From Sandarakinorhabdus glacialis (lineage in GTDB: Bacteria > Pseudomonadota > Alphaproteobacteria > Sphingomonadales > Sphingomonadaceae): 64,000 nt of DNA. Under the pieces are notes generated by a model, which was not told where the DNA came from, ran no database searches, and saw only the letters and a list, made by a program, of their open reading frames with translations. A program made the translations under genes and the position numbers. Numbering within the stretch: the stretch's first letter is position 1; each line of letters begins with the position of its first letter. Location of the stretch: positions 1 to 64,000 of the forward strand of contig NZ_BMJM01000006.1 of assembly GCF_014643455.1 (NCBI RefSeq), read 5' to 3'. This document shows, one piece after another, positions 1-64,000 of this stretch.

Positions 1-61
1 GGGGCTAGCCCCGCCATCGGAAACACTCCTACTGGCGGCATGATCGAAACCCGGGATTAGC

Positions 62-160
62 TTAACTTCGCCGCCAAACTGTCCAAACAGACGGGACCAC
101 CTCAAACCATCCGCGGACTTTGCGCCCCAGGTTCTGTATGAATTGTATAACGCGGCTCAT
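62..160 (-). CDS. Small basic hypothetical peptide (32 aa) coupled to the E1-like gene
   Basis: Unrecognised 32-residue reading frame. Its ATG overlaps the stop codon of the JAB-E1 gene (ATGA at 157-160), the arrangement expected of a translationally coupled partner. The peptide is basic and has three tryptophans in its last 15 residues; there is no signal peptide or recognisable domain. JAB-E1 operons often carry a small partner gene, but nothing visible ties this peptide to a known partner family. It may instead be the start of a gene cut short by rearrangement. Bases 1-61 hold no further gene; a perfect 12-bp palindrome lies at 1-12. Confidence 0.35.
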   Translation of the reverse strand: MSRVIQFIQNLGRKVRGWFEVVPSVWTVWRRS

Positions 161-1478
161 GCGGCAGGCTTTTCGGCCAGCTCCATCATTCGTAACAAGG
201 GCCGAACATCGCCCATGCCGACCGACTTCGCCAACGCTAGGCAAACGCCTTCCTCGGCATCGCTAATGATCTCCATGCTGGCGAGGCTAAACGTCACCGC
301 AGCATGATTTTGGTTGGGTTCCTCGCGGTAAGGATGAAGACGGGCAAGGAATTCATTCACAGCGAGCGATGAGCCGAACATGTTGACGCTAATCACGGCC
401 GGGCGGCGCCCTTGAAAGCCATGGATATAGCCCTCCTTGACCTGCCGCTCATGGGCCGCTGGGTCGTTTCGAGCCAGTCCGGCCGCGGCGACTTGCGCCA
501 TCGTGAAGAGGCCTCTGCTCATAAGGCTTGATCGGCCTGGCCGGATATAATTGACCGTGCCGCATACCTCCCGGATTAGTCCTTTGTCGGCGACAAGCCT
601 GATGCCGATGTCGAAGTACGGAATGTTGTAGAAGGTCGAGATGGCGTTAAGAAGGAAACGGCCGTCGATTGTGTCCATGCAACCAAACACCACGTCGCAC
701 TGAGCCACCGCCCGAACCACATCGGGATGCCAGAGATTCTTTTTGATTGCGATCAGCCGAGTGCCGAGGCCAATGCGCTTCGCAGCATCCGCCGCAACGT
801 CGACCTTGGGGCGTTTCGCCTCTGCATCCGCCATGGTCGAATTGACGATCCGATTGACATTGCGCTCCTCCATCACGTCGTCATCGACGCTGAGTATCTC
901 GCCCACGCCAAGGCGAATGAGCTGCTCGATTGTTGGGGCGCCGGTGCCTGAGGCACCGATCACCGCGACCGACAGGCGCTGCAAGCGCTCGATAGTGCCT
1001 TCGTCGAATGCCTGGGCGTGGGAGGCGACGAAGCTTGGCATCTCAAGCGACCCAGCATCTGCGTACCAGAACTGCAGGTCGTCGCCTGCGACGCTGATGC
1101 AGTCGATGGGTGCGAACTCTCCGTTTCGCATAACCCTGCCGAACATCTGGCCATCGGGAAGCATCACCACACTCCCGTGTGTAAGTTCCCCTTCGACCCA
1201 TCCCCGGATCATGGGTAGTAATTTGCCATCGCTCTCATCGTCGGCGCTCGAAAAAGCACCATATCCATTCGGGTGGCTGTGGACCTTGATGACCGATAGC
1301 CTTTCAGAGGCAGCACGCTCGAGGATCCCGTCGATGTAGTCGGGGGACCATGTCACGCGTGTTGCTGTGCGCTTGAGGCAAAGATCGTAGGGGATCTCGT
1401 GAATCTCCCGGACCGTTAGTCGCTCTCGGCGATTCCCCTCCCGCCTTCCGCACAGTAAGAAGGCGACCGCTGGCCGAA
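157..1478 (-). pseudogene. 5'-truncated JAB (JAMM isopeptidase)-ThiF/E1 fusion protein
   Basis: Reads leftwards as a JAB/MPN deubiquitinase-like domain followed by a ThiF/E1-like adenylating domain, the pairing found in bacterial ubiquitin-like conjugation systems. The JAMM motif is complete (HSHP, six residues, S, two residues, D; about 1238-1281). The E1 part (about 300-990) shows the glycine loop GASGTGAP, ERNVNR and the MDTIDGR segment. Many relatives have a PGxxCLxCRG-like Cys pair, but this protein has PGRSSLMSRG, so those cysteines appear to be lost. Recognisable homology starts at AVAFLLCG (about 1470), directly where another broken reading frame ends, so the 5' end was removed by recombination, probably together with the conserved JAMM glutamate. 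No ATG precedes the JAB domain; a GTG at 1485 could give a 442-residue product. I call it a probable remnant, although the remaining frame is uninterrupted. Confidence 0.7.
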
Positions 1479-1541
1479 CTCCCACGGCAGGCTGAGCAAC
1501 AGCGCGAAGATCGCGACGTTGAACGTGGGATGGTCGACCAT
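1416..1541 (-). pseudogene. Truncated small inner-membrane protein of the copper operon
   Basis: A 41-codon frame begins 5 bp after the copper ATPase stop, as expected of the next gene in that operon. Its first 24 residues (MVDHPTFNVAIF then ALLLSLPWEFGQ) look like the start of a small hydrophobic inner-membrane protein of a kind I associate with sphingomonad metal clusters. After Gln24 the frame runs out of phase into the JAB-E1 sequence and stops at 1416-1418. The break point (about 1470-1480) is therefore a deletion or insertion junction that destroyed both genes. Family assignment is from memory of similar sequences and is weak; the truncation itself is directly visible. Confidence 0.5.
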
Positions 1542-1546
1542 CGCTT

Positions 1547-3925
1547 TCACAGCTCGGCGCTTCTGAGGCGTAGCGCGTTGCCGACGACCGATATCGACGA
1601 CAGCGCCATGGCCGCGGCAGCGATCGCCGGCGAGAGCAACAGGCCGAACGAGGGATAGAGGACGCCGGCAGCGACCGGAACGCCGATGGCGTTGTAGACG
1701 AAGGCAAGAAACAGGTTCTGGCGGATGTTGCGCATGGTTGCGTGACTGAGGCGGCGCGCACGAACGATGCCGTTGAGGTCGCCCTTGACCAGTGTCACGC
1801 CAGCGCTCTCGATGGCAACATCGGTGCCAGTGCCCATCGCGATGCCGACATCCGCGGCGGCGAGGGCAGGGGCGTCGTTGACGCCATCGCCGGCCATGGC
1901 GACGACACGCCCTTCGGCCTTGAGCCTGGCAACCACCGCGCTTTTGGCATCAGGGAGCACGTCGGCCTCGACCTCATGGAGCCCAAGGCGCCGCGCAACG
2001 GCCTCGGCCGTGACGCGATTGTCGCCGGTGACCATGATGACGCGAATGCCCTCGGCCTTGAGTGCCGCCAGGGCGCTCGGCGTGGACTGTTTCACTGGAT
2101 CGGCGATGGCGATCACGCCGGCGGCCTTGCCATCGACAGCGACAAGGATGGCAGTCGCGCCTTCGCGGCGATGGCGGTCGGCGGCTTCGCTCAGAGCGCC
2201 GGTATCGACACCGAGTTCGGAAAGATACGCTGGGTTGCCAATAGCGACACGGCGGCCAGCGACCGTGCCAATGACACCCTTGCCGGTCGGCGCATCGAAC
2301 TCGGTTGCAGTTTCGACTGCAAGTTCGCGGGCGGCGGCTTCAGAGACGATCGCAGCCGCAAGCGGGTGCTGACTGGGCCGTTCGACAGCGGCAGCAAAGC
2401 GCAGCACTTCCGTTTCGGTGATGCCGCTGAACGGCTCGATGGCGACGACCTTGGGTTTGCCTTCGGTGAGTGTGCCGGTCTTGTCGACCAGCAGCGTATC
2501 GACTTTTTCCATGCGCTCGAGCGCTTCCGCGTTTTTGACGAGAACGCCGGCAGCGGCACCGCGGCCAACGCCGACCATGATCGACATCGGTGTGGCGAGG
2601 CCGAGTGCGCATGGGCAAGCGATGATGAGCACGGTGACGGCGGCAACGAAGCCGAAGGTGAAGCGCGGCTCGGGACCAAAAGTCGCCCACACGATGAAGG
2701 CCAGCACAGCAACCGCGATCACGGCCGGGACGAACCAACCGGCGACCTGGTCAGCAAGCCGTTGGATTGGCGCGCGGCTGCGCTGGGCATCGGCGACCAT
2801 CTGGACGATCCGCGCCAGCATCGTGTCGCTGCCGACCTTGTCGGCGCGCATGGCGAGGGCGCCGGTCTGGTTGATGGTGCCGGCAATAACGGTATCGCCG
2901 ACGCTCTTGGTCACAGGCATGGATTCGCCGGTGACCATCGATTCATCGATCGTCGAGTGTCCGTCGGTGACCGTGCCATCGACGGGCACGGCTTCTCCCG
3001 GGCGAACGCGCAAGGCGTCGCCAGCAACAACAAGGCCGAGCGAGACTTCCTCGTCGGAGCCGTCGGGCTTCAGGCGCCGCGCCGTCTTGGGTGCAAGGTC
3101 GAGAAGCGCGCGAATGGCGCCGCCGGTCGCTTCGCGGGCGCGAAGTTCGAGGAGCTGGCCGAGCAAAACTAGGACGACAATGATAGCGGCGGCTTCAAAA
3201 TAAACCGCGACCGCGCCGTCCATGCGGCGGAACGCTGGCGGGAACACATCTGGGGCAACCGTAGCGACGACGCTGTATGCCCAGGCGACACCTGTCCCCA
3301 TGGCAACCAGCGTGAACATGTTGAGACTGCGGTTGACGATGGACCGCCACCCGCGCTCGAAGAATGGCCAGCCAGCCCAAAGGACCACGGGTGTTGCGAG
3401 CAGCAATTGGATCCAGTTCGAAATCTGCGGCGCGATGAGATGGCCGATGTCGAACAGATGTCCGCCCATCTCGAGGATGAACACCGGGATCGTCAGCGCG
3501 AGACCGATCCAGAAGCGGCGGGTGAAATCTGCGAGCTCCGGATTTGGCGGCGTCTCGGCGGTAATTACTGCCGGCTCGAGTGCCATGCCGCAGATGGGAC
3601 ATGCACCTGGCCCAACTTGCCGGATTTGGGGGTGCATCGGGCAGGTGTAGATCGTGCCTTCAGGCACCGGCTCGTGTGACTGCAATTCGGCGGGGGTCAG
3701 ATATTTGGCCGGGTCGGCGACGAACTTCGTGCGGCATCCGGCCGAGCAGAAATAATAGGGATGGCCGTCGTGGTCAGCGCGATGCGCGGCGGTATGCGGG
3801 TCGACAGACATGCCGCAGACCGGGTCTTTCACGGTTGTCCCGGGGGCATTCCCATTGTCGCTGCCGCTGCCTGCATGGGACTTGGCATCGGGTTCGATGG
3901 AGTGCGTGTGCTGGTGATCGGCCAT
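1547..3925 (-). CDS. Copper-translocating P1B-type ATPase with YHS and heavy-metal-binding N-terminal domains
   Basis: Inner-membrane ATP-driven copper exporter, 792 residues. Instead of the usual N-terminal HMA domain it has a YHS domain (about 34-76, with DPVCGM and FCSAGC) and a second cysteine-rich metal-binding module (about 93-118, YTCPMHP...CPICGM). Then come the P-type core motifs: TGES (332-335), the ion-path CPC (437-439, IACPCALG), phosphorylated Asp481 in DKTGT, the HP dipeptide of the nucleotide domain (520-521) and GDGVND (679-684). The extreme N-terminus is His-rich. It is divergent from the MerR-type regulator at 4001, with a palindrome between them, so induction by cytoplasmic Cu(I) is likely. 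The downstream operon gene is truncated. Confidence 0.95.
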
Positions 3926-3969
3926 GGCCTGCGTCCTTGTAATTCAAGCGTCGCGGCGCAATGTCGGGG

Positions 3970-3984
3970 TTGACATCGTGTCAA
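3970..3984. promoter_or_regulatory. Candidate CueR/MerR-type operator between the copper ATPase and its regulator
   Basis: A perfect inverted repeat, TTGACA-TCG-TGTCAA, lies in the 75-bp divergent intergenic region. On the ATPase strand it is preceded by another TTGACC, giving the long dyad-bearing spacer usual for MerR-family promoters. Binding by the adjacent CueR-like protein is inferred. Confidence 0.6.
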
Positions 3985-4000
3985 GGTCAAGAGGTATCTG

Positions 4001-4396
4001 ATGAACATCGGAGAGGCAGCAGCCGCGGCGGGTCTCAGCCCGCGGATGGTGCGCCACTATGAAAAGATCGGGCTGACGCCAAAGGCGCTGCGAACGGATT
4101 CGCAGTACCGGGATTATTCGACCAATGACGTGCATCGATTGCGGTTCATCGCCCGGGCTCGTGACCTTGGCTTTCCGATCGATGAAATTGGCGAGTTGCT
4201 GGCGCTCTGGAGCGACCAGACGCGTGCAAGCGCCGACGTCAAAGCGCTGGCGACGGCCAGAATTGCCGACCTGCGGAACCGCGAAAGGGCGTTGCATGCG
4301 ATGCGGCGTTCGCTGGAGCACCTTGTTGCGACATGTAGCGGCGACGATCGTCCGGACTGTCCGATCATCGAGGAACTCGCCGGGAACGTCGGGTAA
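4001..4396 (+). CDS. cueR: MerR-family copper-responsive regulator (CueR-like)
   Basis: Cytoplasmic transcription regulator, 131 residues. The N-terminal winged helix reads MNIGEAAAAAGLSPRMVRHY, followed by the dimerisation coiled coil. The C-terminal metal loop has two cysteines seven residues apart (C..GDDRPDC, about residues 112 and 119), matching the Cys pair that binds Cu(I) in CueR. It is divergent from the copper ATPase with the candidate operator directly upstream of its ATG. Very likely the activator of the ATPase promoter. Length is normal for the family. Confidence 0.9.
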   Translation: MNIGEAAAAAGLSPRMVRHYEKIGLTPKALRTDSQYRDYSTNDVHRLRFIARARDLGFPIDEIGELLALWSDQTRASADVKALATARIADLRNRERALHAMRRSLEHLVATCSGDDRPDCPIIEELAGNVG

Positions 4397-4497
4397 GCTG
4401 TCCGATGGTCGCGTCGGGCTTGCAAGCGCCTCCGTCATCAAGCGGCCGGCTGCGGCGGCATCGGGCCCGTGTCTGCGAGCCCGATGTGCCATGGCCA

Positions 4498-5010
4498 TTA
4501 CTGCGCCTTCTTGCCGTTCCGCTTCAGCCACGACTGGAGGCTTGCGACTTCCTTCTCCTGCATCGTGACGACCTTCTGCGCCATCGAGCGAACTTCCTTG
4601 TCGGCAGCCTGGGTAACGGCGATCTTCGACATCGCAATCGCACCGCGATGATGCTCGATCATCTGGCGGATCCAAGTTTCAGATGCGTCGGTGCCAACGA
4701 CCATCATCTTGTGGTGCATCGCCATGCCGACCTCGGCGTAGGGGTTGGCCGGCGTGTTTCTCATCATCTCGCCCATTCCGCCCATCTTGGAATGATCCAT
4801 GCCGGCCATCTTGCCGTGGTCCATGCCCTGCATCTTGCTATGGTCCATCGGCGGCATGGGTTCTCCCGGCTTGGCCGGCGCGTCATGCTTCATGCCGGCC
4901 ATGTTGTCGTGGTTCATGCCCTGCATCTTGCTGTGATCAACGGGTGGGGGCGTTTGGGCAGCAACAGGCATCGCGACGAGTAAGGCTGCGAGCGTCAGAT
5001 ATTTATGCAT
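4498..5010 (-). CDS. DUF305 periplasmic Met/His-rich copper-binding protein
   Basis: A 170-residue exported protein. Residues 1-19 form a signal peptide ending AAQT. Residues 24-78 are a low-complexity stretch of MDHSKM/MDHGKM/MKHD units typical of periplasmic Cu(I) chelators. The rest is a DUF305 four-helix region with HHKMM and the family motif MIEHHRGAIAMS. The same MDHSKMxGM unit occurs in the multicopper oxidase of this cluster. It is a single gene with its own copy of the cluster promoter signature (5045-5071), so it probably belongs to the CnrH-like regulon and buffers periplasmic copper. Confidence 0.9.
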   Translation of the reverse strand: MHKYLTLAALLVAMPVAAQTPPPVDHSKMQGMNHDNMAGMKHDAPAKPGEPMPPMDHSKMQGMDHGKMAGMDHSKMGGMGEMMRNTPANPYAEVGMAMHHKMMVVGTDASETWIRQMIEHHRGAIAMSKIAVTQAADKEVRSMAQKVVTMQEKEVASLQSWLKRNGKKAQ

Positions 5011-5044
5011 GAGAGCACCTTTCCGTGTGTCTGCTAACAGGTGA

Positions 5045-5071
5045 TACGCAAGCGGCGCGATCAGCCCTTAG
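5045..5071 (-). promoter_or_regulatory. Candidate CnrH-type ECF promoter of the DUF305 gene
   Basis: On the minus strand CTAAGGGC, 11 nt, CTTGCGTA, starting 61 bp before the DUF305 ATG. Both the sequence and the 11-nt spacing match three other sites in the cluster (6419-6445, 6455-6481, 7831-7857). This is the most degenerate of the four, so it may be the weakest. Confidence 0.55.
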
Positions 5072-5095
5072 ACCAAAACGGGTCAGGCACACAGT

Positions 5096-5998
5096 CTACA
5101 ACGATGCTGGCGGCACCAGTGTTCCCAGCCAAGCGACGATTGCCAGCACCGAAGCAGCAAGTCCGGCTTCGATAGCAATCGAGCGGCGTAGCGCCCTATG
5201 CGCTTCCAGCGGCACAACTCCAGCGTCCAGATCGCGTGAGAACGCCGGGGTAAGTCTGAAGCGATTTATCGCCGCCAGCCCCACCATCGCCGCAAATAGC
5301 GCCAGTTTGAGTGCAAGTAACTGGACGTACTGATCACTGCCGATCAGACCGATACCCGCGGGACCCACGAGGATCCAGGTGTTGACCGAACCGGTGACAA
5401 TCAGCAGGGCAACGAACACCGTCCCCGCTTTCGAAAAGCCGTCAAGTGTGCAGTGCATTGAAATGAAGTCGGCCGATTTCAGCCGCGAGGCATTGCGCGC
5501 CACCATCAAGCCCAGCGCTACGAGCGCGCCGATCCAAGCTCCCGCGGCAAGAAGGTGGACGATATCGGCGACGAGTTTGACCAACCCCTTCGTCGCCTCG
5601 CCGGCGGCGCCATGCCCCGTCCAGGCCAGCGACGCCAACGCCGCGCCGGCAACAGCGACTTGTGCAACCCTAGCAGCGGGATTTCGCACGAAGGCCAGCA
5701 CCGCGATTGCTGCCAACGCCGCCATTCGCACCTGCCACGCCACCCCCATGGGGGTCTCGAACACCATGGCCTTGGTCGAGCCGCGATCGACGTCGATGAT
5801 CGCAACCCCGGACATCGACGCCGTCATCGCAAGCATCCCAGCAACTGACAGGAACACTGCGAGCAGGATCAGTGAAGCCAACGAGCGCGGCGATAGTCCC
5901 CTGGCTTTGTCTCGGGTGCCGTAAAGCGCGAACAGCGGCCACCCGAACAGCACCATCAGGTTGGCATAAAGTGCAAACCTGATGGTAATCGCGAGCAT
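5096..5998 (-). CDS. copD: CopD-family copper-resistance membrane protein
   Basis: Polytopic inner-membrane protein of 300 residues with about eight hydrophobic segments and a conserved CopD/PcoD core (LLAAGAWIGALVALGL in the middle, then GSVNTW). CopD proteins are thought to move copper across the inner membrane together with periplasmic CopC. Its ATG starts one base after the copC stop, so the two are co-transcribed in the order copC-copD from the promoter at 6419-6445. Confidence 0.9.
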   Translation of the reverse strand: MLAITIRFALYANLMVLFGWPLFALYGTRDKARGLSPRSLASLILLAVFLSVAGMLAMTASMSGVAIIDVDRGSTKAMVFETPMGVAWQVRMAALAAIAVLAFVRNPAARVAQVAVAGAALASLAWTGHGAAGEATKGLVKLVADIVHLLAAGAWIGALVALGLMVARNASRLKSADFISMHCTLDGFSKAGTVFVALLIVTGSVNTWILVGPAGIGLIGSDQYVQLLALKLALFAAMVGLAAINRFRLTPAFSRDLDAGVVPLEAHRALRRSIAIEAGLAASVLAIVAWLGTLVPPASL

Positions 5999-5999
5999 G

Positions 6000-6389
6000 C
6001 TATTTCACGGTGAACGGAAAGCTGCCTTCCATTCGATGGGCATCTGCGCCGGCGGCAAACCACTTCAATTCGTAGCTGCCGCTAGGCAGCGCACGCTTCA
6101 TCAGCAGCGTCAGCGTCTTGCCATCGGCGCCCAGTGCCGTGGTGAAACCGGTCACTTTCATCGGCTGATGATCGGTCATGCCGGGCATACCGGTCATTGT
6201 CAGCTCTGCGCCCGCAAACTTGGCCATCAGCTTTTCGTTGAAAACGAGCACGATCTTGCCCGGCTTGTCGACAGTGGCATTTGCAGCCGGGGTCGATGAC
6301 ACGAGCTTGGTATGGGCGAGTGCAGCGGTGCCGGTGCCGAGCGTAGCAATCAGGGCAGCAGCGAAAACAGCGCGAAAATTGAACGTCAT
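6000..6389 (-). CDS. copC: CopC periplasmic copper chaperone
   Basis: A 129-residue periplasmic cupredoxin-like protein. The signal peptide ends at ALA, so the mature chain begins with His26 (HTKLVSSTP), the N-terminal histidine that forms the Cu(II) site in this family. A second likely ligand is in DAHRMEG near the C-terminus, and Met residues lie in TMTGMPGMTDHQPM. It heads the copC-copD pair. The divergent cnrYXH-like operon shares the 122-bp intergenic region. Confidence 0.92.
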   Translation of the reverse strand: MTFNFRAVFAAALIATLGTGTAALAHTKLVSSTPAANATVDKPGKIVLVFNEKLMAKFAGAELTMTGMPGMTDHQPMKVTGFTTALGADGKTLTLLMKRALPSGSYELKWFAAGADAHRMEGSFPFTVK

Positions 6390-6418
6390 TGATGGCTCCT
6401 CGGTGGACTGGGGAGGTA

Positions 6419-6445
6419 TACGCAGCCCGTCACCGTGCCCCTCAA
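6419..6445 (-). promoter_or_regulatory. Candidate CnrH-type ECF promoter of copC-copD
   Basis: Minus strand TTGAGGGG, 11 nt, GCTGCGTA, 30 bp before the copC ATG. The -35-like octamer is identical to that of the divergent promoter at 6455 and to that at 7831. Together the two divergent octamers form an 8-bp inverted repeat that looks like a hairpin but is better read as two back-to-back promoters. Confidence 0.65.
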
Positions 6446-6454
6446 GGAGTCTTG

Positions 6455-6481
6455 TTGAGGGGTGGGCGAGGCGCGTGCGTA
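6455..6481 (+). promoter_or_regulatory. Candidate CnrH-type ECF promoter of the cnrYXH-like operon
   Basis: TTGAGGGG (6455-6462), 11 nt, CGTGCGTA (6474-6481). Transcription would start near 6488. That excludes the ATG at 6482 as the start of the next gene and supports the ATG at 6512. The site implies autoregulation by the sigma factor encoded in this operon. Confidence 0.65.
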
Positions 6482-6511
6482 ATGTCGGTTGGATTTGAGA
6501 AGGAACCTTTC

Positions 6512-6790
6512 ATGGACGACCTTGACCGGGCGTTGCAGCAGCTACGGACCATGCCGGTTCCGATAAGCTTGGAGTCGCTTGAGAGCGATGTGCTGATGCA
6601 GATCGATGCGGAACGCAGCGCTTCGGCCGTGACGGCCGGACCGGCGCTTGGCCTGGCCGCGATTCTCGCGCTGGGGATCGGCATTGGTGCCGCGATCTTG
6701 CCGGGCGGTTCGGCTGAGGCAGCGCAAACCTCGCCATTTGCAGCAGGAGCCAATCTTGCGCCTTCGACGCTGCTTGCGAATATCGGATGA
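6512..6790 (+). CDS. CnrY-like anti-sigma factor
   Basis: A 92-residue single-pass membrane protein: an acidic amphipathic N-terminus (1-40, with DDLDRALQQL), one membrane segment (about 43-65) and a short periplasmic tail. Size, topology and first position in a Y-X-H gene trio match CnrY of Cupriavidus, whose cytoplasmic N-terminus sequesters the ECF sigma factor. Sequence similarity by eye is low, so the call rests mainly on context. The ATG at 6512 is chosen because GAGAAGGAA precedes it and the predicted promoter overlaps the earlier ATG at 6482. The gene overlaps the sensor gene by 4 bp. Confidence 0.65.
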   Translation: MDDLDRALQQLRTMPVPISLESLESDVLMQIDAERSASAVTAGPALGLAAILALGIGIGAAILPGGSAEAAQTSPFAAGANLAPSTLLANIG

Positions 6791-7227
6791 ACAATTTCCG
6801 GCGGTTCGCGGTCGTCGCGCTGGTGGCCTTCATCGCAGCGCTGGGTGGTGTGTTTGTCGGCCGCGCGCTCGTGACGCGCCTTGATCCGCCCGAGACCGAA
6901 CTTCACGCTATCCTGCACGACAAGCTCGCGCTCGACGCCGCCCAGAGGGCGCAGATCGAGGGGCTCGAACAGCAGTTTGCGGTCAGGAAGCGCGCCCTCG
7001 AACAGCAAATGCGATCCGACAACGCGCGCCTGGCCGAAGCGATCACAGCGGAGCATGGCTATGGGCCCGGGGTGCAGGCAGCGGTAGATCGTTCGCACGT
7101 GGTGATGGGCGAGCTCCAGAAGGAGACGCTGCAACATGTTTTCCGGCTGCGCGGTGTCTTGCGCCCCGATCAGGCGCGAACGTTCGACGAGGCGGCGGTC
7201 AAGGCGCTGACAGAACCGGGGGAGTGA
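6787..7227 (+). CDS. CnrX-like periplasmic metal sensor
   Basis: A 146-residue inner-membrane-anchored periplasmic sensor: signal anchor about 7-28, then a helical hairpin domain. It aligns along its length with CnrX/NccX, for example ELHAILH, LDAAQR, RLAEAI and TLQHVF. As I recall the CnrX ligand set (His42, His46, Glu63, His119, Met123), the equivalents here are His40, His44, Glu61, His117 and Leu121. The methionine ligand is thus replaced by leucine, which may shift metal preference away from Ni/Co. It should relay periplasmic metal to the CnrY-like anti-sigma and release the sigma factor. Its stop overlaps the GTG start of the sigma gene. Confidence 0.82.
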   Translation: MNNFRRFAVVALVAFIAALGGVFVGRALVTRLDPPETELHAILHDKLALDAAQRAQIEGLEQQFAVRKRALEQQMRSDNARLAEAITAEHGYGPGVQAAVDRSHVVMGELQKETLQHVFRLRGVLRPDQARTFDEAAVKALTEPGE

Positions 7228-7799
7228 CGCGCCCGGACGCCCCTGCGGTGACGATGCCGCTCACTGGCTGCACCGATGGCGAGCTCGCGGCGCTGGCGCT
7301 CACAGGTCGCCAGGCGGCGTATGGCGAGTTGATGCAGCGATACCGCGAGCCGGTCTTCCGTCTTGTTCGCAGCCATGTTGGCGATGCGGATGAGGCCCTC
7401 GATGTTGTGCAGGAGACCTTCGTCGCAGCCTTTGCATCGATCGAACGCTATGACGGCAGTCGCCCGTTTCGCCACTGGATCAATCGCATTGCGCTGAACA
7501 AGTGCCGCGACTGTGGGCGCCGGCGTGCCGTCCGGCGCCTGTTTCGTTTTGCGTTGCCGTTGGACGCTGCAAGCGAGATTGTCGACACGGCGGTTACGGG
7601 CGAAGCAGCGATCGATGATGCCCGCGCGCTGGCGCGCGCGACGAAGGCGATCGCGGCGCTGCCGGCGAACCTCAAGGAGCCTCTCATCCTGACCGCGGTG
7701 GACGGTCTCTCGCAGGCGGAAGCTGCCACAGTGCTCGGGATCAGCGAGAAGGCTGTTGAAGTCCGGATCTATCGAGCCCGCAAGGCGCTGACCGGTTAG
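7224..7799 (+). CDS. CnrH-like ECF RNA polymerase sigma factor
   Basis: A 191-residue ECF sigma factor. The region-2 core (about 36-80) includes DADEALDVVQETFVAAF and the PFRHWINRIALNKCRD segment. Region 4 (about 140-190) has the helix-turn-helix LSQAEAATVLGISEKAVEVR. It follows the anti-sigma and sensor genes exactly as cnrH does, and its length equals the 191 residues I recall for CnrH. The GTG at 7224 overlaps the upstream stop; an ATG at 7254 is an alternative start. Predicted targets are the four sites sharing TTGAGGGG-N11-CGTGCGTA. Confidence 0.88.
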   Translation: MTRPDAPAVTMPLTGCTDGELAALALTGRQAAYGELMQRYREPVFRLVRSHVGDADEALDVVQETFVAAFASIERYDGSRPFRHWINRIALNKCRDCGRRRAVRRLFRFALPLDAASEIVDTAVTGEAAIDDARALARATKAIAALPANLKEPLILTAVDGLSQAEAATVLGISEKAVEVRIYRARKALTG

Positions 7800-7830
7800 A
7801 GCGAAGAAGCGATAATGCCGCAGGCGGACC

Positions 7831-7857
7831 TTGAGGGGCGATTCAAAACCGTGCGTA
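7831..7857 (+). promoter_or_regulatory. Candidate CnrH-type ECF promoter of the copAB operon
   Basis: TTGAGGGG (7831-7838), 11 nt, CGTGCGTA (7850-7857), 46 bp upstream of the multicopper oxidase ATG. Both boxes are identical to those before the cnrYXH-like operon, while the spacer bases differ. That makes chance or a recent duplication unlikely. Confidence 0.65.
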
Positions 7858-7903
7858 TCTCCATGCGAACCCGTCGCGCTTCGATGAATTTCCAGGGACA
7901 GAC

Positions 7904-9685
7904 ATGATTTTGCCGACTTCTCGCCGCGGCTTTCTGCACGCCGCCTCGTTTGCCGCAGGCGCCATCGCCGTGCCCGGTTGGGCGCGAAGCGGAAGTGGCG
8001 GCCTGGCGACGGGCGGCGATGTGTTGTCGGGCGAAGACATCAAGCTCAGCATCGGCCACGCGATGCACAGTGTTGGCGGCCGCACCGGCCATGCAATCGC
8101 GATCAACGGCACTGTTCCCGGGCCGCTGATCAGGCTGAAGGAAGGCCAGAACGTCCGCTTGTCGGTGACCAACACGCTGTCCGAGGACACGTCGATCCAC
8201 TGGCACGGCCTGTTACTGCCGTTTCAATATGATGGCGTGCCGGGGATCAGCTTTCCGGGCATCAAGCCCGGCGAGACCTTCGTCTATGACTTCCCGATCC
8301 GCCAGGCCGGCACCTATTGGTATCACAGCCATTCGGGCCTGCAGGAGGCGATGGGGCATTTCGGGTCGATCGTCATCGATCCGGCCGGCACCGACCCGGT
8401 GACGTCCGACCGCGAACATGTGCTGGTGCTCAGCGACTGGAGCTTCATGCACCCCCACAAGATCTACACGCGGCTGAAGCAGAACGGCGGCAATTTCAAT
8501 TTCCAGAAGCAGACGCTGGCCGGGCTGCTCGCCGGCAAGGACCAGTCCGCTGCCGAGCGGCGAATGTGGGGCCAGATGCGCATGGACCCGACCGACATTT
8601 CCGACGCGACGGGAGCGATCTACACCTATCTCGTCAACGGCCATGGCCCGGCGGAAAACTGGATCGGGTTGTTCGTGCCCGGCGAAAAGGTGCGGCTGCG
8701 CATCGTGAACGCCTCGGCGATGACCAACTTCAACGTGCGGATCCCCGGGCTGGCGATGACCGTCGTCGCCGCCGACGGCAACAATGTGCAGCCGGTGGAA
8801 ACCGACGAGTTCCAGATCGGCGTTGCCGAAACCTATGACGTCATCGTCCAGCCAGGCGAGGACCGTGCCTATGGCTTCATCGCCGAAGGCATCGACCGGT
8901 CTGGGCTGGTGCGCGCCACGCTGGCGCCGCGGATGGGCATGGTTGCCGATGTGCCGCCGCTTCGCAAGCGCCCGCTGTTGACCATGAAGGACATGGGCAT
9001 GGGCGACATGGACATGAGCGGCGGCACAATGGCGGGCATGGACCACAGCAAGATGCCCGGCATGGACCACAGCAAGATGCCCGGCATGGATCATGGCGCG
9101 ATGCCGGGCATGAGCCACGACATGGAGTCGATGAAGATGCTCGATCCGTCGGTGGCCCCGCAGGTGAAGATGGGCCCAGGGGTGGCGATGCTGTCCTCGA
9201 TGCCGATGGATCGCACCGCCGAGCGACCGACCGGCCTCGAGAACGAACCGCACCGGGTGCTGACCTATAGCCAGCTGCGTTCGCTGGCGCCCAACCCCGA
9301 CACCCGCACGCCATCGCGCGAGATCGACATCCACCTGACCGCCAATATGGAACGCTATATGTGGTCGTTCGACGGGGTGAAGTTCAGCGAGGGGGCCGAG
9401 CCGCTGGCGTTCCGCCACAACGAGCGCGTTCGCGTCAACTTGGTCAACGACACGATGATGCCTCACCCAATCCATCTTCATGGCCACTTCTTCGAGGTGG
9501 TAACCGGCGAAAAGGGCAACCGTCCGGTCAAGCATACCGTCAACGTCCTGCCCGGCGGCAAGGTGTCGTTCGACCTGACCGCCGATGCGCTCGGCGACTG
9601 GGCGTTCCACTGCCACATGATGCTGCACATGCATGCCGGCATGTTCCGCGTTGTCACGGTGCGCCATGACGAGGAAGCGGCATGA
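7904..9685 (+). CDS. copA: CopA/PcoA multicopper oxidase
   Basis: A 593-residue periplasmic multicopper oxidase thought to oxidise Cu(I) and sequester copper. A Tat signal (TSRRGFLHAASF) directs folded export. Copper-site motifs are HWHG (about 99-102), HSHSG (141-144), HPIHLHGH (about 520) and HCHMMLHMHAGM (about 568-579). A Met-rich insert of MDHSKMPGM-type repeats lies at about 366-408, as in Pseudomonas CopA. It starts the copA-copB-PepSY-DUF411 run and overlaps copB by 4 bp. The preceding promoter-like site links it to the CnrH-like sigma factor. Confidence 0.95.
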   Translation: MILPTSRRGFLHAASFAAGAIAVPGWARSGSGGLATGGDVLSGEDIKLSIGHAMHSVGGRTGHAIAINGTVPGPLIRLKEGQNVRLSVTNTLSEDTSIHWHGLLLPFQYDGVPGISFPGIKPGETFVYDFPIRQAGTYWYHSHSGLQEAMGHFGSIVIDPAGTDPVTSDREHVLVLSDWSFMHPHKIYTRLKQNGGNFNFQKQTLAGLLAGKDQSAAERRMWGQMRMDPTDISDATGAIYTYLVNGHGPAENWIGLFVPGEKVRLRIVNASAMTNFNVRIPGLAMTVVAADGNNVQPVETDEFQIGVAETYDVIVQPGEDRAYGFIAEGIDRSGLVRATLAPRMGMVADVPPLRKRPLLTMKDMGMGDMDMSGGTMAGMDHSKMPGMDHSKMPGMDHGAMPGMSHDMESMKMLDPSVAPQVKMGPGVAMLSSMPMDRTAERPTGLENEPHRVLTYSQLRSLAPNPDTRTPSREIDIHLTANMERYMWSFDGVKFSEGAEPLAFRHNERVRVNLVNDTMMPHPIHLHGHFFEVVTGEKGNRPVKHTVNVLPGGKVSFDLTADALGDWAFHCHMMLHMHAGMFRVVTVRHDEEAA

Positions 9686-10671
9686 TCCGCACCGCTACCG
9701 CGTTGCTGCTGGCTCTGCAGGCTGTCGCCGGACAGGCGCAAATCGCCGTTGATCCGCACGCGGGCCACACCATGCCGATGGCGACAGCCCCCGTCGCCGC
9801 CGATCCCCGTGCCGGGCACACGATGCCTGCCGCGCCCGATCCGCACGCCGGCCATGACATGAGTGTGGCAAAGCCGGCCGACGACCCGCACGCCGGGCAC
9901 AACATGGCCGCGCCGGCGACCGTCGAGGTCATCGGCACCGCGCCCGCCCCGTCGCCCCCGACCGATCACGCTGCTGACGCCGTCTGGGGCGCCGCAGCCG
10001 TTGCGCCGTCACGCGCCGCACTGCGCCGTGAACATGGCGGCTTTACCGGCACGATGATCCTGTTCAACCTTGCCGAATATCAGGCCCGCAAGGGCAGTGA
10101 TGGCTATCGCTGGGAAGGCGAAGGCTGGTTCGGCAGCGACATCAACCGCTTCGTCGTCAAGACCGAAGGCGAGGGCGACCTGCGGGGGCCGCTGGACGCA
10201 GCGGAGGTGCAGGCGCTGTATTCGCGTGCCATCGGCCCGTGGTGGAACCTTCAGGCGGGGGTGCGCCATGACATTCGGCCGGAACCGCAGAGGACCTATG
10301 CAACGCTCGGCATCGAAGGGCTGGCGCCCTATTGGTTCAAGGCCAGCGGTGCGCTGTTCCTCTCGAACAAGGGCGAAGTGCTTGGCCGGCTGGAAGGATT
10401 TTATGATCAGCGCATCACCCAGCGGCTGATCCTGCAGCCGCGCGGCGAAATCAACCTTGCGGCGCAGGACATTGCCGAGATCGGCGTCGGTGCCGGGTTG
10501 AGCGACATCGAAGTCGGGCTGCGGCTGCGTTATGAACTCGCCCGTGAGTTTGCGCCCTATGTCGGGGTCGAATGGGCCGGCAAGATCGGCGAGACGGCGC
10601 GCCTGGCGCGTGCCGCCGGCGACCAGCCAAGCGCAGTCAACTATGTTGCCGGTATCCGGTTCTGGTTTTAG
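9682..10671 (+). CDS. copB: CopB/PcoB outer-membrane copper-resistance protein
   Basis: A 329-residue outer-membrane protein. After a signal peptide comes a His/Met-rich linker with four DPHAGHxM-like repeats (about 24-75), then a CopB beta-barrel domain (about 105-329) ending in the aromatic residue Phe (GIRFWF), typical of outer-membrane insertion. Its ATG overlaps the copA stop, so it is translationally coupled to the oxidase. It is presumed to bind or pass copper at the outer membrane. Confidence 0.93.
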   Translation: MIRTATALLLALQAVAGQAQIAVDPHAGHTMPMATAPVAADPRAGHTMPAAPDPHAGHDMSVAKPADDPHAGHNMAAPATVEVIGTAPAPSPPTDHAADAVWGAAAVAPSRAALRREHGGFTGTMILFNLAEYQARKGSDGYRWEGEGWFGSDINRFVVKTEGEGDLRGPLDAAEVQALYSRAIGPWWNLQAGVRHDIRPEPQRTYATLGIEGLAPYWFKASGALFLSNKGEVLGRLEGFYDQRITQRLILQPRGEINLAAQDIAEIGVGAGLSDIEVGLRLRYELAREFAPYVGVEWAGKIGETARLARAAGDQPSAVNYVAGIRFWF

Positions 10672-10681
10672 GACGCAGGGC

Positions 10682-11413
10682 ATGAGTTCACGACGCCACC
10701 GCCTTCACCTTGGCGCAAGCCGGCTGCACAAATGGCTGGCGCTGATCATCGGTGCGCAGTTGCTGATCTGGTTCGCCAGTGGCGCGCTGATGAGTTTCTG
10801 GCCGATCGACGAAATCCATGGCGATCATCTTGTCGACCGCAAGACCGTCGAGATGATTCCGGACGGGACGGCACTGGCTGATCCGGCAATTTATCTGCGC
10901 GGGGAGGGCGCCGAACGTGTGACGCTGCGCATGCTGCACGGCCACGCGGTGGCGGAAGTCAGTCGCGGTGGAAGCATAGAGCTTTATGATGCTGCCAGCG
11001 GCACGCCTTTGCCCGCTGTCGATGCAAGTCTCGCCGCTGCCATCGCGCAAAAGGCCTGGATCGGCGCCAAGGTCGCAGCGCCGACAACGAGCAAGGTCAC
11101 CACCGCCAGCCCGGAATATCGCGGCCCGTTGCCGGCCTGGCGTGTGGCCTTCCCCGATCCCGATCACACCAGCGTCTTCGTCGCCGTCGACACCGGACAG
11201 ATCGCGGCAGTCCGCACCGCCAACTGGCGGCTGTTCGATTTCTTCTGGGGTCTGCACATCATGAACTGGACGGAGCGCGACAATTTCAACACCTGGTGGT
11301 TGCTGGCATTTGCTGTCGGCGGGCTGGTATTGGGGCTGGCGGGAACGGTGCTGCTAGTCATTCGCTGGCCTATCAAGCGGGGGCTGTTCCGCCGTCGCTC
11401 CACAATGTCATGA
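10682..11413 (+). CDS. PepSY-domain membrane protein
   Basis: A 243-residue inner-membrane protein with an N-terminal membrane segment (about 17-38, LHKWLALIIGAQLLIWFASG), a periplasmic PepSY-like region (AWRVAFPDPDHTSVFVAVDTG, read in two parts) and a C-terminal membrane segment (about 205-228). The frame opens at 10532, but the ATG at 10682, 10 bp after the copB stop, fits the operon and the hydrophobic start. PepSY membrane proteins recur in copper and iron clusters, possibly as reductases or assembly factors; the exact role here is unknown. Confidence 0.8.
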   Translation: MSSRRHRLHLGASRLHKWLALIIGAQLLIWFASGALMSFWPIDEIHGDHLVDRKTVEMIPDGTALADPAIYLRGEGAERVTLRMLHGHAVAEVSRGGSIELYDAASGTPLPAVDASLAAAIAQKAWIGAKVAAPTTSKVTTASPEYRGPLPAWRVAFPDPDHTSVFVAVDTGQIAAVRTANWRLFDFFWGLHIMNWTERDNFNTWWLLAFAVGGLVLGLAGTVLLVIRWPIKRGLFRRRSTMS

Positions 11414-11440
11414 TGCCCTGAACTGGAAAGGTTGTTCACC

Positions 11441-11869
11441 ATGCGCAAATATCTGCTCGCCCTTGCACTTGTGGCCGCACCTGCGATGGCGGCAGGTGAC
11501 ATCGTCATGCACCGCGATCCGGGCTGCGGCTGCTGCGAAGCCTGGGCAGCGCAGGTCGCTAAGGCCTTCGGGCAATCCGTGAAGATCGTCGACCAACCCG
11601 ATCGCGCCGGCCTTCACAAGCGCTTCGGCATGCAGCCGGCGCTGGCGTCGTGCCACACCGCCCTGATCGACGGCATTGCCTTTGAAGGCCATGTGCCGAT
11701 CGCAGACATGAAGCGTGTGCTGGCGACGCGGCCGGCAGGTGTCACAGGGCTTGCTGTTCCTGGCATGCCGATCGGCTCGCTCGGGATGGAAGTGCCGGGC
11801 CGCGGTTCCGATAAATATGCGGTTATCGCCTTCGGCCCTGCGAAGACCTCGGTCTTCGCGCGACGCTAA
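11441..11869 (+). CDS. DUF411 periplasmic metal-binding protein
   Basis: A 142-residue exported protein with a signal peptide ending AMA and a thioredoxin-like DUF411 core. Likely copper ligands are HRDPGCGCCEAW near the mature N-terminus and LASCHTALIDG further on. DUF411 proteins are common in copper and silver resistance clusters. The ATG at 11441 has GGAAAG just upstream and is preferred over an in-frame TTG at 11432. It is the last gene of the copA-copB run. Confidence 0.88.
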   Translation: MRKYLLALALVAAPAMAAGDIVMHRDPGCGCCEAWAAQVAKAFGQSVKIVDQPDRAGLHKRFGMQPALASCHTALIDGIAFEGHVPIADMKRVLATRPAGVTGLAVPGMPIGSLGMEVPGRGSDKYAVIAFGPAKTSVFARR

Positions 11870-11920
11870 GCGGCGTTCAACCGGCAAGCCGAGGCACTGA
11901 GTTCGCCATGGCACCGGCAG

Positions 11921-13258
11921 TCAGGTCGGCCAGACCTGGTGCAGGTCGTCGATACGATAAGCGTGGGCATGGATGCGGTTGCCGTCTGCTCCGCCGTCGC
12001 TGAGATGTGGATGTCCGGGCGGCAGATCATGCTCATGCGGCACGATCTCGGGATCTTGGCGTGGCCAGCAGACAAGGGCGACCAAGGTGCCGAGTGCCGC
12101 CAGCGCGGCCATGGCGATAAAGGCCGCCATCATGCCGCTGCCGGCGCCGAGCCATCCCGCCAGCGGATAGGCGACCAGCCAGCAGGCATGGCTGAGTGCG
12201 AACTGTGCCGCAAAAACCGCAGGCCGGTCGGCGGCATCGGCGGAGCGACGCAGCAGCAGCCCCGACGGCGTCACGGCAGCCGAATAGGCGGAACCCATCG
12301 CGAACCAGCCAATGAGCAAGATCGGCCAATAGCGTGCAGCATCGCCAACCAGTTGCGTCACCATGCCGAGCCCAGCCAGAAGGACCGCCAGAGCGGCCGC
12401 AGCGGCGATCATCACGGGACGATCGCCGAATCTCTTGAGGATGCGCGGCAGCGACAGTGCTGCGAGGATCGACCCACCGCCATAGGCGGCCAAGGCAAAA
12501 GCGACATCGGTGGCGGACAACCCGAGTTGTCCGCGCACGATGACGACGGTGTTTACGATGACCATCGCGCTCGCCGCGGCCGCAGCCAGGGTGACCGCGA
12601 GGAGGCCGCGCAAACGCGGTGTGGCGAGGTAGATGCGCATGCCGCGCGTGGTGCGGGCATAGATGCCGCCGGTGCGGGGAGCCGGGACGGCGCGCGGCAG
12701 CGTCACCGAGACAACCAGCAGCGCCGAAATGACGAAGCCGACCGACGTCCCCGAGAACAGCCAGTGAAAGCTGATGACGGTCAGCAGCGCTGCCGCCAGC
12801 ATCGGACTGAGCAGGTTTTCGAGGTCATAGGCGAGCCGCGATAGCGACAAGGCATTGGTGTAATCCTTTTCGTCAGGCAGCACGTCGGGGATGGTCGCCT
12901 GGAAGGACGGCGTGAACGCCGCCGATGCCGACTGCAGCACGAAGATGAGGACGTAGATCTGCCAGATCTGATCGACGAATGGCAGCAGGAGCGCCACGGC
13001 GGTGCGGGTGAGGTCCATCGCTACGAGAAAGGCTCGGCGCGGCAGCCGGTCGGCAAAGGCACCAACCACCGGCGCAACGCCGATATAGGCGACCATCTTG
13101 ATGGCCAGCGCTGTGCCGAGGACCGCGCCGGCGTTGGCGCCGGCAAGGTCAAAGGCAAGCAGGCCAAGCGCGACAGTGGCGAGCCCGGTGCCGATCAGCG
13201 CAACCACTTGGGCCGCCAGCAGATGGCGGTAAGTGCGGTTGGCGAGAACACTCAGCAT
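11921..13258 (-). CDS. MFS efflux transporter with His-rich C-terminus
   Basis: A 445-residue inner-membrane transporter with about 12 hydrophobic segments and a major facilitator signature near the second loop (GAFADRLPRRAFLVAMD). The C-terminal 40 residues are His-rich (EHDLPPGHPHL and HAHAYRIDDLH), unusual for an antibiotic exporter and suggesting metal binding. It lies 4 bp downstream of the RND fragment on the same strand, so its original promoter may have been lost with the front of the pump gene. Substrate not determined. Confidence 0.82.
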   Translation of the reverse strand: MLSVLANRTYRHLLAAQVVALIGTGLATVALGLLAFDLAGANAGAVLGTALAIKMVAYIGVAPVVGAFADRLPRRAFLVAMDLTRTAVALLLPFVDQIWQIYVLIFVLQSASAAFTPSFQATIPDVLPDEKDYTNALSLSRLAYDLENLLSPMLAAALLTVISFHWLFSGTSVGFVISALLVVSVTLPRAVPAPRTGGIYARTTRGMRIYLATPRLRGLLAVTLAAAAASAMVIVNTVVIVRGQLGLSATDVAFALAAYGGGSILAALSLPRILKRFGDRPVMIAAAAALAVLLAGLGMVTQLVGDAARYWPILLIGWFAMGSAYSAAVTPSGLLLRRSADAADRPAVFAAQFALSHACWLVAYPLAGWLGAGSGMMAAFIAMAALAALGTLVALVCWPRQDPEIVPHEHDLPPGHPHLSDGGADGNRIHAHAYRIDDLHQVWPT

Positions 13259-13262
13259 TGCA

Positions 13263-14634
<1,372 letters not shown>

Positions 14635-14973
14635 AGACCCCTCCCACGGCGTCGTGATACGCGCTCGTTGTAGCGGTACCAGACCGCTCGGCGCTGCACG
14701 TGTCAACACTCGATCGCCTTGCGTCCTGATCCGCACTTGTCAGGCACGCGGTTCGCGCCGCGTGCTGCGCCTCGATGGCTCTGGTGTTAGCGCTAACGTT
14801 CAGAAGGGTAGGGCCGTTGGGGCCGATCATGGCCGCAGGTATCGGTCTACAGCTTCTCCGAGGCGTGCGCGCTGATCGCTACTTCGGTTTACCGTCGAAA
14901 CCAGGGGCATCGACCTAGAGGCCATGAAGGGCTGAACCTTTGGTCGCTGGCGGCTTACGCCGCGGTGGCGCCC
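14635..14973. other. Intergenic region between the GH3 remnant and the lacI-family gene
   Basis: 339 bp without a supportable gene. It contains the 12-bp perfect palindrome at 14786-14797, and the GH3 promoter presumably lies here. No RNA gene or repeat was seen in the remainder. Confidence 0.6.
14786..14797. promoter_or_regulatory. Candidate operator of the LacI-family repressor
   Basis: GTTAGCGCTAAC is a perfect palindrome with the central CG and flanking bases (T..G) typical of LacI/GalR-family operators. It lies between the adjacent lacI-family gene and the GH3 start. It was probably the control site of the glycan genes; assignment is by motif and position only. Confidence 0.6.
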
Positions 14974-16080
14974 TCACGATCGCTGGCGCTCCGGCGCGGG
15001 GCGACTGGCGCGCGGCCGTTGCCGCGGCGCGGCGTCCGACTGCCGACGGATCAGCGTGAAATCGAACAGGCGATGCGGATTGATCGGCTCCGCGTCCTTC
15101 GATCGCCGGATCTGCGATACCAGCAGTTCGATCGCGCCGCGCGCCATGTCGGCGATCGGCTGGTGGATGGTGGTCAATTCAGGCCAGATCGCGGTCGACA
15201 AGGTCGTATCGTCGAAGCCGCACACCGTAAGGTCGCCCGGCACGTCCATGCCGCGCCGGTGCGCCACCGCGACGGTCGCCGCCGCCATGTCGTCGTTCGA
15301 CGCGAAGATCGCCGACGGTGGATCGGCCAGCCCGAGCAATTGCTCGGCCGCATCCAGCCCCGATCGATAGGTGTACAGGCCCTGCGCGATCAGCGTTTCG
15401 TCGGGGGCGACCCCGGCCTCGGCCAGCGCCGCGCGGTAGCCCTCCAGCCGGTCCGCGCTGGCGGTAACGTTGGGGTTGCCCGAGATGAACCCGATCCGCC
15501 GGTGGCCGAGCGCCATCACATGGCGCATCATGGTCAGCGCCGCATCGCGGTCGTCGATGCGGATCGTCAGAATCTTGTCCAGCGAGCGGCTCGTCGCCAC
15601 CGCCACCGTCGGCACCCCGGCCGCCACAAGCAGTTCGATGATCGCGTCCGATTCGCACAATGGCGACGGCAGCACGACGCCGTCGATGCCGCCATCGATC
15701 AGCCGTTGCGTCACTTCCATCTCGTGATCGCCCAGTTCGCATTTCTCGATGATGATCTGGACGTCGCTGCGGCTCGCCCCGTCCAGACTGCCGACGAGTA
15801 ACTCCGAAAGAAAGCCCGCGCTGGGATTGCTGTACAACAACCCGATCCGCGCCCGCCCCGCCCCCGCCAGGCTGCGCGCGGCGGGGTTGGGTGCGTAATT
15901 GAGCGCGGCGATCGCCAGATTTACCGCATCGCGCGTCGCCGCACGCACGTTGGTATGGCCGTTGATGACGCGCGAGACGGTCATGGGGGACACGCCCGCA
16001 CTGGCCGCGACGTCGCTGATCGTGGGCGCGGTGCGCCATCCTCGGGCAGGCCTATGTTTCATGCGACAACCCGCTTCCAT
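14974..16080 (-). CDS. LacI-family transcriptional regulator of a glycan locus
   Basis: A 368-residue repressor, intact. The N-terminal LacI helix-turn-helix reads TISDVAASAGVSPMTVSRVI, followed by the hinge helix (NPAARSLAGAG) and a periplasmic-binding-like sugar sensor domain. The C-terminal motif VCGFDDTTLSTAIWPELTTI is typical. An alternative start is the ATG at 16062 (MKHRPARG), preceded by a better purine-rich stretch. The glycosidase genes around it are all broken, so it now has few local targets. Confidence 0.9.
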   Translation of the reverse strand: MEAGCRMKHRPARGWRTAPTISDVAASAGVSPMTVSRVINGHTNVRAATRDAVNLAIAALNYAPNPAARSLAGAGRARIGLLYSNPSAGFLSELLVGSLDGASRSDVQIIIEKCELGDHEMEVTQRLIDGGIDGVVLPSPLCESDAIIELLVAAGVPTVAVATSRSLDKILTIRIDDRDAALTMMRHVMALGHRRIGFISGNPNVTASADRLEGYRAALAEAGVAPDETLIAQGLYTYRSGLDAAEQLLGLADPPSAIFASNDDMAAATVAVAHRRGMDVPGDLTVCGFDDTTLSTAIWPELTTIHQPIADMARGAIELLVSQIRRSKDAEPINPHRLFDFTLIRRQSDAAPRQRPRASRPAPERQRS

Positions 16081-16134
16081 AATTTTACCACCGGCGCAAC
16101 GCCGCCGCGTCCGAGGATCGTCCCACCCCCCGGC

Positions 16135-16170
16135 GCCGCTCCCGCTAAAAGGCAGGAGCGGCCATTTTTT
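16135..16170 (+). terminator. Rho-independent terminator without an upstream gene
   Basis: GCCGCTCC (16135-16142) and GGAGCGGC (16155-16162) form an 8-bp stem with a 12-nt loop, followed by a run of six T. It points rightwards, but no plus-strand gene lies upstream; the lacI-family gene runs the other way. It is probably left over from a gene deleted here. Confidence 0.55.
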
Positions 16171-16227
16171 GGCCAGCCTGGAGAAGACGACCGGGCGCAG
16201 CCCTTATTTGGGGGGCGCCTGTATAAT

Positions 16228-17246
16228 CGGTCGGCGGCCAGCGCGAGGAACATGTAATTGGTCGCGCCGCCGCCCATCACATATTCGGTCTGCTGCCAGA
16301 AATAGGGCCAGACCTTGAGTTCAGGCAGGTCGGGCCGGATCAGGTTGGTGCCCGAGATGACGCCGCCCGGAATATAGCTCCAGTCCGCGCGGTTCAGGCC
16401 GTAGGCGGTGGTCGCCGAACGCGCGCCGACCCCCGATACGAAGCTGGACGTATTTTCCCCCGGATGCACCCCCAGCACGAAGTTCAGCGCGTTGATGTAG
16501 CTGTCGGTGCTCGTCACCCTCGGCCAGCCCTTGTGGAAGAAATACTGCCGCACGCCGCGTTCCTGGGTCTGCCAGCCGGCGCCCCAGATTTCCGGCTTGT
16601 ACGGCACGCCGTAGGGCGAATCGGTGAGCGCATCGCTGGCGATCTTGGCCTGATGGGTCGCGACCGCCTGCGCCAGCCGGTCGCGGAACCCGGCCGGGAG
16701 CCGGCGCTGCACCGAATGCAGGAGCCAGCCCGATTTCTCGACGTCGGCGAGGATCGCGGGTTCGAGTGCGGCGAGCTGATCGGCATAGCTGCGCTCGCCC
16801 GTGGTCTCGAGCAGCTCCGCGAGCGCGAAAACCCGCGGCGCCAGCGTCTTGCCGCGCCCTGTCGCTTTCGCCGTCAGGTCGCGCGCGGCCGCAAGTGCCT
16901 CGGCGGCGAGCGCAGCATTGCTCGCCCGCAGCACACGCGCCGCCGCCGCCAGCCCCGCCGCCGTTTCCAGCTCGCGGTCGGGGTTGTCCTCGGTGAACAC
17001 CCAGCGGTCGTCGGCGGTGACGAGCGCGCCGTTCGCATCGACGCCTAACTCCTCGCCGCCGCGACCGGGCACATTGTCGGTCACGTTCACCGTGTCGCCC
17101 AGCAACACATATTGCCGCAGCGAGGGCGTGATGACGCCGCGGTACAGCCGCCCCATCGAGCGATAGCCGCCCAGAACACTGAGCAGCCCATGCTCGATCT
17201 GCTGGATCGCATCGTTCTTGCCGTCGGGATCGCGGATCTCGACCAG
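16228..17246 (-). pseudogene. C-terminal fragment of a GH9 endoglucanase
   Basis: About 340 residues of the catalytic C-terminal part of a GH9 cellulase. Landmarks are RDPDGKNDAIQQIEHG at the start, ITPSLRQYVLLGD, DDRWVFTEDNP, the family block LNFVLGVHPGENTSSFVSG and TEYVMGGGATNYMFLALAAD. The N-terminal half is absent: at about 17246 the sequence switches to an oppositely oriented acetylesterase gene. The natural stop is also missing, because after LAADRL the frame runs into unrelated sequence. Truncated at both ends, hence non-functional. Confidence 0.82.
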
Positions 17247-18014
17247 TTTGCGCGCCCGCCGCGCGTGGCATGGGACGACATCAACGGCGCGGGCACGCTG
17301 TTCAACGCGATGATCGCCCCGCTCGGGCGGACGCCCGTTGCCGGCATCGCCTGGTATCAGGGCGAATCGGACACTGGCCTTCCCGGTTACGACCGGCGGC
17401 TGACGGCAATGGTTGCCGACTGGCGGCGACGGCTCGGCAGTCCCGACGCGGCGTTCGGCGTCGTCCAGCTCGCCAATTATGGTGCACCCGCGACCGCACC
17501 TGTGGAAAGCGGTTGGGCGACCGTCCGCGATGCGCAGCGCCGCGTCACCGCCGCCGACCCGCGCGGTGGCATGGCCGTCAGCCTGGATCTCGGTGATCCG
17601 CGCGACATCCATCCGGCGCAAAAGCACGAAGTGGGCGAACGGCTTGCCCGCGTCATGCGCGCGCGTGTTTACGGCGCGGCAGTGCCCCCCGCCGGCCCGG
17701 CGATCGCCACCGCCACGCTCCGTCCGGACGGTGGCGTCACCCTGCGCTTCAGCGGCGTCGACGGCGCCCTGCACGCGCAGGGTTCGGCGACGGCGATCGG
17801 CTTCGAAATGTGTGGCCCCGCGCCGGAAGCGTGCCGCTACTCGGCGGCGCAGGTCGCGGGGAGCGAGATCGTCCTTGCCGGCGACGGACGGCCGGTAACG
17901 CGTGTTCGCTATGCCTGGTCCGACGCGCCCGCGACCAACCTCGCGGACGACGCCCGCCTGCCCGTCGGCACGTTCGAGATCGCGGTTTCGCCGACGGCCG
18001 GTGCCGCACGGTGA
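17247..18014 (+). pseudogene. C-terminal fragment of a sialate O-acetylesterase-like carbohydrate esterase
   Basis: About 255 residues of a SASA/GDSL-type carbohydrate acetylesterase. They start at RVAWDDINGAGTLFNAMIAP and include IAWYQGESD and the catalytic Asp-His block DIHPAQKHEVGERLA, then a beta-rich C-terminal domain to a normal TGA at 18012-18014. The N-terminal portion with the first GDS-like serine block is absent, replaced by GH9 sequence on the opposite strand. Such esterases deacetylate plant polysaccharides such as xylan or xyloglucan. Confidence 0.78.
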
Positions 18015-18203
18015 TGGTGCTCCGCCGCCGACCAGCCGACCCTCACCAACGAATGGAGTGCGAACCAGAAAGGCCACGCGCCCGTGCCGCGGATGGGCTG
18101 GAATTCGCGGCACGCCTTCAACCGCGATGTGGACGAGACCAAGGTTCTCGCCTCGGCGCAGGCGCTGGTCGATACCGGGCTCGCGCGGCTCGGCTATACG
18201 ATG
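18015..18203 (+). pseudogene. N-terminal fragment of a GH27 alpha-galactosidase
   Basis: Directly after the esterase stop and in the same frame, about 60 codons match the start of GH27 enzymes: APVPRMGWNSRHAF, where the family has a GWNSWNAF-like stretch, then DVDETKVLASAQALV and GLARLGYT. The expected continuation into the catalytic barrel is missing. A signal peptide is not visible in frame; an ATG at 18014 overlapping the esterase stop is in another frame. Degenerate and truncated. Confidence 0.6.
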
Positions 18204-18287
18204 GCACTGACGGCGCCGTTCCTCGGAACGGGCCCGTTCAAGCACGATTTGGAGACCAGTTCGCAGCAGACTGCGTCCCGCACCGTC

Positions 18288-18935
18288 CTACAGGTCGAGC
18301 GAGAGCAACGTCCCAAGCTCGGCGAGCGCCTGGTCTTCGCCGGTTACCTTGATCGCCGTCATGCCGAGCGCTGCCGCCGGTTTGCAGTTGATGCCCAGAT
18401 CATCGAGATAGACACAGTCGTTCGCGGCGATGCCGATCGTGTCGCACATCAGCTGGTAGATGCGCGGATCGGGCTTGCGTAGGCCGGCCTTGGAGCTTTC
18501 GATGACATGGTCGAAACGCGCCAGGATCTCGGTGATCTGCACCGACTGCGCCTCGGACCCGGCCATGCCGCTGCCGTGGCCGACACGGGCGTTGTTGGTG
18601 ATGCAGCCGAGCGCGTATCCCGCCGCGCGGCAGGCAGCGAGCGCCGCGACCATGCGCGGGCGGACATCACCCGACAGCAGGGGCAATACCTCGCCGCCGC
18701 GCAGGTCGAAACCGAGCGCGCTGGCCTCGGCGGCAAAGGCTTCGTCGAAACCTTCGGCGTCGAGCTCGCTGCGTTCGAGGCGCGCCCAGGCGTTGGTGTC
18801 GGGATCGATCGAATTGATGCGGCGGATCAGCCCAATGGGCAGGCCGCGAGTCGCCTCATAACGATTGAAGGCATCGAACGGCGAGGTCGTGATAACGCCG
18901 CCGAAATCCCACAGAATCGCCTTGAAAGCGGTCAT
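18288..18935 (-). CDS. HAD-superfamily hydrolase (HAD-IA, epoxide-hydrolase N-terminal-like)
   Basis: A 215-residue cytoplasmic HAD phosphatase-type enzyme. Visible motifs are I, LWDFGGVITT with the nucleophile Asp (about 10); II, CITNN; III, the lysine in SSKAGLRKPDPRIY; and IV, YLDDLGINC. The DFGG pattern, with Gly in place of the second Asp, is usual for the soluble epoxide hydrolase N-domain group. The substrate cannot be told. It is divergent from the desulfhydrase-like gene and marks the right limit of the rearranged region. Confidence 0.85.
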   Translation of the reverse strand: MTAFKAILWDFGGVITTSPFDAFNRYEATRGLPIGLIRRINSIDPDTNAWARLERSELDAEGFDEAFAAEASALGFDLRGGEVLPLLSGDVRPRMVAALAACRAAGYALGCITNNARVGHGSGMAGSEAQSVQITEILARFDHVIESSKAGLRKPDPRIYQLMCDTIGIAANDCVYLDDLGINCKPAAALGMTAIKVTGEDQALAELGTLLSLDL

Positions 18936-19067
18936 GCGGACACCCCGGCATTGCTTGAATTAGCGGGAAGGGGGGGCGTGAGATTCAACATCGAATCGAC
19001 GCTACACGAGCTTCCGGGCGAAGCAACACGGTTGCGCGGTCCGGCTGCTACAGGCACAAGCCGCGGC

Positions 19068-20078
19068 ATGAACCTCGCCCGCTTTCCCCGCCGCCGCTAC
19101 ACCCCCGGCTTTACGCCGATCGAGTTCCTGCCGCACCTCACGGCACTTCTCGGCGGTCCTGAAATCTGGATCAAGCGCGACGATCTGCTCGGGCTGGCCG
19201 GTGGCGGCAACAAGACTCGCAAGCTCGAGTTCCTCGTTGCCGATGCGCTCGCCAAGGGCGCCGATACGCTGGTCACGGTCGGCGCGCCGCAATCGAACCA
19301 TTGCCGGCTGACGCTGGCGGCGGCGGCGAAGGAGGGCCTCGCCTGCCGCCTGGTCATCGAGGAGCGCGTGCCGGGAACATACAGTCCCGACGCGCTCGGC
19401 AATAACCTGCTTTTCGACCTGATGGGTGCGCAATCGATACGCACCGTGCCCCTGGGCGCCGACTTTGCCGCGGAAATGGCGATCGAGGCCGACGTTGTCC
19501 GCGCTGCCGGCGGCGTCCCCTATCTCATCGCCGGTGGCGGCTCCACCCCGCTCGGCGCGCTCGGCTACGCCGCCTGCGCCCAGGAAATCATGGCGCAATC
19601 GTTCGATCTCGGCGTCGCCTTCGACCATCTCGTCGTCGCCAGCGGCAGCGCCGGCACACATTCGGGCTTGCTTGCCGGGCTGACCGCGCTCAACGCCGGC
19701 TTGCCGATCACCGGCATCAACGTCCGCCGGCCCCGCGCCGAGCAGGAAACCAATGTCCACAAGCTCGCCGAGACGACGGCCCAGCTGCTCGGTACACCCG
19801 TGCCGGCTCGCGAAACGGTCGTCGCCCTCGATGACTGGGTGGGCCCCGGATACTCGCTCCCGACACCCGAGATGGTCGAGGCCGTGCGCCTGCTCGCCAG
19901 CCGCGAAGGCGTCCTTCTCGATCCGGTCTACAGCGGCAAGGCGATGGCCGGCCTGATCGGCCTCGTCCGCCGCGGCCACTTCAAGACCGGCGAGCGGGTG
20001 CTGTTCCTCCACACCGGCGGCAGCCCGTCGCTCCACGCTTATGCACGCGACCTGCGGGATCCCGCGCTGAACGCATGA
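19068..20078 (+). CDS. D-cysteine desulfhydrase / ACC deaminase-family PLP enzyme
   Basis: A 336-residue fold-type II PLP enzyme. The Schiff-base lysine is in GGGNKTRKLEF (about residue 52). Substrate-loop and phosphate motifs are GAPQSNHCR and ASGSAGTHSGLL. The start at 19068 (MNLARFPRR) matches D-cysteine desulfhydrases. Candidate reactions are D-cysteine breakdown to pyruvate, sulfide and ammonia, or L-cysteate sulfo-lyase activity. It overlaps the following racemase by 4 bp, consistent with catabolism of a D-amino acid. Confidence 0.85.
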   Translation: MNLARFPRRRYTPGFTPIEFLPHLTALLGGPEIWIKRDDLLGLAGGGNKTRKLEFLVADALAKGADTLVTVGAPQSNHCRLTLAAAAKEGLACRLVIEERVPGTYSPDALGNNLLFDLMGAQSIRTVPLGADFAAEMAIEADVVRAAGGVPYLIAGGGSTPLGALGYAACAQEIMAQSFDLGVAFDHLVVASGSAGTHSGLLAGLTALNAGLPITGINVRRPRAEQETNVHKLAETTAQLLGTPVPARETVVALDDWVGPGYSLPTPEMVEAVRLLASREGVLLDPVYSGKAMAGLIGLVRRGHFKTGERVLFLHTGGSPSLHAYARDLRDPALNA

Positions 20079-20758
20079 CCGGCTGGCGGACCATCGGCGT
20101 CATCGGCGGCATGGGGCCGGCGGCAACGGCGGACTTCGTCCAACGAATAGCGGTCGCGGCCGGTGCAGCGCGCGACAGCGATCACCCCCGGGTGCTGGTC
20201 GACAGCAACCCGCATGTTCCCGATCGCAACGCCGCCCGCGCCGGCAACGGGCCTTCGCCCGGCCCCGTGCTCGCCGAAATGGCGCGCGGCCTTACCGGGC
20301 TGGGCGCGCAGATACTCGCGATGCCGTGCAACGCCGCGCACGGCTGGGCCGGCGATATCGTCGCCGCCAGCGGCGCGACCTTTGTCGACATGATCGACGC
20401 AGCCGTGACCGAAGCAGTCGCCACTGGAGCGCGGACAATCGGCATCATCGCCATCGGCGCGACGCTCGACGCGAACCTTTATCAACACCGCCTGGACGCT
20501 GCCGGCATGCAGGTCATCGCCAGCGATCGCGGTATCGTGCAGCCGCTCGTCACCGCCATCAAGGCCGGCGACACCAGCTCCGCGATCCGCACCGGCATGG
20601 CAGCCGAAGCCAGTCGCCTCGTTTCCGCCGGTGCCGGCGCCATCATCGCCGCCTGCACCGAGGTGCCGCTGGTGCTGTCACAGGCCGATGTCGCCGTGCC
20701 GCTGGTCGACGCCACATCGGCACTGGTGCGCGCCGTCATGCAGGCCGCTGCCCTTTAA
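20075..20758 (+). CDS. Aspartate/glutamate racemase family protein
   Basis: A 227-residue cofactor-independent racemase. Both catalytic cysteines are present, in AMPCNAAH and AACTEVPL, and the N-terminus has the GVIGGMGPAAT signature. It overlaps the upstream desulfhydrase-like gene (ATGA), so the pair probably interconverts and degrades a D/L amino acid. Its 3' end overlaps the convergent histidine-kinase gene by 4 bp. Confidence 0.9.
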   Translation: MTGWRTIGVIGGMGPAATADFVQRIAVAAGAARDSDHPRVLVDSNPHVPDRNAARAGNGPSPGPVLAEMARGLTGLGAQILAMPCNAAHGWAGDIVAASGATFVDMIDAAVTEAVATGARTIGIIAIGATLDANLYQHRLDAAGMQVIASDRGIVQPLVTAIKAGDTSSAIRTGMAAEASRLVSAGAGAIIAACTEVPLVLSQADVAVPLVDATSALVRAVMQAAAL

Positions 20759-22512
20759 CTCATCCCTTCAAACGTCGACACCTCGGTCAAAATCGGGAAC
20801 TCAAGCCGCGCTTCGGTGCCACCCGTTTCCCGCCCGCCGACGCGCGATGTTCCGCGCAGTTGCGATGCCAGCGCCCTGATCAGCCGCAAGCCTTGCCCGC
20901 CACCTGCCGCCGGGCCGAAGCCGCCACTGTCCAGCCCGACGCCATTGTCGGAAACGGTCAGCACAGCCTGCTCGCCATCGCTGCGCATCACCAGATCGAC
21001 ACGCCCCGTCGCCGGTGGCGGAAAGCCGTGATGCAGGGCATTGCTGACGGTTTCGACCAGCCAGAGAGTCAGCGGCACCGCGGTGTCGATGTTGAGCGGT
21101 ACATCGTCGATGTCGCAATGGAGTTCAACCGCCGCATCGCCGACATAGGCCTTTGGTGTAAACTGCTCGCACAGCGCGCCAAGCAGCATCCGTGATGACA
21201 CGGTGGTCAGTTCGCCGCTCTCGTATAGCTGCCGGTGGACAAGCGCGAGCGCGCTGATCCGGCGCCGTGCATGGTCGATGGCGTTGCGTGCGGTGCCATC
21301 GGCCAGCCGGCTCGATTGCAGGCTGAGCAGGCTCATCACGACCTGGAAATTGTTCTTGACGCGGTGATGGACTTCGCGCGCCAGCACGCGCTGCTTGGCG
21401 AGCGCCTCGCGCAGTGTCCGGTCGCGCTCGGAAACCGCACCTGACATCCGGTACAAGGCCGCCGCCACGCTGCGGATCTCGCTCGGCGCCTCGATGAAAT
21501 TCACCGATCGCCGGAGATAATCGCCGCCGGCATATTGCATGGCCAGCCGCTGCAAGTCGCGCAGCCAGCACAGCACCAGCCATTCGGCGCCGACCCAGAT
21601 GGCGATCGATGCCATCAGGATCGCCAGCACCGGCAACACGAAATCGATCAATGTCTGCCACCATGGCAACCCAAAGCGCTCGGGCTCGGCATCCGCGTAA
21701 ACCACGTACAAGCCATTCTGGTCGGTTCCGGCAGCGACGAGCGGCACGACCGTGTACGACCAGGCAGTGCCGCCTGCATCGCGCACGCGGTTGACCTCGC
21801 CCGATACCGTCGTGACATCGAAGCTTGGCAATGTCTTGCTGGCCATCAGGACCTGCCCGCTGTCGCTGACGATGGCGACCCCGGTGCGGCTGTCCCCGAC
21901 CCGGATGCGCAGCTGCTCGCCAAGCCATGCGAGATCGACCGACGCTGCCATGGAGCCGTCGAAACGACCATCGGCGGCGAAAAGCGGCACCGTCATCGTC
22001 ATCACCCGCCGCAGCGACCACATACCCCAGGTGGCATCGCTGACCAGCGCGGTCCGGTGCCGTGCAACGCGGGCCCACCAGTCGCGATCGGCAATCGCAT
22101 AAGCGGTGGCAGGACCCGAGGCCGCGCATACCATGCGGCCCTGCGCATCATAGCGGCTCAGGTTGGCCAGCGCGTCCGATGTCGCGCTGGCCTGGCGAAG
22201 CACGTCGATGCACGCCGGCCCGCCCAATGTCACCAGCGGATTGAGCGCCACGATGCGGAGCGTCGCCTCGGTGCCCGAAAGCAGCGCCTGGTTGCTATCC
22301 GCCAGCGACAGTGCGCTGCGCGACAACTGGCCGACCATCGCCGCGCGGCGATGGTCCAGCCGTACCAGCCCTTGCACGATCGACAGCGCGGTAATCGGCA
22401 GCAGCGCTGCGACCAGCAGCAGCAGCATCCCCTGCCGCAGCGATATGCGCTTGCGACCCCTGGGCAGCCACCGGCGATACCATGGCAGCCCCCGGGTCCT
22501 TCGCGCATTCAT
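20755..22512 (-). CDS. Sensor histidine kinase of the general stress response (HisKA_2 family)
   Basis: A 585-residue membrane kinase: an N-terminal membrane segment (about 27-49), a periplasmic Cache-like sensor to about 290, a second membrane segment, then a cytoplasmic kinase. The phosphorylated His lies in REVHHRVKNNFQVVMSLLSL (about 380), the HisKA_2 signature. ATPase boxes are ETVSNALHHG, VSDNGVGLD and GGGQGLRLI. It is 14 bp downstream of ecfG in the nepR-ecfG-kinase operon. PhyK/PakF-type kinases in this position phosphorylate PhyR. Confidence 0.92.
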   Translation of the reverse strand: MNARRTRGLPWYRRWLPRGRKRISLRQGMLLLLVAALLPITALSIVQGLVRLDHRRAAMVGQLSRSALSLADSNQALLSGTEATLRIVALNPLVTLGGPACIDVLRQASATSDALANLSRYDAQGRMVCAASGPATAYAIADRDWWARVARHRTALVSDATWGMWSLRRVMTMTVPLFAADGRFDGSMAASVDLAWLGEQLRIRVGDSRTGVAIVSDSGQVLMASKTLPSFDVTTVSGEVNRVRDAGGTAWSYTVVPLVAAGTDQNGLYVVYADAEPERFGLPWWQTLIDFVLPVLAILMASIAIWVGAEWLVLCWLRDLQRLAMQYAGGDYLRRSVNFIEAPSEIRSVAAALYRMSGAVSERDRTLREALAKQRVLAREVHHRVKNNFQVVMSLLSLQSSRLADGTARNAIDHARRRISALALVHRQLYESGELTTVSSRMLLGALCEQFTPKAYVGDAAVELHCDIDDVPLNIDTAVPLTLWLVETVSNALHHGFPPPATGRVDLVMRSDGEQAVLTVSDNGVGLDSGGFGPAAGGGQGLRLIRALASQLRGTSRVGGRETGGTEARLEFPILTEVSTFEGMS

Positions 22513-22526
22513 GGTGCCGTCCGGAA

Positions 22527-23156
22527 TCAGGCAATTCCGGGCCGGGCCGCCAGTGCTGCCGCACTCGGAGGATCGGCGGTGACACCATTCATATAGGTAT
22601 TGAGGGCGGCGCGACCGCGGGAGACACGACTTTTGACCGTGCCGACGGCGCAGCCCATGACTTCGGCGGCCTGCTCGACCGACAATCCGCTGGCGCTGAC
22701 CAACAAAAGCGCTTCACGCTGCTCCGCGGGCAGGGTCGACAGGCCGCGCTGCACATCGGCGATGTCGATGCCCGAGCCCTGGGTCGCCTGGGTGACCAGC
22801 ACCCTGTCGGCGAGCGCTTCGTCCCATGGCGCAAAACGATGCGCTCGCCGACCGAGCGAAAAATAGTGATTGCGCAGGATCCGGAACAACCAGGCCCGAA
22901 AATGTGTACCCGGCATATAGCTGTCCCGCGCCGCCCAGGCCTTGGCGAGGGCATCCTGCGCCAGGTCGTCGGCAAGATCGCGGTTGCCGCAAAGGCCGCG
23001 CGCAAATCCGCGCAGCGCCGGTCCGCGCAGCGCCGGGATCGCCGCCAGCAGGTCGCGGCGGAAATCTTCGGGCGACGCCGGCACGACCGGCACCAGTGCC
23101 TGCTCACCGGACTCTTCGTCCTCCGGCGGTGTTGCCCGGTTGGCGGTGGTACTCAT
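22527..23156 (-). CDS. ecfG: EcfG general stress ECF sigma factor
   Basis: A 209-residue ECF15-type sigma factor. Region 2 spans about 45-105 (DLADDLAQDALAKAWAARDS, HFRAWLFRILRNHYF). Region 4 is about 135-190 (LPAEQREALLLVSASGLSVE, VGTVKSRVSRGRAAL). Its start overlaps the nepR stop by 4 bp. In the known circuit NepR holds EcfG until phosphorylated PhyR captures NepR. The partners nepR, phyR and a HisKA_2 kinase are all adjacent. Confidence 0.95.
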   Translation of the reverse strand: MSTTANRATPPEDEESGEQALVPVVPASPEDFRRDLLAAIPALRGPALRGFARGLCGNRDLADDLAQDALAKAWAARDSYMPGTHFRAWLFRILRNHYFSLGRRAHRFAPWDEALADRVLVTQATQGSGIDIADVQRGLSTLPAEQREALLLVSASGLSVEQAAEVMGCAVGTVKSRVSRGRAALNTYMNGVTADPPSAAALAARPGIA

Positions 23157-23380
23157 GCCAGATTGCCGCCCGGCACCTTCTTCACCCGCTCGTCGATCTC
23201 GTCGAGCAGGCGCAGGAAGTCATCGGGAATAGGCTCGTCGGCAATCGCCGCAAACATTTTCTGCAGGCCGCGCGTTACGGTATCGCCAGCGCCCGTGCCG
23301 GCGCCCATATCGGGTCCGCGTCGAAAACCCTGGCCGGTTGAAGCGGCGTCCATAGACAAGTCCTGTGTCTTCTTTCGCAT
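23153..23380 (-). CDS. nepR: NepR anti-sigma factor
   Basis: A 75-residue cytoplasmic anti-sigma. The two-helix core is TRGLQKMFAAIADEPIPDDF followed by LRLLDEIDERVKK. The ATG at 23380 is preceded by GGGGG; a longer upstream frame is not needed. It heads the nepR-ecfG-kinase operon behind a GGAAC-type promoter (23450-23474) that EcfG itself should recognise. Confidence 0.92.
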   Translation of the reverse strand: MRKKTQDLSMDAASTGQGFRRGPDMGAGTGAGDTVTRGLQKMFAAIADEPIPDDFLRLLDEIDERVKKVPGGNLA

Positions 23381-23449
23381 CGTGCCCCCCGGTTGATGCC
23401 GTTGTTGCGATATGACACCGGTTGGAATGGTGGTGTTGTTGCTGCTGAT

Positions 23450-23474
23450 AACACGGCGCTCCGAAGGGAGTTCC
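23450..23474 (-). promoter_or_regulatory. EcfG-type promoter of nepR-ecfG
   Basis: Minus strand GGAAC (-35, 23474-23470), 17 nt, GTT (-10, 23452-23450), 70 bp before the nepR ATG. Alphaproteobacterial EcfG promoters have GGAAC and a GTT-containing -10 at this spacing, so the operon is predicted to be autoregulated. Confidence 0.7.
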
Positions 23475-23494
23475 GAAGCAACGATATTTTTTTC

Positions 23495-23520
23495 GGAACC
23501 GATACGAACGTGCGGCGTAA
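23495..23520 (+). promoter_or_regulatory. EcfG-type promoter of phyR
   Basis: GGAAC (23495-23499), 16 nt, CGTAA (23516-23520), about 48 bp before the phyR ATG. The -35 is perfect, whereas the -10 has CGTA rather than CGTT. It faces away from the nepR promoter in the same 187-bp region. Confidence 0.6.
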
Positions 23521-23567
23521 ACCTTGAGATAAGCTGATCGCAAGTGTCGAAGCATGAGGGACATTGA

Positions 23568-24395
23568 ATGACTGACGGCACCGCCAACAATGGCCGGGTT
23601 TCGCTGCGCGATTCCCTTGGGCCTTATCTTCCCTATCTGCGGCGCTACGGACGGGCATTGACGGGATCACAGCGCACTGGCGATGCCTTTGTTCGCGCCG
23701 CGCTCGAGGCCCTGTTGCAGGCTCCCGACCAGTTCGACCCGGCGCGCCCGGCGCGCATCGAGCTGTTCCGCATCTTCCATGCCTTCTGGTCTCCGGTCTC
23801 GGCGCAGGTCGATGGCGACGGACCGAACTGGTCGTCGGTCTCGCAGGCCGTCGGCGAGACCCTGCTGGCGCGGCTGGCATCGCATCGACGTGAGGCACTT
23901 TTGCTGACCGCCGTCGAGGGCTTTTCGATCGCCGACACCGCAACCATCCTGTCGCGCACGCCTGATGAAGTCCGCGCCGACATCAGCACCGCCAACGCCG
24001 AGATCGCGGCCCAGATGGCCGGCCGCGTGCTGATCATCGAGGACGAGCCGATAATCGCCATGGACCTGCAGAATATCGTCGAAGGCCTTGGCCATACCGT
24101 CGTCGGCATCGCCGCGACCCGCACCGAGGCGCTGGCGCTGTCCGATGCCAACGAGACCGACCTGGTGCTCGCCGATATCCAGCTCGCCGACGGCTCGTCG
24201 GGCATCGACGCGGTCAAGGACATCCTCGCCGGCCACGATGTGCCGGTCGTGTTCGTCACCGCTTTCCCCGAGCGACTGCTAACCGGCGAACGCCCCGAGC
24301 CGACCTATCTCATCACCAAGCCGTTCGAAGTCGAGATGCTGGTGGCGACGATCGGGCAGGCATTGATGCTCCAGCGCCAGCCCGAGCTGGCCTGA
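23568..24395 (+). CDS. phyR: PhyR general stress response anti-anti-sigma regulator
   Basis: A 275-residue response regulator with a sigma-factor-like N-terminal domain (about 1-140, RDSLGPYLPYLRRYGRAL) that mimics EcfG, and a C-terminal receiver (about 147-270). Receiver landmarks are IIEDEPIIAMD, the phospho-acceptor Asp203 in LADIQL, FVTAFPERLL and the Lys in LITKPFE. When phosphorylated it binds NepR and frees EcfG. Divergent from nepR. Confidence 0.95.
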   Translation: MTDGTANNGRVSLRDSLGPYLPYLRRYGRALTGSQRTGDAFVRAALEALLQAPDQFDPARPARIELFRIFHAFWSPVSAQVDGDGPNWSSVSQAVGETLLARLASHRREALLLTAVEGFSIADTATILSRTPDEVRADISTANAEIAAQMAGRVLIIEDEPIIAMDLQNIVEGLGHTVVGIAATRTEALALSDANETDLVLADIQLADGSSGIDAVKDILAGHDVPVVFVTAFPERLLTGERPEPTYLITKPFEVEMLVATIGQALMLQRQPELA

Positions 24396-24433
24396 TCGGC
24401 GTCCTGCCAAGGCTACCGTGGCAAGCGAAGGAT

Positions 24434-24766
24434 ATGAATATGGCCGCCACCCCGGGCGTCAACGTCGATACCAATGATTTCGAGCAGGTCGTTGCCGATC
24501 CGGCGGCGTTCTACCTCGATCCCGAGGCCATCCTCGCCGATTCGAACCTTAGTCGCGCAGAGCGGCTGCGGCTATTGCGGGAATGGGCGCAGGACATCGC
24601 CGATCGCCAGAATGCCGATAACGAAGGCATGGCCGCAGAAGCCCCGGCGAAAGTCGACGAAACCGGGCTGCTGCGCCGCGTCAACGCCGCCATCGAACGC
24701 GTCGAAGGCGAAACGGACGCTTCGATCGGCATCATCGAACGTGTCTGGCGTCGCCTTACACGCTAG
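24434..24766 (+). CDS. Hypothetical protein downstream of phyR (110 aa)
   Basis: Not recognised. A 110-residue, acidic, probably helical soluble protein with no signal peptide or cysteines. The central region FYLDPEAILADSNLSRAERL looks like a folded helical unit, and the C-terminus DASIGIIERVWRRLTR is amphipathic. It lies 38 bp after phyR on the same strand, with AAGGA before the ATG, so co-expression with the stress regulator is likely. It could be a small accessory of the general stress circuit; there is no direct evidence. Confidence 0.75.
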   Translation: MNMAATPGVNVDTNDFEQVVADPAAFYLDPEAILADSNLSRAERLRLLREWAQDIADRQNADNEGMAAEAPAKVDETGLLRRVNAAIERVEGETDASIGIIERVWRRLTR

Positions 24767-24780
24767 CCGCCAAAGGAATC

Positions 24781-24804
24781 GTCATGCTGAATTCGTTTCA
24801 GCAT
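24781..24804. repeat. REP-like palindrome (family A)
   Basis: ATGCTGAA and TTCAGCAT pair around a short TTCG-containing loop, preceded by GTC. A second member with the same design (ATGCCGAA/TTCGGCAT next to GAC) is at 53215-53246. Both are intergenic. Confidence 0.5.
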
Positions 24805-24871
24805 CCATCGCGCTGCCAGCCAAGGCTGACCTCGACCTGTCACCCAACGCCGCGCCAGGCGACCAAACCCA

Positions 24872-25177
24872 TCAAGCCCCGTCGGTCGTCGGATCGAGTG
24901 TCTCGGCGACCTTCTCGGTCTTGTGCGCCGGCAGCAAGATCAGCACGAAGATAAACGCCGCGAGCGCCAGGCACGCGGCGTTCGGGATGATCATCGTCCA
25001 TTCGCCCTTCAGGATCCCGAATGTCAGCCACATCGCGAACGACAGGCAGGTCAGCCCGTACATGCCGGCCGACAGGTCATCGGTGCTTCGCGTCTTGATG
25101 GTCTTCCACGCCTGCGGGGTAAAGCTTGCCACCGATGCAATCGCACCGATCGTGCCGACGATGGTGATGGTGTCCAT
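24872..25177 (-). CDS. SemiSWEET-like PQ-loop transporter
   Basis: A 101-residue protein with three predicted membrane helices (about 3-22, 37-57 and 63-85) and the PQ-loop signature SFTPQAWKTIKTRSTDDLS. One three-helix unit is the SemiSWEET fold, which dimerises into a sugar transporter. The ATG at 25177 (MDTITIVGTI) gives the expected full length. Substrate unknown. A possible EcfG-type promoter lies immediately upstream. Confidence 0.85.
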   Translation of the reverse strand: MDTITIVGTIGAIASVASFTPQAWKTIKTRSTDDLSAGMYGLTCLSFAMWLTFGILKGEWTMIIPNAACLALAAFIFVLILLPAHKTEKVAETLDPTTDGA

Positions 25178-25185
25178 CCCGGTCA

Positions 25186-25210
25186 AACTCGCTTGACCTG
25201 GCAGCGTTCC
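25186..25210 (-). promoter_or_regulatory. Possible EcfG-type promoter of the SemiSWEET gene
   Basis: Minus strand GGAAC (25210-25206), 17 nt, GTTTG. The match is good, but transcription would begin only a few bases before the ATG, giving an almost leaderless mRNA. Low confidence. Confidence 0.3.
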
Positions 25211-25273
25211 GCGGGTTTTGACTTGCCCGCCGCGGCGTGCCGCCAAACGAAGCGTCGCCAGAGGGAGAGATAC

Positions 25274-26392
25274 ATGAAGATCACCGCCGCCGTCCTCGAT
25301 GCCTGCGGCGCCGTGCGGCCGTTCGCTGAAAGTCTGCCACTGCGCCTCGCCGAACTCGACCTTGCACCTCCCGGCCCCGGCGAACTCCTTGTCCGCATCG
25401 AAGCCGCCGGCCTCTGCCATTCCGATCTCTCGGTCGTCAACGGCGACCGCAACCGCCCGGTGCCGATGGCGCTCGGCCATGAAGCCTGTGCCACCGTCGT
25501 CGAAACCGGCCCCGGCGCGCGGCTGGCGGTCGGCGACCGCGTCGTGCTCGCCTTCCTGCCGGCGTGTGGCCATTGCCGCCACTGCGTCTCCGGCACGCCG
25601 TGGCTGTGCGTCGAAGCCGCCGGCGCCAACGGCCGCGGCGAACTCATCGGCGGCGGCCGCCGGTTGAGCGAGGCCGGCCACCCCGTCCACCATCACCTCG
25701 GCGTCTCGGCCTTTGCCGGCCACGCCGTCATCGACCAGCGCTCGGCGATCAGGATCGACGCCGACATCCCGCCCCACATCGCCGCGCTGTTCGGCTGTGC
25801 GGTTCTCACCGGCGTCGGTGCCGTCTTCAATTCCGCAGCGGTCCGCCCCGGCGAAAGCGTCGCCGTCTGGGGCCTCGGCGGTGTCGGCCTCGCTGCGCTG
25901 ATCGGCGCCATCGCCGCCGGTGCCGAACCCGTCATCGCCATCGACCCCGTCGCCGAAAAACGCGCCTTGGCGCTCGAACTCGGCGCCCGCGTCGCCGTCC
26001 ACCCCGACGAAGCCGAAGCCGCCATCGCCGCCGACAGCCCCGGTGGCTGCGATGTCGCCATCGAAAGCGTCGGCTCGGGCCGCGTCCTCGCCGAAGCCTA
26101 TCGCCTGACCGCCCGCGGGGGCCGCGTCGTCACCGTCGGCCTGCCCAACCCCGCCGACCCGTTCACCATCCCCGCCGTCAGCCTCGTCGCCGAAGCCAAG
26201 ACAATCATCGGCAGCTACATGGGCTCGGCCATCCCCGCCCGCGATATCCCGCGCTACATTGCCCTGTGGCGCGCCGGCCGCCTGCCGGTCGAGCGGCTGC
26301 TCTCGGGCACCCGGCCCCTCGCCGAAATCAACATCGCCCTCGACGACCTCGCAGCAGGCAAGGCGATCCGCCAGATCCTGCTGCCGGCATAA
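25274..26392 (+). CDS. Zinc-dependent alcohol dehydrogenase (MDR, class III-like)
   Basis: A 372-residue medium-chain dehydrogenase. The catalytic zinc site is built from CHSD and GHEA; the structural zinc lobe has four cysteines in CGHCRHCVSGTPWLC. The NAD-binding Rossmann motif is GLGGVGLAAL (about 197). GAGGGAGAG upstream supports the ATG at 25274. It probably oxidises a primary or aromatic alcohol, but the substrate cannot be read. The codon use is extremely GC-rich, like its neighbours. Confidence 0.92.
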   Translation: MKITAAVLDACGAVRPFAESLPLRLAELDLAPPGPGELLVRIEAAGLCHSDLSVVNGDRNRPVPMALGHEACATVVETGPGARLAVGDRVVLAFLPACGHCRHCVSGTPWLCVEAAGANGRGELIGGGRRLSEAGHPVHHHLGVSAFAGHAVIDQRSAIRIDADIPPHIAALFGCAVLTGVGAVFNSAAVRPGESVAVWGLGGVGLAALIGAIAAGAEPVIAIDPVAEKRALALELGARVAVHPDEAEAAIAADSPGGCDVAIESVGSGRVLAEAYRLTARGGRVVTVGLPNPADPFTIPAVSLVAEAKTIIGSYMGSAIPARDIPRYIALWRAGRLPVERLLSGTRPLAEINIALDDLAAGKAIRQILLPA

Positions 26393-26803
26393 ATCGGGAT
26401 CTCCAAGAACTGTCATCCCAGGCTTGACCCGGGACCCAGCTACCTTCCACAAGCACCCCATTTTCCGTCCTGTCATACCAGCGAAGGCTGGTATCCAGCC
26501 CATCCGCGCGGCTAATCGAACCAGAACAGAGCCTCCAGCAGCGGGGGGCCACACCCTTACCTATTCCCCCTCCCTTGACATATACCGGCGAAACGAACAT
26601 ATGCCCCTCGGCTTCAGCGCAGTTATCCCTGCCGCCCACGCCGGGTGCGTGATCGAGCATGCTGCTCCAGACCCGGACGTTCAGAGGCCAGCCCCAAGGG
26701 CCACCCCATCACGCGGGTTGTCGAAACCCGCTCGACCTGCACGCTCCGAAGCCTGCAGGCGACCACGCGAATCCATTGCGTGACCAAAACCGAAAAGATC
26801 CAA
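26393..26803. other. Intergenic region upstream of the DEAD-box helicase
   Basis: 411 bp without a supportable gene. The left part is a REP-like repeat pair (26407-26500). An open frame runs in from 26645 to the helicase, but its Arg/Cys-rich translation has no helicase character. A long helicase leader with cold-shock-type control is possible; nothing specific was seen. Confidence 0.5.
26407..26500. repeat. REP-like repeats (family B)
   Basis: Two GTCATnCCAG-type units: one continues into GCTTGACCCGGGACCCAGC, the second contains the hairpin TACCAGC-gaag-GCTGGTA. The first unit is nearly identical to that at 63071-63134. Such repeats are common between genes in sphingomonads. Confidence 0.6.
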
Positions 26804-28165
26804 ATGACGTATTTCGCTGACTTCGGCCTTGCCGAACCCATCTCGCGTGCCTTGTCCGACAAGGGCTATACCGAGCCGACCCCCATCCAGACCCAGTCGA
26901 TCCCGCCCGTCCTCGACGGCCGCGACATCTGCGGCATCGCCCAGACCGGCACCGGCAAGACCGCGGCATTCGCGCTGCCGATGCTGCATCGCCTGGCTGC
27001 CAACCCCAAGCACCGCCTCAAATACGCAACCCGCGCACTGGTGCTGGCGCCGACGCGCGAGCTCGTCTCGCAGATTGCCCAGTCGTTCACCGACTATGGC
27101 AAGTACATGAAGCTGTCGGTGACGACGGTGTTCGGCGGCGTGCCGATCCCGCGCCAGGAACGCGCCATGTCACAGGGTGTCGATGTCGTCGTCGCCACGC
27201 CGGGCCGCCTGCTCGATCTCGTCGAGCGCGGCAGCCTCGACCTCAAATATGTCGAGATCCTCGTCCTTGACGAAGCCGACCAGATGCTCGATCTCGGGTT
27301 CATCCATGATCTCAAGCGCATCGTCGGCCTGCTGCCCCGTCAGCGCCAGACCCTGTTCTTCTCGGCAACGATGCCCAAGGCGATCGAAGACCTTGCCGCG
27401 CGTTACCTGACCAACCCGGTCAAGGTCGCCGTCAAGCCCGCCGCCACCACCGCCGAGCGCGTCGAACAGGCCGTCATCCACGTCAACCAGGCCGAAAAGC
27501 CGGCGTTGCTTCAGCTTGTCCTGCGCGACCAGTCGATCGACCGCGCGCTGGTGTTCAGCCGCACCAAGCACGGCGCCGACCGCATCGTCCGCCAGCTCGG
27601 CAATGCCGGCATCGTCGCCGAGGCGATCCACGGCAACAAGAGCCAACCGCAGCGCGAACGTGCGCTGGCGGCGTTCAAGGCCGGCACCTGCAAGGTGCTG
27701 GTGGCAACCGATATCGCCGCGCGCGGTATCGACGTGACCGGCGTCTCGCACGTCATCAACTATGAACTGCCCAACGTGCCGGAATCATACGTCCACCGCA
27801 TCGGCCGTACCGCACGCGCCGGCCGCGAAGGCCAGGCCATCGCGTTCTGCGCCGAGGACGAACGGCCGTTCCTGCGCGATATCGAAAAGCTGATTCGCCA
27901 GAAGATCACCGTGCTGGCACTGCCCGCCGACTTCCGCGCTGCCGTCGTGGCTGCGCAAAAGGTCGAGCGCGCCGCACCGCCGGCACCCCGCGAGGAAGAA
28001 CGCCGCGACTTCGGCGCGCGTCGTCCTTCGGGTGGTGGTCGTCCGGGCCGCGATCCGCGCGCCCAGGTCACCCCGCACCGTGGTTCGGGCGGCGGTCGCC
28101 AGGACCAGGGCCGCTCGAGCGCCGGCACCGGCGGCAAGGGCGGTGGCGGCTATCGCGGTCGCTAA
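26804..28165 (+). CDS. DEAD-box ATP-dependent RNA helicase (RhlE-like)
   Basis: A 453-residue RNA helicase. Motifs in order: Q (TPIQTQSIP), I (AQTGTGKT), Ia (PTRELVSQIA), Ib (TPGRLLD), II (DEAD, 156-159), III (SAT), V (ATDIAARGIDV) and VI (HRIGRTARAG). The tail from about 395 is basic and Gly/Arg-rich, as in RhlE proteins that bind rRNA. The ATG at 26804 (MTYFADFGL) is chosen because the upstream extension is unrelated. A strong terminator follows. Confidence 0.93.
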   Translation: MTYFADFGLAEPISRALSDKGYTEPTPIQTQSIPPVLDGRDICGIAQTGTGKTAAFALPMLHRLAANPKHRLKYATRALVLAPTRELVSQIAQSFTDYGKYMKLSVTTVFGGVPIPRQERAMSQGVDVVVATPGRLLDLVERGSLDLKYVEILVLDEADQMLDLGFIHDLKRIVGLLPRQRQTLFFSATMPKAIEDLAARYLTNPVKVAVKPAATTAERVEQAVIHVNQAEKPALLQLVLRDQSIDRALVFSRTKHGADRIVRQLGNAGIVAEAIHGNKSQPQRERALAAFKAGTCKVLVATDIAARGIDVTGVSHVINYELPNVPESYVHRIGRTARAGREGQAIAFCAEDERPFLRDIEKLIRQKITVLALPADFRAAVVAAQKVERAAPPAPREEERRDFGARRPSGGGRPGRDPRAQVTPHRGSGGGRQDQGRSSAGTGGKGGGGYRGR

Positions 28166-28185
28166 GGTCTCGTAATCGAACGACA

Positions 28186-28219
28186 AAAAAGGCGCCGTCC
28201 GCAAGGGTGGCGCCTTTTT
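28186..28219 (+). terminator. Rho-independent terminator of the helicase gene
   Basis: AAAAAGGCGCC pairs with GGCGCCTTTTT around a 12-nt loop, 20 bp after the helicase stop. The A/T arms make it potentially active in both directions, serving also the minus-strand DUF2171 side. Confidence 0.9.
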
Positions 28220-28346
28220 CTTTGGTTGTTCTGTCCTACATCGACAAAATCCGCTATCACTTTTGTACCAGATCGGATCGACCCACCGGCGAGAAAGGAA
28301 ACTGCCGAAAGCGGAAAGTGTGGAAAATGTTAACCTATGAAGGAGA

Positions 28347-28595
28347 TCAAAGGGCTTCGCCGCCCTCTTCCTCCTCGAAGGTGATCGCCACATCGGCATT
28401 GGCCGACAGCCGCACGACGTCGTCGACATTGGCGACCAGGCCGAGCGAAATATAGTGATGATGGCCCTTGTGCGAGCCCGACCCGCTATCGGCCTTGGTC
28501 AACTTGATGCGGTCGCCCTTAACATGGTCGACCGTCCCGACATGGACGCCATCGGCACCGATGACGTCCATGTGCTCGCGGATATTGTCATGCAT
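28347..28595 (-). CDS. DUF2171 domain protein
   Basis: An 82-residue cytoplasmic protein with a PRC-barrel-like pattern: [28 protein letters not shown], a His-rich turn ([15 protein letters not shown]) and an acidic C-terminus. DUF2171 proteins are widespread in sphingomonads, often stress-related, with no established function. It is a single gene downstream of the cyclophilin on the same strand. Confidence 0.85.
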
Positions 28596-28656
28596 GAGTG
28601 TTGCTCCGGTTGAAACGCGTCTCGGTTCAACGCGGAGGCAACGGCATGGCTGCCTA

Positions 28657-29112
28657 TCAGGCAGCGCGGGCCTTGAGGATCTTGCCGGGCGTCTTCGGCG
28701 GCTGGCCAACGGGAAGGGCATCGACATGTTCCATGCCTTCGCTGACTTCGCCCCAGACCGTGTACTGGCCATCGAGGAAGCTCGAATCAGCGTTGCAGAT
28801 AAAGAACTGGCTGTTGGCGCTATCGGGGTTCGACGACCGCGCCATCGAAGCGACGCCGCGCTTGTGCGGCGCGTTAGAGAACTCGGCCTTCAGGTCGGGC
28901 TTTTTCGATCCGCCCATGCCGGTCCCGGTCGGGCAACCGCCCTGTGCCATGAAGCCGGGGATGACACGGTGAAAGGTCAGGCCGTCGTAGAAACCATCGT
29001 TCGCCAGCTCGGCGATACGGGCAACATGGCCCGGCGCGATGTCGGGACGCAGCTTGATAACGACGTCGCCGCCATCAAGGGTCAGCGTCAGTGTCGTCGG
29101 GGAATCAGTCAT
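28657..29112 (-). CDS. Cyclophilin-type peptidyl-prolyl cis-trans isomerase
   Basis: A 151-residue cytoplasmic cyclophilin without a signal peptide. Active-site blocks are [29 protein letters not shown] and the Trp-containing YTVWGEV. It catalyses prolyl cis-trans isomerisation. The second cyclophilin usually adjacent in bacteria is absent. It lies downstream of the thioesterase gene on the same strand. Confidence 0.95.
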
Positions 29113-29139
29113 CTTAAAGTCTCCAAGGGGTCGCGCGTC

Positions 29140-29571
29140 CTAGCCCCTAAGCGGAAAAGCCTCAAGCCGTGTCCGCAGTTCCGCCGGCAACGGTGCCGGC
29201 CCAATCTCGCCGCGGTGAACAAGGACCGAATCGCAGAGCGCGATGCAGGCGCCGTCCTGGAACATGCCCATCAGGCTGCGAAAGCTGGTTCGTCCAATAT
29301 CGCCAACGGCATAGGTCATCGTCACCGGCGCCGGATACGCACCCTCGCCAAGGAAATCGACCGACACATGCGCCACGAGGTAGTGCGGCCGCGGCATTGG
29401 CTTGGCGGCCGCGATCATCTGCCAGTTGAAGCGAATCCGCGCTTCCTCGAAAAAGCGGGTGATGGCGACGTTGTTCAGGTGGCGATTGACGTCCATGTCG
29501 GCAAAGCGCGTCTCCATCGTCACCGTCCATGGGTACGCCTCCATGGCCCGGCGGCGCGGGTCGTTCCTCAT
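29140..29571 (-). CDS. Acyl-CoA thioesterase (hot-dog fold, 4HBT family)
   Basis: A 143-residue hot-dog protein with the 4HBT-type segment ETRFADMDVNRHLNNVAITR carrying the catalytic Asp, followed by the long hot-dog helix FFEEARIRFNW. It should hydrolyse acyl-CoA thioesters. Its start overlaps the P450 stop (ATGA), so it belongs to the crotonase-P450-thioesterase unit, possibly acting on P450-derived acyl-CoA intermediates. Confidence 0.88.
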   Translation of the reverse strand: MRNDPRRRAMEAYPWTVTMETRFADMDVNRHLNNVAITRFFEEARIRFNWQMIAAAKPMPRPHYLVAHVSVDFLGEGAYPAPVTMTYAVGDIGRTSFRSLMGMFQDGACIALCDSVLVHRGEIGPAPLPAELRTRLEAFPLRG

Positions 29572-30893
29572 CGCATTTTATACTTTATCGGCAGTGTCTT
29601 GAGCCCCGAGACGAAATTGGCGATCGAGTTCTTCGGCTCGCCAGCAAGTGCGATACTCTCGAGACGTGGCAGCAATTCGGCAAACAGCAGCCGGATCTCG
29701 AGACGCGCGAGATGAAGTCCCAGGCACATATGGACGCCGTTGCCGAACGCCGTCTGGGCATTCGGCGAGCGATCGACCTTGAACGAAAACGGATCGGCAA
29801 AGGCCCGTTCGTCGCGGTTTCCCGACCAGTAGAAGATGCCGAGCCCGTCGCCGGCGCGGATCATTTTCCCGTTGAGTTCCGTGTCTTCGCTTGCGGTTCG
29901 CATGAAATGCTTCACCGGGGTCACCCAGCGGATCATCTCCTCGACAGCGCTCGGGATCAGCGACGGATCGGCCTTGAGCTTGGCAAGCTGCTCGGGATTG
30001 CGGATCAACTGTTCGAGGCCGCCGGACGCCGTCGAGCTTGTCGTGTCATGCCCGGCGGTGGCGGTAATGACGTAATAGCTCATCGCCTCGCGGTCGCCGA
30101 TCGGCGCACCGTCGACCATGCCGTTGGCGATGATCGTCGACAGATCGTCACGCGGATTGGCGCGGCGATCGGCAGTAATTGCGCCGAAATAAGCGAAATA
30201 TTCCTGCGCAAGCTGGAAGAGATCGACCTGGGGGTTGCCGCTGCCGGCCTGCATGCCGGCGCCCGTGGTAATCAGCTTGGACCGGGCAACGACGTCGGGA
30301 TCCTGTGCGCCGAACAGCTCCTGCGTCATTCGCAGCATCATCGGTTCGTCGGATTCGGGAATGCCGAGGATGCGCATGATGACCCGCAGCGGGTAGAACA
30401 GCGCGACTTCATTGACGAAATCGCACTCGCCGCCCATCGCCGCCATGCGATCGACATGGTCCTTGGCGACGGCGCTGATCATCGGTTCGAGCTTGCGCAG
30501 GTTAGCCGGCAGGAACCAGTCATGGGTGAGGCGGCGCAGCTTCATGTGAAGGGGGTCGTCGAGATCGACCAAGCTGCGGAACAAATGGGTGTCGCCCACG
30601 GTGTCGAGGGTCCATTTTTCGGCTTCGGCGGGGGCGAGGTAGGTGCGCTTGCTGTTGATGAAGCGGCTGTTGGCCTTGCTGACGGTGGTGATATCGGCGT
30701 GACGGGTGATCGCCCAGAACGGCCGATAGCCGGTCGGTTCGCACCAATGGACCGGGTCTTCGTCGCGCAAGCGGTTGTAAACGTTATGGACGCTGCCATC
30801 GGCGGTTGCTTGCGGGTTGACGAGGATATTGTCTTCCGAGGCGCGGTCGAAGCCGGGAAAGGGCATGACGGGATCGGCGAAGGCGGTGGCCAT
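29568..30893 (-). CDS. Cytochrome P450
   Basis: A 441-residue soluble bacterial P450. The I-helix oxygen motif is AGHDTTSS, the K-helix ExxR is in EEMIRW, and the heme-ligand loop is FGNGVHMCLG with the axial Cys. It resembles the CYP groups of sphingomonads and mycobacteria that hydroxylate terpenoid, steroid or fatty chains, but I cannot assign a subfamily. No ferredoxin is adjacent. It lies between a crotonase and a thioesterase on one transcript, pointing to degradation of a lipid-like substrate. Confidence 0.93.
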   Translation of the reverse strand: MATAFADPVMPFPGFDRASEDNILVNPQATADGSVHNVYNRLRDEDPVHWCEPTGYRPFWAITRHADITTVSKANSRFINSKRTYLAPAEAEKWTLDTVGDTHLFRSLVDLDDPLHMKLRRLTHDWFLPANLRKLEPMISAVAKDHVDRMAAMGGECDFVNEVALFYPLRVIMRILGIPESDEPMMLRMTQELFGAQDPDVVARSKLITTGAGMQAGSGNPQVDLFQLAQEYFAYFGAITADRRANPRDDLSTIIANGMVDGAPIGDREAMSYYVITATAGHDTTSSTASGGLEQLIRNPEQLAKLKADPSLIPSAVEEMIRWVTPVKHFMRTASEDTELNGKMIRAGDGLGIFYWSGNRDERAFADPFSFKVDRSPNAQTAFGNGVHMCLGLHLARLEIRLLFAELLPRLESIALAGEPKNSIANFVSGLKTLPIKYKMR

Positions 30894-30905
30894 GGCGGTG
30901 GTCCC

Positions 30906-31682
30906 TTACTGGCTGCGGCCGCGGGCCTGAACGGCGGCGCGGGCGGTTTCGACGGCGTCGGCGGAGACTTTGGAATTGGCTGCGATCGAACGTTGGGCTT
31001 CGAGCGCCATGCCGTCCAAAAACGTCATGCCATATCCGTCGTTTATCAGCGATTTGTAGGAAGCGCTGAAGGCGGGATCGATGGTGGCCATGTCGGCTGC
31101 GAGGCGCTGGGCGATTGGCAGGAGTTCGTGGGGGGCGACGACGCGGTTGACGAGACCCCAGGCGCAAGCTGTTGCAGCGTCGAGAAAATTCCCGGTGAGC
31201 GAGAGTTCGCGGGCGCGGTATGGCCCGATCAGGCGGGAGAGTTTCTGGCTGAGGCCCCAACCCGGCATGATGCCGACCCGGGCGTGTGTGTCGGCGAAAC
31301 GGGCGCGGTCGCTGGCGATGAGCACGTCGCAGGCCAGGGCGAGTTCGAAACCGCCGGTGATGGCGACGCCGTTGATGGCGCCGACGCACGGTTTTGTCAG
31401 CAATTCTATGGCCTTGACCGGGTTGTCGTCGGGGCCGGCGGCGTTTGCGGCACCTAGGCCCTCGCTGCCGAGTTCCTTCAGGTCGAGACCGGCGGTGAAG
31501 GCGCGGTCGCCGGACCCGGTGAGGACGACGACCCGAATGTTTTCATCGGCTTCGAGGTCGCGCATGGCGGCGGCAAGGGCGCTGCGCATGGCGCGGGACA
31601 GGGCGTTCATGGCGTCGGGGCGATTGAGCGTCACGGTGGCGACCGGGCCATCGCGTTCAATGATTACAACGTCTTGTGACAT
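30906..31682 (-). CDS. Enoyl-CoA hydratase/isomerase (crotonase family)
   Basis: A 258-residue crotonase. Oxyanion-hole segments are DRAFTAGLDLKEL and ITGGFELALACD; MPGWGLSQKLSRLIG follows in the usual place for this family. It probably hydrates or isomerises an enoyl-CoA. It is first in the crotonase-P450-thioesterase run, with 12 bp to the P450 gene. Confidence 0.9.
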   Translation of the reverse strand: MSQDVVIIERDGPVATVTLNRPDAMNALSRAMRSALAAAMRDLEADENIRVVVLTGSGDRAFTAGLDLKELGSEGLGAANAAGPDDNPVKAIELLTKPCVGAINGVAITGGFELALACDVLIASDRARFADTHARVGIMPGWGLSQKLSRLIGPYRARELSLTGNFLDAATACAWGLVNRVVAPHELLPIAQRLAADMATIDPAFSASYKSLINDGYGMTFLDGMALEAQRSIAANSKVSADAVETARAAVQARGRSQ

Positions 31683-31743
31683 GATAGAGTCCCTCTTTTT
31701 GGCACCCTAGCGGAATTGCGAAACCTTTGTCCTGTCGTTGCAG

Positions 31744-32283
31744 CTAGGGACGGCGCCTGAGGATCAGGTAGAAGGCGCCGCCGCCGCCGTGGCGGGGGTG
31801 GGCGGGGCGCAGCGCGGCGATGCGGCTGCGGTGGTTTCCGGTTTCAAGCCAGTGGCTTAGCTCGGCTCGGATGCGGCCCGGGCGATCGGCGCGGCCCTTG
31901 CCGGTAACGATGAGGATGATGCGTTCGCCGTCGCTGCTGGCGATTTCGAGCGCCATTTCGAGGAGTTCGTGGGCGGTGGCGAGGGTATGGCCGTGGAGGT
32001 CGATGACGCGGTCGGGGCGGATGTCGCCCTGGCGCAAACGGCGGTCCCAGCCGCCATCGAGGGTGGCGGTGGTGACGGGGATTTGTGGTGTCTTGGGGAC
32101 TGTCGCGGGACGTTCGGCGGGTGGTTTTGCCCTCGGGATGGGACGCGGCGGGGTCTTGGCCGGTATTTTTGCGGCGGGTTCAGGGATAGTTTCGGGAGCT
32201 GGCGCTTTTGGGTGGAGCGGGCGCACGGTTGCGGCGACCCGCGACCAGAGCGCGTGTTCGTGCGCCGACAGGCGGCGCCGCAT
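31744..32283 (-). CDS. Smr domain protein
   Basis: A 179-residue protein with a Pro/Ala-rich variable N-terminus (about 20-75) and a C-terminal Smr domain. The latter shows the conserved VIDLHGHTLATA, the TGKG loop (VTGKGRADRPG) and GGGGAFYLILRR. Smr domains are nucleases linked to DNA repair, or to ribosome-collision rescue when alone. It starts 1 bp downstream of mltA, an order common in alphaproteobacteria. Confidence 0.9.
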   Translation of the reverse strand: MRRRLSAHEHALWSRVAATVRPLHPKAPAPETIPEPAAKIPAKTPPRPIPRAKPPAERPATVPKTPQIPVTTATLDGGWDRRLRQGDIRPDRVIDLHGHTLATAHELLEMALEIASSDGERIILIVTGKGRADRPGRIRAELSHWLETGNHRSRIAALRPAHPRHGGGGAFYLILRRRP

Positions 32284-32284
32284 T

Positions 32285-33490
32285 CTAGCGGCCGGTCTGG
32301 CCCAGTCGCGCCGCGGCGGCGACCGGGATCAGGACGAGGACGCGGGCCTCCGCCGATTGGGCACCGGCTTCGGCGCGGGCGGCGGCGCCGGCGCCGCGGA
32401 ACAGGTCGATGCGGTTGGCGCCCTTGATCGCGCCGCCGGTGTCCTGCGCGACCATTATCGCCGCCAACGGGATATTGCCGGGCAGGGTGGTGGTGACCAG
32501 CAGCGGCGCGCCCAATGGGATGAACAACGTGTCGGCGGCGACAGAGACTTGCGGGGTGACGGCGATGCCCATCGCGCCGATCGGGCCGTCGCCGATGACT
32601 TCGCGGAAGAACACGACGCTGGGATTGGCCGCGAGCAGGGCAGGGGCCTTGGCGGGGTTGGCGCGCAGCCAGGCGAGGATCGAGTCCATGCTGACGCCGC
32701 CCTTTTGCAGGTCGCCGCGATCGAGCAGCACCTTGCCGATGGCGACATAGTCGCGGCCGTTCTGAGTGTCGTAGCCGATCCGCATGATCTTGCCGCCCGG
32801 CAGCTTCAGGCGGCCCGAACCCTGGATTTCGAGGAAGAACGCCTCGTAGGGGTCGGCGGCCCAGGCGAGTTCGAGCGACTTGTCGGCAAGGGCGCCTGCC
32901 ATGACGTCGGCGCGGGTGTGATAGGGGACCAGCGCCCTGCCGTCGACACGCCCGCGCAGCTTGCGGCCCTTGAGGTCCTTGGCGAAGTCACCGAGGTCGA
33001 CTTCGACGAGATCGGGCGGGCGGCGGTAGAAGGGCGTGTAGCCCGGCTGGGCGGTGCGCGAGCCGGCGATCTCGGGCTCGTAATAGCCGGTCGAGAAGCC
33101 CTTGCCGGGTTCGGCGCCGATCGCGACGGCGCGGAAATTGTCGGTGAAGAAGCGTGCCGGATCGGTGGCGGTGGCGGCCGCGGCGCAGGCGGCGTCCCAG
33201 TCGCCGGGCGATGTCAGTCCGGTGCGGTCCTCGCGCTTTTTCAGCGAGGCGCAGCTTTTGCGAAAGGCGGGCAAGGCGGTGGCAGCAGCGGGAGCCGCGG
33301 TGAACGGCACGACTGTAACGGGCAGGTCAATGGCGCGGATGGTCTTGATCGGCGAGCCGGGCGGCGGGGGCGCCGGGGCGGTCGGCCGGGCCGGCGCGGC
33401 GGGGATCGTTGCCGGCTGCGGCGCGCAGGCGGCGGCCAGCAGCAGCGCGGCCAGCGCGAATCGGCTGCTGTAGGAAATGCGTGGCTTCAC
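32285..33490 (-). CDS. mltA: Membrane-bound lytic murein transglycosylase A
   Basis: A 401-residue outer-membrane lipoprotein that cleaves peptidoglycan glycan strands. The lipobox is LLLAAAC (Cys near 21). The MltA domain includes GYYEPEIAGSR, the later block ILAWLRANPAKAP and the 3D catalytic Asp in MVAQDTGGAIKGANRIDLFR (close to the C-terminus). I favour the GTG at 33490 (MKPRISYSS), which puts the signal peptide at the N-terminus, over an earlier in-frame ATG at 33520. Confidence 0.92.
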   Translation of the reverse strand: MKPRISYSSRFALAALLLAAACAPQPATIPAAPARPTAPAPPPPGSPIKTIRAIDLPVTVVPFTAAPAAATALPAFRKSCASLKKREDRTGLTSPGDWDAACAAAATATDPARFFTDNFRAVAIGAEPGKGFSTGYYEPEIAGSRTAQPGYTPFYRRPPDLVEVDLGDFAKDLKGRKLRGRVDGRALVPYHTRADVMAGALADKSLELAWAADPYEAFFLEIQGSGRLKLPGGKIMRIGYDTQNGRDYVAIGKVLLDRGDLQKGGVSMDSILAWLRANPAKAPALLAANPSVVFFREVIGDGPIGAMGIAVTPQVSVAADTLFIPLGAPLLVTTTLPGNIPLAAIMVAQDTGGAIKGANRIDLFRGAGAAARAEAGAQSAEARVLVLIPVAAAARLGQTGR

Positions 33491-33532
33491 TGCGGTGGTT
33501 GGTCGACCCTGCCCCCGCAAGGGGGCAGACGG

Positions 33533-34180
33533 TCAGTTGCCGGGGATGTTGTCGTCGTCGTCGGTGGCGATCAGCAACCACGCCGGATCGCCGCTGCCGA
33601 TGTGGCGGCTGAAGGTCCAGACGTCGTTAGTAGCCTCGGGCTCGCCATTGCCGGCAGCGACGCGGGCGTCGAAGCGGACGGTGACTTCGGCCATCTGGCC
33701 GATCATCTCGGCGCGGGTGATGGCTGCGCTGTCGACCGAGACCAGCTTGTTGTCGAGGCGGGCGCCTTCGCGTTCCTCGATGGCGGTGCCGAAGTTTTCG
33801 AGGATCTCGTCGGAAACCAGGCCCTCCATCGTGCCGGCGTTGCCCGACCAGAAACCTTCGAGAATCAAGCGGTAAGCCGCCTTGGCACCGCCGACGAAGC
33901 GTTCAGGATCAAAGCCTGAATCGACATCGGCGACTGCCTGGAGGGCCGGCGCGAGATCCTTGTCGGTGCCGGGGGGGACGGCGACGACGGCACTTTGCGG
34001 CAGGTCGAGGCCGCGCGTGACGGGCGCCGAGACGACCTCGGGCGCGCCGGGGCGAAAACTGTCGCCGACGGGGCGTTCATGGCCGGTGCGCTTGCCGAGC
34101 ACACTGACGAGGCGAAGGCCGATAAAACCGGCGAGCATGGCCAGCAATATGATTTCGATCCACGAGCTCCCGTCAGACAT
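33533..34180 (-). CDS. Tim44-domain membrane protein (TimA-like)
   Basis: A 215-residue protein with an N-terminal membrane anchor (about 8-26) and a C-terminal Tim44-like NTF2-fold domain (about 85-212, VGGAKAAYRLILEGFWSGN and later DVWTFSRHIGSGDPAWLL). Alphaproteobacterial relatives of mitochondrial Tim44 are found next to mltA, as here. The role in the inner membrane is unclear. Confidence 0.9.
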   Translation of the reverse strand: MSDGSSWIEIILLAMLAGFIGLRLVSVLGKRTGHERPVGDSFRPGAPEVVSAPVTRGLDLPQSAVVAVPPGTDKDLAPALQAVADVDSGFDPERFVGGAKAAYRLILEGFWSGNAGTMEGLVSDEILENFGTAIEEREGARLDNKLVSVDSAAITRAEMIGQMAEVTVRFDARVAAGNGEPEATNDVWTFSRHIGSGDPAWLLIATDDDDNIPGN

Positions 34181-34499
34181 GTTCTCGTACCTTCACTCAA
34201 TAACAACTTCATAGCAGGGAAGCCGTGCCATGGTCCACCTTCACGATACACGCGCGACAAAGGTGCGCGAGGGGCAGGCAATCGGGCGGGCCATCTTCTC
34301 GCGCGGCCTGCCGCATTGCAAGACCGTGATGAGGGAACGGCGGGGTGGGAGGGAGGTTGCGTCGGGAGCAGGCTTTTGTTTCGGCAGGGAGACACCTTGG
34401 TTCAGCTTTTCACGGGGAGGGCGGGCTACCCTCACCCGCTCGCCCGAGGGGCGAGTCGCCTCTCCCTTAAAGGGAGAGGCAAGAAAGAATGTCCCGGTG
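34181..34499. other. Intergenic region with a partial palindromic repeat
   Basis: 319 bp between the Tim44-like gene and the methyltransferase gene with no supportable gene. The segment 34435-34482 resembles one end of the dispersed palindromic family (CTCGCCCGAGGGGCGAGTCG, then CTCCCTTAAAGGGAG). Divergent promoters probably sit near 34180-34230. Confidence 0.5.
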
Positions 34500-35255
34500 T
34501 CAGCGTTTGCGAAGGTGGGCGTACATCGAGACAGTCATGTATTTGCGGAATGGTGGCAGGTCGGCGATCGGGCCGAAAATGCTGGCGACGGTCTGTTTCC
34601 AGCCGCCGGTGACGATGTTGCGGCGGAGCGAGACGATGTCGGCGGGGAGCGTCTTGAACATCGCTTCGAAATCGTCGGGCGTTGCCTTGTTGAAGCCGGC
34701 GTCGAAAGCGTCGGCATAGCGTTTGCCCGAGGTGGCTTCCATGGCATCGAGGACGGCCTTGTCGCCGAAGATCAGATGATGCCAGGGCAGGCGGGTGATC
34801 GGATAGCCGTGGTGGCCGAACGGCGAATACCAGAGCGGGCTGAAGCCGAAATACATGTCGGCGCCGGGCTTGGCGCGGTCGGCGACGGCGCGGGTGACTT
34901 CGCCCAAGGGCATGACATGCTCGAGGGTGTTCTGCGAGACGATGACATCGAAGCTGCCGACGTCGAGGGTGCGGATGTCGGCGGCGTACATCTTGACGCG
35001 GTCGCCATAGGGGGCGAGGCGCTCGGCGCCATAGGCGACGGCATATTCGGAGATATCGACGCCGACGACCTCGGCGGCGCCATTGTCGATCAGCCGCTGG
35101 ACCATGCCGCCCGTGCCGCAGCCGAAATCGAGGACGCGCTTGCCCTTGAGGGGTGGCACACCGCCGAAACGGCGCCAGTATTCGAAGGTCGAATCGAGGT
35201 GGTTTTCAAAGACGATCGACCGGTCTTTGGTGCGGACGGTCTTGGTGGCGGCCAT
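34500..35255 (-). CDS. Class I SAM-dependent methyltransferase
   Basis: A 251-residue methyltransferase. Motif I is VLDFGCGTGGMVQRLID; motif II is VVGVDISEYAV; post-motifs include YAADIRTLD and DVIVSQNTLEHVMPLGE. Substrate unknown; the fold fits small-molecule or sugar/lipid methylation. It stands alone on its strand with spacers on both sides. Confidence 0.88.
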   Translation of the reverse strand: MAATKTVRTKDRSIVFENHLDSTFEYWRRFGGVPPLKGKRVLDFGCGTGGMVQRLIDNGAAEVVGVDISEYAVAYGAERLAPYGDRVKMYAADIRTLDVGSFDVIVSQNTLEHVMPLGEVTRAVADRAKPGADMYFGFSPLWYSPFGHHGYPITRLPWHHLIFGDKAVLDAMEATSGKRYADAFDAGFNKATPDDFEAMFKTLPADIVSLRRNIVTGGWKQTVASIFGPIADLPPFRKYMTVSMYAHLRKR

Positions 35256-35441
35256 GCAAAACCCTCGTCAGGATGGACGGGCGGTTCGTCGACACCATGG
35301 GGCGACTGCCCGAACGCCCGGAATTCATAAAGCAATTGCAACTGTTTCAACGCGATTGGGTGCAACGCAGCATGGAGTGCCAAGCCTGACCGTGGGTGTC
35401 AAGCAAAGGCGACCACCGGGTCGTGGTTCCCGGATCGAAGA

Positions 35442-35528
35442 TGGTGCGGACGGCGGGACTCGAACCCGCACTCCCTATCGGAAAGCAGATTTTAAGTCTG
35501 CTGCGTCTACCGGTTTCGCCACGTCCGC
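35442..35528 (-). tRNA. tRNA-Leu (UAA)
   Basis: 87 nt including an encoded CCA end (TGGT at 35442-35445 on the plus strand). The acceptor stem GCGGACG/CGTCCGC is perfect. The anticodon loop CTTAAAA within a GCAGA/TCTGC stem gives UAA. There is a long variable arm, as expected for Leu. Confidence 0.95.
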
Positions 35529-35562
35529 TTGTTGGGGTTTTGTCGGGAAGGGCAGGCTGCCC

Positions 35563-35608
35563 TCTCCCCGCTCGCCTCAGGGGCGAGTCGCCCTCTCCCC
35601 AAGAGGTG
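35563..35608. repeat. Partial copy of the dispersed palindromic repeat
   Basis: CTCGCCTCAGGGGCGAGTCG and adjacent CTCTCCCC...GAGGTGAGG form a short hairpin. It is nearly the same as the copy at 34435-34482 and as the ends of the long copies at 41818, 54610 and 59397. Confidence 0.55.
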
Positions 35609-35650
35609 AGGGTAGATAGCCCCTGCCGCTGCAAAGCGGGATACGGACGC

Positions 35651-35932
35651 TTACGCTACGTTGAGGCGTTCGCGCAATTCCTTGCCGGGCTTGAAATACG
35701 GCACGCGCTTGGCTTCGACGGCGACGGCGTTGCCGGTGCGCGGGTTGCGGCCGGTGCGGGCATCGCGGCCGCGGGTCGAGAAGGCGCCGAAGCCGCGCAG
35801 CTCGACGCGGCGACCTTCGGCGAGGGCGTTGCTAATTTCCTCGAAGACCGTCGCGACGATGCGTTCGACGTCGCGCATGGTCAGATGCGGATTGGTTTCG
35901 GCGACGATAGTAACAAGTTCGGACCTGATCAT
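35651..35932 (-). CDS. ihfB: Integration host factor subunit beta
   Basis: A 93-residue HU/IHF-family DNA-bending protein. It starts [12 protein letters not shown] and has the signature [20 protein letters not shown] with the DNA-intercalating arm proline region. It lies downstream of rpsA on the same strand, the usual ihfB position. It acts as a heterodimer with IhfA. Confidence 0.94.
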
Positions 35933-36120
35933 TTTTTCATCCTGTCCCGGCCCACAAAAAGAAGATTTTGGGCCACCCCTGGTACCGGGGACTCTAGCCC
36001 CACCGAACCGGCGGTCAAGACTGAATGAAGAATTCCAGTAACTAATATGGAGGGATATGAACGATTTCGCCCCCGCCTGTCTCCAGGCGAGGGCGAATTG
36101 TACGTTAGCGAGCCGTTATC

Positions 36121-37854
36121 TTACGATTTGTCTGCGTCTTCCTTGGCCTTGTTGAAGGCGGCGCCAAGGATGTTTCCGAGCGTCGCGCCCGAGTCGGACG
36201 TGCCGTATTGGGCAACAGCGGCCTTTTCTTCGCTGATCTGCATGACCTTGATGCTCAGCATAGGCTTGCGACCCTTTTCGAAGCCGATGATCATCGCATC
36301 GACCTTCTGGCCGGGCTGGAAACGCTCGGCCTTCTGTTCGTCGCGATCGCGGCTGAGATCGCCGCGCTTGATGAAGACGATCGGGCCGTCGTCGCCGACC
36401 TGGACATCGATGCCGCCATCGCGCGATGCGACGACCGTCGTCGTGATGATGTCGTTCTTCTTGAGGTTGTCGGCAGCGGCAGGACCTTCGGTGCTGGCGA
36501 TGACGCGCGGACCCTGGCTTTCGTCGAGCTGCTTGATGCCGAGGCTGATGCGTTCCTTTTCGACATCGACTTCGAGCACGACAGCGGTGACGCGCTCACC
36601 CTTGTGGTGACGGGCCAGTGCCTGTTCGCCGGTGAGGCCCCAGGCGATGTCGGACATGTGGACCATGCCGTCGACTTCGCCGTCGAGGCCGATGAACAGG
36701 CCGAACTCGGTGCTGTTCTTGACTTCGCCTTCGACCTTGGAGCCGACAGCATGTTCTTCGGCAAAGACTTCCCACGGATTGCGCTGGGCCTGCTTGAGGC
36801 CGAGCGAAATGCGGCGCTTTTCTTCGTCGACTTCGAGAACGATGACTTCGACTTCCTGGCTCGTCGAGACGATCTTGCCGGGATGGACGTTCTTCTTGAC
36901 CCACGACATTTCGGAAACGTGGACCAGGCCTTCGATGCCGGCTTCGAGTTCGACGAATGCACCATATTCGGTGATGTTGGTGACGCGGCCCTTGTGCTTG
37001 GAATCAACAGCATATTTGGCGGCTGCGGTCGTCCAGGGATCGGCCTCGAGCTGCTTCATGCCGAGCGAGATGCGCTGGGTTTCGCGATTGATGCGGACGA
37101 TCTGGACGCGGAGCACGTCGCCGATGTTGAGCACTTCGGACGGATGGTTGACGCGCTTGTAGCTCATGTCGGTGACATGGAGCAGGCCGTCGATGCCGCC
37201 GAGATCGACGAATGCGCCGTAATCGGTGATGTTCTTGACGGTACCGTCGACGATCTGGCCTTCGGCGAGCGACAGGATCAGGCCCGAACGCTGCTCGGCG
37301 CGCGATTCTTCGAGGATCGAGCGGCGCGAGACGACGATGTTGCCGCGCTTGCGATCCATCTTGAGGATCTGGAAGGGCTGCGGCAGGTTCATCAGCGGGG
37401 TGACGTCGCGGACGGGGCGGATATCGACCTGCGAGCCGGGCAGGAAGGCCACGGCGCCGGACAGATCGACGGTGAAGCCGCCCTTGACGCGGCCGAAGAT
37501 GACGCCTTCGACGCGTTCGCCGGCGGCGTACTGCGTTTCGAGGGCATCCCACGATGCTTCGCGGCGGGCACGGTCGCGCGACAGCATGGCTTCGCCATTG
37601 GCATTTTCGACGCGGTCTACGAAGACTTCGACTTCGTCGCCGACGGTCAGGCCGTGCTGGCCATCGAGGCCGGCGAATTCACGAAGCGGGATACGGCCTT
37701 CGGACTTGAGACCCACGTCGATGACGGCGAGGTCGTTCTCGATGCCGGTGACGATGCCTTTGACGACACGTCCTTCAAAACTCTGGTTCTTGCCGAGGCT
37801 GGATTCGAGCATCGCTGCGAAATCGTCGCGCGTCGGCTGGGTGGCAGTTGCCAT
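36121..37854 (-). CDS. rpsA: 30S ribosomal protein S1
   Basis: A 577-residue ribosomal protein with six S1 RNA-binding repeats, for example VKGIVTGIENDLAVIDVGLK, VDGTVKNITDYGAFVDLGG and GRVTNITEYGAFVELEAG. The last repeat ends near residue 530. It binds mRNA leaders to the 30S subunit. It is located between cmk and ihfB as in most alphaproteobacteria, with 145 bp to cmk. The 5' leader (37855-37999) has no obvious S1 autoregulatory hairpin that I could confirm. Confidence 0.97.
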   Translation of the reverse strand: MATATQPTRDDFAAMLESSLGKNQSFEGRVVKGIVTGIENDLAVIDVGLKSEGRIPLREFAGLDGQHGLTVGDEVEVFVDRVENANGEAMLSRDRARREASWDALETQYAAGERVEGVIFGRVKGGFTVDLSGAVAFLPGSQVDIRPVRDVTPLMNLPQPFQILKMDRKRGNIVVSRRSILEESRAEQRSGLILSLAEGQIVDGTVKNITDYGAFVDLGGIDGLLHVTDMSYKRVNHPSEVLNIGDVLRVQIVRINRETQRISLGMKQLEADPWTTAAAKYAVDSKHKGRVTNITEYGAFVELEAGIEGLVHVSEMSWVKKNVHPGKIVSTSQEVEVIVLEVDEEKRRISLGLKQAQRNPWEVFAEEHAVGSKVEGEVKNSTEFGLFIGLDGEVDGMVHMSDIAWGLTGEQALARHHKGERVTAVVLEVDVEKERISLGIKQLDESQGPRVIASTEGPAAADNLKKNDIITTTVVASRDGGIDVQVGDDGPIVFIKRGDLSRDRDEQKAERFQPGQKVDAMIIGFEKGRKPMLSIKVMQISEEKAAVAQYGTSDSGATLGNILGAAFNKAKEDADKS

Positions 37855-37999
37855 AAAGTCAGTTCAACCTTCATATCGAGGCAGTTACGCCTCGCGGTCG
37901 GCACAATTGCCAACCGTTCGTCGTCGTCGCGGTGGCACCATGCCGGCCGCTCCTTTCGATCCCGCGCCATGCCGGACGATGGGGCTGCCCCCGAAATCG

Positions 38000-38662
38000 T
38001 CAGACCTGTTGCTGGCCGTCCCGCGATATCGCTGCTTGGACAAGCGCGATAGCCCGCTGGACGGCCGCGTCTATACTCAATTCGCTGGTGTCGAGCAAGG
38101 CAGCACCCGCCGCTCTTACGAGGGGTGCGGTCGAACGCCCGGAATCGCGGGCGTCACGAGCCTCGATGTCGGCAAGGACGCTGGCGAGACTGGCGAAATC
38201 GCCCTTTGCCGACAACTCGCGGTGGCGGCGATCGGCGCGGATTTCCGGCAACGCGGTCACGAACAGCTTGGCGGATGCATCGGGCGCGATGACGGTGCCG
38301 ATGTCGCGGCCATCGAGGACGGCGCCGCCGGGCTGGGCCGCGAAGGCGCGCTGGACGGCGAGGAGCGCGGCGCGGACCGGCGGGTGGGCGGAGACGATCG
38401 AGGCGTGCTGGGCGTTGTCGCCGCTCATCAGGTCGGGATCGTCGAGCAATTCGGGATCGAGGGCGAGCGCGGCGGCGGTGGCGGCGTCGCTGTCGTTTGG
38501 GTCTTGCCCGGCGAGGCGGACGGCGAGGCCGACGGCGCGGTAGAGCTTGCCGGTATCGAGGTGGGGCAGGCCGTAGTGGCGGGCGAGGGCGCGGGCGATG
38601 GTGCCCTTGCCGCTGGCGGCGGGGCCGTCGACGGCAATGACGAGATGGGGAGGGGTGGGCAC
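38000..38662 (-). CDS. cmk: Cytidylate kinase
   Basis: A 220-residue (d)CMP kinase. The P-loop is GPAASGKGT (about 13-21) and the CMP-binding region is [24 protein letters not shown] and ADRRHREL follow. It converts CMP and dCMP to the diphosphates. Its normal neighbour aroA is separated from it here by an oppositely oriented wecB-like gene. Confidence 0.95.
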
Positions 38663-38747
38663 GGGTTGGCCATAGTCCGGAGTCGGGGCGTGGATACAGC
38701 CTTAATCAGCACTTGCCGGTGCCGGGGGCGTGAAATAGGCTGATAAC

Positions 38748-41258
<2,511 letters not shown>

Positions 41259-41292
41259 TCACGTCCGCACTCCCGGTCACGGAGAATCACCA

Positions 41293-41619
41293 GTGGTCAA
41301 GGCTGAATGGGGCACCAAGCGTGCCTGCCCGAAGTGCAACACCCGCTTCTACGATCTGACGAAGGACGAGCCCGTCACCTGCATCGCCTGTGGCTATGCC
41401 TGGGCGCCCGAGCCGATGCTCAAATCCAAGCAGACGACGCCGTTTGAACAGGCCAAGCCGACGACGGCCGCTGAAGGTGCCGATGGCGCCGACACGACCG
41501 ACGAGGAACTGGATATCGAAGCCGCCGAGGCCGAGGATGCCGAAGTCCCCGGCGACGACCTGGGCGACGACGACGATCTGAGCACCGTCGTCACCAGCGG
41601 CGACGACGAGGAAAGCTAA
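41293..41619 (+). CDS. TIGR02300 family protein (zinc ribbon, acidic tail)
   Basis: A 108-residue protein: an N-terminal zinc-ribbon with CPKCNTRFYDL and CIACGYAW (four cysteines), then a strongly acidic low-complexity tail (from about 60, ending DDLSTVVTSGDDEES). The GTG at 41293 is preceded by GGAG. The family is conserved in alphaproteobacteria divergent from aroA, as here. Function unknown; a nucleic-acid or protein scaffold is possible. Confidence 0.9.
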   Translation: MVKAEWGTKRACPKCNTRFYDLTKDEPVTCIACGYAWAPEPMLKSKQTTPFEQAKPTTAAEGADGADTTDEELDIEAAEAEDAEVPGDDLGDDDDLSTVVTSGDDEES

Positions 41620-41697
41620 AAAGGACTTGCGCCGGATGGGCCTGTGTCCTATCCGGCGCCCTCTTCATCCGACCCGCCGGATGGAGAATACGGTGTT

Positions 41698-41773
41698 GGG
41701 GCGTTAGCTCAGCTGGGAGAGCGCTACGATGGCATTGTAGAGGTCAACGGTTCGATCCCGTTACGCTCCACCA
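41698..41773 (+). tRNA. tRNA-Ala (GGC)
   Basis: 76 nt including the encoded CCA. The acceptor GGGGCGT pairs with ACGCTCC (one G-U). The anticodon loop ATGGCAT in a CTACG/TGTAG stem gives GGC. The D and T arms are normal (TTAGCTCAGCTGGGAGAGC; GGTTCGATCC). Confidence 0.95.
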
Positions 41774-41780
41774 ACCGAAC

Positions 41781-41814
41781 AAAGGGCGCTTCCGAAAGGA
41801 AGCGCCCTTTTTCG
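41781..41814 (+). terminator. Rho-independent terminator after tRNA-Ala
   Basis: A 13-bp perfect stem, AAAGGGCGCTTCC / GGAAGCGCCCTTT, with the stable GAAA tetraloop, then TTCGTTTT. It lies 7 bp after the tRNA. Confidence 0.95.
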
Positions 41815-41817
41815 TTT

Positions 41818-41953
41818 TCCTCCCCCTGGAGGGGGGAGGCGACTCGCGCTGCTTGGCGCGGCGGGTGGGGGTGTCCATCTATCGGCGCAGGGGGACACCC
41901 CCACCCGGGCCGCGAAGACGCGTCTCTCGCCTCCCCCCTTGAGGGGGAGGACA
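41818..41953. repeat. Dispersed ~130-bp palindromic repeat, full copy 1
   Basis: A long imperfect inverted repeat. Outer arms are CTCCCCCTGGAGGGGGGAGG and CTCCCCCCTTGAGGGGGAGG. Inner arms are GCGGGTGGGGGTGTCC and GGACACCCCCACCCG. The middle is GGCGCAGGG and the right part CGCGAAGACGCGTCTCTCGC. The same unit occurs at 54610-54736 and 59397-59560. Confidence 0.8.
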
Positions 41954-41956
41954 AGT

Positions 41957-42778
41957 TTAGCTTGCCCTTGCGGCGGCGCCTTCGCTGAGGGCGCGGACGA
42001 GGTCGCGGCCCCAGGTGCTGGCGGACCAGCCGGTGGCGGTTTTCAGGCGGGCGGTATCGACCGGGGTCTCGGGCGGCGCTTCGGGGCGCGGGACGATGGT
42101 GACGTAGGGACCTGGGTCGAGGCGGAAGAAGGCAAAAGCGTCGCGGACGAAATCGGCGGTGGTGAGCGGGTGGCCGCTGCCGATGGCGAGATCGAGCGGG
42201 CGCGGCATGGCCGTCAGCCGGGCGATGGCGTCGACATATTCGGGGGTCCAGCCCCAATCCCTCGGCCCGGTTTCGAGAAGCTCGAGCGGCGGGACTGCCT
42301 CGCCCTTCGAGGCGCGCCAGGCGGCGTCGGTGATGATCGCCGGCAGGGTATCACGCGGGCCGAGGCGCGAATCATGCGCGTGGAGGACGGCGTTGACGGC
42401 GTTGCGGCCATCGTCGCGGCGCCAGTCGCCGACCTGCCTGGCCTGCGCCAGCAAGGCGGGGGAATGGCGCAGCACGGCGGCATCGACGACATGCGCGAGG
42501 CGGGTCGTCGGCGTTGCGGCGAGGACTTCGGCGACCAGTGCGGCCTGATCGGGGTTGCCGTCGTTGATCGCATAGATGGTGACCTGCGGCAGTTCGCCCG
42601 CAACACGCACGGCATCGAAGGCCGGGACGATGTTGACGTCGCCGAGGCTGCCGAGTGCCGCCAGTGCGCCGCTGCCGTTTTCGAGCGTGCCGAACACTGC
42701 CGTGCCGCGCGCCTGCAGGAGCCGGGAGAGATAGGCGCCGACGGGGCCGTCGGCGCCGAGGACGAGCGCATTGGTCAT
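41957..42778 (-). CDS. Divergent GDP-mannose 4,6-dehydratase-like SDR protein, active site missing
   Basis: A 273-residue extended-SDR fold protein with an N-terminal Rossmann motif (ALVLGADGPVGAYL). The C-terminal half resembles GMD (the GPRDWGWTPEYVDAI block and the preceding HDSRLGPRDTLP). The segment that should carry the YxxxK catalytic pair is replaced by VGDWRRDDGRNAV, so the dehydratase reaction is unlikely. It may be a binding or regulatory paralogue. No nucleotide-sugar genes are adjacent; it is followed on the same strand by nothing until tRNA-Ala. Confidence 0.7.
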   Translation of the reverse strand: MTNALVLGADGPVGAYLSRLLQARGTAVFGTLENGSGALAALGSLGDVNIVPAFDAVRVAGELPQVTIYAINDGNPDQAALVAEVLAATPTTRLAHVVDAAVLRHSPALLAQARQVGDWRRDDGRNAVNAVLHAHDSRLGPRDTLPAIITDAAWRASKGEAVPPLELLETGPRDWGWTPEYVDAIARLTAMPRPLDLAIGSGHPLTTADFVRDAFAFFRLDPGPYVTIVPRPEAPPETPVDTARLKTATGWSASTWGRDLVRALSEGAAARAS

Positions 42779-42816
42779 TTCAGGCTCACTGGTTCTTGTA
42801 GTTGGCCAACCGCAGC

Positions 42817-43638
42817 TTAGCGGTTCTTGTAAACAGGCATCCGCTTTTCGCGGTAGCTGCCAAACGCTTCGCGGAAATCGTCGGTGCCGGTGGCGATGTC
42901 CTGTTCCTTGTCGGCAGCGGCGAATCCGGTGTCGTAGCTGTCGTCGATCGCCGTCCAGATCTGCGCCTTCATCGCGGCGACGGCGCGCGGTGCCGAATAG
43001 GCCGCGATGTTGCGAGCATATTCAGTGACGTGCGGAATCAGCGCGTCGTCGTCCAACACGGCGTTGACGATGCCCAGCCGCTCGGCCTCGGCGCCGTCGA
43101 AGCGGCGTGCGGTGTAGAGAAGGTCGGCGGCGCGGGCGGTGCCGATCAGCCGCGACAACAGCCACGCCGAGCCTTTTTCGCCCGGCACGCCGATGCGCGC
43201 GAAGGTGGCGTTGAAAAGCGCCGAGCGGCTGGCGAAACGGATATCGCAGTGAAGCGCGAGGATGAAGCCCCAACCGAAGGCGGCGCCGTTGACGGCGGCG
43301 ATCGTCGGCTTGCGGCAGGTGATCAGCGTGTTCCAGCCGCCCGAGAAGAAGCGCGCCATGTCGGGGCCGACGTCGTCACCCCATTGCGGTGCGATGCCGG
43401 GATCGGCCTGCACCTGGCCGCCGGCACCGGCGCCGATCAGGTTCATGTCGAGCCCGGCCGAAAAGCCGCGGCCGGCGCCGGTGAGGACGATGACCTTCAC
43501 CTCGGGGTCCGCAGCAGCGGTCGCGACGTGCCGGAAGACGGCGCTGAGCATCTCGGGGGTCAGCGCGTTGAGTTTGTCGGGGCGGTTGAAGGTCAGCGTC
43601 GCGACGCCAGCCTGTACCCCGTACAGGACATCGCTCAT
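42817..43638 (-). CDS. Enoyl-CoA hydratase-like protein (crotonase family)
   Basis: A 273-residue crotonase. Oxyanion segments are GAGRGFSAGLDMNLIG and NGAAFGWGFILALHCD; RIGVPGEKGSAWLLSRLIG follows. Residue choices in the usual catalytic-Glu positions are atypical, so hydratase versus another crotonase reaction is open. It overlaps the nitronate monooxygenase-like gene by 4 bp (operon). Confidence 0.88.
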   Translation of the reverse strand: MSDVLYGVQAGVATLTFNRPDKLNALTPEMLSAVFRHVATAAADPEVKVIVLTGAGRGFSAGLDMNLIGAGAGGQVQADPGIAPQWGDDVGPDMARFFSGGWNTLITCRKPTIAAVNGAAFGWGFILALHCDIRFASRSALFNATFARIGVPGEKGSAWLLSRLIGTARAADLLYTARRFDGAEAERLGIVNAVLDDDALIPHVTEYARNIAAYSAPRAVAAMKAQIWTAIDDSYDTGFAAADKEQDIATGTDDFREAFGSYREKRMPVYKNR

Positions 43639-44606
43639 AGCAGGCCCATCAGCCGGTCGCGGATGATGGTTTCGGCTTCAGCCATGATGTTGTCGATCAG
43701 GTCCTGGCAAGTCGGGATATCGTGGATCAGCCCGACGACCATGCCGCACGACCACGCACCGGCTTCCATGGCGCCTTCGGTCATCACCTTGGGATAGACG
43801 CCGGCGACTTCGGGCAGGATGTCCTGGATGGTGATACTGGCGCCGAGCTCCTTTTCCTTGGCGAGCAGGCGCTCGACCGCGACATTGTTGAGCACGCGCT
43901 CGGTATTGCGCAGTGGCCGCATGACGAGGCGGGTGTCGAGCTCGGTGGCGGCGACGATGGCGTCCTTGACGTTCTGGTGGACCGGCGCCTCGGTGGTGGC
44001 GATGAAGCGGGTGCCCATGTTGATGCCGTCGGCGCCCATCGCCAGCGCGGCGACGAGCGAGCGGCCATCGGCCATGCCGCCCGAGGCGACGAAGGGAATC
44101 TTGAGCTTGTCGGCGGCGGCCGGGAGCAGGATGAAGTTGGGGACGTCGTCCTCGCCGGGGTGGCCGCCGCACTCGAACCCGTCGACGCTGACGGCGTCGC
44201 AGCCGATTGCCTCGGCCTTGAGCGAGTGGCGCACCGAGGTGCATTTGTGGATGACCTTGATGCCGTTTTCCTTGAGGATCGGCAGCCATTTGACCGGGTT
44301 GTTGCCGGCGGTCTCGACGATCTTGACGCCGCCGTCGATGATCGCCTGGATGTAGCCGGGGTAATCGGGGGTCGCGAGGCCGGGCAGGAAGGTCAGGTTC
44401 ACGCCGAACGGCTTGTCGGTCATGGTGCGGCAGCGGGCGATCTCGGCGGCAAGTTTTTCGGGTGTGCTTTGGGTCAGGCCGGTGATGATGCCGAGGCCGC
44501 CGGCGTTGGAAACCGCCGCCGCCATCTCGGCGAAACCGACATAGTGCATGCCGCCCTGGAGGATCGGATGTTCGATGCCGAACAATTCGGTGATGCGAGT
44601 CTTCAT
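43635..44606 (-). CDS. Nitronate monooxygenase / NAD(P)H-dependent flavin oxidoreductase
   Basis: A 323-residue FMN-binding TIM-barrel enzyme of the 2-nitropropane dioxygenase/FabK group. Landmarks are LFGIEHPILQGGMHYVG, GGLGIITGL, CDAVSVDGFECGGHPG and the FMN phosphate region ASGGMADGRSLVAALAMGAD with MGTRFIAT. The ATG at 44606 has GGGGAG upstream and is preferred to a frame opening at 44663. The crotonase coupling suggests a role in acyl-CoA catabolism rather than nitroalkane detoxification. Confidence 0.88.
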   Translation of the reverse strand: MKTRITELFGIEHPILQGGMHYVGFAEMAAAVSNAGGLGIITGLTQSTPEKLAAEIARCRTMTDKPFGVNLTFLPGLATPDYPGYIQAIIDGGVKIVETAGNNPVKWLPILKENGIKVIHKCTSVRHSLKAEAIGCDAVSVDGFECGGHPGEDDVPNFILLPAAADKLKIPFVASGGMADGRSLVAALAMGADGINMGTRFIATTEAPVHQNVKDAIVAATELDTRLVMRPLRNTERVLNNVAVERLLAKEKELGASITIQDILPEVAGVYPKVMTEGAMEAGAWSCGMVVGLIHDIPTCQDLIDNIMAEAETIIRDRLMGLL

Positions 44607-44721
44607 GACGATCTCCCCAAGGTGGCTTCGGGGTTTGCTAGCCGAGCGCGGGGGTGGCGGCAATCGGAGGAATGGAGTGGGTGCTTGGGCTGCGATAGGA
44701 TGGCCGGTGATGCGGGGCGAT

Positions 44722-44776
44722 CACCCCCAGGTCCGCGCAAGCGCGCGTCTCTCGCCTCCCCCCTCAAGAGGGAGGA
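44722..44776. repeat. Half copy of the dispersed palindromic repeat
   Basis: Matches the right half of the long copies (CACCCCCAGGTCCGCG, then GCGCGTCTCTCGCC, then CTCCCCCCTCAAGAGGGAGG). Only one arm is present, so it is a truncated member. Nothing else was recognised in 44607-44786. Confidence 0.6.
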
Positions 44777-44786
44777 AAACGAGGGC

Positions 44787-45017
44787 TGGAGCGGGTGAAG
44801 GGAATCGAACCCGCTAGCGCAGCGTCACAAGGGGCGGGGGTTCGCGGCACTGTCCGGCGGCGTTGGAGCGGGTGAAGGGAATCGAACCCGCTAGCGCAGC
44901 GTTACAAGGGACGGGGGTTCACGGCACTGTCCGGCGGCGTTGGAGCGGGTGAAGGGAATCGAACCCGCTAGCGCAGCGTTACAAGGGGCGGGGGTTCGCG
45001 GCACTGTCCGGCGGCGT
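44787..45017 (-). repeat. Three 77-bp tandem repeats, each ending in the tRNA-Gly 3' end
   Basis: Exact period: units start at 44787, 44864 and 44941, and the tRNA itself begins 77 bp later at 45018. Read in the tRNA direction, each unit is a 51-bp spacer followed by the last 26 nt of tRNA-Gly (GGGTTCGATTCC then CTTCACCCGCTCCA), including CCA. Units differ from one another by only one to three bases. Each can form an AGCGGGT/ACCCGCT stem that imitates the acceptor stem. The layout recalls the E. coli tyrT (rtT) repeats downstream of tRNA-Tyr. Alternatively they are serial attachment-site scars. Confidence 0.85.
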
Positions 45018-45091
45018 TGGAGCGGGTGAAGGGAATCGAACCCTCGTCACTTGCTTGGGAAGCAAAAGCTCTACCATTGAGCTACACCCGC
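45018..45091 (-). tRNA. tRNA-Gly (CCC)
   Basis: 74 nt including the encoded CCA. The acceptor GCGGGTG/CACCCGC is perfect. The anticodon loop TTCCCAA in a TTTGC/GCAAG stem gives CCC; the T arm is GAGGGTTCGATTCCCTT. It is followed downstream by the three 3'-end repeats. Confidence 0.93.
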
Positions 45092-45203
45092 ATATCAAGC
45101 ACTTGGTGCTCGATAGGCCTGTTGTTTTACAGCGAGTTTTACAGCGCTGTCGGCCAGACGTTCGCCCATTGCCACGACGGTGGTGGCCTGGTCAACACAA
45201 AGA

Positions 45204-45587
45204 CTAGGACCGCCGTGCCAGCGCTGCTCGTGCCGCTTCCGCCAGAAACCCCGATCGGTTGGCTGCGACGCGGTCGATTGCCCCGATCAGGGCCTCGTCC
45301 ATCGTGATACTCAATCGGATACTTTTGCCCGGCCTTTCGGTTGCGACGAGGATGCGGCCGATTTCACTGCTCTCGATGTCCCGCTCGATGGCATCAAGGG
45401 GCGTGGGTTCAGGCACAGTGTCGCCATCCTCGGTCATTCCCGCCAGATGGAATGCAAGGGCGTCGCCGGCATTTGCCGCCGCCGCCTGCACTGTATCGCC
45501 GGCAGATGTGCAGCCGGGCAGATCGGGGAAATAAACACTGAATCCATCCGACGCTCGTTCGATGATTGCGGCAAAATGCACTTCCAT
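45204..45587 (-). CDS. hicB: HicB-family antitoxin
   Basis: A 127-residue antitoxin with an N-terminal degraded RNase H-like HicB fold (FSVYFPDLPGCTSAGDTVQA) and a C-terminal ribbon-helix-helix DNA-binding tail (RLSITMDEALIGAIDRVAAN). The ATG at 45587 (MEVHFAAII) is preceded by AGGAG and preferred to an ATG at 45611. It lies 24 bp downstream of hicA; HicB neutralises HicA and represses the operon. Confidence 0.92.
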   Translation of the reverse strand: MEVHFAAIIERASDGFSVYFPDLPGCTSAGDTVQAAAANAGDALAFHLAGMTEDGDTVPEPTPLDAIERDIESSEIGRILVATERPGKSIRLSITMDEALIGAIDRVAANRSGFLAEAARAALARRS

Positions 45588-45611
45588 TTCTCGTCTCCTG
45601 TCCGGCACCAT

Positions 45612-45806
45612 CTATCGAAGCAATACGCCGCTTTGCTTTTCGATGCTTTTGATCGTGCCGATGGCCAGATCCGACTTGGGATGCGGTACCGTCACACGTC
45701 CGGCCTTGACCGGGTGCCGGAACTGACGATGGCTGCCCTTTTGTGCAACTTGCTGCCACCCATCGGCTTCGATCCTGACGATCACATCCTTGCTACGCAT
45801 CGTCAT
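45612..45806 (-). CDS. hicA: HicA-family mRNA interferase toxin
   Basis: A 64-residue dsRBD-fold toxin. The catalytic His26 lies in QKGSHRQFRHP, followed by VTVPHPKSDLAIGTIKSI. It cleaves mRNA when free of HicB. An ATG two codons later (45800) is an alternative start. It is first gene of the hicA-hicB pair, with a palindrome directly upstream. Confidence 0.93.
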   Translation of the reverse strand: MTMRSKDVIVRIEADGWQQVAQKGSHRQFRHPVKAGRVTVPHPKSDLAIGTIKSIEKQSGVLLR

Positions 45807-45818
45807 CCTGATTTTCTG

Positions 45819-45834
45819 TACATATCAATATGTA
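45819..45834. promoter_or_regulatory. Candidate HicB operator overlapping the hicAB promoter
   Basis: TACATAT-CA-ATATGTA is a perfect inverted repeat 13 bp before the hicA ATG. Upstream on the minus strand is TTGACA with about 18 bp to TATGTA, so the palindrome covers the -10. This fits autorepression by HicB. Confidence 0.6.
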
Positions 45835-45879
45835 TGGCAAGCTGTCAAGTCTGATGCATACTAGTCCATATGACTGATT

Positions 45880-46371
45880 TTAGGGAGTGTCGCTCGCTTC
45901 GGTAAACAGCGCGGCGAGAACTTCGATGCCGGTCTGGTCGATGGCCTGGAAGCGATCGGGGAGCGGGCTGTCGAGGTCGAGAACGCCGATGACCTGGCCG
46001 TCCTTGATCAGCGGGACGACGAGTTCGGAGCGCGAATCGGCGTCGCAGGCGATGTGCCCGGGGAAGGCGTGGACGTCGGCGATGCACTGGGTCGTGCGGG
46101 TGGCCGCCGCCGTGCCGCAGACGCCCTTGCCGATGGGGATGCGGATGCAGGCGGGCTTGCCCTGGAAGGGACCGAGGACGAGCTCACCGCCCCGCACGAA
46201 GTAGAAGCCGGTCCAGTTGAGGCCGGGGAGCTGGGTGAAGATCAGCGCGGCGGTGTTGGCGGCGTTGGCGATCATGTCGCGTTCGCCGTGGAGCAGCCCT
46301 GCGAGTTGCCCGGCGAGGTCGCGGTATTGCTCGTCGGGGGAGCCGGATAGCGGGGTTGCGGTGAAGGACAT
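45880..46371 (-). CDS. msrC: Free methionine (R)-sulfoxide reductase (GAF domain)
   Basis: A 163-residue cytoplasmic GAF-fold reductase of free Met-R-sulfoxide. Cysteines in KPACIRIP, GKGVCGTAA and PGHIACDADS match the family's redox set, and NWTGFYFVRGGELVLGPFQG is characteristic. The start overlaps the valS stop by one base (ATGA region), so it is translated from the valS transcript. Confidence 0.9.
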   Translation of the reverse strand: MSFTATPLSGSPDEQYRDLAGQLAGLLHGERDMIANAANTAALIFTQLPGLNWTGFYFVRGGELVLGPFQGKPACIRIPIGKGVCGTAAATRTTQCIADVHAFPGHIACDADSRSELVVPLIKDGQVIGVLDLDSPLPDRFQAIDQTGIEVLAALFTEASDTP

Positions 46372-49025
46372 CAGCCCAGCCTGGCCAAGGCTGCGCCGAG
46401 GCGTTCGGCTTCGGCGGAGCGGGCGGCGTGGTCGTCGCGGGCCTTTTCGACGGCTTCGGGCTTGGCCTTTTCGGTGAAGCCGGGCGAGGCGAGGCGGCCG
46501 GCGAGGGCGTCGCGCTCCTTCGAGGCGGTGGCGATGGCCTTTTCGAGGCGGGCCTTTTCGGCGGCGAGGTCGACGACGCCTTCGAGGGGCAGTGCGTAGG
46601 TCGCGTCGGCGTGGACGAGTTGCAGCTTGCCGCCGGTAGCCGTGGTGGTGGCGGGCACGATGCGGGCGAGGCGCTCGATGGCGGCGGCGTTGGCCGACAG
46701 GCGCGCGGTGGTGGCGGCGCCGGCGCCTTCGACCGAATAGCCGAGCTTGGCGCCGGGGGGGACGTTGAGTTCGGTGCGCGCCGAGCGGACTTCCGACACG
46801 AGCCCGATCAGCCATTCGATGTCGGCGCTGGCGGCGGGGTCGGCGGGAATGGCGTCCGTCCGCACCCATTCGGAGACAATCAGGTCGCGGCTGCGGGCGC
46901 CGAGCTTGTGCCAGAGCTCCTCGGTGAGGAACGGCATGACCGGGTGGAGCATGACGAGGATCTGGTCGAGCGCCCAGCCGCTGACGGCGCGGGTTTCGGC
47001 GGCGACGACGGGGTCGGCGCCCTCGGCGAGCAGCGGCTTGGTGAGTTCGAGGTACCAGTCGCAGAAGCGGTTCCAGGCAAAGCCGTAGATGGCGTCGGCA
47101 TAGGCGTCGAAGCGATAGGTCGCCATCGCGGTTTCGAGGGCGCGCGCGGTGGTGGCGACCTCGCCGATGATCCAGCGGTTGACGGCATTTTCGGCCTTGG
47201 GGGGTTCGACGGTGGTCGACGCGCCGATGCCGTTCGACTGGCAGAAACGCGCGGCATTCCAGAGCTTTGTCGCGAAGTTGCGATAGCCTTCGACGCGCTT
47301 TTCATCGAGCTTGATGTCGCGGCCCTGCGATTCCATCGCGGTCAGCGTGAAGCGCAGCGCGTCGGCGCCGTATTTGTCGACCAGGGTCAGCGGATCGACG
47401 GTGTTGCCCTTGGACTTGGACATCTTGGCGCCCTTGGCGTCGCGGACGAGGCCGTGGCAATAGACGGTCTTGAACGGCGGCACGTCGTCCATGAAATGCA
47501 GGCCTTGCATGACCATGCGGGCGACCCAGAAGAAGATGATGTCGAAGCCGGTGACGAGCACGTCGCCGGGATAATGGCGGGCGAGTTCGTCGGTTTTCTC
47601 AGGCCAGCCGAGAGTGGCGAATGGCCAGAGCGCGGAGGAGAACCAGGTGTCGAGGACGTCCTCGTCGCGGGTCAGCACGGCGGCGCTGCCGGCCTGCGCC
47701 TGGGCGGCTTCCTCGGTTTCGGCGACATAGCATTTGCCGCCCTCGTCGTACCAGGCCGGGATCTGATGGCCCCACCAGAGCTGGCGGCTCACGCACCATG
47801 GCTGGATGTTTTCCATCCAGTTGTAATAGGTCTTTTCCCAGGTTTTCGGCACGAACTGGGTGGCGCCGGACTTGACGACTTCGAGCGCCGGCTTGGCCAG
47901 TTCGGCGGCGTTCACATACCATTGATCGGTCAGGTAGGGCTCGATGATCACGCCCGAGCGGTCGCCGTATGGCACCTGATGGCGGTGGGGTTCGACCTTG
48001 TCGAGCAGGCCGAGCGCGTCGAAATCGGCGATGACTTTCTTGCGGGCCTCCTCGCGGGTGAGCCCGCGATACTCGGGGGGGCAGGCGTCGGACATCGTCG
48101 CATCGTCGTTCATCAGATTGATGACCGGGATGTTGGCCTCCGGGTGGCGCTTGTAGACCTCGAAATCGTTGAAATCATGTGCGGCGGTGATCTTGACGGC
48201 GCCGGTGCCGAAATCGGCCTCGACGTAGCTATCGGTGATGATCGGGATGAGGCGATCGACCAGCGGTAGCCGGCAGCGCTTGCCGACGAAGTGCGCCATC
48301 TTGGGGTCGTCGGGATTCACCGCGACGGCGCCATCGCCGAGGATGGTTTCGGGGCGCGTCGTGGCGATGGCGATGAAGCCGGAACCGTCCTCCATCGGGT
48401 AGCGGAAGTGCCAGAGATTGCCGTCGACCTCGCGGAATTCGACTTCGAGGTCGGAAATCGCGGTCTTCAGCTTGGGGTCCCAGTTGACGAGACGCTTGTC
48501 CCGATACAGAAGTTTTTGCTCGAACAGCGTGACGAAGACTTTGGTGACGGCCTTGTTGAAGCCTTCGTCCATCGTAAAGCGCTCGTTCGACCAGTCGCAG
48601 CTGGCACCGAGGCGGCGGAGTTGCTGGGTAATGGCGCCGCCGCTGGTGCGTTTCCAGTCCCAGACGGTTTCGAGGAACGCTGTGCGGCCCATCGCCTGGC
48701 GGGTGGTGGCCTGGGTGCTTTCGGCGAGCTGGCGTTCGACGACCATCTGCGTCGCGATGCCGGCGTGATCGGTGCCGACGACCCAGCGCGCATCGCGGCC
48801 GAGCAGGCGGTGATAGCGGATCAATATGTCCTGCAGCGTATTGTCGAGGGCGTGGCCGAGGTGCAGCGAGCCGGTAACGTTGGGCGGCGGGATGATGATT
48901 GTGTACGGCTTGGCGTCGGGGCGCTCGGGGCGGAAGGCGTTTACCGCCTCCCAATGCGCGTACCAGCGCTGCTCGAAGTCGGCGGGGCTGAAAGTCTTTT
49001 CGATAAGCGTGTCGGGAAGAGTCAT
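46371..49025 (-). CDS. valS: Valyl-tRNA synthetase
   Basis: An 884-residue class I synthetase charging tRNA-Val. The HIGH-type motif is [12 protein letters not shown] (about 44-55) and the KMSKS is in [14 protein letters not shown]. It also has the CP1 editing domain, an anticodon-binding domain and a C-terminal coiled coil (from about 815). The ATG at 49025 ([10 protein letters not shown]) is the natural start; the frame stays open far upstream by chance. It is the end of the pcm-tolC-popZ...valS series. Confidence 0.97.
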
Positions 49026-49039
49026 GCAGCGTCTTTTGC

Positions 49040-49759
49040 CTAACGCTCGGCGGATGGCAATTTTTTCAAGCGGGCAGGCGCGCGGCGGCGGCGTTTTTGC
49101 GCTGGTTCCGCCGCAGGAACGGGCGTTTCGGCGGCGGTAATCACGCCGGCGGCGATCAGGTCGCTGCGCAGCGTCTTGCCCGGGCGCTGCAGCCAGACCA
49201 TATCGGCGCCGCGGCGCTTGGTGGCGCGCAGGATCGGTTCGCCGAAGCTGTTGTCGAACACCGCCAGCCAGTCGACCTCCGCTGCGAACCACGCCAGTTG
49301 CTCGAACGAGCGCGTCCGCCGCGATCGTATCTTGCCCTCGGGAACATCGTGGCCGCCGCCGACGACGCGCAGCCGGACCCGTTCGATCTGCATCGCGGCG
49401 CTTTGCAACAGGACATAGATCATGCGGACTTCGAAGCCGAGCGCCTGCGCCCGCGTCACCAGCGCGCGATATTTGGGCGACGACAACACGGTTTCGACGC
49501 CGATCGTCTGGTAGATGGCGAGCGAGGCGTCGAGCCAGGTTTCGATGCGCTGCACGGCGGCGAGGTTGGCCGCGAGTAGATCGAGATTTTCGCTTTCGGT
49601 GATATGCTGGGTCAGCAGATCGGGGTTGATGATCCACACCGAACCACCCCAGCCCTCGATGTCGCTGCGATTATAAAGCGAACTCTTGCCGCTGCCGTTG
49701 GGGCCGGCAATAATCCAGAGAATCGGGCGTTCGGGTTTACGCGGAGATTTTGGCGGCAC
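49040..49759 (-). CDS. Zeta-toxin-like P-loop kinase
   Basis: A 239-residue AAA/P-loop kinase with Walker A GPNGSGKS (19-26), [20 protein letters not shown] and [20 protein letters not shown] resembling zeta-type UDP-GlcNAc kinases, and a basic tail (QKRRRRAP). Family zeta toxins phosphorylate UDP-GlcNAc and block cell-wall synthesis. It overlaps the upstream 67-residue gene by 23 bp, a typical toxin-antitoxin layout. The pair sits between ynfA and valS, an apparent insertion in a conserved block. Confidence 0.8.
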
Positions 49760-49940
49760 GGTCGCGCTTGCGCTGATCGGCCCGGATGCTGCGGACGTTC
49801 GAGCGGAAGGCGGCGAGCAGATCGAGTTCCAGCGTATCGCTGTCGGATTGCACGACCTTCATTCGCACGATGGTGCCATCGGCGGAACGGACGATCTTGG
49901 TCGGCAAGTCGCTGGGGGTGATTTCGGGCCTGATCGCCAT
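49737..49940 (-). CDS. Putative antitoxin of the zeta-like toxin
   Basis: A 67-residue basic protein (MAIRPEITPSDLPTKIVRSA) with a short beta-strand region followed by a helical C-terminus rich in Arg/Lys. No domain recognised. It overlaps the zeta-like kinase start by 23 bp, so it is probably the co-translated antitoxin or regulatory partner; there is no direct evidence. Confidence 0.65.
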   Translation of the reverse strand: MAIRPEITPSDLPTKIVRSADGTIVRMKVVQSDSDTLELDLLAAFRSNVRSIRADQRKRDRAAKISA

Positions 49941-50014
49941 GTCGTCTCCTTGGCCCAGATATAGCAGGTCGCAGCCGGGGTTCAATCGGCTTCGCCGGCG
50001 TTGTCGAGCTTCGG

Positions 50015-50344
50015 TCAGCGCGGCGCGGCGATGATGATGGCCGCACCGAGCAGGCAGATGCCGCCGCCGATCAGGTCCCAGCGATCGGGGCGCAGGCCTT
50101 CGGCGGCCCACATCCAGATGAGCGACGCGGTGATGTAGATGCCGCCATAAGCGGCAAAGGTGCGGCCCGCGGCGCCCGAGTCGACGCGGGTGAGCAGCCA
50201 GGCGAACAGCAGCAGCGCAGCGCTGCCGGGGACAAGCCACCATATCGATTTGCCGAGGCGCAGCCACGCCCAGAAGGCGAAGCAGCCGGCGATCTCGGCA
50301 GCGGCGGCGCCGGCATAGATCGCCAGGGTGGCGGGGTTGGGCAC
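50015..50344 (-). CDS. YnfA family (UPF0060) membrane protein
   Basis: A 109-residue inner-membrane protein with four predicted helices and the family blocks [35 protein letters not shown] and [13 protein letters not shown]. It is related to small multidrug resistance transporters; physiological role uncertain. Same strand as popZ, 15 bp downstream. Confidence 0.93.
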
Positions 50345-50359
50345 TGAAGGCGCCGGGCG

Positions 50360-50656
50360 TCAGTCCTTGCCGGTCAGCCGTTTGATTTCGGCCTGGGCGA
50401 TGCGCTCGACGATTTCGGGCATGTTGGCGTCAAGCCAGTCCTTGAGCATCGGTTCGAGCATCGAGCGCATCAGCGTATCGAGCGTCATGCCGCCTGGAAT
50501 GGCAACCGCCCCCAGGTCCGCCGGCGGGACCGGCGCGGCAGTTTGCACCAGCACCGGCAGGGTTTCCTCGTGCACCGGCTGAAAGTCGCCCTCGTCGTTC
50601 ATCCGCGACCGGATGGAGGCGAGGATGGCGTCGATATTGGGTGGAAGATCGCTCAT
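50360..50656 (-). CDS. popZ: PopZ-like polar organising protein (DUF2497)
   Basis: A 98-residue cytoplasmic protein. A short N-terminal helix (IDAILASIRSRM), an acidic/Pro-rich linker and the oligomerisation helices LDTLMRSMLEPMLKDWLDAN / MPEIVERIAQAEIKRLTG match PopZ/DUF2497. PopZ forms a polar hub that anchors the chromosome origin. It is shorter than Caulobacter PopZ because of the reduced linker. The position between tolC and valS is conserved. Confidence 0.88.
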   Translation of the reverse strand: MSDLPPNIDAILASIRSRMNDEGDFQPVHEETLPVLVQTAAPVPPADLGAVAIPGGMTLDTLMRSMLEPMLKDWLDANMPEIVERIAQAEIKRLTGKD

Positions 50657-50721
50657 GCGGTTCAATCTAGAACAGGAATGCCGGTTAAGAAAGCCGTAGC
50701 ACGGCGACTGTCGAAATGATG

Positions 50722-52143
50722 TTACGGCTGCGGCGGACCGACCAGCGCCGAACGACTGGCACGGGCGTCTTCGGGCAGCGGCAGCGCGGGCGGTCCGGCG
50801 CCGGTGTCGTCGACGATGCGGTGGCGGACGTAGCGCGCATTGCTGACCGCGTCGAATTCCTGCACCGGCACGCCGAGCGCCACGGCTTCGGCGGCGCCGA
50901 CCGAGGCGAGCAGCGAATAGGCGGCAACCTGCTCCTCGCGCCGCGCCGTGACGAGGTTGACCTCGGCATTGAGGCGCTCCTGTTCGGCGTTGAGGACTTC
51001 GATGATGGTGCGCGTGCCGACCTGGTTTTCCTGCTGAACGCCTTCGGCCGCCAGCGTGTTGGCGTCGACGGCGACCTGGTTGGCCTCGATGACGGCGCGC
51101 GCGGCGCGCAGCTGGTTAAAGCTGTTGGTGACGTTTTCCTCGACCTGGCGGCCGGTGACCGAGATGGTTTCGAGCAACTGGCTTTGCCGCGCCTGGGCTT
51201 CGCGGACCTGCGAGCCGACCAGCCCGGCCTGGTAGAGCGGCACCGTCGCGGTCAGGCCGCCGGTCTGGGTGAAGAAACCGCCCTGGCGAACGAAGCTGTT
51301 ACCGCCGCCGCCGGCTTCCTGATAGACATAGGCCGCGCCGAGCTGTGCATCGACGGTCGGCAAACGCTGCTTTTGCAGTGTCTTGACGTCGTAGCGCGCG
51401 GCGGCTTCGTCGAAGCGCGCGGCGAGGACGTTGGCGTTGTTGTCCCGTGCAAAATCGACGGCCTGTCCCGACGTGCCCGGCAGCAACGGCAGCGGCGGCA
51501 TCGGTTCGAGATTGTCGGGCAGCCGGCCGACAACGCGCAGGAAGGCCTGGCGCGCGGCGGCGAATTGGTTTTCAGCGACCACGAGGTTCGCCACGGCATT
51601 GGCCCGCCGCGCCTGCGACTGGGCGACATCGGTGCGGGTCAGGTCGCCGACCTCGAACCGGTCCTTGGACTGTTGCTGCTCGCGTTCGAGGACGTTGACC
51701 TGGCTATTGTTGAGCTCCACGACGCGGGCGAAGCGGATGACGTCGGCATAGGCGGTGACGACGTTCAGGATGATCTGGTTCTCGACGGCGCGCAGCCGCG
51801 AGCGCGCCGCCAGAATGCGATTTTCGGCCGCCGAGGTGGCGGTGCCGACGCGGCCGCCGCGGTACAGCGACTGGTTGATCTGCAGGCCGGCAATATAGGT
51901 GCGGCCGTTGTCGGCGAACGACAGCGCCGCCTGTTCGGCGCTGAGCTGGCTGCCCACCGTCGGGCGCCCGGCGACGAGCGCCTGGGGCACGAGTTCGTCG
52001 GCCTGTCGAACGGCGGCGCGCTGGGCCCCGAGCTCCGGGTTGGTCGCATAGGCGGCCTCGATCGCGGTGGCGAGCGTTTCGGCCGTCGCGGGCGCGGCGG
52101 ACAGCAGGGCCGCGCCGAGGAGCAGCAGGGTTCTGGCTAGCAT
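50722..52143 (-). CDS. tolC: TolC family outer-membrane channel
   Basis: A 473-residue type I outer-membrane efflux protein. The signal peptide ends ATAET. Two OEP repeats carry long coiled-coil helices (ERLNAEVNLVTARREEQVAA in the second). It forms the trimeric exit duct for RND and type I export systems. It is 17 bp downstream of pcm on the same strand. Confidence 0.94.
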   Translation of the reverse strand: MLARTLLLLGAALLSAAPATAETLATAIEAAYATNPELGAQRAAVRQADELVPQALVAGRPTVGSQLSAEQAALSFADNGRTYIAGLQINQSLYRGGRVGTATSAAENRILAARSRLRAVENQIILNVVTAYADVIRFARVVELNNSQVNVLEREQQQSKDRFEVGDLTRTDVAQSQARRANAVANLVVAENQFAAARQAFLRVVGRLPDNLEPMPPLPLLPGTSGQAVDFARDNNANVLAARFDEAAARYDVKTLQKQRLPTVDAQLGAAYVYQEAGGGGNSFVRQGGFFTQTGGLTATVPLYQAGLVGSQVREAQARQSQLLETISVTGRQVEENVTNSFNQLRAARAVIEANQVAVDANTLAAEGVQQENQVGTRTIIEVLNAEQERLNAEVNLVTARREEQVAAYSLLASVGAAEAVALGVPVQEFDAVSNARYVRHRIVDDTGAGPPALPLPEDARASRSALVGPPQP

Positions 52144-52160
52144 TCAGTGCGACTTTCGGA

Positions 52161-52937
52161 TCAAAATACGAATTCGCGGGCGGTGGCGAATCCGGGCAGC
52201 GGCTTGGCTGCGACTTCGAGGAACGGCAGCCCGGCGATGCGGCCATCGGCGAGGACGATGCCGGCAAAGGCGCGGCCGACGATGTTGCTGCCGCCCCCAC
52301 CAAGGCCGCCGCCCGTGCTGCGCATGACCGCCGCGGCGCGTCCGGTGACGGGGGCGATCTGCGCGGCGATCGCGGCGGGCACGCTTTCGATGGCGCCTTC
52401 GAACAGCACCACGTCATAGGGCGCAGCGCCGGGCCAGCCGGCCACCAGCGACCCGGAAACGACCGTGACACCCGATGCGCGAGCCTGGGCGAGCAGCGCT
52501 TCGTCGCTTTCGAGCGCGGTCACTTCGGCGCCCACGGCGGTCAGCACGGCGGCCGAATAGCCGGTGGCGGCACCGATAACGAGGACCCGGTCGCCGGCAC
52601 GGACGCGGGCGTTCTGCAGCAACAGCGCCAGCACCATCGGTTCGAGCAGCCAGCGCTGCTCGCCGACTTCGAGCGCCGCATCGGCATAGGCGAGGCCCTT
52701 GAGCCGGGACGGCACGAAGTTTTCGCGGGGCACGGCGGCGATGGCGGACAGGACGATGTCGTCGCTGACGCCGACGGTGCGAAGCTGGCTGTCGATCATG
52801 GTCTGGCGCTGCGCGCCGGGCATCATCTGGCGCTGGACGCTGGCTTGCAACGCCGCAGCATCGGCAGGAATGTCAGCGACATGGGGAGCGGAGCTGGTCA
52901 ACGGCGGATCTCGCAATAAACTAGGTGTCGTGTACAT
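52161..52937 (-). CDS. pcm: Protein-L-isoaspartate O-methyltransferase
   Basis: A SAM-dependent repair methyltransferase, about 240-258 residues. Family blocks are MIDSQLRTVGVSDD, PRENFVPSRLKGLAYAD, LVIGAATGYSAAVLTAVGAE and VLFEGAIESVP. The start is uncertain: the ATG at 52937 lacks a ribosome site, and a TTG near 52901 or the internal MMPGAQRQ are alternatives. The aspartate-rich PCMT motif is weaker than in E. coli Pcm, as usual for the alphaproteobacterial copy before tolC. Confidence 0.88.
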   Translation of the reverse strand: MYTTPSLLRDPPLTSSAPHVADIPADAAALQASVQRQMMPGAQRQTMIDSQLRTVGVSDDIVLSAIAAVPRENFVPSRLKGLAYADAALEVGEQRWLLEPMVLALLLQNARVRAGDRVLVIGAATGYSAAVLTAVGAEVTALESDEALLAQARASGVTVVSGSLVAGWPGAAPYDVVLFEGAIESVPAAIAAQIAPVTGRAAAVMRSTGGGLGGGGSNIVGRAFAGIVLADGRIAGLPFLEVAAKPLPGFATAREFVF

Positions 52938-53055
52938 ATAATACAGCTGAGTCGCAATCGAATTCGTTGCGACAGCGCTTTCTCTAGACGCCGCTGTTGC
53001 TCTCGCCAAGCTCCATTGCTAGGGGGAGCGCCCGCCCGGCGAATAGCCGGGTGCC

Positions 53056-53129
53056 GGCCCGATGGCGGAGTGGTGACGTAACGGACTGCAAATCCGTGAA
53101 CCCGGGTTCGATTCCCGGTCGGGCCTCCA
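53056..53129 (+). tRNA. tRNA-Cys (GCA)
   Basis: 74 nt with encoded CCA. The acceptor GGCCCGA/TCGGGCC is perfect. The anticodon loop CTGCAAA gives GCA. The T arm is CCGGGTTCGATTCCCGG. Confidence 0.95.
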
Positions 53130-53214
53130 GATTTTTTGCACGCGTGCGATGTGGTGTCGAACGGGTTCGGCACCGCGTGCCCGCTCGGCGCCCGCAGGCT
53201 GCTTTGCCCCGCGA

Positions 53215-53246
53215 TGGATGCCGAAACAAGTTCGGCATGACGAAAG
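53215..53246. repeat. REP-like palindrome (family A)
   Basis: ATGCCGAA-acaag-TTCGGCAT followed by GAC. Same layout as the copy at 24781-24804 in inverted orientation; intergenic between tRNA-Cys and a minus-strand gene. Confidence 0.5.
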
Positions 53247-53251
53247 GCTTG

Positions 53252-53557
53252 TTAGGTCGGGTTGTCCTTAACATGCGCTTCGAGCTCGTCGAAGAAGCGC
53301 TCGAGATTGTGCAGCACGTTGACCTTGAACTCATAGTTCACTTCGGGCGAATTCGATTCGATGATCGGCGAGGCGTCGACCTTCTCGGCATAGGCGGCGG
53401 CGACGCTCTTGATATATTCGGGGGTCAGCTTGATCTCGCCCATGCGATCGAGAATCCGCAGCTGGACGATCATCATCTGGCGGACCAGCATCTCGAGTGC
53501 CGTGATGCGGGCGACCGCGGCGACTGCGTCGAGTTCGATGTCTTCGTCGTCGTTCAT
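53252..53557 (-). CDS. Hypothetical protein (101 aa)
   Basis: Not recognised. Acidic, mostly helical 101-residue soluble protein beginning MNDDEDIELDAV, with a Met/Leu-rich helix (LEMLVRQMMIVQLRILDRMG) and a C-terminal amphipathic helix (HNLERFFDELEAHV). No cysteines, no signal peptide. Divergent from the enolase-superfamily epimerase. A helical partner or coiled-coil role is possible. Confidence 0.7.
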   Translation of the reverse strand: MNDDEDIELDAVAAVARITALEMLVRQMMIVQLRILDRMGEIKLTPEYIKSVAAAYAEKVDASPIIESNSPEVNYEFKVNVLHNLERFFDELEAHVKDNPT

Positions 53558-53620
53558 GGCCGGCAGTCTAGCGCTTCCGGAGCGCTTGGAAACCCGGCGG
53601 CGATACGGCAAGGAACCGCG

Positions 53621-54613
53621 ATGGTCCGTAACCTTGTCGCCCGCGTCGAACGATTTCCGGTGCGCGGGGTGTTCACTATCGCGCGCGGGGCCAAGACCCA
53701 TGTCGACGTCGTGGTTGCCGAGGTAACCGGCGGCGCCCACCTTGGGCGCGGCGAGGGCACCGCGATCTACTACCACGGCGAGACCGCCACAACGGTCGTC
53801 GGCCAGATTCTGGCGCAGGGCGATGCTGTCGCGGCGGGAGCAACGCGTGCCGACCTGCTGACGCTGATGGGGCCGGGGGCGGCGCGCAACGCGCTCGACG
53901 CGGCGCTGTGGGATCTCGAGGCCAAGCTGGCCGGCCGGCGGGTGTGGCAGCTGCTCGGCCTGCCCGCGCCGCGGCCGATGCTGACCGCCTATACCATCAG
54001 CCTGGCGGATCCCGGTGCGATGGCGGCGGCGGCCGGGGTGGCCAAGGCGCGCGAGTTGTTGAAGATCAAGCTGGGCGGCGATGGCGGCCCCGACGGCGAT
54101 ATCGAGCGGGTGGCGGCGGTGCGCGCGGCGGCGCCCGATGCGCGGCTGATCGTCGACGCCAACGAGGCCTGGGGCGGCACCGATATCGCGCGGACGGCGG
54201 CGGCGCTGGCGTTGCTGGGGGTCGAACTGATCGAGCAACCGGTGCCGGCGGGGCAGGATGCGCTGCTCGATGGCGTGCGGTCAGCGGTGCCGCTGGCGGC
54301 CGACGAATCCTGCCATGACCGGGCGACCCTGGGCGAGATCATCGGCCGGTACAGCCATATCAACATCAAGCTCGACAAGGCCGGCGGGCTGACCGAGGCG
54401 ATGGCGCTGGTCCATGCAGCACGGACGCGCGGGCTGGGCATCATGACCGGGTGCATGCTGTCGACGTCGCTGGGCATCGCGCCGGCGTTCTATGTGGCGA
54501 TGCAAGGGCAATATGCCGACCTGGATGGGCCGTTGCTGATCGAGGACCGGGCAGGGGGCTTGCGGTTCGAGGATTCGGACGTCTGGCCGCCGGAAGCGGA
54601 ACTGTGGGGATAG
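53621..54613 (+). CDS. Dipeptide epimerase (enolase superfamily, L-Ala-D/L-Glu epimerase)
   Basis: A 330-residue enolase-superfamily enzyme. The first catalytic lysine is in LKIKLGG, metal ligands in VDANEAW, EQPVPAG and AADESCHD, and the second lysine in NIKLDKAGG. The pattern DES followed by KLDKAGG matches L-Ala-D/L-Glu epimerases used in peptidoglycan-peptide recycling. AAGGAA precedes the ATG at 53621. Confidence 0.9.
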   Translation: MVRNLVARVERFPVRGVFTIARGAKTHVDVVVAEVTGGAHLGRGEGTAIYYHGETATTVVGQILAQGDAVAAGATRADLLTLMGPGAARNALDAALWDLEAKLAGRRVWQLLGLPAPRPMLTAYTISLADPGAMAAAAGVAKARELLKIKLGGDGGPDGDIERVAAVRAAAPDARLIVDANEAWGGTDIARTAAALALLGVELIEQPVPAGQDALLDGVRSAVPLAADESCHDRATLGEIIGRYSHINIKLDKAGGLTEAMALVHAARTRGLGIMTGCMLSTSLGIAPAFYVAMQGQYADLDGPLLIEDRAGGLRFEDSDVWPPEAELWG

Positions 54614-54736
54614 GGGGGAGGCGACTCGCGGCTTCGCGAGCGGGTGGGGGTGTCCCCCCTCTGGCGCAGGGGACACCCCCACCCGGGCCGCGAAGACGCG
54701 TCTCTCGCCTCCCCCCTCGAGGGGGAGGACAAGTTG
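54610..54736. repeat. Dispersed ~130-bp palindromic repeat, full copy 2
   Basis: Begins in the stop codon region of the epimerase gene: GGGGGGAGGCGACTCGCG, GAGCGGGTGGGGGTGTCCCC, GGGGACACCCCCACCCGG and finally CTCTCGCCTCCCCCCTCGAG. Arms pair along the whole length. Very close to the copy at 41818-41953. Confidence 0.8.
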
Positions 54737-54738
54737 GC

Positions 54739-55221
54739 TCAGGCCGGTAGCCCGGGCCGCTCGAAATGGAAATCGGCCATCGTCGTGCGGAACAGGCACA
54801 GCCGCGAGCGCTCTTCAAGCGTTGCCTGCAAGCGCGTCTGCAAGGCCCAATCATAGGCCAGCCGCTCGCCGTATTTGCGGACGCTGAACTTGCGCGATCG
54901 CCGCCGGCCTTGCGCGTCGTGCCACCGCGCGATCCAATAGCCGTTGTTGTCGTCGGGCGCGGTCGGCACCCGGTTGACGCCTGGAACATCGCCCGGCGAG
55001 TTGGCGCGGCGATGATACCGCCGCTTCAACGAGAGGTAGAGGCGCTGGTCTTCGATACTACCCTCGATGACTTCGAGTGCCGCATCATGGGCTTTCTCGG
55101 CACTGCCATAACGCAGGTCGCTGAAGTACGTCCTTGTAAATCGACCATCTATAGTCGCATACGCATAATATCCGAACATTCTTTTCGTCGCATCCGCAAC
55201 GCGCACCATATGATTTGGCAT
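54739..55221 (-). CDS. Protein with two AP2-like DNA-binding domains
   Basis: A 160-residue soluble, basic protein. Residues about 74-130 have an AP2 layout: PGVNR, then NGYWIARWHDAQGRRRSRKF, SVRKYGERLAYDWALQTR. Residues about 17-52 look like a second, degenerate copy (YYAYATIDGRFTRTYFSDLR, then YGSAEKAHDAALE). The three-strand plus helix pattern with the KYG turn resembles ApiAP2 and bacterial AP2-like proteins. No nuclease or integrase domain is attached. Probably a small DNA-binding protein; target unknown. It is flanked by a palindromic repeat. Confidence 0.6.
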   Translation of the reverse strand: MPNHMVRVADATKRMFGYYAYATIDGRFTRTYFSDLRYGSAEKAHDAALEVIEGSIEDQRLYLSLKRRYHRRANSPGDVPGVNRVPTAPDDNNGYWIARWHDAQGRRRSRKFSVRKYGERLAYDWALQTRLQATLEERSRLCLFRTTMADFHFERPGLPA

Positions 55222-55370
55222 TAACAGTCCCGCACGACTACCAAGCAGCCTCTGCTATAGACAGGGATTGATTAGCAAATCGTTACTCACAACGAAGTAT
55301 TGTGACCATTTCGGATTAGTGCAGGATTTTACTATCGGCGGTCTGGGCTGGGCCGGGGTTGGTATTCGCT

Positions 55371-56522
55371 TCAGTGCGATGTCGCCTCGAACATGGCGCG
55401 CAATGCCTGGCGTTCACCATCGTCGAGCTCGGGACGCCAGATTTCGAACAGCAGGATCGCGCGTGGTGCATCGCTGTCGTTCCAAGCTTCATGCTCGATG
55501 CTGTCGTCGAAAATCAACATCTTGCCGGCGTCGACGGTGCGCACCGTGTTGCCCACGCGGAGTCGGCAATTGTCGGGCACGACCAAGGGCAGATGACAGA
55601 TCAGCCGGGTGTTGAGCATGCCGTTGTGCGGCTGGATATGCGTGCCCGGTGCCAGGATCGAGAACAGCACCATCGGCGAAGCGCCGGCGATGACCGGGAT
55701 CGGCAGGCCGGCGATCGCCGCCATCGTCGCCGGGCAGCGCGCCGCGTGTTCGGCGACCGGGACGCCGTCCCGGACCAGGTGATAGGCACTCCAGCGCGGG
55801 TCATCGAGCAGGCTGTGCGCCTTTGCCGGGCGATCTTTCGGGCGTTCGACATAGGGCTGCAACCCGGCGCGATCGGCGAGGATTGCCGCCACTTCGGCAG
55901 TAATCGCCGAAGTGGCCTCCTCCAGCGCCGCGGTCCAGGCGAAATCGGCGGGGTCGTAAAAGGCGCGCTGCGGCAGGCCGGGGAAATAGAAACTGGTCGG
56001 CTCCTGCAGGAACGGCCGAGCTTGCCCGGAAACAATCGCCAGCGCCTCGGCAAAGCGCGGCCCGGCGGTGTTGTCATCGACTCCGGCGGCGGCCAGCGAA
56101 TCCTGCAACTTTGCCATGAAGCGCCCCGATGCGGCGGCGTGCTCGGCTTCGGCGCGGCGCAGGCGTTCGAGCAGGTCCTGCGGCAAGCCCTGGGCGCCCG
56201 AGGCCCCCGATAGCGCCCGCGCGTACCAGCTGACCGCGGCACGGTCGTCGCCGTCGCGGGTCAGCAGCTCGCCGTGCATGACCAGCGCGTAAAGATTGGC
56301 AGGATCGGCGGCGAGCACCTGCGCCAGTGCCGAGCGCGCTGCCGGGCGGTCATCCTCGAGGTCGCACGCTTGCGCCAGCATCAGCCAGATCTGCGGGCTG
56401 GCGCGGCCGCTGGCGACGATCTCGTCGAACGCCGGCCGCGCCGCCGCGCCGTCGCGGCGGCGCAGGGCGGCGATGCCGGCATGGGCGATGGCTTCGAGCC
56501 GGGCTTTGGCAGGGTCGTTCAT
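55371..56522 (-). CDS. TPR-containing aspartyl/asparaginyl beta-hydroxylase
   Basis: A 383-residue protein. TPR-like helices lie at about 8-105. The C-terminal Asp/Asn hydroxylase domain (about 215-370) has GTHIQPHNGMLNTRLICHLP with the iron His, RLRVGN and FDDSIEHEAWN with the second His, an Fe(II)/2-oxoglutarate dioxygenase set. Substrate unknown; relatives modify proteins or lipids. The ATG at 56522 (MNDPAKARLE) is taken as start. Divergent from glnD with a 100-bp gap. Confidence 0.88.
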   Translation of the reverse strand: MNDPAKARLEAIAHAGIAALRRRDGAAARPAFDEIVASGRASPQIWLMLAQACDLEDDRPAARSALAQVLAADPANLYALVMHGELLTRDGDDRAAVSWYARALSGASGAQGLPQDLLERLRRAEAEHAAASGRFMAKLQDSLAAAGVDDNTAGPRFAEALAIVSGQARPFLQEPTSFYFPGLPQRAFYDPADFAWTAALEEATSAITAEVAAILADRAGLQPYVERPKDRPAKAHSLLDDPRWSAYHLVRDGVPVAEHAARCPATMAAIAGLPIPVIAGASPMVLFSILAPGTHIQPHNGMLNTRLICHLPLVVPDNCRLRVGNTVRTVDAGKMLIFDDSIEHEAWNDSDAPRAILLFEIWRPELDDGERQALRAMFEATSH

Positions 56523-56622
56523 GGTGCCGTGATAGCGAGGGATGACGACGCCGCCAATCGGGTGCGCTTCACTGTCCAAACTGCCGCTTTGAACCTGTGC
56601 CGGGCGCGCCTATCTAGACAGC

Positions 56623-59391
56623 ATGGCCTCTCGCCCCGACACTGTCCCCAATCGCCGCGCCATCATCGACCGGCGCGCATTGTCCGATGCGCTAGCGGCG
56701 GGCATGGCGACGACGCAGGGCTTCGAGTTGCGCCGGGCCTTGCTTGCGGCGACGTTGCGCAGTGCGCTCGCGGATGGCCGGGCCGAATTGCAGCGGCGGC
56801 TGCGCGAGACGCCGTCGAAGGGCCTGGAGCTGGCCGGGGCGCAGGCGTTCCTCGTCGACCAGCTGCTGCGAATCCTGTTCGATGTCGTCGTCACCGATCT
56901 ATACCCGGCGACCAACCGCACCTCGTCGGAGCGGCTGACCCTGGTCGCGGTGGGGGGCTATGGCCGCGGCCAGATGGCGCCGTATTCGGACATCGACCTG
57001 TTGTTCCTGACGCCGTGGAAACAGACCGCCTGGGGCGAGCAGGTCATCGAGACGATGCTGTATTTGTTGTGGGACCTGGGGCTCAAGGTCGGTCATGCGA
57101 CGCGCTCGCTCGACGACATGATGCGCATGGCCAAGGCCGACATCACCATCCGCACGGCGCTGCTCGAATCGCGTTTCGTCTGGGGCGACCAGCCTTTGTA
57201 CGAGGAAGCGACGACGCGCTTTCGCCGCGAAATCGTCGCTGGTACGGCGAAAGCGTTTACCGCCGAAAAGCTCGCCGAACGCGACGCCCGACACAAGAAA
57301 ATGGGCGACAGCCGCTATGTCGTCGAACCCAACCTCAAGGAAGGCAAAGGCGGGCTGCGCGACCTCCACACGCTGTTCTGGATCGGCAAATACGCCTATC
57401 AGGTCGAGACCGTCGCCGAGCTTGTCGACAAGGGCCTGTTGTCGTCGAGCGAGCTGCGCCAGTTTCGCCGCGCCGAGAGTTTTCTATGGGCGGTGCGGAT
57501 CAACCTCCACGATATCGCCGGGCGCGCTGAAGAACGCCTGACCTTTGATGTGCAGCGCGAACTGGCGGCGCGGCTGCGCTATGCCGAGCGCGGCGGCATG
57601 TCGGCGGTCGAGCGTTTCATGCGGCATTATTTCCTGATGGCGAAGACTGTCGGCGACCTGACCGGGTTGTTCCTGGCGCATCTGGACGAGAGTTTTGCCA
57701 AGTCGAGCTGGTTGCCGGTGCTGACCCGGCGGCCGTCGCGGCTCAACGGCTTTACACTGCGCCGCGGCCAGATCGGCGTGCCGAGCGATGGCTTTTTCCG
57801 CGAGGACCCGGTGCGGTTGCTCGAAATCTTTGCGCTGGCCGACCGGCAGAAGCTGACCATCCATCCGCAGGCGATGCGCCAGGCGGCGCGCGATGCGACG
57901 CTGATCGACGACCGGGTGCGGCGCGATACTACGGCAAATGCGCTGTTTTTGCAGGTACTGACCAGCCGCAACGACCCGGAAAGCGTGCTGCGCTGGATGA
58001 ACGAAGCCGGCGTTTTTGGACGTTTCATTCCCGACTTCGGGCGCGTCGTCGCCCAAATGCAGTACGACATGTACCATCACTACACCGTCGACGAGCACAC
58101 CATCCGCGCCATCGGGCTGGTCGCGCTGATCGAATCGGGGATCCTCAAGGCCGAGCATCCGGTGTCGGCGCGGGTCGTCCAGCAGCTCGTGTCGCGGCGG
58201 GTGCTCCATGTCGCGGTGCTGCTCCACGACATCGCCAAGGGGCGCGGCGGCGACCATAGCGAACTCGGGTCGGACATCGCCGAAAAGCTGTGCCCGCGGC
58301 TGGGGCTGACCGCGGCCGAAACCGAGACGGTGGCGTGGCTGGTGCGGCATCATTTGCTGATGTCGCGGACGGCCTTCAAGCGCGATCTCGCCGATTTCAA
58401 GACGATCCTCGATTTCGCCGAGACCGTCGCCAGCCCCGAACGGCTGCGGCTGCTGCTGGTGCTGACCGTCGTCGATATTCGCGCCGTCGGGCCGGGGGTG
58501 TGGAACAACTGGAAGGGCCAGCTGCTTCGGGATTTGTACGATTCGGCAGAAGAAGTGCTGCGGCTCGGCCACAAGCACAAGGGCCGCAGCGAGCGCATCG
58601 AGGCCAAGCAGCAGGGGCTGGCGGCGACGCTCGGCTGGGACAAGGCGCGTTTCGCCAGATATGCGGCGCGCTTCGCCGACAGCTACTGGATCGCCGAGAC
58701 CTGCGAGGCGCTGGCGGGTAATGCCGCGATGATCGCGGCGGCGGACGAATCGGGGCGGCAATTGTCGATCACCGCGGTGCCCGATGCCGCTTCGGGGACG
58801 ACGCTGGTGTCGATCTATGCCGCCGATCACCCGGGGCTGTTCTATCGCATCGCCGGGGCGATTTCGCTGGGCGGCGCCAATATTCTCGACGCGCGCATCC
58901 ATACGACGCGCGACGGCCAGGCCATCGACAATTTCGTCATCGCCGACCCGATCGGGCGGCCGTTCGCCGAGGATGCGCAGCTTAACCGGATGCGGCGGAT
59001 GATCGAGGACGTGCTGACCGGCAAGATCCGCCTCGCCGACCGCCTCGCTGCGCGCCCGTTGGCGCGCCGGCGCGCCGAAGTTTTCAAGGTCGAGCCCAAT
59101 GTGCTGATCGATAACAAGGCGTCGAATCGCTACACGGTGGTCGAGGTCAACGCCGCCGATCGGCCGGCGTTGCTCTATTCGCTGACCCATGCGCTGTTCC
59201 AGAGCCGGGTGACGATCCACAGCGCCCACATCGCCACCTATGGCGAGCGCGCGACGGATACATTCTATTTGACCGACCTGACCGGACAGAAGATCGACAG
59301 CGTGGCTCGACTGAAGACGCTTGAAAAGCGGCTGCTCGATCTCGCCGGGGGAAGCATCGGCCGGAACGAGACGCTGGAAGCAGCAGAGTAG
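56623..59391 (+). CDS. glnD: [Protein-PII] uridylyltransferase / uridylyl-removing enzyme
   Basis: A 922-residue nitrogen sensor that uridylylates PII under nitrogen limitation. The nucleotidyltransferase motif is GGYGRGQMAPYSDIDL (about 110-125). A GlnD adenylyltransferase-associated region follows, then an HD hydrolase domain (VAVLLHDIAKGRGGDHS, about 528-545) and two C-terminal ACT domains (about 725-800 and 835-910) that bind glutamine. Length is normal. Confidence 0.97.
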   Translation: MASRPDTVPNRRAIIDRRALSDALAAGMATTQGFELRRALLAATLRSALADGRAELQRRLRETPSKGLELAGAQAFLVDQLLRILFDVVVTDLYPATNRTSSERLTLVAVGGYGRGQMAPYSDIDLLFLTPWKQTAWGEQVIETMLYLLWDLGLKVGHATRSLDDMMRMAKADITIRTALLESRFVWGDQPLYEEATTRFRREIVAGTAKAFTAEKLAERDARHKKMGDSRYVVEPNLKEGKGGLRDLHTLFWIGKYAYQVETVAELVDKGLLSSSELRQFRRAESFLWAVRINLHDIAGRAEERLTFDVQRELAARLRYAERGGMSAVERFMRHYFLMAKTVGDLTGLFLAHLDESFAKSSWLPVLTRRPSRLNGFTLRRGQIGVPSDGFFREDPVRLLEIFALADRQKLTIHPQAMRQAARDATLIDDRVRRDTTANALFLQVLTSRNDPESVLRWMNEAGVFGRFIPDFGRVVAQMQYDMYHHYTVDEHTIRAIGLVALIESGILKAEHPVSARVVQQLVSRRVLHVAVLLHDIAKGRGGDHSELGSDIAEKLCPRLGLTAAETETVAWLVRHHLLMSRTAFKRDLADFKTILDFAETVASPERLRLLLVLTVVDIRAVGPGVWNNWKGQLLRDLYDSAEEVLRLGHKHKGRSERIEAKQQGLAATLGWDKARFARYAARFADSYWIAETCEALAGNAAMIAAADESGRQLSITAVPDAASGTTLVSIYAADHPGLFYRIAGAISLGGANILDARIHTTRDGQAIDNFVIADPIGRPFAEDAQLNRMRRMIEDVLTGKIRLADRLAARPLARRRAEVFKVEPNVLIDNKASNRYTVVEVNAADRPALLYSLTHALFQSRVTIHSAHIATYGERATDTFYLTDLTGQKIDSVARLKTLEKRLLDLAGGSIGRNETLEAAE

Positions 59392-59396
59392 CCCTT

Positions 59397-59560
59397 TTCC
59401 TCCCCCTCAGCCGTAGGCGACGCCTTCGCGTCAACGGGGGATGCGAGAGACGCGGCTTCGCGGCCCGGGTGGGGGTGGTCCCCTGTCGGCGCAGGGAGAC
59501 ACCCCCACCCGCCGCGCCAAGTAGCGCGAGTCGCCTCCCCCCTCCAGGGGGAGGACAAAA
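59397..59560. repeat. Dispersed palindromic repeat, full copy 3 (extended)
   Basis: Same family as 41818 and 54610 but in the opposite orientation and with an extra left arm (CGACGCCTTCGCGTCAAC). Core arms are CCCGGGTGGGGGTGGTCCCC and GGGAGACACCCCCACCCG, ending GCGAGTCGCCTCCCCCCTCC. It fills the gap between glnD and the following gene. Confidence 0.8.
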
Positions 59561-59561
59561 T

Positions 59562-59768
59562 CTATTGCGAATTCCCCGTCGTCGTCGCCCCGTCGACGGG
59601 CCCTGTCGAAGTCGCCCCCTGCTGCTCACCCTTGGGCGACAGCACGAACGTCCACACCATCGCGCCGATGGCAAGCAGCACCGAGATGAACAGCACGTAG
59701 CGCACGACGTTGTTACCAGTGCCGCCGCGCGCTTCGGTGGTCGTCAGCACTTCGGGATCTTCGGCCAT
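59562..59768 (-). CDS. Small membrane protein, predicted general-stress gene
   Basis: A 68-residue single-pass protein: cytoplasmic N-terminus (MAEDPEVLTTTEARGG), membrane helix about 22-43 and a Gly/Thr-rich tail. Family not recognised. Directly upstream is a perfect GGAAC-N17-CGTT promoter, so it should be induced by EcfG under stress. Confidence 0.75.
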   Translation of the reverse strand: MAEDPEVLTTTEARGGTGNNVVRYVLFISVLLAIGAMVWTFVLSPKGEQQGATSTGPVDGATTTGNSQ

Positions 59769-59800
59769 GATCGTTCTCCGTCAAATCGTTGCGAGTCCCA

Positions 59801-59826
59801 AACGCCCCGCGCTGCAAAGCTGTTCC
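59801..59826 (-). promoter_or_regulatory. EcfG-type promoter of the small membrane protein
   Basis: Minus strand GGAAC (59826-59822), 17 nt, CGTT (59804-59801), about 33 bp before the ATG. The best EcfG consensus match in the window. Confidence 0.75.
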
Positions 59827-59912
59827 CGCCCTGCCATAGTTGGCGGGTGGCGCGCCCCATCGGTTGACGCCCTGCCCCCGTCCGCGCGTATAGGGCCGGT
59901 GGGAGATCGGTA

Positions 59913-62057
59913 ATGACGAAACCAAGCCTCGATGACTGGCGGAAGATGGCGGCAAAGGAGGTCAAGGGCGCCGACCTGACCTGGCCGACGCCCGAGGGCA
60001 TCGACGTCAAGCCGCTCTATACCGCCGCCGATGTCGAGGGCATCGATCCCGGCCTGCCGGGTTTTGCGCCCTTCACCCGCGGCGTCCGCGCCAGCATGTA
60101 CGCCGGCCGGCCATGGACGGTGCGCCAATACGCCGGCTTTTCCACCGCCGAGGAATCGAATGCCTTCTACCGCCGCAACCTCGCCGCCGGGCAAAAGGGC
60201 CTTAGCGTCGCCTTCGACCTCGCCACCCACCGCGGCTATGACAGCGACCATCCGCGCGTCGCCGGCGACGTCGGCAAGGCCGGGGTGGCGATCGACAGCG
60301 TCGAGGACATGAAGATCCTGTTCGACCAGATTCCGCTCGACCAGATGTCGGTCAGCATGACGATGAACGGCGCGGTGATTCCGTGCCTGGCGTTCTTTAT
60401 CGTCGCCGCCGAGGAAGCCGGCGTCAGCCAGGACAAGCTCGACGGCACCATCCAGAACGACGTGCTCAAGGAGTTCATGGTCCGCAACACCTATATCTAC
60501 CCGCCCGAGCCGAGCATGCGGATCGTTGCCGACATCATCGAATACACGTCGAAAAACATGCCCAAGTTCAACAGCATCAGCATTTCCGGCTATCATATGC
60601 AGGAAGCCGGCGCGACCAACCTCCAGGAGCTGGCGTTCACGCTTGCCGACGGCATGGAATATGTGAAGGCAGCGCAGGCCAAGGGGCTCGATGTCGACGC
60701 CTTCGCCGGGCGGCTGAGCTTCTTTTTCGCCATTGGCATGAATTTCTTCATGGAGATCGCCAAGCTGCGCGCCGCACGGACGCTCTGGGCCAAGATCATG
60801 ACCGATTTCGGCGCCAAGGACCCGCGCTCGCTGATGCTGCGTACCCATTGCCAGACGTCGGGCGTCTCGCTGCAGGAGCAGGATCCGTACAACAACGTCA
60901 TCCGCACCACCGTCGAGGCGATGGCGGCAGCGCTCGGCGGCACCCAGTCTCTCCACACCAACGCGCTCGACGAGGCCATCGCGCTGCCGACCGATTTTTC
61001 GGCGCGCATCGCCCGCAACACGCAGTTGGTGCTGCAGGAAGAAACCGGCATCACCAAGGTCGTCGATCCCTTGGGTGGCAGCTATTATATCGAGGCGCTG
61101 ACCGACCAGCTGGTCAAGGGCGCCGAAAAGATCATGGCCGAAGTCGCCGCACTCGGCGGCATGACCAAGGCGGTGGCGTCGGGAATGCCCAAGCTCGAGA
61201 TCGAGGCCGCCGCTGCCGGCCGCCAGGCGCGCGTCGACATGGGCCAGGAGGTCATCGTCGGCGTCAACAAGTACAAGCCGGCCACCATCGAGAAACTCGA
61301 GATCCTCAGCGTCGACACAGTGGCGGTGAGGGCCGGGCAGGTCGCCCGGCTGGCCTCGGTGCGCGCCAACCGCGACACCGCCGCCGCCGAAGCCGCGCTC
61401 GACGCCTTGCGAAAGGGCGCCGCCGCCAAGGGCAACCTCCTCGAATTCGCCGTCGTCGCCGCCCGCGCCCGCGCCACTCTGGGCGAAATCAGCAGCGCCA
61501 TGGAAGACGTTTTCGGCCGCCACACCGCCGTCGTGAAGATGGTCAGCGGCGTCTATGCCGAAGCCTACAAGGCCGATCCGGCGTACATCCGCGTCGCCGA
61601 GGGCGTCGAGGCATTCGAGCGCCGCAAGGGTCGCAAGCCGCGTGTCCTGATCGTCAAGATGGGCCAGGACGGCCATGATCGCGGCGCCAAGGTCGTCGGC
61701 ACGGCGCTCGCCGATCTTGGCTTCGACGCCACCGTCGGCCCGTTGTTCCAGACCCCCGACGAAGCCCGCGACCTTGCCCTTTCGCTCGATGTCGACATCG
61801 TCGCCGCATCGTCGCTCGCCGCCGGCCACAAGACGCTGGTGCCCGAGCTGATCGCCGCGCTGCGCGAGTCCAAACGTCCTGACATCCGCGTCATCGCCGG
61901 CGGCGTCATCCCGGCGCAGGATTATGAATTCCTGCGCGAAATCGGCACTGCGGCAATCTTCGGCCCCGGTACCAACATCGTCGAAAGCGCCGCCGAACTG
62001 CTGCGGCTGCTTGGTCACAACCTGCCGCCCGTCGGCGAATCATTGGCTGCCGAATGA
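59913..62057 (+). CDS. scpA: Methylmalonyl-CoA mutase large subunit
   Basis: A 714-residue B12-dependent mutase interconverting methylmalonyl-CoA and succinyl-CoA. The N-terminal TIM barrel includes [13 protein letters not shown] and [16 protein letters not shown]. The C-terminal B12 domain has the cobalt-ligand DGHDRG (Asp586, His588) and the [14 protein letters not shown] segment. Length fits the catalytic subunit; no separate small subunit is nearby, so it may be a homodimer. It overlaps the next small gene by 4 bp. Confidence 0.96.
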
Positions 62058-62413
62058 CATTCGACATCGAACGTATCGAGACCCTGCTGCGCGCCGCCGC
62101 CGGCCGCCGCCGGGCAATGAGTTATTCCGAACTGCTCGAAGCGATGGACATGCGCTTCACCCGCCCACGGATGCGCGCGCTTTGCGTCGTCCTCGACGAA
62201 GTCGACAAGCGCGCCGAGGCCGCCGGCCAGCCCGCACTCGCCTCGCTCGTCGTCCGGGAGCTCGATCGCCTGCCGGGGCAGGGCTGGTGGACCTCGCGCC
62301 ACGATTACGTCGGCCCATGGGAAGGCCCGGTGGCGGGAGCCTATTTGCGTTCGGTGCAGCGCGTCGCATTCGATTATTGGAAGACTAGCGAAGACCCCGA
62401 ACCCGCGTTATAA
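62054..62413 (+). CDS. Hypothetical protein coupled to methylmalonyl-CoA mutase
   Basis: Not recognised. A 119-residue soluble protein, basic N-terminal helical half ([40 protein letters not shown]) and an aromatic C-terminal half ([18 protein letters not shown]). Its ATG overlaps the mutase stop, so it is co-translated. A mutase accessory or a small regulatory protein are both possible. Confidence 0.75.
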
Positions 62414-62440
62414 CGGCCGTACTACCACGGGAGCCAGGCA

Positions 62441-62665
62441 ATGCAGCACCTCAAGATTACCGCCATCGGCAACAGTGCCGGGATCATTCTGTCTAAGGAT
62501 ATCCTGGCGCAGCTCGGCGTCGAGAAGGGCGATAGCCTGTCGGTGGTGCGGACACCCAACGGCATCGAACTCAGCCCCTATGACCCGACGTTCGACGAGC
62601 AGATGGAAGTCGCTCGCGGAGTTATGGCACGCTACCGCGACGCCCTGCGCGAACTCGCGAAATAG
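62441..62665 (+). CDS. AbrB/MazE-like antitoxin
   Basis: A 74-residue swapped-hairpin AbrB DNA-binding protein (ITAIGNSAGIILSKDILAQL, VEKGDSLSVV) with a C-terminal helix for toxin binding. It lies 6 bp upstream of a Doc-type toxin, the PhdlikeAbrB-doc layout. It should autorepress the pair and neutralise the toxin. Confidence 0.85.
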   Translation: MQHLKITAIGNSAGIILSKDILAQLGVEKGDSLSVVRTPNGIELSPYDPTFDEQMEVARGVMARYRDALRELAK

Positions 62666-62671
62666 CACCCG

Positions 62672-63055
62672 ATGGATTGGTTCTGGATCAGCGAGCCTTT
62701 GGCGCGCGCGTTGCACAGCGAGCAACTGGCAGCGCATGGCGGAAGTGCAGGCATACGCGATGCCAACCTGCTCGACTCGGCGCTGCAAAGGCCGCGAAAC
62801 CTGGTTGCCTATGGCGATCCGGATGCCGCAGCGCTGGCCGCCAGCTTGGCTTATGGTATCGCGCGGAACCACCCGTTCGTCGATGGCAACAAGCGCACCG
62901 CGTTCGTCGCCTCGGCGACGTTCCTCGAGCTTAACGGCTGGTCGTTCGACGCGACCCAGGCCGACGTCGTTGTCACGACGCTGGCCCTCGCTGCAGGAGA
63001 GCTTACCGAAGATGCCTTGGCCGACTGGTTCCGTGCCAACATCCAGCCGCGCTAG
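62672..63055 (+). CDS. doc: Fic/Doc-family death-on-curing toxin
   Basis: A 127-residue Doc-like Fic protein with the Fic motif HPFVDGNKRTAFVASATFL (catalytic His, Asp and Arg all present). Doc enzymes phosphorylate EF-Tu and stop translation. Immediately downstream of the AbrB-like antitoxin. Confidence 0.88.
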   Translation: MDWFWISEPLARALHSEQLAAHGGSAGIRDANLLDSALQRPRNLVAYGDPDAAALAASLAYGIARNHPFVDGNKRTAFVASATFLELNGWSFDATQADVVVTTLALAAGELTEDALADWFRANIQPR

Positions 63056-63070
63056 CATATTGAAATAGCT

Positions 63071-63134
63071 GTCATCCCGGGCTTGACCCGGGACCCAGTT
63101 ACTTCTCTGCGCCAGCGAGCAACTGGGTCCCGGG
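63071..63134. repeat. REP-like palindrome (family B)
   Basis: CCCGGGACCCAGTT (63087-63100) and AACTGGGTCCCGGG (63121-63134) form a perfect 14-bp stem with a 20-nt loop, preceded by GTCATCCCGGGCTTGA. The left arm is shared with 26407-26440. It can act as terminator for the toxin pair. Confidence 0.75.
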
Positions 63135-63146
63135 ATAGCACCCCCC

Positions 63147-63389
63147 CTAACCCTCGCTCACATCCGCCTGCGGCCGGTCATCTCCGCGCGCGACTTCCTC
63201 ATGCCACTTGCCGTCCGCATCCTGCCAACTGATCGGCACCGTCTCGCCGCCGAGCTGCTGTTCCTCGGCGACCACCCGCGCGGCGGCGACGGCCTCGTCA
63301 TGCGTGCGGAACGTCTCGGCAAAGACATCGCCCAATTTATACGTCCAGCCGCCGTCATGCTCGACGATCTTGTAATGGATTTCAGTCAT
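63147..63389 (-). CDS. DUF2188 domain protein
   Basis: An 80-residue small protein of the DUF2188 type: YKIVEHDGGWTYKLGDVFAE, then THDEAVAAARVVAEEQQLGG and ISWQDADGKWHEEV. These proteins are short beta-alpha-beta units of unknown function, often in stress contexts. Divergent from pirin. Confidence 0.85.
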   Translation of the reverse strand: MTEIHYKIVEHDGGWTYKLGDVFAETFRTHDEAVAAARVVAEEQQLGGETVPISWQDADGKWHEEVARGDDRPQADVSEG

Positions 63390-63455
63390 GGAGATCCTCC
63401 CGCTAAGATGGCTCGCGCATAGAAACGCGTGTCCCGCGCAACCGGAGCCTACGCC

Positions 63456-64000
63456 ATGTCCATCGCCCAATCCATCGCCGGCCGCTCGCGTGACCTCGGC
63501 GGCTTCTCGGTCTCGCGTGTTTTGCCCGCGCCGCAGCGCCGCAGCCTGGGGCCGTTCGTGTTCTTCGACGAGATGGGCCCCGCCGACTTCCCCGCCGGTG
63601 CCGGCATCGATGTCCGCCCGCACCCGCACATCGGCCTGTCGACCGTCACCTATTTGTTCCACGGCGGCCTGACTCACCGCGACAGCCTCGGCACGGTCAT
63701 CGATATTGCGCCGGGCGCCGTCAACTGGATGACCGCCGGCCATGGCATCAGCCATTCCGAACGCTCGCCCGACGCCCTGCGCGAGGCCGGCCACCACATG
63801 CACGGCATCCAGTCGTGGGTGGCGCTGCCCGTCGCCTTCGCCGAGATCGACCCGGCCTTCGTCCATCACCCCGAGGCATCCTTGCCGGTCGTCGACCTGC
63901 CCGGCGGGCATGCCGTCATCATCGCCGGCACCATGTTCGGCCAGACCTCGCCGGTCGATTTCCCGCATCCGATCATCTATGCTGAAGTCCGCCTCGATGC
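63456..64000 (+). CDS. Pirin family protein (3' end outside window)
   Basis: The first 181 residues of a cupin-fold pirin, about 280-300 in full. Metal ligands are visible in RPHPHIGLSTVTYLF (two His) and GHGISHSERS (His and Glu), so an iron-binding quercetinase-type site is intact. The coding region runs off the window at 64000. Confidence 0.9.
   Translation, partial: MSIAQSIAGRSRDLGGFSVSRVLPAPQRRSLGPFVFFDEMGPADFPAGAGIDVRPHPHIGLSTVTYLFHGGLTHRDSLGTVIDIAPGAVNWMTAGHGISHSERSPDALREAGHHMHGIQSWVALPVAFAEIDPAFVHHPEASLPVVDLPGGHAVIIAGTMFGQTSPVDFPHPIIYAEVRLD

Follow-up and report, generated by a model that had tools for sequence, protein, structure and literature searches.

What does a tRNA gene gain, or suffer, when its own 3′ end is repeated behind it? 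The question is raised by a tRNA-Gly(CCC) gene on the minus strand of the window (the whole stretch of 64,000 nucleotides analysed here), which is followed by three tandem units in the arrangement given below. The segment that we call anti-T is antisense to part of the T-arm of the tRNA; positions within units 2 and 3 are read from the 77-nt register.

45018..45091, minus strand: tRNA-Gly(CCC), intact, CCA encoded (ARAGORN; Rfam RF00005, 71.6 bits)
45037..45048, minus strand: region A (GACGAGGGTTCG), the T-stem 5′ strand and T-loop start of the tRNA, target of anti-T
45018..45043, minus strand: B1, the 26-nt tail of the tRNA itself, the stretch that is repeated 3′
44941..45017, minus strand: repeat unit 1, 77 nt, closest to the tRNA
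44987..44998, minus strand: anti-T of unit 1 (CGAACCCCCGCC), with 10 of its 12 bases complementary to region A and at most 7 of them in a row
44966..44978, minus strand: hairpin of unit 1 (CGCTGCGCTAGCG), adjoining the tail copy; modest, with 19 of 300 shuffles scoring equally
44941..44966, minus strand: tail copy of unit 1, T-arm to CCA, 26 nt
44864..44940, minus strand: repeat unit 2, 77 nt
44910..44921, minus strand: anti-T of unit 2
44889..44901, minus strand: hairpin of unit 2
44864..44889, minus strand: tail copy of unit 2
44787..44863, minus strand: repeat unit 3, 77 nt
44833..44844, minus strand: anti-T of unit 3
44812..44824, minus strand: hairpin of unit 3
44787..44812, minus strand: tail copy of unit 3

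A tRNA gene followed by its own 3′ end

The preliminary description of this DNA had reported a tRNA-Gly followed by three 77-bp repeats, each closed by the tRNA 3′ end with CCA, and had noted that every unit restores the T-loop, the 3′ acceptor strand and CCA. Both observations are borne out: the units lie at spacings of 77 and 77, and each consists of a 51-nt spacer plus the last 26 nt of tRNA-Gly(CCC), CCA included. Three exact 26-nt tRNA ends in register exclude chance. Compared with the reference copy, the 103-nt copies show 97% and 99% identity, and whole-genome searches leave the array in the same place, on a 244-kb contig. The genome has 43 tRNA genes (RF00005), and the other 42 show no perfect repeat of their final 14 nt when the 400 nt on the 3′ side are inspected (for two of them just 91 and 111 nt were available). 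The anti-T of unit 2 differs from that of unit 1 at two bases which, compared by eye with the tRNA, form one U.G and one U-A pair.

A scan for promoters and terminators found no promoter-like site and a single terminator-like match, which is within the tRNA itself. On the strand of the tRNA, and upstream of it, is a gene for a HicB-like antitoxin (PF15919; window 45204-45611, minus strand), and the frame that precedes it on this strand appears HicA-like by eye. Elsewhere in the window (35228-35239, minus strand), a 12-nt exact copy of the tRNA-Leu(TAA) 3′ end lies about 214 nt downstream of that tRNA; it is probably a chance match because it falls within a likely coding-frame start.

Arrays behind tRNAs for ten amino acids

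We searched 24 genomes of the genus with the array as query and 397 genomes of the family with a strict Gly-specific pattern, which yielded one further genome, G012, where the same tRNA is followed by a single unit of period 77 whose spacer is largely different from those of the window. Scanning a genome collection for two Gly tails 45-58 nt apart returned QBLU01000062.1 (isolate ULC179bin3, taken as G012) and Asticcacaulis sp. YBE204, which has one 80-nt unit and then a decayed further unit. Common to all three spacers (window, G012 and Asticcacaulis) is CGAACCC, the complement of the T-arm GGGTTCG. The same comparison bears on a mini-acceptor stem that had been proposed between AGCGGGT and ACCCGCT: its AGC is absent from G012 and Asticcacaulis, so the stem is not conserved, and a unit alone folds no better than its shuffles (z −0.89; 36 of 200 as good).

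A pattern for any tRNA, with no requirement for a complement, matched 25 of 376 genomes of the class, with arrays in G000 and G714 only. It added one true array, behind tRNA-Lys(TTT) of G714, where two 75-nt units carry the segment TTGAACCCAT, the complement of ATGGGTTCAA in the same tRNA; the other matches were judged from their sequence to be tandem tRNAs (ARAGORN was run on one, L206). Of the 33 genomes searched in the order of G714, 7 match a pattern free of GAACC and 8 match the version that includes it. The GAACC version matches 9 of 337 genomes in the window’s family, from which we dropped G073, whose match (L451) is a decayed tandem copy of tRNA-Ala(GGC) that mimics an array in pattern searches; it was removed before the counts that follow. 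Arrays occur in 5 of the 8 genus genomes of the family sample, on tRNAs for Gly, Ser, Pro and Cys. The only true case in a phylum sample of 396 genomes is the genome of the window, the two other matches being tandem tRNAs by their sequence. On these sampled searches the arrays are rare and concentrated in the window’s genus and the order of G714.

The assembled set comprises 27 arrays from 19 genomes or records, behind tRNAs for ten amino acids (Gly, Lys, Tyr, Val, Gln, Ala, Ser, Arg, Pro and Cys), and includes G269, where the contig ends within the tRNA. All come from searches within the class of the window, except one viral contig and Asticcacaulis, which we take to be a member of that class; 15 of the 27 were also found by patterns that make no demand for anti-T. 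Unit periods are 73-92 in 26 of the arrays and 136 in one. Compared with Rfam 15, seven array loci showed no family in the repeats. The copy number behind tRNA-Cys of G004 (L460) is obscured by a run of N in the stored sequence.

Among viral stretches, 1 of 105 is an array. It lies on an IMG/VR contig (L339, 261-1495), where an array behind tRNA-Ser(TGA) stands directly before a tyrosine integrase, followed by portal and capsid genes, so phages do sit at such sites. Five further stretches (L252, L293, L300, L325 and L335) passed the tail filter (last 14 nt, at most 3 mismatches) and were judged by eye to be tandem tRNAs or otherwise unlike; the rest failed it.

Anatomy of the units

Across the set the units follow one order: a linker, the anti-T, usually a hairpin, and the copy of the tRNA from T-arm to CCA, an order that we call T-mirror. 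The anti-T is the complement of nucleotides ~47-57 of its own tRNA, that is, the T-stem 5′ strand and the start of the T-loop. In 26 of 27 arrays its start lies 10-23 nt beyond CCA; the exception is tRNA-Val of G714, with 46 nt. From anti-T to tail the distance is 27-34 nt in 19 of the 27 (range 19-53). The hairpin scores well in 20 of 27 arrays (no more than 15 of 300 shuffles as high), and in 20 of 27, not the same 20, its end lies no more than 2 nt from the tail; in several arrays it is no better than shuffles (98 of 300 in G012, 229 of 300 for Pro in G004). The first tail copy equals the tRNA end in 19 arrays and differs from it in 8, and the duplicated stretch, read from the sequences, often runs several nt past CCA. 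The window array fits this order weakly, with an anti-T run of 7 nt that 77 of 2,000 shuffles equal and a hairpin equalled by 19 of 300.

The antisense segment is fitted to its own tRNA

Over the 27 arrays the longest complementary runs sum to 254, compared with a mean of 121 and a maximum of 138 in 2,000 shuffles of the spacers. Permuting the tRNA labels between arrays gives 168 ± 6.8 with a maximum of 197, and none of 20,000 permutations reaches 254. A run of at least 7 nt is present in all 15 arrays found with no requirement for anti-T.

Some searches required the GAACC core, so the fair test lies at the positions beyond it. At nucleotides 51, 50 and 49, the anti-T is complementary to the tRNA in 25, 24 and 24 of 25 arrays (73 of 75 cells; G714 Val and Gly-TCC were left out, and the wrong AACC was picked in G279, which makes its match count too low), whereas it is complementary to the upstream bases of its own unit in 14, 5 and 11 of 25 (30 of 75 cells). 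The T-stem pair 49-65 is G.U in eleven arrays, and in 11 of 11 the anti-T there is C, the complement of the 5′ strand, where a copy of the 3′ strand would give T. The only miss at nucleotide 49 is tRNA-Cys of G004, which has no such wobble.

Pairs between anti-T and tRNA also change together. Counted over 25 distinct rows, 7 of 12 pairs have changed on both sides, with 44 cells so changed as against 15.7 in shuffles, and covariation is 0.382 compared with 0.122 when shuffled (0 of 500 as high) and at most 0.089 when slid; percent paired leans towards structure because rows were chosen by their best complementary window. Further pair types are no more numerous than in shuffles (83 of 500). Weak members of the set are the window (run 7), G815 (7), Cys of G004 (8), and Gly-TCC (8) and Val (6) of G714. 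The Val array was found by tail scan and is thus an unbiased case below a run of 7; 225 of 2,000 shuffles match its run of 6, and a second run opposes CCTCTCGG to CCGAGAGG of the same tRNA. At the level of base complementarity, the anti-T is fitted to each tRNA. This fit and the recurrence behind other tRNAs are additions to what had earlier been observed at the locus.

The fit persists where the surrounding sequence does not. Eleven pairs can be formed from arrays that share a tRNA but belong to different species, and some of the pairs are not independent; in them, anti-T identity is 103/110 (94%) compared with 139/226 (62%) for the linker and 241/334 for the part after anti-T; as aligned, the anti-T is kept while the linker drifts. 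Hairpins persist with altered sequence in several of these pairs; those behind tRNA-Gly(GCC), for example, are built from GTGCCGC/GCGGCAC in one array and ATGCGGC/GCCGCAT in the other.

Anti-T also travels with the tail copies. Of 75 tRNAs examined in G714 and G796, 9 have tail copies (6 by the tail-scan rule and 3 with changed tails from pattern searches, Lys-TTT of G796 being found solely by a pattern requiring GAACC), and all 9 have an anti-T, with runs of 6 and 8 for Val. Among the 66 without a tail copy, a run of at least 8 over the T-stem 5′ strand or T-loop occurs in 3, all in G796: Glu, Ser-GCT and a Met (GATTTGAA).

Two of these loci have features of their own. About 55-75 nt after the CCA of tRNA-Glu (L441), a perfect 16-nt palindrome, CGAACCCGCGGGTTCG, stands behind a strong terminator-like hairpin and is antisense to the T-arm, with no tail copy. 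Behind tRNA-Ser(GCT) (L443) lies GAACC with CCGATAAG; the locus has a terminator-like hairpin, then GAACCGATAAG (the T-stem complement minus three bases) and later a tail-like AATCCTCTCC, and it is possibly a decayed array.

A possible second cloverleaf-like fold of the precursor

How might such a unit act? RNase P and RNase Z recognise the stack of acceptor and T-arm. If, as we infer, the array is transcribed together with the tRNA and acts in cis, anti-T would invade the native T-stem and the downstream tail copy would pair with the 5′ acceptor strand of the tRNA, and the precursor could then adopt another cloverleaf-like fold, from which the true tail and the linker loop out. This alternative fold would have no normal acceptor/T-arm stack, so that the array would restrain or time the maturation of its one tRNA; copy number could shift by slippage between near-identical units. 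We think it quite possible, if somewhat short of an even chance, that the T-stem and 3′ half of the precursor are exchanged in this way with the help of the unit, which thereby restrains maturation.

Comparative evidence supports pairing of anti-T with its tRNA; the swap of the 3′ half in cis is a proposed step, to which RNAfold speaks in part. The native T-stem stands at 0.66 when the tRNA is folded by itself, at 0.44 once anti-T is included and at 0.09 once the first unit is complete, in calculations that leave out tRNA tertiary contacts and modified bases, both of which favour the native tRNA. Pairing of region A with anti-T exceeds 0.5 in 9 of 26 arrays with anti-T and in 16 of 26 with the complete first unit, and is 0.5 or less in 10 of 26. 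Real spacers pair with region A at 0.51 compared with 0.05 for shuffled ones (higher in 19 of 25 arrays), whereas the preference of the acceptor for the downstream tail, 0.76 real and 0.73 shuffled, is not specific to real spacers. These foldings cover 25 and 26 of the 27 arrays, G269 having no tRNA 5′ end and Val being in the second set only. For the window, pairing of region A with anti-T is 0.81 with the spacer and 0.00 after the tail copy is added. Minimum-energy folds (for example, both Tyr arrays and Lys-CTT of G796) place the acceptor 5′ strand with the downstream tail, pair region A with anti-T and form the hairpin; the Tyr and Lys-CTT folds also contain a small T-arm-like hairpin.

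Control of bacterial tRNA genes is usually ascribed to the promoter or to decay. Our tentative general reading, which we hold with somewhat less confidence than the swap itself, is that the arrays are cis-acting RNA elements in tRNA trailers, mainly of Alphaproteobacteria, fitted to the host tRNA, whose second cloverleaf may throttle a single tRNA species with tandem copy number setting the strength, the E. coli tyrT repeats being a distant, larger relative. If true, antisense carried in the trailer, specific to its tRNA and present behind tRNAs for ten amino acids, would amount to a per-tRNA control that annotation has missed. Against a regulator, gain and loss within a genus are fast for something that governs an essential gene.

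Alternative origins

One rival is a tiny mobile or site-specific element that enters tRNA 3′ ends, copies or uses its target and multiplies in tandem, with the tail copy as duplicated core and anti-T as a guide or recombination half-site. The arrays are sporadic and sit on different tRNAs in sister species (the five genus genomes above); several may share a genome, copy numbers change, last units are decayed, and duplication beyond CCA is also as such an element would leave it. A prophage integrase frame ends about 50 nt from the viral array at L339, and an integrase lies about 1 kb from the array in G804. At 73-92 bp in 26 of 27 arrays, however, the units are too short for a recombinase gene, and integrase matches (PF00589) occur on just 3 of 16 array contigs searched in 10 genomes, some of these contigs being just 4-6 kb long: at about 1 kb on C22 of G804, about 5 kb on C13 of G796 and about 77 kb on C7 of G796. 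The window’s contig has no PF00589 match. Stacked attachment sites had been offered among the possible origins of the window repeats, yet tails of tRNA-Gly that resemble attachment sites are longer: among the first 120 viral stretches listed for the window’s 26-mer, 64 of 69 tail-only copies extend identity to the anticodon arm (of the 5 that do not, 2 run into the end of their contig), whereas the window repeat is 26-28 nt. As a general explanation, stacks of attachment sites are thus not generally supported by the sequences, and an element would moreover have to account for an anti-T that stays matched while linkers drift. We regard a mobile origin as rather unlikely. Were it correct, the element would be very small, with a sequence fitted to whichever tRNA hosts it.

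Fork template switches can leave a direct repeat together with an inverted piece, and that is the expected trace if switching at the tRNA hairpin produced an inverted T-stem piece and a duplicated tail, later amplified by slippage and functionless. Decayed copies are common, as such a by-product would predict. The same order and similar spacing nevertheless recur on unrelated tRNAs, the 94% identity of anti-T stands against 62% for the linker in arrays on the same tRNA, and hairpins outlast their own sequence in several of those pairs; a mutational by-product seems to us unlikely, more so than a mobile element. Least probable of all is a small RNA or decoy acting in trans, in which RNAs of about 75-90 nt, cut at each CCA, would pair with tRNA precursors or occupy the tRNA enzymes TruB, RNase P and RNase Z. 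Intact units do end in a T-arm copy bearing CCA, and anti-T would pair with the parent tRNA, but the unit has no acceptor 5′ strand, its T-stem 5′ strand is mostly replaced (the 30 of 75 matches within the unit) and the T-arm of a mature tRNA is buried.

Relation to the E. coli tyrT repeats and other known systems

Duplicated tRNA 3′ ends are familiar from attachment sites and element remnants, where they form direct repeats, and phage genes adjoin some arrays too; the arrays differ in their short core, in having no element between copies and in carrying a fitted anti-T in every case (with runs of 6-7 nt in some). Tandem tRNA genes and pseudogenes have a similar period and can mimic the search pattern. 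Array units differ from them in that no tRNA-like 5′ part was seen in the units compared by eye, and on this ground we rejected the unit as a decayed tRNA; a true decayed tandem copy (the tRNA-Ala of G073) looks unlike them. We did not find tRNA-end trailer repeats with an antisense segment in the open-licence literature, by which measure the class is little known. A 1991 paper on RNA of the tyrT operon is named in the references of PMC11623569.

The parallel with the E. coli tyrT repeats drawn in the preliminary description holds and reaches further than was proposed. Like the arrays, the repeats of tyrT and tyrV (rttR, RtT, RF00391) are tandem units behind a tRNA that end in its tail with CCA: in E. 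coli K-12 (NC_000913, L370) a 175-nt unit lies between tyrT and tyrV, and three 178-nt units that repeat the tRNA-Tyr tail follow tyrV. They differ in these larger units, in their single locus and in their overlap with the small ORF tpr. The RF00391 covariance model gave no match up to E 0.5 in the seven array loci tested, whereas its control gave four matches (133-138 bits) in the E. coli locus. By their shared tail copies and their other spacing and sequence, the arrays are a variant related to RtT, not RtT members.

A specialist may be surprised that an antisense segment fitted to its tRNA recurs behind tRNAs for ten amino acids, and that E. coli tyrT shows a trace of one; whether the arrays prove to be regulators or mobile elements, the tyrT repeats gain a comparative context with testable parts. 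The trace lies in the unit between tyrT and tyrV, where the 10 nt of GAACCTTCGA are complementary to the T-stem 5′ strand of tRNA-Tyr (0 of 2,000 shuffles). This segment, after which comes a sense copy, AAGGTTCGA, stands 68 nt after the CCA of tyrT, as opposed to the 10-23 nt after CCA typical of the arrays. With such a 10-nt segment in one of its four units, RtT and the arrays look like relatives in kind. Behind tyrV, the three units hold a broken T-stem complement, GAAGCTTCGA, whose longest run of 6 does not exceed shuffles, together with GGGGAAGGAT, 10 nt complementary to the tail, which 0-2 of 2,000 shuffles equal.
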